A stretch of 29,986 bases of DNA from a virus: IMG/VR virus record IMGVR_UViG_3300020438_000174, positions 1 to 29,986 of that record; one strand, 5' to 3'. Within the stretch, counting starts at the first letter, position 1. Each line of letters starts with the position of its first letter. Below, one piece after another: positions 1 through 29,986 of this stretch. The notes below the pieces were generated by a model. That model saw only the letters and a list, made by a program, of their open reading frames with translations, was not told where the DNA came from and did not search any database. Position numbers and translations under genes: made by a program.

Positions 1-3000
1 GTTGCTCTTATTGTGGCGGCTACACTTGTACCCTTATCATGAATTTCTAAGAAACCACTACCACTTATATTACCAACTACTGTTAAATCTTCTACTGCAT
101 TTGTGGTCCCGATACCGACATTACCAGTTGTTCCATCAAGAGTTAAATCAGATACAAATCCAGCTCCACCTCCACCTCTATAACTTTCAAAAGTCTGAGT
201 TCCACCATCTGCAACTCTTATTCTTCTTAAATCAGCATTATCAGCTGCTTGGTCTGGGTACATTAGAAATTCTACAGCACCACCATCATTAGAGGCTTGT
301 AATCTCATAGTAGCATTAGTATCTTCTATTCTAAGTTTTATTCCAGCACTTGAAGCTACTCCGATGCCGACATTTCCGCTATTGTCAATTCTTAACCTTT
401 CACTCCAACTTATATCATTTCCTGCAGTTCCACTTCCAGCTGTATAAAATCTATGTTCACCATTAAGTTGTTGATACATACTAGCTTCATCAGTTACTAT
501 ATATTCCCAAGAATCATCTGCATCTATATGGGAATTATGATTTAATGCTAAAAATCCACTAGCTGATGTTCCTGAATTTGATGTTAGAGTTGTTAAGCCA
601 CCTAGGGTTAAATTTCTAAAATTTGTGTGTGTAGCAACAGGAGATACTCCGATGCCGGCATTGTTATTAAATATCGCATTGCCTGTGGATAAAACTGAAC
701 CAAACGAACCGGTTGAGGTTACTGAACCACTTATTTTTGCATTAGCAGCTGTCGCATTAAAATTTCCTGTTGTATTAACATCACTCGTAAAGCTTGTATA
801 ACTTGAGTTAACTGTTACAGGATTAGAACCATCACCTATAGTCATCGCAAAACTACCTTGATGCTGAACGCTATTTGTGTATATATGTTTAGTAGAGCTA
901 ACTACTAAATTTCCTGTTTGAATTGTTGTGTTACCACTCTTATCTATTGTGAATCTTTCTGCAATAGTTCCAGCATTCATAGTGTAAAATTTTAATGCTG
1001 ATGAATTATGAGCATTATTATTAGCTCCAACAATTAAAGCTCTTCCAGTAACACTTGTGGTATTGTTTAAATTTTGAAATTCTATCTTACCAAATTCTGC
1101 ATTATTACTACTTGCATTTTTATTTTGTAATTCTATAACACCACTTGTTGATGGACTTTGAACACTTAGTGTAGTTGCACCACTTGTTCCAATTGCATTT
1201 GGACTTGTGGTCCCGATGCCGACATTACCTGAAGTATCTATAGTTAATCTTGTACTATTAGATATTATATTATCATCACCGATTTTAAATTTATTAGAAT
1301 CACTATTATCAATACCAACTGACCACCATTTTTCACCAGTCAATTTAAATGCTAACGCAGCATCACCTGTACCATCTTGTTCAAGTATTGCCTGATAAGA
1401 ATCCGTATTGTTGTCATAAATATTTAAATTAGCACTTGGACTTGTGGTCCCGATACCGACAAGCCCTGCCTTCAATGTCATCACAGGAGCAGCAGCAGCG
1501 TGAATTCTCCACTCATCTCCATCATGTTTATATTCTAATTGACCTCTATATGCTTGGTCACCAGTTGTACCATCAGCCATCAGTATAGATGATATTCCAT
1601 CTGTGTTTGTAGCAATTGTCAAATAATTAACAGAAGCTTGATATGTTGCCAATGGAGAGTTGTAGTAAGAGCCTGGACTTATCGTTCCGATACCAACATC
1701 CGTATTTTGAAAATAAGATTTACCCTCATCCATAGTAAGTGATCCATTACTCGAACCACCATAACCATTTAATACAGTTTTAATATCCTCACCACCATTA
1801 TTTAAAACAAAATCTGATGCTGCGCTTATTTCATATTGATTCATACCAAGAACATTACCATTCCAAGTTAAATCTGTATTAGCAGCTGCATTTGAGCCAT
1901 CGCCAGTTAATACTCTGTTGTTTCCATTATTAGAAATAGTGACTCCACCACCACCACCAGCACCAAATCCACTAGAGGCTGCAGATGAAGAAACTGCAGT
2001 TGTGAAGTTATCCCCACCAACCATAATATGACCAAAAGAACCGGTTGATAAGGAAGAACCACTTACTCCAGTTGGAGTAATTTGAATTGATTTACCACCA
2101 GCAATTAATGCTAATGTATTTGTTGTAGAATATCCAATTCCTGTATCAGTATCACTTTTGTTGGGTCTGAGATTAGGAAGTGAGTTAGTAGGAGTATCTG
2201 TTGTAATTGCAAACCTATTACTTGCATTTGCTTGAATAGCTGCACCGTCAATTCCGTAAGTATGAGTACCAGCAATAGCAACTCTAATGACATCATCAGC
2301 TGATTCATAAAATCCAGTATCACCATCGCCAAATGATAAAGTTGGACCAGATGGTCTATTCTCTTGAGATAATTTTAATTGACTACCACTAACAAATAAA
2401 GAACCTGTGAAGCGGTGTATGTCTGCACTATCATCACCAAATACTGTCGAACCACTTTTTGCAGCTATAACCATATTTGTAACAGAAGAACTAACTATCA
2501 ATTCTTGTGCTGTTAATGTTCCGTTTACGGTTAAATTATTTGCCATCGTTACATTACCTGTAGCTCTAGCTATACTTAAAGCAGTAGAAGTAGTACCATA
2601 TGAATAAAAGTGGAAATTATCAGAACTATCAACACCAAAATTCCATAGTGCTGAACCAGCATTACTTGCTAAATGAATCTTTGTACCAGCGGTAGCGTCA
2701 CCATAATGTTCTTGTGTATACCCACCAGTATCTCCCATAAATCTCGCTCTATCTGTAAATCTACTAGTTCCAGTTACATCTAATCCAAAGGCGGGAGCTT
2801 TTTGATTAATACCTATCTGATTATTTTCATTTACATATATTCCATAACCATCATCTGGATTATTGTCTATACCAAAATAAGCAGTATCACTTGCGTTGAG
2901 TATTAATCCCATATAAGCAGCTTTACTACTATGACCAACTCTTATTATTGAATGCTCTCCATTAGAATTTATTGCATTTTCAAAATTAGCAATAGTTTCG

Positions 3001-4754
3001 TCTGATGATGTAGTTGATTTAACAACTAATTTTAATGCGGGATTTGTATCTCCGATGCCGACATTTTCGTGTAAAATTATAGCAGTAGGTTTAATTTCAA
3101 GACCAGTTCCACCACTAGCCATATATAATCTGTAACTATCTGTATCAGGATCAAGATTTGTATAAACACTTTTAGCAGTACCGCTATCATTTTCAGCAGT
3201 ATATTGTGTAAGTAAATTTGCTCCATGAGTACTAGTATATAGTTGAAATTTTACTGCTGGAGCAGTTCCAAATCCAATATTACCAGTTGAGCCCTCTAAG
3301 TAAAAAGCATTAGGATTTGCATTTGACTCAATTCTAAAATCTAAATCTGCACCACCTTCGTTAAATACGGTTTCAACAGTACCAAGTCTTAGCGTCTCTC
3401 TTGAATTAGTTACATCATAAAAACTAAATACAGAAGTTGCATAAATTCGCCAATCTTGATTGTCGTTAGTATCTTCAAAGAAAATATTTGGCTCTTGAGC
3501 TTTTAAATGTAATAAAGACTCACCATCTATTGTGGTTGTTCCCACACCAAGTTTACCTGATATGTGACCTCTACCAAACGAACCAGTTGAAGAGTGAGAA
3601 CCACTTATCTTATAATTAGCTATTGGAAATTCAGTTACTGTCGCACTTATTTTTACTCTATAACTACCACCAGTATTTATGAATGCAAAATTACTAGCAT
3701 GACTATATCCAATTTCTGCTTCGTATCTTGAAACACCACTTGTTCCATCTGCAAAAGCTATTGTTCCATTACTTGAAGTATCTGTTCGTATTGTAATTCC
3801 ATGACCACCTGAAGTTCCACCAACCACTAAGTTATCGTATGTAGAATAATAACTATCAGGATCAGTTATTCCGATGCCGACATTTCCTCCACCGAGAATA
3901 GTTAATCTTGCAGTATTGTCAGTTTGAAGTCTTAAATCTCTAGCAGATGTATTATTACCAATTTTTACACCAGTATCATCCAATTTAAAATATCCACCGT
4001 AACTTGATGTAGAGGTATCCTCAGAACTTATAGTTATGTAACCATTTCCACCACTATCATTTACAGCCATCGCACCTTTGACAACCAACTTACTTGAAGG
4101 ACTTGTTTCTCCGATGCCGACATTTTGACTTGCATCTATGGTTATTGCATCTGCACCATTTCCACTTCTTAATTTCAATATACCTGAAGCGTGTTGTGTA
4201 CCTAACTTCATTGTTTTGGTGTTATATTCGTAGAATACATTTGCACCATTTAAATCGCTTGTAGAACCAAAAATTATAGATGATGTATGTCCAGAAGATT
4301 CACCAGCTAATATTGACATTCCAGCATCATTATTGTTCCTAATGACAAATTCATCACCATCACTATCAGGTGTTCCACTAACAGTTCCATTAGCACCTTG
4401 AATTTCAAGTTTAGCAGCAGGACTTGTGGTGCCGATGCCTAATTTATCAGCAATAAAACCTTGAGCAAACGAACCAGTTGAGGTTACTGAACCACTTACA
4501 CCACCATTAATACTCAAATCTCCACCAGCACCAGTGTATGTTAATCCACTTTCAACATCTGCGGTGGTTGAACCACCATAAGTCACTAAACCATTTGAGG
4601 TTGAACCATTAAAAGATATACCACCAGCAGCAGCTGTTGTAACTCTACCAGCGATTGATGATGAAAAATTATCTCTTATAGTTTCGTCATTTATTATTAG
4701 TCTTGAAACGTGAGCATTAGAACCCGAATGTATTAATTTTTTCCAACTTGGCAT
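1..4754 (-). CDS. Giant repeat-rich tail fibre/adhesin, 3' end outside window
   Basis: The frame is open from the ATG at 4754-4752 to the left edge, giving at least 1584 codons without a stop. I confirmed the reading frame at about a dozen anchor points. The start follows a strong AGAAGGAG site. The N-terminus, M-P-S-W-K-K, resembles that of the 603-residue fibre upstream. The body holds 13 copies of a degenerate GNVGIGTTSPxxKL repeat, spaced irregularly, and four SGSxxSTGSFG cassettes. One SGSTVFGDDSADIHRFTGS cassette lies at about 2403-2459. I know such repeats from marine phage tail fibres, many of which end in an intramolecular-chaperone (peptidase S74) domain; if this one does, that domain lies beyond the window. 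No enzyme motif is visible. The likely role is a trimeric receptor-binding or side fibre. Confidence 0.85.
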   Translation of the reverse strand, partial: MPSWKKLIHSGSNAHVSRLIINDETIRDNFSSSIAGRVTTAAAGGISFNGSTSNGLVTYGGSTTADVESGLTYTGAGGDLSINGGVSGSVTSTGSFAQGFIADKLGIGTTSPAAKLEIQGANGTVSGTPDSDGDEFVIRNNNDAGMSILAGESSGHTSSIIFGSTSDLNGANVFYEYNTKTMKLGTQHASGILKLRSGNGADAITIDASQNVGIGETSPSSKLVVKGAMAVNDSGGNGYITISSEDTSTSSYGGYFKLDDTGVKIGNNTSARDLRLQTDNTARLTILGGGNVGIGITDPDSYYSTYDNLVVGGTSGGHGITIRTDTSSNGTIAFADGTSGVSRYEAEIGYSHASNFAFINTGGSYRVKISATVTEFPIANYKISGSHSSTGSFGRGHISGKLGVGTTTIDGESLLHLKAQEPNIFFEDTNDNQDWRIYATSVFSFYDVTNSRETLRLGTVETVFNEGGADLDFRIESNANPNAFYLEGSTGNIGFGTAPAVKFQLYTSTHGANLLTQYTAENDSGTAKSVYTNLDPDTDSYRLYMASGGTGLEIKPTAIILHENVGIGDTNPALKLVVKSTTSSDETIANFENAINSNGEHSIIRVGHSSKAAYMGLILNASDTAYFGIDNNPDDGYGIYVNENNQIGINQKAPAFGLDVTGTSRFTDRARFMGDTGGYTQEHYGDATAGTKIHLASNAGSALWNFGVDSSDNFHFYSYGTTSTALSIARATGNVTMANNLTVNGTLTAQELIVSSSVTNMVIAAKSGSTVFGDDSADIHRFTGSLFVSGSQLKLSQENRPSGPTLSFGDGDTGFYESADDVIRVAIAGTHTYGIDGAAIQANASNRFAITTDTPTNSLPNLRPNKSDTDTGIGYSTTNTLALIAGGKSIQITPTGVSGSSLSTGSFGHIMVGGDNFTTAVSSSAASSGFGAGGGGGVTISNNGNNRVLTGDGSNAAANTDLTWNGNVLGMNQYEISAASDFVLNNGGEDIKTVLNGYGGSSNGSLTMDEGKSYFQNTDVGIGTISPGSYYNSPLATYQASVNYLTIATNTDGISSILMADGTTGDQAYRGQLEYKHDGDEWRIHAAAAPVMTLKAGLVGIGTTSPSANLNIYDNNTDSYQAILEQDGTGDAALAFKLTGEKWWSVGIDNSDSNKFKIGDDNIISNSTRLTIDTSGNVGIGTTSPNAIGTSGATTLSVQSPSTSGVIELQNKNASSNNAEFGKIEFQNLNNTTSVTGRALIVGANNNAHNSSALKFYTMNAGTIAERFTIDKSGNTTIQTGNLVVSSTKHIYTNSVQHQGSFAMTIGDGSNPVTVNSSYTSFTSDVNTTGNFNATAANAKISGSVTSTGSFGSVLSTGNAIFNNNAGIGVSPVATHTNFRNLTLGGLTTLTSNSGTSASGFLALNHNSHIDADDSWEYIVTDEASMYQQLNGEHRFYTAGSGTAGNDISWSERLRIDNSGNVGIGVASSAGIKLRIEDTNATMRLQASNDGGAVEFLMYPDQAADNADLRRIRVADGGTQTFESYRGGGGAGFVSDLTLDGTTGNVGIGTTNAVEDLTVVGNISGSGFLEIHDKGTSVAATIRA
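95..4448 (-). repeat. Thirteen degenerate GNVGIGTTSP-type protein repeats
   Basis: From N- to C-terminus the cores are LGIGTTSP, VGIGETSP, VGIGITDP, LGVGTTT, IGFGTAP, VGIGDTNP, IGINQKAP, VGIGTISP, VGIGTTSP, VGIGTTSP, AGIGVSP, VGIGVASS and VGIGTTNA. On the plus strand the best conserved copies read gtcccgatgccgacatt. Spacing runs from about 120 to over 1000 nt, so this is not a regular tandem array. The two copies nearest 1200 and 1450 keep almost identical DNA, including the ggacttgtggtcccgat stretch, which suggests recent duplication or gene conversion. Confidence 0.85.
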
Positions 4755-4785
4755 TTATTATCTCCTTCTGTGGTTGGTTACTCTT

Positions 4786-4809
4786 CCGAGCCCACTTCCC
4801 TCACGGGCC
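4786..4809. other. GC-rich element in the gap before the giant fibre gene
   Basis: This 24-nt stretch is 18/24 G+C in a genome that is roughly one third GC. It lies between the stop of the 75-residue gene and the ribosome binding site of the giant fibre gene. On the transcribed strand, GCCC and GGGC can pair around an 11-nt purine-rich loop, but the stem is short. No T-run follows, so it is not a standard terminator. Function unknown. Confidence 0.5.
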
Positions 4810-4813
4810 AACA

Positions 4814-5041
4814 TTAAGATTGTTTTTCTGTCATGTGCTTTACCAATAAATTATATTCTTTCTGTAAAGCATTTGTTACTTTTATTACTTTTTGCAATTC
4901 ACTACCTTTGTGTCTTGCATTTGCTATCACTTGCATTAAAAATTCTATATCATCCAATTCAAAAGGATGAACATAAACCTTTATTTTTTTTCCAAGGGTA
5001 GGATCAACATTAATCCCACCCTTGAAATTGATTTTAGCCAT
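4814..5041 (-). CDS. Small conserved-looking hypothetical protein between fibre genes
   Basis: This 75-residue soluble protein sits between two fibre genes, 19 nt downstream of the 603-residue fibre. The start ATG at 5041 follows AAGGAG. The N-terminus, about residues 1-25, is basic and glycine-containing. The rest, from about residue 28, looks helical with charged and hydrophobic alternation (FELDDIEFLMQVIANARH, then QKVIKVTNALQKEYNLLVKH) and could form a short coiled coil. There is no signal peptide or membrane segment. I do not recognise the family. Its position would suit a small fibre-assembly or attachment factor, but that is only inference from context. Confidence 0.7.
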   Translation of the reverse strand: MAKINFKGGINVDPTLGKKIKVYVHPFELDDIEFLMQVIANARHKGSELQKVIKVTNALQKEYNLLVKHMTEKQS

Positions 5042-5060
5042 AGAGACTCCTTATTCAGAT

Positions 5061-6872
5061 TTAACTACCTGAGTAAATCCAAATATCACCATTGTTGTTG
5101 AGAGCCATCTCACCAACACCATATTCATCATCTGAATCCGTTGGAGCATCATCATCACCTAACGCTTTAGCAGTAACAACATACTCTAATGCTGTAACAG
5201 CAGTAGCATCATGTGCAATTGCTTTCGCAACAGCCCATCTATTATCACCATTATCATGATAAAGAGCAGCGCCAGTTCCTGTAGTTGCACCATGTTGTAC
5301 AATCAATCCACCATCTACGTTTGAACCATGTGAACCACTTGCAGCATATATAAATGCGTCTTTAACAGCCAAGTTCGTAGTAGATAAAGTTGTTGTTGTA
5401 CCATTAACAGTTAAATCTCCACTTAGAGTTAAACTAGTAATTGACAAATCAGGTGAAACTTTAACACCAGAACCACCATTTGTTAGAGTACTACCATCTA
5501 AGTTTAATGCTACAGCATCAGCAGCTACCGAGATACCGTTACCAGCACCTACCGCCATTACTCCTGATGAGTCCGTTAAACCAGCACCAGCTAATCCGGT
5601 TGCAACATTATCATTAACCATACCATCTTCGACAGCATTAGCGGCTATTGTTGTATTACCATTTGCAGTAGTAGTTATATCACCGCCAAGTATTCCAAAC
5701 ACACCACCAGCTAAATTCGCAACAGATAGTTTCTTTTCAGTTCCACTATCGGAAACTAAAAGCATATCACTTGTTGCTGGAGCTGCAGCTAATTCAGTTA
5801 ATCCATCAACATCTTGATTAACACCAGTTAGAGCAGAACCATCACCAGTAAATGTACCATTAATTGTACTACCTGAAATGTTACCCCATACATGAAGTCC
5901 ACCAGCATTTACAGGAGATGCAGTACCGATACCAACAGCACCATTGTATTTAATGACAGCTTTTTGATCACCACCGCCTGAAGCACCAACAAGTAATCTA
6001 AGTTCTCCAGAGCCACCATCATCACTATCAGCTTGAATAGTTGCTATTCCACCGTCTGTGGTTTTAAATGTAGTCCAATTACCGTCACTTGAATCTTCGA
6101 TTTTAAGAGATGGTGTCGCACCTGTAATAGTCAAATCATCACCACTATGAGTAAGACCACTTTCTACAGTTGCTTCTCCCGCAGCATTAAATGTTAGTAC
6201 ACCATTTGCAGTAGTTCCACTCATTACAGGAATTGTATTCGCAGCATATGCAGCACCTACAGCAATCGCTGGTGCTATAGATCCAGAATCAAAATGTGCA
6301 TAACGATTAGAATCATTAGCTCTAACCATTACCGAACCAAATGATCCAGTAGATGTAGATGAACCACTTATTCTACCTTGTGCAGCATTCATTACTATGT
6401 GACTAGTAGTTTCTAATTTTTGAAAATCTACATTATCAGATGCACCCAATCCTAAAGATGTTCTAGCAGTAGCACCACTTTCAGCAACAAATGCTGTACC
6501 ACTTCCTACTATAATATTACCATCTGCAGCAGACATTCCTGATATATTTTGTAATTTACTACTATATGCCTGAACATCAGTCCCTATTGTTAAACCTAAA
6601 GATGTTCTAGCAGTAGCACCACTTTCTAAAACAAAGTTTGAACCATTACCAACAATAATATTACTGTCTGTGGGTGTCATCGCAGCAATATCTGCTAACT
6701 GAGCATCCTGTGCTTGAACATCTGTACCTATTACCAGCCCTAAATTAGTTCTAGCGGCCGCTGCGGTAGAAGCACCCGTTCCACCACTAGCTAAAGGTAA
6801 ATCTGTATCTAGAGCCAACGAACTTAATTCTGCTGAAGAGCCGCTGACTACTACTTTTTTCCAACTTGCCAT
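5061..6872 (-). CDS. Tail fibre protein with LGL-type repeats, 603 aa
   Basis: The N-terminus, MASWKKVVVSGSSAELSSL, is matched by the start of the giant fibre gene and probably forms a shared docking segment. Next comes LASGGTGAS followed by two full 48-residue repeats and a partial third (RTxLGLxIGTDVQ ... ESGATA). An SGSSTSTGSFG cassette follows at about residue 170. The C-terminal third contains LTVNGTTTTLSTTNLAVKD, a motif I know from marine phage fibre and structural proteins, then a segment with VDGGLIVQHG and ending DIWIYSGS. There is no transmembrane segment or enzyme signature. The start has GGGAGA 9-10 nt upstream. It is a likely virion fibre; the exact appendage is not assignable from sequence. 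Confidence 0.85.
   Translation of the reverse strand: MASWKKVVVSGSSAELSSLALDTDLPLASGGTGASTAAAARTNLGLVIGTDVQAQDAQLADIAAMTPTDSNIIVGNGSNFVLESGATARTSLGLTIGTDVQAYSSKLQNISGMSAADGNIIVGSGTAFVAESGATARTSLGLGASDNVDFQKLETTSHIVMNAAQGRISGSSTSTGSFGSVMVRANDSNRYAHFDSGSIAPAIAVGAAYAANTIPVMSGTTANGVLTFNAAGEATVESGLTHSGDDLTITGATPSLKIEDSSDGNWTTFKTTDGGIATIQADSDDGGSGELRLLVGASGGGDQKAVIKYNGAVGIGTASPVNAGGLHVWGNISGSTINGTFTGDGSALTGVNQDVDGLTELAAAPATSDMLLVSDSGTEKKLSVANLAGGVFGILGGDITTTANGNTTIAANAVEDGMVNDNVATGLAGAGLTDSSGVMAVGAGNGISVAADAVALNLDGSTLTNGGSGVKVSPDLSITSLTLSGDLTVNGTTTTLSTTNLAVKDAFIYAASGSHGSNVDGGLIVQHGATTGTGAALYHDNGDNRWAVAKAIAHDATAVTALEYVVTAKALGDDDAPTDSDDEYGVGEMALNNNGDIWIYSGS
6440..6770 (-). repeat. 48-residue tandem repeat in the 603-aa fibre
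   Basis: There are two complete 144-nt units and the beginning of a third. Each unit starts with ARTxLGL and ends with ESGATA. The plus-strand sequence gatgttctagcagtagcacc is identical between two copies, so they are recently duplicated or homogenised. Similar LASGGTGA/ARTNLGL repeats are typical of phage tail fibres. Confidence 0.8.
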
Positions 6873-6978
6873 TATATTTCTCCCAAACTAAAATCATTAA
6901 TTAATCATTTATAAGATATAATCTTACTTAACTATAAATATATCAATAGTAAATTTTAGTTCATTATTTTGTTATTGT
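6873..6978 (-). promoter_or_regulatory. Leader region of the 603-aa fibre gene
   Basis: This is a 106-nt noncoding gap. On the transcribed strand it carries TATAAATG (6906-6913 in plus coordinates), close to the T4 late promoter consensus TATAAATA and about 35 nt before the start codon. A small AAGAT-TAT-ATCTT inverted repeat lies at 6913-6925. The strong GGGAGA ribosome binding site follows. It may be a late promoter, but one octamer in AT-rich DNA is weak evidence. Confidence 0.35.
6933..6940 (+). promoter_or_regulatory. TATAAATA motif, antisense to genes
   Basis: Exact T4 late promoter octamer in an intergenic gap, but oriented against the surrounding genes. One of six such sites in this window. 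Confidence 0.3.
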
Positions 6979-8934
6979 TTATTCGAATCCCAAATAAAAA
7001 TCATCCTCACCTGGGTTTCCACTTCCGGAGTAAAAGAAGCCACCAGCCTCTGGTGCTGGTGCAGTAGCCTGCGCTCCAAGTACCATTAGTCCCTTACCCA
7101 CTTTCATAACAAGAGCATTACTCTCATCATAAACACTTAAAAGGTTCGCCGCATTGGTAGCATTAAAGTTAAAAGACGAACCTGTAAATTCACTTATAGA
7201 TGCAGTTGATGTTAATTTCAAACCTGCAAATTGCGGTTCTGATGTAGTACTCAATGGAGTATCCAATGTAGTAATATTATCAGCAACCGATTTTTTAATT
7301 TCTGTACCACCTATTGATATGGTATTAGCGTTTACCTCTAATCTCCCAAATGATGCCGTTGAGTGATAAGAGCCACTTAAATTTCCAGCAAACTTAATTC
7401 TTCCAAATGATCCAGTTGAAGTTACCGAACCGGATATATTTCCGCTTGCAGTTACTGGTCCAACCAAATTTATTATCGGTGATGTTATTATAGTTGATGT
7501 TGTGGTATCAATAGCAGTTGTCGCATTATCAATATCAATATTAGAATCGATATTAACTTGATTGCCACCTTCAACTTTAAACTCACCATCTGTGGTATTA
7601 ATTGTTACTTGATCTAATGTGGTTGCCCCATCCACATCCAATGTTAAAGAAATATTGGTTGCATCTAAATTCGTAGTTCCATCTACATCTAAATCATCTG
7701 TGATTGCTACATTACCATCTGCGACTTCTAATGCGTTTGTGCCATTGGCTCCAACAATTACTACTTTATTACCCGATTCATCATATAAAAATGATTTACC
7801 AGTTGTAGCTCCAAAGAATTTTACATCGTGTCCAGTATCATCAACACCGACAGTAACTGTTCCATCAATTTGTGTTGCTCCATCTATATCAACTGCATCT
7901 AAATTGGTAGTACCATCTACATCTAAGTCACCATTAAAATCTACATTCCCATCAGCTCTTAAAGTACCTGTCGTTGAAATATTTCCACTTGCACTAATAT
8001 GTGATGAGCCCGTTATCGCTCCAACTAAACTTATTATCGGCGAAGTTATAGTTGAAGAGGTAGTTGATGAAATTGTAGAAGTTGTTCCATTTACCGCTAA
8101 AGTTCCATCTATATCTGTATTATCTAAGTTAGCAGTTCCATTTATATCTATATTACCTTCAATATCCACATTATTTTGAACGATTAAATCACCATCATTT
8201 AAATTAAATGAACCACTTTGGTTAATTGAACCAGTAAAGCTATGAGTATCGTCAATTGTATCTCCAAATAAAGTTGATCCAGAACTAAATGAAGTTGTCA
8301 TATGTGTGACAGAAGAACTTACTATAAAAGTTTTTGCAACTAACATACCCTCAACAACTACATTACCCTTAGAGGTTACGTTTACAAAAGTTGGAGAATC
8401 TGTAGTTTTTACATTTTGATTCATTTCATAAAGTTCGTTAGCACCTTGTCCTGTATTTACAGCAACGAATGTAGGACTTGCATCTGTTTTTACGCTTTGG
8501 TTTACATTATTTTCTAAATTAATTATATCTATGTTTTGACTACTTTGAACTGTTTGTAAATTATCAATATTTGTTTGTTCAGAAGTCATTGTAGTTTCAA
8601 GAGTTGTAGTTCTTGTTGCAAGACCACCACTAGCTTCTGCAAAAGCACCACTAATAGCAGCTGGATTACCACCTGCGCCTGATCCAGGCCATGTAAAATT
8701 AGGAAATGTGATAGTAGTATTAAACGAATCATCAGTTATTTTACTTACTCTTACTAATTTATTTTCACTATCTATATAAATTATTTGACCATGTTCTAAC
8801 CTCTGAGGAGTAGTTAATAAACTAGCAGTAAGGGAGCTTGATGCTATAGTTCTATAAGCACCAGAAACTTTATCTACATCTGTTAGTTTAATATTACCCG
8901 CTACGGTAAGGTCTTGTCCGAATGTTAAAGCCAT
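6979..8934 (-). CDS. Tail fibre/structural repeat protein, 651 aa
   Basis: The protein starts MALTFGQDLTVAGNIKL. Around residues 115-150 is a coiled-coil segment (TRTTTLETTM, then SEQTNIDNLQ) also present in the 1431-residue protein. SGSTLFGDTIDDTHSFTGS follows at about residue 220. The middle is rich in DVDGTTNLD repeats and holds TVGVDDTGHDVKFFGAT, a module I associate with marine phage tail proteins, followed by KSFLYDESGNKV. TITSPIISLVG and IITSPIINLVG are duplicated. Two SGSxxST(G/A)SFG cassettes lie near residues 500-530. The C-terminus ends with a glycine/aspartate stretch (GSGNPGEDDFYLGFE). The ribosome binding site AGGAGA overlaps the upstream TAG stop, suggesting coupled translation. 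It is probably a fibre or baseplate-attached appendage. Confidence 0.85.
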   Translation of the reverse strand: MALTFGQDLTVAGNIKLTDVDKVSGAYRTIASSSLTASLLTTPQRLEHGQIIYIDSENKLVRVSKITDDSFNTTITFPNFTWPGSGAGGNPAAISGAFAEASGGLATRTTTLETTMTSEQTNIDNLQTVQSSQNIDIINLENNVNQSVKTDASPTFVAVNTGQGANELYEMNQNVKTTDSPTFVNVTSKGNVVVEGMLVAKTFIVSSSVTHMTTSFSSGSTLFGDTIDDTHSFTGSINQSGSFNLNDGDLIVQNNVDIEGNIDINGTANLDNTDIDGTLAVNGTTSTISSTTSSTITSPIISLVGAITGSSHISASGNISTTGTLRADGNVDFNGDLDVDGTTNLDAVDIDGATQIDGTVTVGVDDTGHDVKFFGATTGKSFLYDESGNKVVIVGANGTNALEVADGNVAITDDLDVDGTTNLDATNISLTLDVDGATTLDQVTINTTDGEFKVEGGNQVNIDSNIDIDNATTAIDTTTSTIITSPIINLVGPVTASGNISGSVTSTGSFGRIKFAGNLSGSYHSTASFGRLEVNANTISIGGTEIKKSVADNITTLDTPLSTTSEPQFAGLKLTSTASISEFTGSSFNFNATNAANLLSVYDESNALVMKVGKGLMVLGAQATAPAPEAGGFFYSGSGNPGEDDFYLGFE

Positions 8935-8944
8935 TTAAGTTCTC

Positions 8945-11900
8945 CTATACTTCACTTGATGGTGCTGAACCACTTGATGATAATAAATGATAATATTGTG
9001 AACCACCAGTATTTGGACCCAATCCATGAATCATTCCAAATCTTTCAGTTCCTCTGATTTTTACTCCAGCATTTGTTCCAAAATAATGTAATCCTGCTCC
9101 TTCTACAGCATCTGATGAAGCATTATCGTTCCATACAACATACTCACCTGCTGGATGAGGTGAGTTCATTTCATTACCTAAAGTCAATGGTAATGGATTC
9201 ATAGCAGATGATGATGGGAATACTACTATCCACGAATGACCATTATTACTGTTTCCACTTAAATCTACGTTTCCAAATTGTCTCCATACATTTTCGCTTC
9301 CGTTTTTATCTAATCGATAACTACTCTGAGAAGCCATTAATGTTACTGTCGCAGTTTCTCCATAGGATGATGTGAATCCTATACCAATATTTCCAGCTTT
9401 AAAATGTCCTAATAAAGAACCAGAATTTACGCTGGTATCCGTACCGTCACTATCGCCCAATATTCCAAGCGAATTAGCTGCGTTCATTACACCCATTCTA
9501 GCAGTTTGTTTATATAAATATATCATTGGTTTCACGGTAACATTACCGCTTGTAGCATTAGAAGTATGAAATCCATGATTATCCTTTACAGTCACATTAT
9601 ATGAATATGCCGTTGAACTGCCTGAAATATCTTGGTTAGCAGTAATTATCATAGAAGTACCTGATAAACTTGCGCTAAATAAATTTCCATTTGTTCCACC
9701 AAAAGCAAAAGTATCGTAATTTACAGTATCACCTTCTGTATCAGAAAAACTAGCGGATGCAATAAATGAACCCGAAACTGCATTTTCAGAAGTTACAGTT
9801 GGTGATGTTGGATTTAATGTTATAACTGGAGGATTATTTTTAGCTACATTAATACTAATACTACCACTACCTATATTATTATATTGGTCTCTATAAGTTA
9901 TATTAGATGTTATAGGATTACCTGCATTAAATGTAAATGCTGAACCGCTGACATTTTGAGCCAATGATATAGCACCTGCATTTGAAATTGCTAACATAGC
10001 ATTTGAAGATGTAAATTGAGTTACTGCAGCACTTCCATAGTTAGGAGAATAAGTTACATTTAAATCTCCTTGAGTTCCAGTTCTACCATTTGAATTTGTT
10101 CTAATTAAATCATTTGTCGTAGCACTCTCTATTATATAAAATGTTCCATTCGTAGACATTGTACCAATAGGAGCTTGAGCAATAGATAGTATGTGATTTT
10201 TTACACTTGTGCTAAATCCTTGTACATCTTTGATAGATGATGTCATTCTATAATTAGTAGAACCATTTAAATTACTCGTTGGAACAATTTGATAAGTATC
10301 ACCAACTTTATTTGCCTGTAAATCTCCACTAGGATCAGTAAATACAAAAGATGAATGTCTCAATGCATCACCCTCATCATCTGAAAAAGATATAGTTGTA
10401 ATTACATTAGAAGGTCTGGCTAAGTTTGAATTTAAATTACCAGATGTATTAGTAAATGTAGTTGTTGGAGAAAAGTTTTGAGCAACATTTACTGTAATAT
10501 TTCCAGTGCCTATATTGTCATATTGGTCTCTGTAAGTTATTGTGCTTGTAATAGAATCACTGCTCGTAACAGATGAACCACTTAGTTGAAATCCTAATGA
10601 TAAAACACCACTATTATTAACTGCTATTTGAGCATTAGAAGATGTATAAGAAGCTACAGCCGCACTTCCATAATTAGGAGAGTAACTTACACTTAAAGTA
10701 GCATTACCACCACTTCTACCATTTGAGTTAGTTTTTAAGTTACTACCATTAGTAGCAGACTCAATTATAAAAGAAGTTGTATTTCCACCTAAAGTTCCTG
10801 TATCTGCAGCTGCTACAGTAAAACTATCACTTTCTGTAGTTGATCTGAATCCATGTTCATCTTGTATTGAAGATGTAAATCTATATAAGGTAGAACCACT
10901 TAAATTTGTTATAGGTCTTATCAAATAATTACCACCACTCTGTACTGCTTCTAATTGACCGCTAGGATCAGTAAATACTAAAGCGCCAGCATTAATACTA
11001 TCACCTTCTGTATCTGAAAAGGATATTGTAGATAGTGTAGCACTTGGGCGAGCTAAGTTAGAATTTTGATTACCACTAGTATCTGAGTATGCTATAGATG
11101 GAGAGTTATTTTTTGCGACATTTACAGAAAATGCTGATTGGGTAAATGTCCCAAAAGCATTACTAGCCGTCATACTTCCGATAATAGGATTACCAGCATC
11201 GAATGTAAATGCTGAACTACTAACATCAAAATTAACATCGACTCTACCATTGGAATCTACAGAAAATTTATTAGATGGGTTTACATTAAAAGTAACGGTT
11301 TCATTTGAATTAAAATCTGCTCTTGTTCCTGTTCTTCCATTACTATTAATTCTAATATTATCACCATCAGTAGCACTTTCTATTATATAAAATGGTCCAT
11401 TGTTAGTTAAAGTTGGTATCGCATCATCTTGAATATTTAAAGTAACTACTCCCGATGAACTAGCATTATTAAAATTATCTTTATATGTAGCATTATATTT
11501 ATATTGATTAAAAATATCACTATTTAAATATTGACCAGCTTTAAGTTGTATAACTCCGGCAGAAGTAACTTGAAATGGATCGTTAGAAATATCTGTTTGT
11601 GAAGCATTCGAACCTCCACTACCGCTTGTTAATGCTAAACCTGTAAATGTTACTGTGTCTCCTTCATTATCATTAGTAGAAAGTGTTCCTATAGTTTGTA
11701 CATTATTAGTAGAAGTTCCTAATCCGTGATTGGTATGACTTCCAATACTTTCATTTAAACTAAATGCTTGACTACCCATTGTAGGTGCTAAGTTATCTGT
11801 GACATTTATAAGTATAGGTAAGGTAGTTATATATCCGCTCGAAGATGGCGTATTCCCATAATGTTCATCTGATGCACTTACAAATAATTGATGAGAAGTA

Positions 11901-13240
11901 ATACTTTCATAATCAAAACTAGCAGTATTTGTTGTTATTATAATTCTTTTTCCACCAGAAACATTAGAGGTATTCATAGCAAATCTATTAGCAACACTTT
12001 GACTTAATGGACTTATCGTTAATGTATCTGATTCATCGTCTGTAATAAACATAGTCAAAATGGTAGTATTGTTAGTAGTATTTTCATTTACACTACCCGT
12101 ATTATTAGCTATAATAGAACCCGCAACACTCGTTGTTCTAAACTTAGGAGCAGTATTTGGAGTGACTCTGATAAAAACTGTAGCGGTAGTTTCAGTTATA
12201 GTATCAGATACTTTAATTGGAAAAGGATGTGCTAATTCACCATCACCTCTATTTTGTGTATTCATACTAGCAGTTGTAGCTACAACTGATGTTACTACTC
12301 CGCTACCACTGTGTATAGTAAAAAAATTATCTGTGTAACTATCTTGTTTAGCAAAAGATAATTCACCTGGCTCAGCTTCTGTATCAGAAGCACTTACAGT
12401 TCCAATCGTAGTACCGCTAGCTACAAACTCATTTACAGTATGAGAAGTATTAGAAATTACAGGAGGCGCATTATCAAAAAATACCTTTTCTATAAATTGT
12501 GAGAGAGAACCAGTTGTTCCAGCATTATAGCTTGATGAAAATAAATTTGGAAATCCTGTATTTAAAACCCTTCTATTTCCATTAAATGATGCTTCTGCAG
12601 AAGTACCAATTCTACTAGCTAAACTAGCACTCACATCTGTAAAAGAACCGCTTATATTGCCAGATATTTGAAAGGAAGAACTTATTAAAGTATTTCCTAA
12701 TTCTGATTCAGCAGTTGTTAGTCTCGTTGAAAATGAACCACTATCCGTTTGTAAATTGTCAATATTGGTTTGTTCTGAGGCTAATGTTGACTGTAATGTG
12801 TCAATATTTGACTGTTCAGAAACCATAGTGGTTTCTAATGTGGTTGTTCTTGTTGAGAAAGAACCACTATCTGTTTGTAAAGCATTTACATTTGCTTCTT
12901 CTGTTGATAGTCTACTAGCAATACTAGAACTATCAGCAGTAAAAGAACCACTTATATTCGAAGCAATTTGTGCTGACGAACTTAAAGCTCCATTAAATAT
13001 ACCACTAAAAGTTTGAGCAGTTATACCACCAGTTACATCTATCGAATCTTTAAAATCAATCGCATTTCCACCAGTAACCGATTCAAAAGCATCAGCCCTA
13101 ACCGTTCCACTAGCAGTTATATTACCTTGTACATTTAAGTGACCAAATGATCCCGTACTTGATAAAGAACCACTTATATCACCCTTTTTAAGAATGATAT
13201 CATGATGCAGAATATTTTTGCCTATTACTTTTAAACTCAT
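8945..13240 (-). CDS. Large cadherin-like repeat fibre/adhesin, 1431 aa
   Basis: The N-terminus has SGSLSSTGSFG and NITASGTVRADAF, then a coiled coil at about residues 107-183 with repeats of SEQxNIDxLQ and TDSGSFSTR. From about residue 250 to 1235 there are cadherin-like or Ig-like beta-sandwich repeats with acidic turns typical of calcium-binding repeats: DTEAEPG, DDESD, DNEGD, DTEGD, DDEGD and DTEGD. Three long units start IIESAT and contain TNSNGRxG, each about 210 residues. The last 200 residues are different, with several Trp and Gly, and could be a receptor-binding tip. It has no signal peptide, as expected for a virion protein. The ATG lies 1 nt after the upstream TAA, implying coupled translation; the ribosome binding site is weak. 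Such domains in phage tails usually bind carbohydrate or cell-surface polymer; the target here is unknown. Confidence 0.85.
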   Translation of the reverse strand: MSLKVIGKNILHHDIILKKGDISGSLSSTGSFGHLNVQGNITASGTVRADAFESVTGGNAIDFKDSIDVTGGITAQTFSGIFNGALSSSAQIASNISGSFTADSSSIASRLSTEEANVNALQTDSGSFSTRTTTLETTMVSEQSNIDTLQSTLASEQTNIDNLQTDSGSFSTRLTTAESELGNTLISSSFQISGNISGSFTDVSASLASRIGTSAEASFNGNRRVLNTGFPNLFSSSYNAGTTGSLSQFIEKVFFDNAPPVISNTSHTVNEFVASGTTIGTVSASDTEAEPGELSFAKQDSYTDNFFTIHSGSGVVTSVVATTASMNTQNRGDGELAHPFPIKVSDTITETTATVFIRVTPNTAPKFRTTSVAGSIIANNTGSVNENTTNNTTILTMFITDDESDTLTISPLSQSVANRFAMNTSNVSGGKRIIITTNTASFDYESITSHQLFVSASDEHYGNTPSSSGYITTLPILINVTDNLAPTMGSQAFSLNESIGSHTNHGLGTSTNNVQTIGTLSTNDNEGDTVTFTGLALTSGSGGSNASQTDISNDPFQVTSAGVIQLKAGQYLNSDIFNQYKYNATYKDNFNNASSSGVVTLNIQDDAIPTLTNNGPFYIIESATDGDNIRINSNGRTGTRADFNSNETVTFNVNPSNKFSVDSNGRVDVNFDVSSSAFTFDAGNPIIGSMTASNAFGTFTQSAFSVNVAKNNSPSIAYSDTSGNQNSNLARPSATLSTISFSDTEGDSINAGALVFTDPSGQLEAVQSGGNYLIRPITNLSGSTLYRFTSSIQDEHGFRSTTESDSFTVAAADTGTLGGNTTSFIIESATNGSNLKTNSNGRSGGNATLSVSYSPNYGSAAVASYTSSNAQIAVNNSGVLSLGFQLSGSSVTSSDSITSTITYRDQYDNIGTGNITVNVAQNFSPTTTFTNTSGNLNSNLARPSNVITTISFSDDEGDALRHSSFVFTDPSGDLQANKVGDTYQIVPTSNLNGSTNYRMTSSIKDVQGFSTSVKNHILSIAQAPIGTMSTNGTFYIIESATTNDLIRTNSNGRTGTQGDLNVTYSPNYGSAAVTQFTSSNAMLAISNAGAISLAQNVSGSAFTFNAGNPITSNITYRDQYNNIGSGSISINVAKNNPPVITLNPTSPTVTSENAVSGSFIASASFSDTEGDTVNYDTFAFGGTNGNLFSASLSGTSMIITANQDISGSSTAYSYNVTVKDNHGFHTSNATSGNVTVKPMIYLYKQTARMGVMNAANSLGILGDSDGTDTSVNSGSLLGHFKAGNIGIGFTSSYGETATVTLMASQSSYRLDKNGSENVWRQFGNVDLSGNSNNGHSWIVVFPSSSAMNPLPLTLGNEMNSPHPAGEYVVWNDNASSDAVEGAGLHYFGTNAGVKIRGTERFGMIHGLGPNTGGSQYYHLLSSSGSAPSSEV
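9535..11405 (-). repeat. Three approx. 625-nt cadherin-like supermodules
   Basis: Units begin at about 11400, 10775 and 10140. Each encodes an IESAT...TNSNGRxG domain followed by a domain carrying the acidic SDxEGD turn. YRDQYxNIGxG is shared between units two and three, along with SYSPNYGSAAV-like and TYSPNYGSAAV strings. Units two and three are more alike than unit one. Boundaries are approximate. Confidence 0.75.
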
Positions 13241-13241
13241 C

Positions 13242-13565
13242 TTATGTCATTTCCAATACGCTAGCGAAAGCTTCTAAGTCACCTGCAGCTGAAGCAGTTG
13301 CTTTCAAAACATCGGTGGGTTCTAAATTAATTGGTTTTTCTATTACCAAAGTTGAATCTGCTGGAACATCTACGGTTTTAAGTATATGAAATGTAGAGCC
13401 AACACTTGTATCCGTTACAGTAATATCTACAGTGGCATCATTAGTTCCGTCTATATTACTAATATAAATTGCATGAATAATTCCAGTTGTATTTGCTGGT
13501 GCAGTATAAATAGTTGTAGCACTATTACCAATTGCTACTGCTGCATTTTTAAATATATTTGCCAT
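13242..13565 (-). CDS. Small virion structural protein, probable beta-sandwich
   Basis: This 107-residue protein lacks cysteine and any membrane segment, and has alternating hydrophobic beta strands: TTIYTAPANTTGIIHAIYIS, then ATVDITVTD, then STLVIEKPINLEPTDVLKA. I recall similar small proteins with TIYTxPANTT...IYISNxDGT from marine phage structural regions, but I cannot name a characterised member. The start follows GGAGGG, and its stop lies 1 nt before the start of the 1431-residue fibre, which suggests matched expression. It is probably a decoration, neck or fibre-connector protein; the precise place in the virion is unknown. Confidence 0.75.
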   Translation of the reverse strand: MANIFKNAAVAIGNSATTIYTAPANTTGIIHAIYISNIDGTNDATVDITVTDTSVGSTFHILKTVDVPADSTLVIEKPINLEPTDVLKATASAAGDLEAFASVLEMT

Positions 13566-13566
13566 A

Positions 13567-13785
13567 TTACCCTCCGAATACTATTGACATAGCTGTTGCG
13601 TGGTCTACTACAGAAGTTCCTTTTTCAAAAACTCTCCCACTTGTTGTATTAATACTTCCGCTAGTTGTTAAAATATATTTACCAGCTGCTGGATTATCAC
13701 TACCCGAAATTATCATAGATCCAGTAACTGCTAATGAACCTGAAAATAAGTTTGAACTTAGTTGTTTGGCTTTAAGTTTTGCCAT
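13567..13785 (-). CDS. Small fibre-like structural protein, 72 aa
   Basis: The 72-residue sequence is basic at the N-terminus (MAKLKAKQLSS), then low in complexity with SGSLAVTGSMIISGS and TTSGSINTTSGR, the same SGS/TGS style as the neighbouring fibres. It ends SIVFGG. The ATG at 13785 has GGAGAAAGAGA upstream and overlaps the 3' end of the zinc-ribbon gene by 28 nt. The stop is directly followed by the next gene's start with a shared GGAGGG. It may be a short fibre segment or an attachment cap; no family with a known function is recognised. Confidence 0.7.
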   Translation of the reverse strand: MAKLKAKQLSSNLFSGSLAVTGSMIISGSDNPAAGKYILTTSGSINTTSGRVFEKGTSVVDHATAMSIVFGG

Positions 13786-14042
13786 TCTCTTTCTCCGTTC
13801 TTTTTAGAATACCACCATTTTTGCAAACTTTTAGAAATATTCTTTTTATGTTGCACAGTCTTTGGTTGCTTCATTTTCTCAATAGTATCTAATGCTAATT
13901 TTCTATCTGATTGAGCACAAGATTTACATACTGTATTATTACCTACTGCCCTATCAAATGCATCTTTTCTAGAATAGTAAATTAATCTATTACAATCAGG
14001 ACATTTCCTGTTTTTACGATTTTTCCAATGCCTTTTTCTCAT
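13758..14042 (-). CDS. Zinc-ribbon, NUMOD3-like small DNA-binding protein
   Basis: This 94-residue basic protein has two CxxC pairs (Cys14/Cys17 and Cys39/Cys42) that fit a zinc ribbon. A segment at about residues 60-77, PKTVQHKKNISKSLQKWW, resembles the NUMOD3 helix found in phage homing endonucleases. No GIY-YIG or HNH catalytic motif is present, so it may be a remnant or a free-standing DNA-binding module. It sits among structural genes, has no clear ribosome binding site before its ATG, and overlaps the next gene by 28 nt. These points suggest an inserted mobile-type gene rather than a virion component. Zinc binding is inferred from spacing only. Confidence 0.65.
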   Translation of the reverse strand: MRKRHWKNRKNRKCPDCNRLIYYSRKDAFDRAVGNNTVCKSCAQSDRKLALDTIEKMKQPKTVQHKKNISKSLQKWWYSKKNGEREWQNLKPNN

Positions 14043-14045
14043 AAT

Positions 14046-14053
14046 AATAAATA
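14046..14053 (+). promoter_or_regulatory. AATAAATA motif, antisense to genes
   Basis: One mismatch from the T4 late octamer, directly before the zinc-ribbon gene and oriented against it. It lies in the short gap 14043-14091. Confidence 0.25.
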
Positions 14054-14091
14054 TAAGAAAGTAGTAAAAGAAAAGTGGAGATTAGTGTTTT

Positions 14092-14940
14092 TTATGAATT
14101 AAATTTACCGATAGCTACTATTTCATCTTGATTATTTAAATCATAACCAATAGATCCAGTATCTACAGTTAAAATCATAGTATTATTATTTTGTTGAATT
14201 GAAAGAGCATCTGGCTCTGCATTAAAACCATTTATAAAAAAATAAAAGTCGTGTTCGCTTGTGGGATTTACAACATCTCCTGATGAAGCAGTAACAGCAT
14301 TAAAATGCACAATTGTTTTATTTTGAATATTTCCTTTATGTACAAAACTCTTTCTTAAATATTCGTAATTATTTAAACTCTCTAAATAAGTTTTAGCAGC
14401 AAACTCTGTAACTAAGCTGCCGGTTCTTTCTAGTAGCTCTGGATTATTAGTAGTATGATTTACTTTACTTCCACCTTTAAAGGATAAATTTTGTGGAGAA
14501 AAAGAACCTGTTATTTTAGTTACGTCATCAGCAGTATCACCAAATTTTGTAGAACCACTTGCAAATATAGTAGACGCGCTACTACTACCAAATGTAAGTT
14601 GTTTTGATATTACAGTTCCATCAACGTGAAGGTTATTTATAGATGTAAAGTTTTCAGATATAGTTAAATTTGGTCCTATTGTACCAGAGCCTGATATACC
14701 ATGGTAATGTAATACAATATTACTTTCATCAGTACCAATAACTATATCTTGTGTACCGCTTGCAGAAACTTCTCCAAATGTAGGCGATGAATCAGGACCA
14801 ACTTCTTGTGGTATTTCAAATGTAACACTTACGGAATCGCTAGCATCCATAGACATTGTAGATTGAGCTTCTCCATTTAAACTACCTGTTATTCCTACCC
14901 CTATCTCAAAAGTTAAAGGTTTTTTAAATATTACTGTCAT
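14092..14940 (-). CDS. Fibre-like protein paralogous to the gp15 C-terminal extension
   Basis: The 282-residue protein has an N-terminal beta-rich part (about 1-115, including SSPTFGEVSASG) and a C-terminal module at 132-282. That module aligns along its whole length with residues 399-556 of the preceding gp15-like protein: FGDTADDVTKITGS matches FGDTSDDLHQFTGS, FNAVTASS matches FNAVTASA, DFYFFINGF matches DFIFFINGQ, and the proteins end DEIVAIGKFNS and DEIISFGKYNS. The gene begins 2 nt after the upstream TAA and has no strong ribosome binding site, so coupled translation is likely. It is probably a virion protein assembled next to the tail terminator or baseplate. The module has no function I can name. 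Confidence 0.8.
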   Translation of the reverse strand: MTVIFKKPLTFEIGVGITGSLNGEAQSTMSMDASDSVSVTFEIPQEVGPDSSPTFGEVSASGTQDIVIGTDESNIVLHYHGISGSGTIGPNLTISENFTSINNLHVDGTVISKQLTFGSSSASTIFASGSTKFGDTADDVTKITGSFSPQNLSFKGGSKVNHTTNNPELLERTGSLVTEFAAKTYLESLNNYEYLRKSFVHKGNIQNKTIVHFNAVTASSGDVVNPTSEHDFYFFINGFNAEPDALSIQQNNNTMILTVDTGSIGYDLNNQDEIVAIGKFNS

Positions 14941-14942
14941 TT

Positions 14943-16613
14943 TTAAGAATTATATTTACCGAAAGATATTATTTCATCATCATTTTCTAAACTATAACCT
15001 ATGGAATCGGTATCTACATTGAGATGTAAATTAGAACCATTTTGCTTTATACTTATAGCGTCATGTTCCATATATTGTCCATTGATAAAAAATATAAAAT
15101 CATTTTCGGTTGTTGCTGTGTAACCATCTGGAGCAGAAGCAGTTACAGCATTAAAACTAGCAGTATTTACACCTATAATTGTATTTGATATCTTATAATA
15201 ATTTTTTCTTATATATTGAATTATAGCAACATCTTGTGTGTAATCTGAACCTGTGTAGTTAGCTAAAGCATTTTCAGTTATTACTTTAGTTGTACTATTA
15301 GAAATTAAAGCTGGATTATTTTGAACTCCCGATACGGAATAACCACCTAATTTTAATGAACCGCTTATATCTACGCTTCCTGTAAACTGATGTAAATCAT
15401 CAGAAGTATCACCAAATCTATTAGAACCACTATTAAACATTATAGAAGATGTAACATATTCAGTATGATATTCTCCTACATTTAATGTACCTTTTATTTC
15501 AGCATTTCCAATAACAAACATATCGCTTGATACAGTCCAAGATCCTGTTACATGCATACTACCACTAATAAAATTATGACCATATGTAGTTGGATTACCA
15601 AGCACTAATTGAGTTGTTGATAATTTATTAAATACTACATTTGAAGTTGGTGCTACATTTTGACCTATTGATAATGTATTTGTTACAGGAGTAGAGCCAT
15701 CAAATCCTGTTGCTGAATCGGTTATGAAATTAACACCCGTCCCACCAGCAAATTTAAGAGGAAAAGTTGTTGATAAAGCAAAGTTAGGATTTACAGTGGG
15801 ATTAGATGATTTAGCCTTGGCTTTTTTTAATTCATCGGCTGTAAGAGTTGTGTCTAAACCAAAAATTATTCTTTTTGGAGTAAAATCTTTTTGAGTAGTT
15901 ACTTTATTGTTAAATTCTTCCGGAATTAAATAACCATTAAGAGTTACACTAAATGTAGTTTTAATAATTCTTTCTTGATTTACATTTATTTCACTAGCAT
16001 CCGTATAATTATCTATCTGTGTTCTGAATTTAAACTTACCATCTTCTCCCCAATAAGCACCTTCACTATAAACTAATTTTTCTACTATAGTGTTCATTTG
16101 TTCTGTATATGATGTCCATACAACAAAATCATAACTTAGCTTTACATAATCAGGAACTGCCACTTTATATAATTCTTTTGATTTATTTAATCCTTGCTGT
16201 ACTGCAAATTTATCATATCTATTTTGACTACTATATTTTTTTTGAAAACTATAAAATAGCTTTGGATCTTGTGGATTAAATTTATCCACAGACATATCAG
16301 TATCTTTTTCTATAGAAGTTCTTTTAAAAGCTATAAGAGGTATTACTAATTGTTTTTTATTATCATAAAGAAATCCATTTTTTTGTACTTGATTCCATCT
16401 TTCTGGATTAGCGTACATAATAGGAACTTTTATTAAAGATCCGTTTTCTAATACTTTTGGTTTGATAACATTATTAAAATAAAACATAATAGTAGAATCT
16501 ATATCCATTAATCCTATAGATATATTTTTTATTTTATCAGTATTTCTAGACCTTTCTAATCCACGATTTACAATCTTTCTTCTATTTCTTGGTAATGGTT
16601 TATCACGTGCCAT
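14943..16613 (-). CDS. gp15-like tail terminator/sheath stabiliser with fibre-like C-terminal extension
   Basis: Residues about 30-240 match the pattern of T4 gp15, the protein that caps the contractile tail and joins it to the head: SLIKVPIMYANPERW (T4 has KFIRVPITYASKEHF), then LSYDFVVWTSYTEQMNTIVE (T4 YELSIFTRYEDDMFQIVE), then FSVTLNGYLIP (T4 LTFEVNGWMYP). T4 gp15 is about 272 residues; this protein has 556. The extra C-terminal half carries FNKLSTTQLVLG, SGSMHVTGS, and at 399-556 a module shared with the next gene. The ATG overlaps the upstream stop as TAATG and has AGGAG upstream. The gp15 assignment of the N-terminal half is fairly secure; the role of the extension is unknown. Confidence 0.8.
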   Translation of the reverse strand: MARDKPLPRNRRKIVNRGLERSRNTDKIKNISIGLMDIDSTIMFYFNNVIKPKVLENGSLIKVPIMYANPERWNQVQKNGFLYDNKKQLVIPLIAFKRTSIEKDTDMSVDKFNPQDPKLFYSFQKKYSSQNRYDKFAVQQGLNKSKELYKVAVPDYVKLSYDFVVWTSYTEQMNTIVEKLVYSEGAYWGEDGKFKFRTQIDNYTDASEINVNQERIIKTTFSVTLNGYLIPEEFNNKVTTQKDFTPKRIIFGLDTTLTADELKKAKAKSSNPTVNPNFALSTTFPLKFAGGTGVNFITDSATGFDGSTPVTNTLSIGQNVAPTSNVVFNKLSTTQLVLGNPTTYGHNFISGSMHVTGSWTVSSDMFVIGNAEIKGTLNVGEYHTEYVTSSIMFNSGSNRFGDTSDDLHQFTGSVDISGSLKLGGYSVSGVQNNPALISNSTTKVITENALANYTGSDYTQDVAIIQYIRKNYYKISNTIIGVNTASFNAVTASAPDGYTATTENDFIFFINGQYMEHDAISIKQNGSNLHLNVDTDSIGYSLENDDEIISFGKYNS

Positions 16614-17101
16614 TAAATACTCCTAATATTTTCTATTTGAAGCGAACTCTTTCTTACTAAGAAAGTAGTAGCTATAACTGAATAATTTTGATCGAACATT
16701 CCGCCTATTAATTGATTTTCATTTATAGAACCAATTTCAAAATACCCATAGTTCCAACTTATCAAATCACCTATTTCTAATACCATATTAGCATCTATAA
16801 ATGATTGTCGTAAAAATGAAAATGTTGCTGCTTGATTAGAAGAAGGACCAAACTCATCTTCATTAAAATCAAAATCTTCTGCTTCAACTAATACAGACAT
16901 TTGTACACCATCTTTATATATCTTCTTACCACCAGCACTCTCACCATACATATTTGTAGCTGATTCCTGTAATGATGGTTTGTATATAATACATTCTTGG
17001 TTTATTAAACCATCTTTATCATTTTGTTTGTCACCAACCAACTCTTTACTAACCCTTGTAATAAGATCAATATCTCGTTGTGGTAAAAATCTACCGGCCA
17101 T
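16613..17101 (-). CDS. Neck protein, gp14-like
   Basis: This 162-residue protein resembles the middle of T4 gp14, a head-completion (neck) protein: QECIIYKPS corresponds to VECYYVPR, and GDLISWNYGYFEIGSI corresponds to GDLIYFPMDNSLFEINWV. T4 gp14 is about 256 residues, so this is a short form lacking the C-terminal part. The neighbours, a gp13-like gene upstream and a gp15-like gene downstream, match the T4 gene order 13-14-15 and support the call. The last A of its TAA stop is also the first base of the gp15-like ATG. The ribosome binding site before the ATG is modest (AGGAT). Confidence 0.7.
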   Translation of the reverse strand: MAGRFLPQRDIDLITRVSKELVGDKQNDKDGLINQECIIYKPSLQESATNMYGESAGGKKIYKDGVQMSVLVEAEDFDFNEDEFGPSSNQAATFSFLRQSFIDANMVLEIGDLISWNYGYFEIGSINENQLIGGMFDQNYSVIATTFLVRKSSLQIENIRSI

Positions 17102-17105
17102 ATTA

Positions 17106-18257
17106 TTATCCTATGAATATAGGTATTGGAACTTTACCTAATTTATCCTGTAAATGTTGCGCTTCTTCTTTATCAGCTTCTAAAAGAGTTTTTCTGCTTG
17201 TCAATTCCAGCATTTCTCTTAATTGAGTTACTAGCACTTCCTTTTCTGTAGTAGCTTCGCTTCTTAAAGTATCTCCATCCATAGTTGTTTCAGCACCTGG
17301 AATTGGTAATGAAGCATATTTACTTCTTATTGTACCCAATAACTCTTTACTTAAAGCTAAAGCATATTTTTTTATCCACTGTTTTCCAACATCGTTAATA
17401 TGTATAAATGACATATTATCATATGGTACATTTGAAAAATCTGAGACTACAGCATTTGTAGTTCCCTGACCTGTATTACTTCTATCATTTTTTAATATAT
17501 AAGTAAAATGTAAAGTTTGATCTGATGTTGGTTTTGGAAATATTCTGAGTTTATTATTTTGTAATTCAAATGAATAAGCTGACTTTCTTATTTGATCGTT
17601 AAACTCAATAGCTTGAACTTTTAACAAATCAGCATACATAGGCATCATTTGAAATTGAACTGCTGGAGAATTATTTCCCCAACCAAATGAGTCTAACATA
17701 TTATAAGAACCATCGCCCGTACCAGCATACGGATCAAAATATCTAGTTACCGCTGGAGAACCTTCATAGTGAATTTTTCTAATTTCTATAGCGTTACCAC
17801 TTTCCGATACATTAGCCCACAAAGCATTTAAATCATAGTCTTGAGAACCGCTTGTCATTTTTATATGACCTTTTTTAAAATCTATTGTACCACCGACACC
17901 AGCTTCTGTTCCATATTGCTCTGATAATTCAATGGTTCTACCAAATGTAGGCGTTACCTTAGTATGAGTTATATTAGAACCTGTAGATTGTCCTTGTAAG
18001 GATAACATATTATCTCTGATATTAAATTGATTTACTTGTGCAGAGTATTCTGTAATTGCTTCTTCATAACAAGCATAAAATTGTTCTTCTTGCATTTCTA
18101 CAGCAACTATTGGATATCCCAATCTCTTAGCTGCCCAATCAGCAAATTTATCTACCGAATGATTACCTGAACCCGAAAACTCTGTATCCGTATCGTAAAA
18201 TCCATAGGGAGTTTCGCCGGCTGTAAATGAACTACTTCCTGGCCAAATTGCTTCCAT
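17106..18257 (-). CDS. Neck protein, gp13-like
   Basis: The 383-residue protein has an N-terminal region with TPYGFYDTDTEF and DWAAKRLGYPIVAVEMQEEQ, then FYACYEEAITEY. This helix-rich start is characteristic of the gp13-type neck proteins of T4-like phages, which complete the filled head together with gp14. The middle is beta-rich, with ELQNNKLRIFPKP. The C-terminus is helical, with KYALALSKELLGTIRSKY, then a coiled-coil-like stretch from about residue 335. It has AGGAGA 8-9 nt before the ATG and lies directly downstream of the capsid gene terminator. It is longer than T4 gp13 (about 309 residues). Confidence comes from both the sequence pattern and the neighbouring gp14 and gp15 genes. Confidence 0.7.
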   Translation of the reverse strand: MEAIWPGSSSFTAGETPYGFYDTDTEFSGSGNHSVDKFADWAAKRLGYPIVAVEMQEEQFYACYEEAITEYSAQVNQFNIRDNMLSLQGQSTGSNITHTKVTPTFGRTIELSEQYGTEAGVGGTIDFKKGHIKMTSGSQDYDLNALWANVSESGNAIEIRKIHYEGSPAVTRYFDPYAGTGDGSYNMLDSFGWGNNSPAVQFQMMPMYADLLKVQAIEFNDQIRKSAYSFELQNNKLRIFPKPTSDQTLHFTYILKNDRSNTGQGTTNAVVSDFSNVPYDNMSFIHINDVGKQWIKKYALALSKELLGTIRSKYASLPIPGAETTMDGDTLRSEATTEKEVLVTQLREMLELTSRKTLLEADKEEAQHLQDKLGKVPIPIFIG

Positions 18258-18289
18258 TATATTCTCCTAAAAAGGTATAGTTATTCAAT

Positions 18290-18297
18290 AATAAATA
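18290..18297 (+). promoter_or_regulatory. AATAAATA motif, antisense to genes
   Basis: Near-match to the T4 late octamer in the gap between the capsid terminator and the gp13-like gene, oriented against the genes. The wider stretch ATAATAAATATA is shared with the site at 14046. Confidence 0.25.
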
Positions 18298-18309
18298 TAC
18301 AAGGCACAA

Positions 18310-18337
18310 AAAAAGGAGGAATAAATTCCTCCTTTTT
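18310..18337 (-). terminator. Intrinsic terminator after the major capsid gene
   Basis: A perfect 12-bp inverted repeat, AAAAAGGAGGAA and its complement around a TAAA loop, is followed on the transcribed strand by a continuous T-run. It lies 25 nt after the capsid stop codon. This is a standard rho-independent terminator. Because the stem arms are A/T at their outer ends, it could also work on the opposite strand. Confidence 0.9.
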
Positions 18338-18362
18338 AAGTAGTTAATTAAGTAAAACTCAA

Positions 18363-19973
18363 TTAAACTTGGTCGATATCAGCAACGATAACTTTACCGT
18401 AGAACTCATTCCTAACCATCTTCTTAGCATAACGAGTCATCACACCTTTACGTGGAGTAAAGTTTTGAGGATCATATACTAATGGAGTCATAATCATCGG
18501 TACATATGGAGCATAAACAGCACCAGTTTCTAGGAAGTTACTTCCTCTGAAACCCATAAGGATACTATTGTCTAACATGTAAGGATTCTTATAAACAGTG
18601 AATCGGTTGTTGATTGAACCAACAGCCTCTACACCCATTGAGTAGGTTTTAGCACTAGCATCGCCTGTATTCTGAACGTATCCAGTTACAGATTCTAAGA
18701 TTGTTGCAACTTCTGGAGAAACCACAGCAAAATTAGCACCACCACGTAGTGTTTTCTGATGAATAGCATTAGAAACTGACTGCATTTTGATACCTAATGT
18801 TTGATACCAAGAAGACTTAGTATAAGCATTTGAAGCACCACTAATTTGTGTGAAAGCAGGTGCGCCTGTTCCGGAACCATCATACTCAAATCCAACTTTA
18901 GCGGACCAGTAATTGGTTTTAGCATTAGCGTTTAGCTTTAACATATCAAGGATTTCTAAATCGATTTCCATAGCGATGTATTCACTCAACATAGCAGTTA
19001 ATTCAGCTTCAGCATCGACACTGTGATAAGCGTTAAGATCTTGAGCAAGCTCAGGAGTCCAAACAGCTTTCAACTTACGAGTTTTAGCAACAATTGCTTC
19101 ACTCTTTAATTGAATGTCGATTTCTGGAATCTGAATATCATCAGCAGTTGAAGGTCCAGGTGTAGTAAATGAACTCTGTTCAAAATCACCACGATTTTCA
19201 GCAACTGGCTGTTCATGATACTTAACAGAAGCAGATGTATGAGCAGCAGAAGATGTAGCAGCAAAAAATACAATATTTGCACCATCTACTACAGTATAAG
19301 CAGGATAGAAAGCAGAATTTCCAGAAGAAACTAATTCAAAGGCTTTAACACCTTCAAGATCAGGTCTAGTCATAAATGACTGAGCTACTGTAAATTTCTG
19401 AATTTTGGCTATTGAAGCACTTAAAGCTGGTTCAAATTCTACATCTTTCCAAGTTGCAGCACTTACTGTTAATCCATTACTACCTGACATAGCAACTGTA
19501 TCTTTATCGTTAATTGAATATCCAGATTTACCTGAACCATACAAACCACCGCTAGCATCTACATTAGATCCTGATGTATTACCAAATACATCTGAATCTT
19601 GTGTGTGATTAGCTTGGTTAGCTGATCCATATTTGAAATCTAGAAAGAAAATTAGACCAGAAGGTAAGTTCATCGGCTGAACACTAACAAACTCTTGTGC
19701 TGATAATTCACCAAAGATTCTACGAACCAATGGTAAAGCAACACCAGACCATTCTTCTTTAGATCCACCAGTACCTGTACCCGAAGCTTCTTTAATAAGC
19801 TGAGTTGCCTGGTTTTCTAAAAGAACAGCCATTCCTGTTTTCTTAGTGGAGTCATCGATTCCGTCTAACAATCCGGTTGGCTCCCATTTGCCGACTAACT
19901 TACGAGTCTGCTTTAGAAGCTCTTGATGAGGGTTATGACCACCCATCAAATCGTTTATTTTTAAATCTGACAT
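18363..19973 (-). CDS. Major capsid protein, gp23-like
   Basis: This 536-residue protein has the T4 gp23 layout. A removable N-terminal peptide ends at LIKE|ASGTG (Glu62|Ala63), which fits the T4 prohead protease consensus and sits where T4 gp23 is cut (Glu65). VALPLVRRIFGELSAQEFVS follows, then VQPMNLPSG, equivalent to T4 VQPMNSPTG at the start of the HK97-fold core. Residues about 280-330 carry the KSEAIVAKTRKLKAVWTPEL segment typical of gp23. The C-terminus reaches ARNEFYGKV-like sequence (VRNEFYGKVIVADI). It is preceded by the scaffold gene, 15 nt away, with GGGAGA as ribosome binding site, and followed by a strong terminator, consistent with very high late expression. Confidence 0.95.
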   Translation of the reverse strand: MSDLKINDLMGGHNPHQELLKQTRKLVGKWEPTGLLDGIDDSTKKTGMAVLLENQATQLIKEASGTGTGGSKEEWSGVALPLVRRIFGELSAQEFVSVQPMNLPSGLIFFLDFKYGSANQANHTQDSDVFGNTSGSNVDASGGLYGSGKSGYSINDKDTVAMSGSNGLTVSAATWKDVEFEPALSASIAKIQKFTVAQSFMTRPDLEGVKAFELVSSGNSAFYPAYTVVDGANIVFFAATSSAAHTSASVKYHEQPVAENRGDFEQSSFTTPGPSTADDIQIPEIDIQLKSEAIVAKTRKLKAVWTPELAQDLNAYHSVDAEAELTAMLSEYIAMEIDLEILDMLKLNANAKTNYWSAKVGFEYDGSGTGAPAFTQISGASNAYTKSSWYQTLGIKMQSVSNAIHQKTLRGGANFAVVSPEVATILESVTGYVQNTGDASAKTYSMGVEAVGSINNRFTVYKNPYMLDNSILMGFRGSNFLETGAVYAPYVPMIMTPLVYDPQNFTPRKGVMTRYAKKMVRNEFYGKVIVADIDQV

Positions 19974-19988
19974 TATATGTCTCCCAAT

Positions 19989-21026
19989 TTAAATAAGGTT
20001 AGCTAATTTCTTAAACCTATCTCTCAACTCAGTACTTTCAGAAATTACTTTCTTTTCAGACTTTGTTGAAGCGATTGGCTTAGAAGCGCTTCCCTTAGAT
20101 TCATTAATATTATTTCTAGCAGAAACAAAAGTTTCGCCAAGTGTGGAATAAACCAACTTAACTTCCTTTAGATTAGCTGCTCTGTCGAATTGCTCAACGA
20201 CTTTCATCTTCTGTTCATTGTTTAAACCATACTTACGGAACAACTTATTTGTAAATAATAGTTTAGCATTTAGCAGATTGACTTCATTTAGCTTTCCACG
20301 AAGTGTTTCGATTACGGAGCGATGTTCTTCAAGATCAGATTTTAGTTCGGAAACTTCATCTTTCTTTTCATCTTCATCTTCTTCCTCAGAAAGTGCTTTA
20401 AGAACTTCATCAAGATCAATATCTTCATCAACATCTTCTTTGTCATCACCTTCTTCTTCTGTTAATTTAGCACCTTGAGGATCTTCTTCATCAGAAGCAG
20501 AAGCAGCTTTTACGCCAGTTCCTTTACCGATACCAGATGATGTAGATTGTTCTTCAACTTTCTCATCTTCTTTCTCTTCAGCTTCGTCTATTTCAGACTC
20601 AAGTTCTTTAATTACAGATTCAAGATCAAGATCACCTTCTTCTTCATCCTCACCCTCTTCCTTTACAGGTTCTTCTTCCTCTTCTTCCTCAGAAACAACA
20701 GGTGCATACTTTACACCATTGATTTCGATAACACCCTCTTCTTCCATTTCAGGTTCAGCCATTGGCTCCTCTGAAGCTTCATCAGATGGATCTTCATCTT
20801 CATCTTTCATATACATTTCTGCCGGATCTTCTTCGCTTGGCTCTTCATCTTCCATCGCTTCTTTTTCCATCTCATCTTCATCTTCCATTTCTGTCTGAAT
20901 CTTCTGTGATAGCATATTCTGTAAGCGTGGAGTGAAAGCCTCTTCTAAAGCCATTTTTGCGTTTTCTAATGCTGTTTCACGAACAGCTTTTGCGTCAGCA
21001 ATTGCTTCTTTTAAGAGATCATCCAT
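19989..21026 (-). CDS. Prohead core scaffold, gp22-like
   Basis: The 345-residue protein is extremely acidic through about residues 45-230 (runs of Glu/Asp such as DEDEMEKEAMEDEEPSEED), with helical basic ends. It starts MDDLLKEAIADAKA and ends with a predicted amphipathic helix, ELRDRFKKLANLI. Position directly before gp23, high charge, and possible protease sites such as LKE|A and ISE|S match T4 gp22, the main internal scaffold that is cut into small peptides during head maturation. Sequence identity to T4 is low because scaffold proteins diverge. The start has AGGAG 9-10 nt upstream. It is longer than T4 gp22 (269 residues) owing to the acidic tract. Confidence 0.85.
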   Translation of the reverse strand: MDDLLKEAIADAKAVRETALENAKMALEEAFTPRLQNMLSQKIQTEMEDEDEMEKEAMEDEEPSEEDPAEMYMKDEDEDPSDEASEEPMAEPEMEEEGVIEINGVKYAPVVSEEEEEEEPVKEEGEDEEEGDLDLESVIKELESEIDEAEEKEDEKVEEQSTSSGIGKGTGVKAASASDEEDPQGAKLTEEEGDDKEDVDEDIDLDEVLKALSEEEDEDEKKDEVSELKSDLEEHRSVIETLRGKLNEVNLLNAKLLFTNKLFRKYGLNNEQKMKVVEQFDRAANLKEVKLVYSTLGETFVSARNNINESKGSASKPIASTKSEKKVISESTELRDRFKKLANLI

Positions 21027-21149
21027 TATTATTCTCCTATTTAGGATTTAGTATAGTTATTGGGAACTATAATAGAATTATTACATTTCGATTACACCGT
21101 ATACGATAGGAACGGTGTTTTTAGTTTAGATATATATAAATATAAGAAA
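21027..21149 (-). promoter_or_regulatory. Structured leader of the scaffold-capsid genes
   Basis: This is a 123-nt noncoding gap between bS21 and the scaffold gene. On the transcribed strand, ACACCGT and ACGGTGT can form a 7-bp stem with an 11-nt loop (21094-21118). A second hairpin, TATAGTT-CCCAAT-AACTATA, lies at 21052-21071, just before the AGGAG site. The first hairpin lacks a T-run in the gene direction, so it is not a simple terminator there. Possible roles are an mRNA-stabilising 5' end, an RNA processing site or a promoter region for the capsid genes. Confidence 0.45.
21135..21142 (+). promoter_or_regulatory. TATAAATA motif, antisense to genes
   Basis: Exact T4 late octamer 8 nt past the bS21 stop, oriented against the genes. 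Confidence 0.3.
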
Positions 21150-21377
21150 TTAAAATTTTTTACCTTTTTTTCGTGAATCTTCTTCTAAAGCTTTGATTTT
21201 AGCCCAATGATTACGAGCTTTTGCTTTATTTTTCATTTCTTTTTTAATACTAGAGGGTTTTTTGTAAAACTCCCTTTCTCTCAACTCATACATCATACCT
21301 GAGTCTTTTACTTTTCTTTTAAAAATACTGATTGCTTTCTCAATATTATTGTTTTTTACAACAACCTTTATTGCCAT
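21150..21377 (-). CDS. rpsU: Phage-encoded ribosomal protein bS21
   Basis: The 75-residue, strongly basic protein follows the bS21 pattern: a short N-terminal strand (IKVVVKNN), IEKAISIFKRKVKDSGMMYE, then LREREFYKKPSSIKKE and a lysine-rich C-terminal helix. Bacterial bS21 has the matching VRRREFYEKPTTERKR and is of similar length (about 70). bS21 binds the small ribosomal subunit near the anti-Shine-Dalgarno region and helps translation initiation. bS21 genes are known in marine phages, including pelagiphages, where incorporation into host ribosomes has been proposed. The ATG follows AGAGG. The gene is 1 nt downstream of the prohead-type gene and upstream of the scaffold leader, so it is probably made late with head proteins. 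Confidence 0.92.
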   Translation of the reverse strand: MAIKVVVKNNNIEKAISIFKRKVKDSGMMYELREREFYKKPSSIKKEMKNKAKARNHWAKIKALEEDSRKKGKKF

Positions 21378-21378
21378 A

Positions 21379-22008
21379 TTAACCTCTTTTTATTTCGTTT
21401 TTTGCCTTGTAGTTTCTATCTACATAATTATAAAAATCTTTTTCATCCTCTGGTTTTAATTCATCAGGTGAACTAATTCCAAATTTTTTCATAGCCTTCT
21501 TAAAAAATTCTTTGTATCCATCATCCTCTCTGAACATCATATCCTTAGTTTCACCTTCTTCCGCATCTTTATCATCATGACCAGGAACATGAGCTTCACC
21601 GATTGAATAATATCTACCTAAAATATTTCCCATATCTTCATATAGTCCAGTCATTCTTTCTTGTAAGGAATTTGCTTCTAAAGCAACTTTGTTAAATTGT
21701 TTTGACAAACCATTAAGTTCTTTCATATTACGACTTACAGTAACCTTATCAAACATATCTCCCGTTTCGGATAATGTATGTTGAGAAGCACCTTCAGCAA
21801 TAGATGATAGTGATTCAGCCACTTCCTTTAGATTTCCGCTTCCGTATATGTTTTCGCCTAAAGAATTATAGTTATTGATTTTACTAATAAGTTCTTTAAC
21901 ATTAATTTTAGGAGTATCATCCTCTTCTTTTAACCAAGGATTATGAGATACCACCCCACCAGCAGCTGCTACTTCTTTTAATAAATCTTTTAACTTTATG
22001 TTTGCCAT
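21379..22008 (-). CDS. Hypothetical prohead-associated protein, 209 aa
   Basis: The N-terminus, MANIKLKDLLKEVAAAGG, resembles that of the 105-residue protein at 23161-23478 (MIKLKELLNESAPG). It includes a likely prohead protease site, LKE|V or nearby, similar to gp21 sites in capsid proteins. The middle (about 35-130) is helical, with KVTVSRNMKELNGLSKQFNK-like sequence that could form a coiled coil, and the C-terminal third is acidic (DDKDAEEGETKD) then helical. No known domain is recognised. It follows the long basic head protein and precedes bS21, within the head operon. The start has AAGGAG. A prohead core or capsid-interior role is inferred from context. Confidence 0.7.
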   Translation of the reverse strand: MANIKLKDLLKEVAAAGGVVSHNPWLKEEDDTPKINVKELISKINNYNSLGENIYGSGNLKEVAESLSSIAEGASQHTLSETGDMFDKVTVSRNMKELNGLSKQFNKVALEANSLQERMTGLYEDMGNILGRYYSIGEAHVPGHDDKDAEEGETKDMMFREDDGYKEFFKKAMKKFGISSPDELKPEDEKDFYNYVDRNYKAKNEIKRG

Positions 22009-22025
22009 AATATTATCTCCTTAGA

Positions 22026-22033
22026 TATAAATA
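22026..22033 (+). promoter_or_regulatory. TATAAATA motif, antisense to genes
   Basis: Exact T4 late octamer inside the palindrome AGATAT-AA-ATATCT (22023-22036), immediately upstream of the AAGGAG site of the 209-residue gene. It reads against the genes. Confidence 0.3.
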
Positions 22034-22048
22034 TCTAATTTTTAATTT

Positions 22049-23101
22049 TTACTTTACAAATTTAAATGCTATTTTAGCCATTTTCATTAAGGGTTGTGAG
22101 GTAAATTTCTTTTTATTTGATGTATTAATAGCATCATATACCTTCACAATAGCATTAGCAGTATATCCATCTACCCTCATTTTCTTACCAGATACAGGAT
22201 CCTTCATAACTTTATTCTGTTTTTTCTTTATGATATCCCTAAGATCAACTATTACAGGTGGTTCTTTAGCTTCATTTACGGATTCTTTTTTAGAAAGTCT
22301 ATCTTTAATTCTTTGCCACATACTTTTGGCTTTCTTATGAGCCATCGGATCCGATTTGGCATATGATGTATTTTTAGCAGTTGCAACAGATACTTTCTTA
22401 CCCATTTTATTTTGCACAACCATTCGTTGAGCTGCAGCTATCGCTGCTGGGTTTTCATTCATTAAATCTTCTTTCTTAACTTTGGTGCCTTTGTGCTTTT
22501 TAATTTTTTTAGCCATTTTGTCACCCAAGCCTTCATTAGCCTGTTGAAGAGCATATTCTACCCTACCATTCTTAGATAATCCCTTAGCCATCTTTTCAAT
22601 TTTCTTTACAGCACCAGTCATATTACCGCCCATTCTCTTAGCTAACTTAACTGCAGCATCAACCTTTACCGATGGAAATTGTGTCGTTGTACCTTCTTTT
22701 ACGGATTCTTTAATTTTTTTACCACCCATCTTATTATAAATTTTTATTAATCTTTCTAAATGATCTTCATCTCTAGCGTTCTTAACCATTCCTTGCTTTT
22801 CAATTTTCTTTTTAAACATAAGAATTGCATCTCTTAGCTTACCAATTTCAAGCGGATTACCTTCGTTTACCGATTCTTTCTTTAGACGACTCTTTTCAGC
22901 TCGTCCTCTGTTTTTAGATTGTGATTCAAATCCCACAATTTTTCCCCTTTTATGTGAGGCGTCCTTGCCATCACCGTTACCATAAGTACCTTTCTTTCGA
23001 TTGTACTGATTTAATTCTGCTCTGTACTTCTTAGACTTTGTAGAAGATTGAAATTTCTTATACTCATCTTTATAGTCTCTTTTTGCTTTTGCTTCATCCA
23101 C
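22049..23101 (-). CDS. Basic multi-segment head protein with HNH-like start and repeated protease sites
   Basis: From the GTG at 23101 the 350-residue product begins MDEAKAKRDYKDEY. Residues about 40-72 hold a degenerate HNH-like stretch (DGKDASH, later KNRGRAEKSRL) that keeps one His and the Asn-Arg end but lacks a full catalytic set. The rest consists of short basic helical segments separated by motifs that fit the gp21 protease consensus: VNE|G at 80, VKE|G at 136, ANE|G at 190 and VNE|A at 277. This suggests a polyprotein of internal head peptides. An ATG at 23155 opens the same frame 18 codons earlier but meets TGA at 23123-23125. The GTG has only a weak AGAAGAG upstream, so the start is uncertain. 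Function is unproven. Confidence 0.65.
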   Translation of the reverse strand: MDEAKAKRDYKDEYKKFQSSTKSKKYRAELNQYNRKKGTYGNGDGKDASHKRGKIVGFESQSKNRGRAEKSRLKKESVNEGNPLEIGKLRDAILMFKKKIEKQGMVKNARDEDHLERLIKIYNKMGGKKIKESVKEGTTTQFPSVKVDAAVKLAKRMGGNMTGAVKKIEKMAKGLSKNGRVEYALQQANEGLGDKMAKKIKKHKGTKVKKEDLMNENPAAIAAAQRMVVQNKMGKKVSVATAKNTSYAKSDPMAHKKAKSMWQRIKDRLSKKESVNEAKEPPVIVDLRDIIKKKQNKVMKDPVSGKKMRVDGYTANAIVKVYDAINTSNKKKFTSQPLMKMAKIAFKFVK

Positions 23102-23155
23102 CGGAATCTCTTCTGTATGTCCTCACGATTCACAAACTTTTGGTTTTACTGTCAT
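23102..23155 (-). other. In-frame upstream extension broken by a TGA at an apparent CxxC
   Basis: Reading from the ATG at 23155, 5 nt after the previous gene's TAG, the frame gives MTVKPKVCES, then TGA, then GHTEEIPV, then the start of the annotated protein. The stop sits where CES-C-GH would make a zinc-ribbon-like CxxC. A TGT or TGC to TGA change is a single base. The ATG position right behind the upstream gene fits normal packing in this operon, so this looks like the original N-terminus, now interrupted or recoded. Confidence 0.55.
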
Positions 23156-23160
23156 AATTA

Positions 23161-23478
23161 CTATTTAAATAGGTTTGTTATCGCGCTACCAGCAATATAA
23201 TCTGGCAAATCCATCTGTAAATCATTTTCAGATACACCATTTGGATATTTTTTCATAATAGCCTTTGCCCAAGAATTTCCAAAAAAACCACTTTTATCTT
23301 TTCTCATATTAGCAGCTACTTTCTTTACATCTATTTTTTCTTTAGATATAGCTTCAACAATTCCATTTTTTTCTTGATATTTTTTTGTAATATCTGCTAA
23401 TTTAGGAAGAGGATCACCAAATTGTCTATTTTTAAATCCTGGAGCACTTTCATTTAATAATTCTTTTAACTTAATCAT
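23161..23478 (-). CDS. Hypothetical prohead-associated protein, 105 aa
   Basis: The 105-residue protein starts MIKLKELLNESAPGFKNRQF, with a potential protease site LNE|S at residues 9-10 and an N-terminus shared with the 209-residue protein downstream. It then has short helices with basic residues (KVAANMRKDKSGFFGNSWAK) and ends SAITNLFK. No known domain. It lies directly after the prohead protease, with a GGGGA ribosome binding site overlapping the stop region of that gene, and uses TAG as stop. A head-interior or core role is inferred from the N-terminal motif and the context. Confidence 0.65.
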   Translation of the reverse strand: MIKLKELLNESAPGFKNRQFGDPLPKLADITKKYQEKNGIVEAISKEKIDVKKVAANMRKDKSGFFGNSWAKAIMKKYPNGVSENDLQMDLPDYIAGSAITNLFK

Positions 23479-23481
23479 AGT

Positions 23482-24090
23482 TTATCCCCTTAGTATATCG
23501 TTAATTACTGATTCAACCTTACCATACTTTGAATTACGAACAGTTGAGTGTTCCACACTCTCATTCATTCCACCAGCAGGATACATAAAAGCACCATGCG
23601 TAGATGGATTGGATACGAAATCAAATGCAATCAATTCAAAATCATCTTGAACTTCTTGAGCTCCACTCTCATTTACAGATTCAACTGAACCCATACCACG
23701 AGAACTAATTCCAAGTTTAATTCCACTTTTAAATAATTCTTTTAATATATTACCTGATGGAGTAGAAAGCACTTCTACAGTTCCAACTAAGTCATCACCA
23801 TTCCAATTCATCTCTGTAATATTATGAGAAACATTAGCTAAATTAACAACAGAAGATTCTGGATGGTCTAACTCACCCATAGCTCTTTTCTGTCCAATAA
23901 AATTTTGAAAATACTTTTTAGCCTCACGCATTAGTATTTCTTTTGGGTATACCCTACCATTTTGATTTTTGGTGTCTGCTCTTTGGAGAACACCCTTAAC
24001 AACTAACTTTCCGTTGTTCTCTTTCATAGCCTCACTTATTTGGTTAGGCTGTATTTCAAATGGTAGATAATCTACTATTAATTGCTTCAT
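23482..24090 (-). CDS. Prohead maturation protease, gp21-like
   Basis: This 202-residue protein matches the T4 gp21 prohead protease. NQNGRVYPKEIL is followed by MGELDHPESS with probable catalytic His76, then GIKLGISSRGMGSVE with the nucleophile Ser129 or Ser130, then FDFVSNPSTHGA with an acidic partner near Asp157. This serine protease becomes active inside the prohead and cuts capsid, core and internal proteins after Glu in [LIV]xE|[AGS]-type sites, then is itself degraded. Candidate self-cleavage sites are ISE|A near residue 20 and MNE|S near 177. The ATG follows the upstream TAA directly (TAAATG), with GGAGA upstream. T4 gp21 is of similar size (212 residues). Confidence 0.92.
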   Translation of the reverse strand: MKQLIVDYLPFEIQPNQISEAMKENNGKLVVKGVLQRADTKNQNGRVYPKEILMREAKKYFQNFIGQKRAMGELDHPESSVVNLANVSHNITEMNWNGDDLVGTVEVLSTPSGNILKELFKSGIKLGISSRGMGSVESVNESGAQEVQDDFELIAFDFVSNPSTHGAFMYPAGGMNESVEHSTVRNSKYGKVESVINDILRG

Positions 24091-24837
24091 TTACTTTTCT
24101 CCAAAAAATCTATCGTAATTTTCTTTTAATATGTGCTGTTTGGATTCTTTAACAGTTTCTTTTATTTCACGATATCTCTTACCATTTATTTTTAACTCTC
24201 TACCACTTCTTCTCATACGACCGACATCAGAACCACCCCCATAAGGACCCATATAATTTCCGTCCTTATCATAATTCATCTGATCCATCTCTGGATTATA
24301 CTCATCCTCATCATCTTTATCAGTATCACTTGGTTCATTATCTGCATATGGATTCATAAAAGCATCTGCGCCATGTGGATCGTTCCTCGATGCAATTCTA
24401 GCATTGGTTTCATCATCGTTCTCATAGTCATCCTCTGGTTGAGCTTGAAAATTTTGTTTTTGTTGATTATTTTTTGAGGTCATATCAGTTGGTACGGATG
24501 TTCCCAAGCTCATCCCCTTATCATCATATTGACTGGTATCGGGATTATAATCTCCGGAGGCTACATCTTTTTCAAAATCGCTTTGATTATTATCTCCCGC
24601 GTTTCTATCAAAATCACCACCGCTTAATCCTTGACCTTTAGGTTTTTCGCTGTCTTTATTATCACCACTAGGTGTAAATTTTCCAGAGTCATCTTTAGTA
24701 AAGGTTTCTGCATCTTCATCATCTTCTTTACCTTTTAATTTATACTTACCATAGCCAATATGAGTATACTTATCTGATTCGTCAGCTTCGTTGATAAATT
24801 CCATCATCATATCTTTATAGGATTCTAATACTTTCAT
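24091..24837 (-). CDS. Acidic, probably disordered prohead-associated protein, 248 aa
   Basis: The N-terminus is helical (MKVLESYKDMMMEFINEADES) with a potential protease site INE|A at residue 17. A GYGKYKLKGKEDDEDAETF segment follows. Residues about 50-205 are rich in Asp, Asn, Gly and Ser and probably disordered. The C-terminus (ELKINGKRYREIKETVKESK) is basic and helical, with another possible site, VKE|S. The acidic composition is like core proteins of T4-type proheads, such as gp67 or gp68, though I see no sequence identity with them. The ATG overlaps the upstream stop as TAATG, with GGAGA before it, and the protease gene follows without a gap. Function inferred from context only. Confidence 0.65.
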   Translation of the reverse strand: MKVLESYKDMMMEFINEADESDKYTHIGYGKYKLKGKEDDEDAETFTKDDSGKFTPSGDNKDSEKPKGQGLSGGDFDRNAGDNNQSDFEKDVASGDYNPDTSQYDDKGMSLGTSVPTDMTSKNNQQKQNFQAQPEDDYENDDETNARIASRNDPHGADAFMNPYADNEPSDTDKDDEDEYNPEMDQMNYDKDGNYMGPYGGGSDVGRMRRSGRELKINGKRYREIKETVKESKQHILKENYDRFFGEK

Positions 24838-25022
24838 TAGTCTTTCTCCATCATAATTTCGGTTCTAAGACTCTCCAACTCTTCTATCCATTGGTTGAGC
24901 CTTGTTAGCATATAATTCTTTGTCACATCTTTTCTCTGTATCTCAATCTGCCATCTTTTTAGCAAAGTCGAAATACTGAAAAGCGTGTCCATATAGGACT
25001 TCTTCTTATCTTCAAACGGCAT
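24837..25022 (-). CDS. Small helical hypothetical protein, 61 aa
   Basis: The 61-residue protein is predicted almost entirely helical, with heptad-like hydrophobics (LFSISTLLKRWQIEIQRK, then LTRLNQWIEELESLRTEI). No membrane segment or cysteine is present. It sits between two small head-cluster genes and its stop overlaps the start of the acidic protein. The ribosome binding site is weak (GAGA). I do not recognise the family; a small core or portal-associated protein like T4 gp67/gp68 would fit the position, but nothing in the sequence proves it. Confidence 0.6.
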   Translation of the reverse strand: MPFEDKKKSYMDTLFSISTLLKRWQIEIQRKDVTKNYMLTRLNQWIEELESLRTEIMMEKD

Positions 25023-25033
25023 AGCAATCTCGG

Positions 25034-25456
25034 TTACTGTAACTGACCTACTTTATTCGCTAGTTTTACTAACCTCTCACTTATTTTGTTTAAAGCCTTA
25101 TGTGTATTTTTCCAATATGATTGTGAGTTAACCTTTAATTCATTTTTTAACTTCACATTCATCTTTACCAACCTTTCTAAATTCTGCAGTCCATCACGAA
25201 CTTCTCTCATCGACCTACCAATTTTTTGCTTTGGAGATAATGATTCATCATTTCTGTAATCGTGATACTTTCCTTCTTTAACTACATTATATCCAGTAGA
25301 ATTAGTGGATATTTCTTTCTTTTTCTTTTTACCTTTACCACCTGTAAAAGCGTTCGGTGTCTGATATCCAGGTGTAGCACCAGAAGTTGTAGCTTCTGCA
25401 AGCTCTTTTTTGATTAATTCTCGGATAATCTCTTTGAGTTTATCTATCTTTGACAT
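25034..25456 (-). CDS. Hypothetical head-cluster protein, 140 aa
   Basis: The N-terminus (MSKIDKLKEIIRELIKKELAE) is an amphipathic helix ending in a possible prohead protease site LAE|A at residue 20. A Gly/Thr/Pro-rich linker, a lysine run (GKGKKKKKE) and another potential site, VKE|G near 62, follow. The C-terminal half (about 80-140) is helical and coiled-coil-like, with MREVRDGLQNLERLVKMNVK. The gene overlaps the end of the upstream gene by 17 nt and has AAGGAG before its ATG. No known family. The combination of cleavable N-terminus and location suggests a processed prohead component. Confidence 0.65.
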   Translation of the reverse strand: MSKIDKLKEIIRELIKKELAEATTSGATPGYQTPNAFTGGKGKKKKKEISTNSTGYNVVKEGKYHDYRNDESLSPKQKIGRSMREVRDGLQNLERLVKMNVKLKNELKVNSQSYWKNTHKALNKISERLVKLANKVGQLQ

Positions 25457-26303
25457 TCTTTAGCTCCTTAACTAATTCATAATATCGCATAAGTGTAACT
25501 ACCTGTTTATCTTCGACTATTCTACCTTTCATTAAGGTATCTGCTTGATTAACAGCTTCATTAAGCTTAATTTTAGTGATTTTATCGTCAACTGTAGGAA
25601 GAATTGATTGGAGTTGTTTCTTTACCTTTACAGTTTCCTCTTCTATGAACCCTTTTAAAGAATTTGTGTTTGAAATGTTGTTTATATACTCTTTAAGCAG
25701 TTTTTTTTGTACTCCACTTAAATTTTTGTATTTTTTGTTAAATTTTTCGACTAATATACCATAAGCAAGCAATCGTAAGTCTTTTTCCTGCTTTCTGTAC
25801 CCTTCTACTAGCTCTTTATCCTTTGTTTTAACAGAAACATTTTTTCTTGTGATATGTTCTACTATTGTAAATAGATTTTGAGTTTGATCTGTGGGTTTTT
25901 CATTATTTTTGTTTTCAAATAGCTTGTAAATAGATGCACTTACCTTATAGTTTGATATCCTAGCCATAAAGAAGTCATTTACATTATAATTTTTCTTAAT
26001 TTCTTTAATTAAATTATATTTTTCTCTTTTTAGAGATGAAGCATTTAACTTTTGGTGTGCTTTAACAACAGCCTCTACCAAATGGTTAGCCTTTGCTTCT
26101 GATTTGTAATTTTCGGTAGCCAATACCTTATACAAATCATATTCCTTTCCTAATTCGGTTTTTTTGTTAAAAAAAGACTTTAAAATATTAGCAGCTTCTG
26201 CCTTTTTATTATTATTCAACACATCAACAGTTATTTGTCTTGTTAATAGCTCAAACAATATGCCTGTATTACGAATCTTTGAGTGCTTTTTTTGTGAACT
26301 CAT
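25440..26303 (-). CDS. Helical hypothetical protein after the portal gene, 287 aa
   Basis: The first in-frame start is a TTG at 26324, but the ATG at 26303 (MSSQKKHSKIRNTGILFELL) has GGAG 8 nt upstream and is preferred; it gives 287 residues. The protein is basic, mostly helical and without recognisable catalytic motifs. It contains RNTGILFELLTRQITVDVL near the N-terminus, a YNVNDFFMARISNYKVSASI segment in the middle, and KLNE|AV near residue 250, which resembles a prohead protease site. It follows the portal gene. I believe similar proteins of unknown function are common beside portal genes in marine T4-like phages, but I cannot assign a role. Confidence 0.7.
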   Translation of the reverse strand: MSSQKKHSKIRNTGILFELLTRQITVDVLNNNKKAEAANILKSFFNKKTELGKEYDLYKVLATENYKSEAKANHLVEAVVKAHQKLNASSLKREKYNLIKEIKKNYNVNDFFMARISNYKVSASIYKLFENKNNEKPTDQTQNLFTIVEHITRKNVSVKTKDKELVEGYRKQEKDLRLLAYGILVEKFNKKYKNLSGVQKKLLKEYINNISNTNSLKGFIEEETVKVKKQLQSILPTVDDKITKIKLNEAVNQADTLMKGRIVEDKQVVTLMRYYELVKELKNVKDR

Positions 26304-26333
26304 ATTAAACTCCAATTTATACAATTCTTCATA

Positions 26334-26341
26334 TATAAATA
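26334..26341 (+). promoter_or_regulatory. TATAAATA motif, antisense to genes
   Basis: Exact T4 late octamer within the palindrome CATATAT-AA-ATATATG in the gap after the portal gene, read against the genes. Confidence 0.3.
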
Positions 26342-26350
26342 TATGATTAA

Positions 26351-28156
26351 TTAATTTTTCTTATTATTAAGTGAAGAAAGTTCTTCATTATACTGATGTT
26401 CTACTTCACTTGACTCAGATATTAATGATTTAGCGCCATTACCTAAATGTTTATATAAACTTTCATAATGTGACTTAGCAATTCCACCATAAGCCTTCTT
26501 CTTATCATGAGCTCCTAACGGATCTCTACCCCTCGCACTACCATCTTTACCATATTTTTGAGCTTCTTTAGGTCTACCAGCACCATCAAAACCACCTTCT
26601 GGCGCACCACCGTTATTATCTAACTCATGACCTGTTCTACCAGCTGCCATATCCGATGGTGTTCCTTGCGACTCACCGCTTTTAGCAGGATCATTACCCT
26701 CTGTCTCTATTTGAGAACGTCTAAATTTATTTTTATAGTCATAAATAATTTGTTCATCATTTTTCTTAATATCCTCATCGGTAAAACTAAATATATTTTT
26801 GTAAATCCATTCGGAAGATACCAAACCATCGCTTAACATAGATGATGCGAGAGATGTTTTGTTATTCCATAACTCTACCTTCTCCTGTTCGTATATCGTA
26901 GATGGATTTGTTAATCCTAAGTCAAAGTTTACAAGCTCTTGATCCCTAAATCCCTGTGCATATAGATGAACTACAGCAATCTTAGTCAATTCACTTACCA
27001 CAATCCTTTGTATTCTTTCGATTGTACGAGCAAATCTAACATCCTCAGCAGCTAATGTAGCTTTAGAACCTAATCCTTCCTCATATCCTAAGAAAGCCTT
27101 TGGCACTCTTAGAGATGCTAGCATTCTATTCTTTAAATACTCAATATCATCAACAGCCTCATAGGTTAAACCAGCCATATTTTCAATATTAGTACCACTA
27201 TCTCCACCACGAACAGGTAAGAAGAAATCTTCTGTTAAATTCTGTATGTTGTATCTAAGATTGTAGTCACCTGTCTTTTCATCGATTACAGGAGCCTTCT
27301 TCATCTTATTAATTACCTGTTGCATATAGTTATCAACTTCTGCTGGTGGTATATTTCCAATATCTAATTTGAATACTCTCTTTTCAGGTGCTCTCATAAT
27401 ACGATGTATCAACATAGCATCTTCCATAAGGGTTAATTGTTTCCATACCTTTCTACCGGCCTCTAACATAGAACGACCATAAGGTACATAGTTAGAATCC
27501 GATAGTAATCTGAAATGAGCTACCTCATAGTTTTCAAATGTTTGAGATTCTTGCTTTTGCATTGAATGTCTAGCACTATCTCCTTGTGGAGTTAACATAA
27601 ATTGTACTAATTGAGGATTTGCTACATCATGCCCCTCTAAACGAGCCACGTCATATGCAGACATAGGAGTTACGTTTACAATTCCATACTTATCAGCAAC
27701 TTCTAATTGTAAAAAGAAGTCACCATATTTAGTCATATTACGAATCCAAGGCCATAGATTAAACTCAATATTAATTACATCATAAAATAAGTTATGTAGT
27801 ATATCATATACCTGATTATTATCAGTTCTTATATCCAATACCTTACCATACTCATTTTTCATTGTTGATTCATCTGAATAAATATCCAATGCTGAAGCAA
27901 CTATAGAATCCGAATCCATTGTTTCATAATCTCTAAACAAGCCCAATCTTAGTTGCTGTGCATATAATTGGTCGTTATATCCACCCTGCATCATATTAGA
28001 ATATAACTTCTGATACCTATCCACTAAATTAGTTTGGACATTTGATTGTAATTGTCCTGTATCTACTATCTTTAATTTTTTACCACCGATATTTCTTACT
28101 ATTGTATTAGTAGAAAATAATCGTTTTAGTCTTGAAAATATGTCTTTGTCAGCCAT
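26351..28156 (-). CDS. Portal vertex protein, gp20-like
   Basis: This 601-residue protein carries the T4 gp20 signature: HRIMRAPEKRVFKLDIGNIP at 251-270 (T4 has YRIVRAPERRVFYIDVGNLP), followed by EDFFLPVRGGDSGTNIE at 309-325 and VDDIEYLKNRMLASLRVPKA. Twelve copies form the DNA channel at the head vertex, bind the terminase and nucleate prohead assembly. N-terminal residues 43-110 contain the DRYQKLYSNMMQGG and LDIYSDEST segments seen in T4-like portals. The C-terminus, from about 490, is a Gly/Asp-rich tail longer than in T4 (gp20 is 524 residues), with a possible protease site ISE|S. The terminase gene ends 10 nt upstream, and AAGGAC serves as ribosome binding site. Confidence 0.95.
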   Translation of the reverse strand: MADKDIFSRLKRLFSTNTIVRNIGGKKLKIVDTGQLQSNVQTNLVDRYQKLYSNMMQGGYNDQLYAQQLRLGLFRDYETMDSDSIVASALDIYSDESTMKNEYGKVLDIRTDNNQVYDILHNLFYDVINIEFNLWPWIRNMTKYGDFFLQLEVADKYGIVNVTPMSAYDVARLEGHDVANPQLVQFMLTPQGDSARHSMQKQESQTFENYEVAHFRLLSDSNYVPYGRSMLEAGRKVWKQLTLMEDAMLIHRIMRAPEKRVFKLDIGNIPPAEVDNYMQQVINKMKKAPVIDEKTGDYNLRYNIQNLTEDFFLPVRGGDSGTNIENMAGLTYEAVDDIEYLKNRMLASLRVPKAFLGYEEGLGSKATLAAEDVRFARTIERIQRIVVSELTKIAVVHLYAQGFRDQELVNFDLGLTNPSTIYEQEKVELWNNKTSLASSMLSDGLVSSEWIYKNIFSFTDEDIKKNDEQIIYDYKNKFRRSQIETEGNDPAKSGESQGTPSDMAAGRTGHELDNNGGAPEGGFDGAGRPKEAQKYGKDGSARGRDPLGAHDKKKAYGGIAKSHYESLYKHLGNGAKSLISESSEVEHQYNEELSSLNNKKN

Positions 28157-28166
28157 AATATTGTCC

Positions 28167-29738
28167 TTATTTAATTAACCAATCTAATGATTCTCTATTA
28201 CCATTTACATCCCATTCCCAACTATTATTTTCATTTGTTGGTTTGCTAGGCATCATTTGAGAAGAAACCCCACTCAAAGTTCTTTTTTGTAAATCTATTC
28301 CTTCATTTCTAAGTCTTAATGCAGTATCTCTAATCCATAGAGTAAGAGCAAAACTTATTACTAAATCGTCATTGTATCCCTGCATCGCTTCAGCTTTATT
28401 ATTGTTATATATAAATACAAAAAGTTCTTCTATTAATCTATGAGAACGAACAATTACTGTTTTTTCCCTAAAATATTCCTCTAATTTAGCGATTACTAAA
28501 GGTCTTGTTTTCATTGTCATACTAAATCCAGCAATCATATTACGATCTTGACTTCTATATCTATTATTTAATTGATGTTCTGTATCTACATATTTTAAAT
28601 CTTTGCTCATATAAAATAAATTTTCGTATCCTCTATCGATACATTGTTGTAGAGCCGCCCAACCTATATTGTTATTTTCAACAACCAATAAGGCGTTGTT
28701 ATATTCTGTAGCAGTATTTACCAATAGGTTACCGAAGTCCTTTGTGGATATCTTTCCCTTATATTCTGCTACCTGTTCCATAGTCTCCACATCCATTATG
28801 TGAAATGCAGAAAAATCCGAACCATCTCCCCTACTTACATCAGCACATAGTATATAATCCTTTGTATAGTTTGCTGGTTGCCATACCCAAAGGCAACTAT
28901 CTATTCCCCTCTTTTCTAAAGGATCTTGAGCATGTATTTGTTTATACTCTTCTAAAATTATACCATCAATTACAGTTTGTCCAGAAGTTAGAAAGTCACA
29001 ATCACATTCTTGAGCTGCTAATGAAGGACCTAAGAGTCTATCTTGCTCTGTTCTCCACGTATCATCTCTTTCGGGATGTAAGTTCCAATGTAGTTTGATA
29101 AAATTCCAATCATTAGTACCATCTTCTGCACCTACCCAAGTTTTATGAAACCAATTACCAATACCATTTGGTGTAGATAAAGCAATACATTGTCCACCAG
29201 TTGATAATGTCTGTGAAGCAGCAGCCCATATTGGTTCAATCTTATCGATGAAAGCAGCCTCATCAAGTATTAGCAGCGATAGTGCTTCTGAACGACCACT
29301 ATCCTCACCGCTAGATACAGCTTTTACCTGCGAACCATTACTATACCTTAATGATAGTTTGTTATCTTCCGTACATTTTTGTTTTAACCAACTCGGTAAG
29401 TTAGCATGCATCACCCTAACCTTCGTAACTAAGTTTTTAGCAGTATCCTGTTTGGTTGCAATCACCAATATATTTTTATCTTGATGGAATGTCATCATCC
29501 ATAAAGAATACCCAGCAGTTAAAGTTGATAATCCCAATTGTCTAGCCTTTAAGATAATGTTAAACCTATGTTCCTCAAAAGTTTTTAAAGACTTTTCTTG
29601 AAACTCCCAAAGATGAAAGGGTACTTTACCTTTAATTGGATGCTGAACCACACAATACTTTTTCATAAAGTATATTGGATCTTTAGCACACTTAACGTAC
29701 TCTTTTTTTATTACATCTTTTAATGGAGTAGGTTTCAT
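28167..29738 (-). CDS. Terminase large subunit, gp17-like packaging ATPase/nuclease
   Basis: I chose the ATG at 29738, which overlaps the upstream TAA as TAATG and has AGGAAAG 6-7 nt before it; an in-frame TTG at 29774 is less likely. The product is 523 residues. Counting from the TTG frame, KARQLGLST (76-84) is the deviant Walker A of phage terminases, LLILDEAAF (167-175) is Walker B with the catalytic Glu, STPNGIGNWFH (200-210) follows as the coupling motif, and ADVSRGDGSDFSAFHIMD (311-328) begins the RNase H-like nuclease with the metal-binding Asp. Asp-Asp in NDDLVISFAL near the C-terminus completes it. It cuts concatemeric DNA and pumps it through the portal. Confidence 0.95.
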   Translation of the reverse strand: MKPTPLKDVIKKEYVKCAKDPIYFMKKYCVVQHPIKGKVPFHLWEFQEKSLKTFEEHRFNIILKARQLGLSTLTAGYSLWMMTFHQDKNILVIATKQDTAKNLVTKVRVMHANLPSWLKQKCTEDNKLSLRYSNGSQVKAVSSGEDSGRSEALSLLILDEAAFIDKIEPIWAAASQTLSTGGQCIALSTPNGIGNWFHKTWVGAEDGTNDWNFIKLHWNLHPERDDTWRTEQDRLLGPSLAAQECDCDFLTSGQTVIDGIILEEYKQIHAQDPLEKRGIDSCLWVWQPANYTKDYILCADVSRGDGSDFSAFHIMDVETMEQVAEYKGKISTKDFGNLLVNTATEYNNALLVVENNNIGWAALQQCIDRGYENLFYMSKDLKYVDTEHQLNNRYRSQDRNMIAGFSMTMKTRPLVIAKLEEYFREKTVIVRSHRLIEELFVFIYNNNKAEAMQGYNDDLVISFALTLWIRDTALRLRNEGIDLQKRTLSGVSSQMMPSKPTNENNSWEWDVNGNRESLDWLIK

Positions 29739-29986
29739 TATATCTTTCCTAAAATAAATCCTAATGCTATCCAAATGTAATTATTCTGATACCATTTGGG
29801 CTTAACTAATTCTACCATTTTTTTATTAGCCTCATCACGAGTTTTTAATAAATTAATCTGTGCACTTTTAGCATTTAACAACAATGAGTCTAATTTTATT
29901 TGTTCTTCTAATTTAAAAATAGTATCATCATACATTTCTTCACCATATTTGTACATTTCTATTAGCGAATCTGCTTTTGCTAATTT
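29738..29986 (-). CDS. Small coiled-coil protein with C-terminal membrane segment, 5' end outside window
   Basis: The frame is open to the right edge; an internal ATG at 29956 would give 72 residues, but upstream codons (KLAKADSLIE) read naturally, so the true start is probably beyond the window. The visible part is helical with heptad spacing (EEQIKLDSLLLNAKSAQINL) and ends with a hydrophobic stretch, YIWIALGFILGKI, that may be a membrane anchor or tail. The order, coiled coil then C-terminal hydrophobic helix, could fit a spanin- or holin-accessory type protein, but no lysis partner is in view. Its stop overlaps the terminase start. Confidence 0.65.
   Translation of the reverse strand, partial: KLAKADSLIEMYKYGEEMYDDTIFKLEEQIKLDSLLLNAKSAQINLLKTRDEANKKMVELVKPKWYQNNYIWIALGFILGKI

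Follow-up and report, generated by a model that had tools for sequence, protein, structure and literature searches.

A central question of phage ecology is how phages keep altering their host-recognition proteins, and the known routes to such change include point mutation, retroelements, inversion and the swapping of end domains. Diversity-generating retroelements and invertible fibre segments both diversify phage host-recognition proteins and depend for this on an enzyme, either a reverse transcriptase or an invertase. Among the closest described parallels to the locus presented here is the gp38/distal tail fibre locus of the T-even phages, where, according to later accounts of the original study, recombination between conserved motifs swaps adhesin specificity (Tetart, Desplats and Krisch 1998, doi 10.1006/jmbi.1998.2047, as cited in PMC3797505, PMC6027323 and PMC10408124). 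In gp38, conserved glycine repeats flank the hypervariable regions (PMC6027323). For the receptor-binding domains of coliphage tailspikes, conserved DNA motifs of 20–95 bp have been proposed as recombination hotspots, and the same authors saw no correlation between the presence of a motif and recombination events (PMC10408124). Modular swapping has also been described for the C-terminal domain of T4-like fibritin, where it is ancient and has now ceased (PMC3797505).

The stretch analysed here (the window) is a virus record of 29,986 bases whose genes lie on the minus strand in a T4-like order: terminase, portal, protease, capsid, neck-like and sheath-stabiliser genes, followed by the fibre cluster. 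The order of terminase, portal, protease and capsid matches that of Flavobacterium phage immuto, the capsid is gp23-like (PHROG 138, 1.7e-70) and the sheath stabiliser is gp15-like (PF16724, 6e-8). Phages related by their capsid infect Flavobacterium and Microcystis. By its capsid, sheath stabiliser and morphogenesis gene order, the phage belongs to the T4 superfamily. An earlier note on this DNA had described eight copies of a short cassette, SGSxxSTGSFG, spread over four fibre genes, and all eight are present at the places given, in the form SGSxxST(G/A)SF(G/A) (Table 1); one of the four genes, gC, matched no PHROG family. We consider it probable, at about 0.7, that this cassette is a recombination joint, or linker, between exchangeable fibre modules that move by ordinary phage recombination.

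Table 1. Genes of the fibre region and cassette copies in the window.
Feature	Position	Strand	Evidence or remark
gA, large fibre gene, four cassettes, cut by contig end	3..4754	-	ORF; PHROG 9942 tail fiber protein, 1.8e-10
gB, fibre gene, one cassette	5061..6872	-	ORF; PHROG 24210 tail fiber protein, 1.1e-11
gC, fibre-like gene, two cassettes 57 nt apart	6979..8934	-	ORF; repeats common to other fibre genes
gD, large fibre-cluster gene, cassette at residue 23, cadherin-like repeats after	8945..13240	-	ORF; PF00028 cadherin, 1.6e-9
gF, 72-aa gene without cassette	13567..13785	-	comparison of 20 homologues
Cassette SGSVTSTGSFG in gA	699..731	-	94% identical to 4464-4496 copy over 33 nt; 22-nt exact run
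Cassette SGSSLSTGSFG in gA	2031..2063	-	one-sided junction with L061, L133, L142
Cassette SGSHSSTGSFG in gA	3573..3605	-	motif match
Cassette SGSVTSTGSFA in gA	4464..4496	-	one-sided junction with L135, L159
Cassette SGSSTSTGSFG in gB	6336..6368	-	motif match
Cassette SGSYHSTASFG in gC	7345..7377	-	one-sided junction with L100
Cassette SGSVTSTGSFG in gC	7402..7434	-	motif match
Cassette in gD, 22 residues past start	13142..13174	-	one-sided junction with L090

The same repeat family was recovered by an unanchored repeat search of the window (D1, D2 and D8). The earlier note had further claimed that the copies share strings of DNA, and this stands in part: the copies use the same codon at a share of 0.546, against 0.398 predicted from the codon usage of their own genes (simulation, p=0.0005), but pairwise identity over the 33 nt ranges from 58 to 94% and exact runs are mostly short, exceeding 16 nt only in the 4496/731 pair. 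The note also placed most copies directly ahead of a new beta-rich repeat; two AlphaFold models around the cassette did not confirm this, both being of very low confidence, with mean pLDDT values of 52 and 31.

Conservation of the cassette was followed in 80 relatives fetched by their sheath-stabiliser-like gene, independently of the motif. With the window included and duplicates removed, this motif-blind set holds 103 copies on 29 contigs, and within it the peptide is strongly conserved, with a wider consensus of G-N-(I/V)-SGS-(S/A)T-STGSFG-R-(V/L)-E. Codon choice departs sharply from that elsewhere in the same genes: TCG is used for Ser8 in 48% of cassettes against 5% elsewhere, ACC for Thr4 in 54% against 7%, and AGT for Ser0 in 89% against 37%. 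In cassette pairs from different contigs the codons agree at 63% of sites, against an expected 39%; the synonymous sites are therefore not saturated, codons being alike in the motif-blind relatives as well as in the window. The cassette is thus conserved at the DNA level beyond protein constraint, a claim that rests on the motif-blind set, as codon statistics from contigs selected by the pattern itself are biased by that selection and were set aside.

In its exact 32-nt form, with two wild-card bases, the cassette occurs in 65 stretches of viral contigs, while a slightly looser form was found in one stretch among 84,980 prokaryote genomes. That stretch lies on a contig whose capsid, neck and fibre genes belong to a virus closely related to the window. 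A search of cultured phages with the cassette DNA gave no convincing match, only weak ones in unrelated genes, and a search of the literature for the motif strings found none. In any one record the cassettes share a strand and, for the most part, a single cluster, and they number up to 26. When recurrent 5-residue strings were surveyed, those of the cassette were the commonest and had the highest codon sharing, a figure inflated by pattern-selected contigs; other recurrent peptide strings in the same survey are also often close to breaks.

Adding the pattern-selected contigs brought the material to 394 copies on 91 contig pieces. Breakpoints were taken as the ends of blastn blocks whose homology outside the cassette came to 100 nt or more, and were scored against cassette positions rotated within each gene. 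At an identity of at least 95%, 21 of 32 block ends fell on the cassette where 2.2 were expected (maximum 8 in 1000 rotations); the corresponding figures were 51 of 116 (8.3 expected) at 90% or more, 111 of 281 (18.4 expected) at 85% or more and 174 of 1466 (66 expected) at 75% or more. An enrichment that rises with recency is as expected if older breaks have become blurred. These values come from unmasked runs, since masking the cassette can itself break alignments and the masked run was discarded for that reason; a test on the ends of protein HSPs was uninformative, swamped by tandem low-complexity repeats. The breakpoints in relatives are non-random and concentrated on the cassette. The earlier note had named random breakpoints and saturated synonymous sites as grounds against its idea, and on both counts the result favours the note. 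A second motif, VGIGTTSP, which has unusual GC-rich codons, is a weaker joint (15 block ends against 5.1 expected at 85% or more), and the upstream break of a segment of gA at 314..657 (-), 91.3% identical to positions 10102-10443 of relative locus L135 (the prefix L numbers such loci), falls on a VGIG-like site some 40 nt beyond the 699–731 cassette. It might be argued that the cassette arose by convergence alone, or by constraint on the protein, in the absence of any recombination, given that fibres are rich in Ser/Gly/Thr repeats and that the window copies have diverged, but this explanation is contradicted by both the unsaturated codons and the non-random breakpoints, and we find it scarcely credible.

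The recombination-joint reading was examined further by a flank test, in which pairs that share one flank of a cassette at 85% identity or more were compared on the other side. At the cassettes of non-redundant viruses (93 pairs), the second flank was unlike in 84 pairs and shared in 9, whereas anchors placed 120–360 nt off gave 76 one-sided and 179 two-sided pairs; the motif-blind loci alone, with near-duplicate viruses included, gave one-sided to two-sided ratios of 36:27 at cassettes against 14:218 away, the counts throughout being of pairs rather than of independent events. On the shared side the mean identity stands at about 0.9; where the cassette meets the other flank, it drops to what unrelated pairs show. 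Left-shared pairs have lost their excess identity by about nt 15 and right-shared pairs gain theirs from about nt 0, which places the crossovers mostly inside the cassette. In pairs whose flanks are unrelated (about 0.3), the cassette itself is about 0.87–0.90 identical outside its two variable codons. One-sided junctions with relatives are found at four of the eight window cassettes (13142, 7345, 4464 and 2031). Right and left flank identities are 0.74–0.85 and 0.35–0.45 for the 2031–2063 cassette against its three partners, 0.71–0.76 and 0.33–0.36 for the 4464–4496 cassette, 0.73 and 0.32 for the 7345–7377 cassette, and 0.76 and 0.32 for the 13142–13174 cassette, whose counterpart in L090 lies in a different gene.

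Exchange of cassette-bounded modules is well supported. In 16 pairs of loci, four of which represent one event seen in both L052 and L054, the same cassette-bounded module stands between different neighbours on both sides. Examples are modules of 735 nt at 99.3% identity (L133/L142), 336 nt at 99.3% (L108/L132) and 429 nt at 97.5% (L079/L120), and a 342-nt module is duplicated inside L052. Conversely, 11 pairs, seven of them from the single locus L155, keep their neighbours and differ in what lies between, as in L124/L146 (84 against 366 nt). The small gene gF illustrates the same behaviour across a family: its 20 homologues range from 72 to 732 aa and carry 0–3 cassettes and modules between constant ends, with the window gene the shortest form and the largest homologue bearing three cassettes. 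The stretch behind the first gD cassette of the window has its match in L090, on the contig that also holds L056; there it follows a cassette of the gene in the gF slot, so that exchange reaches across different genes.

As all cassette-bearing relatives are metagenomic and repeats are classic points of misassembly, we considered whether the assembler might have been led by short repeats to join unrelated pieces of fibre genes. This we judge very improbable. For one virus (L052/L054), two datasets yielded an identical 16-kb stretch with 18 cassettes, and for another virus nine contigs are in agreement. The exchanged modules, moreover, have since diverged by up to 16%. Furthermore, a repeat of 33 nt is shorter than common reads.

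What causes crossovers to fall at the cassette is a separate question. That no reverse transcriptase lies behind the diversification, as the earlier note had supposed, agrees with the absence of the PF00078 domain from seven possibly incomplete relative contigs of 94–165 kb. Many repeats of one short conserved site within adhesin genes would be in keeping with a site-specific recombinase or a diversity-generating retroelement that works on the cassette; nevertheless, serine and tyrosine recombinases (PF00239, PF00589) were likewise absent from six large relative contigs, possibly incomplete, the cassettes keep a single orientation within each record, and a search of the cassette for long inverted symmetry found none. 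Both ideas are left unsupported by the absence of their enzymes from the large relative contigs, and we regard this route as highly implausible. A RecA-family protein is present in two of the seven large relative contigs, and open frames of about 1,050 codons encoding an SbcC/gp46-type AAA_23 ATPase in five of six. No dedicated machinery was found, so that 'system', in the 'diversification system' of the earlier note, goes beyond the observations.

A further alternative is a joint that acts at the protein level, in which recombination occurs anywhere, by illegitimate or microhomology-based events, and only junctions at the tolerant SGSxxSTGSFG linker give a foldable trimeric fibre. Breakpoints at the cassette are not in themselves proof of guidance by DNA, because a protein joint that filters viable recombinants would place breaks there too. 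The strong conservation of the peptide fits this explanation, as does the existence of VGIG as another, weaker joint. Moreover, cassettes that serve as junctions do not resemble the DNA consensus more closely than the remaining ones do (p=0.15 and 0.53), so that junction use appears independent of closeness to that consensus. On its own, however, a protein joint leaves unexplained why rare codons are shared across unrelated contexts, and it does not account for crossovers that sit within the cassette instead of being dispersed about it; we think this alternative unlikely. Selection for a permissive linker in the protein could contribute, yet alone it would not keep the codons alike across unrelated contexts. 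The suggestion of the earlier note that cassette DNA could promote exchange is supported in part: the position of the breakpoints and the unsaturated synonymous sites favour it, and it is weakened by the junction cassettes and by the divergence of most window copies. Pairs of cassette copies share exact runs of only 12–13 nt at the median. From the sequence data, it is likely, though unproven, that homology of the cassette DNA drives the crossovers.

For the recombination joint we tentatively propose the following mechanism. The large fibre genes would consist of short constant ends and a row of mutually unrelated modules, a good number of them starting just past one cassette and stopping just ahead of the next. 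Ordinary phage recombination may cross over inside the 33-nt cassette, either in co-infected cells or among the copies of a single genome, and, because all copies are read in one frame, any such crossover would give an in-frame chimera. Modules could in this manner be moved, doubled, lost or exchanged, both inside a gene and from one gene to its neighbour. With many such crossovers, cassette DNA would be mixed over unrelated modules, such that synonymous codons stay alike. Cassette homology may guide the crossover, with a RecA/UvsX or annealing pathway acting during co-infection, and host adsorption may change as a result; the links to UvsX, gp46 and co-infection draw on general knowledge of T4. 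A wider and more speculative proposal, which we hold to be somewhat doubtful, is that a codon-frozen 33-nt joint, dispersed over several neighbouring fibre genes in many marine T4-like phages, could serve as a community-wide standard for the in-frame, combinatorial swapping of parts among unrelated phages, free of dedicated enzymes and kept partly for the sake of exchange.

An uncultured group of marine phages appears to use a repeated in-frame joint at which blocks can be added, removed or traded, in many places and from one gene to another. The cassette would predict where fibre genes recombine in natural populations, and it supplies a sequence tag by which metagenomes can be searched for exchangeable modules.

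One comparison is with gp38 of the T-even phages, as far as it is described in the papers that cite the original work. In both cases, within the T4 superfamily, short conserved motifs flank exchangeable segments, which recombination between the motifs swaps in gp38 and probably swaps here. The gp38 motifs are glycine-rich and lie in one small adhesin gene of enterobacterial phages, whereas here the motif is composed of Ser, Thr and Gly with frozen codons, and it occurs in up to 26 copies per contig across several large neighbouring genes, with modules of about 100–700 nt. As in the coliphage tailspikes, short conserved DNA adjoins the exchangeable parts; in contrast to the tailspike motifs, which flank one domain, many copies lie inside the genes and breakpoints map to the motif. 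The fibritin of T4-like phages shares with this locus the exchange of modules in a fibre protein, but the fibritin exchange is ancient, whereas the blocks exchanged here are up to 99% identical and the exchange is therefore recent. Unlike retroelements and invertible segments, for which neither enzyme was found in the large relatives, the present case works like known motif exchange and extends it to one motif in many copies, in several genes and with mapped breakpoints.

At the protein level a second block, about SSSVT..SGSTxFGDTxDDxHxFTGS, is common to four genes, and its codons lie near background. Homology between related fibre loci also breaks, more weakly, at a second site, the VGIGTTSP repeats, which are encoded by GC-rich codons (GTC GGC ATC) that are rare elsewhere in these AT-rich genes. 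In some relatives the cassette-bearing fibre genes contain very extended stretches of low complexity, for example of the form SGTSGTSG.

The small gene gF keeps constant ends, between which its homologues carry 0-3 cassettes; its length ranges from 72 to 732 aa among relatives, the shortest form being that of the window itself. One of these homologues lies on NHIV01000009.1 (L162), a contig assigned to the bacterial MAG 'bacterium TMED198', whose capsid, neck, sheath-stabiliser and fibre genes are those of a close relative of the window phage; the contig is apparently phage DNA that ended up in a bacterial bin.

Features of the window and of related loci (L numbers)
Feature	Locus	Positions
SSSVT..SGSTxFGDTxDDxHxFTGS block	sheath-stabiliser-like gene	14092-14940
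	gene gH	14943-16613
	fibre-cluster genes gA, gC	
VGIGTTSP repeats	window	91-127, 345-374, 1195-1231, 3853-3889, 4095-4126, 4414-4450
Low-complexity runs (SGTSGTSG type)	L044	12410-20521
	L045	14378-16867
	L124	
gF and homologues	window	13567-13785
	L044, L052, L056, L079, L162	
Pfam cadherin domain match	gD	within 8945-13240

The large fibre-cluster gene gD combines a Pfam cadherin domain match (1.6e-9) with internal repeats spaced at 618-633 nt, features that are unusual in a phage gene of this kind.
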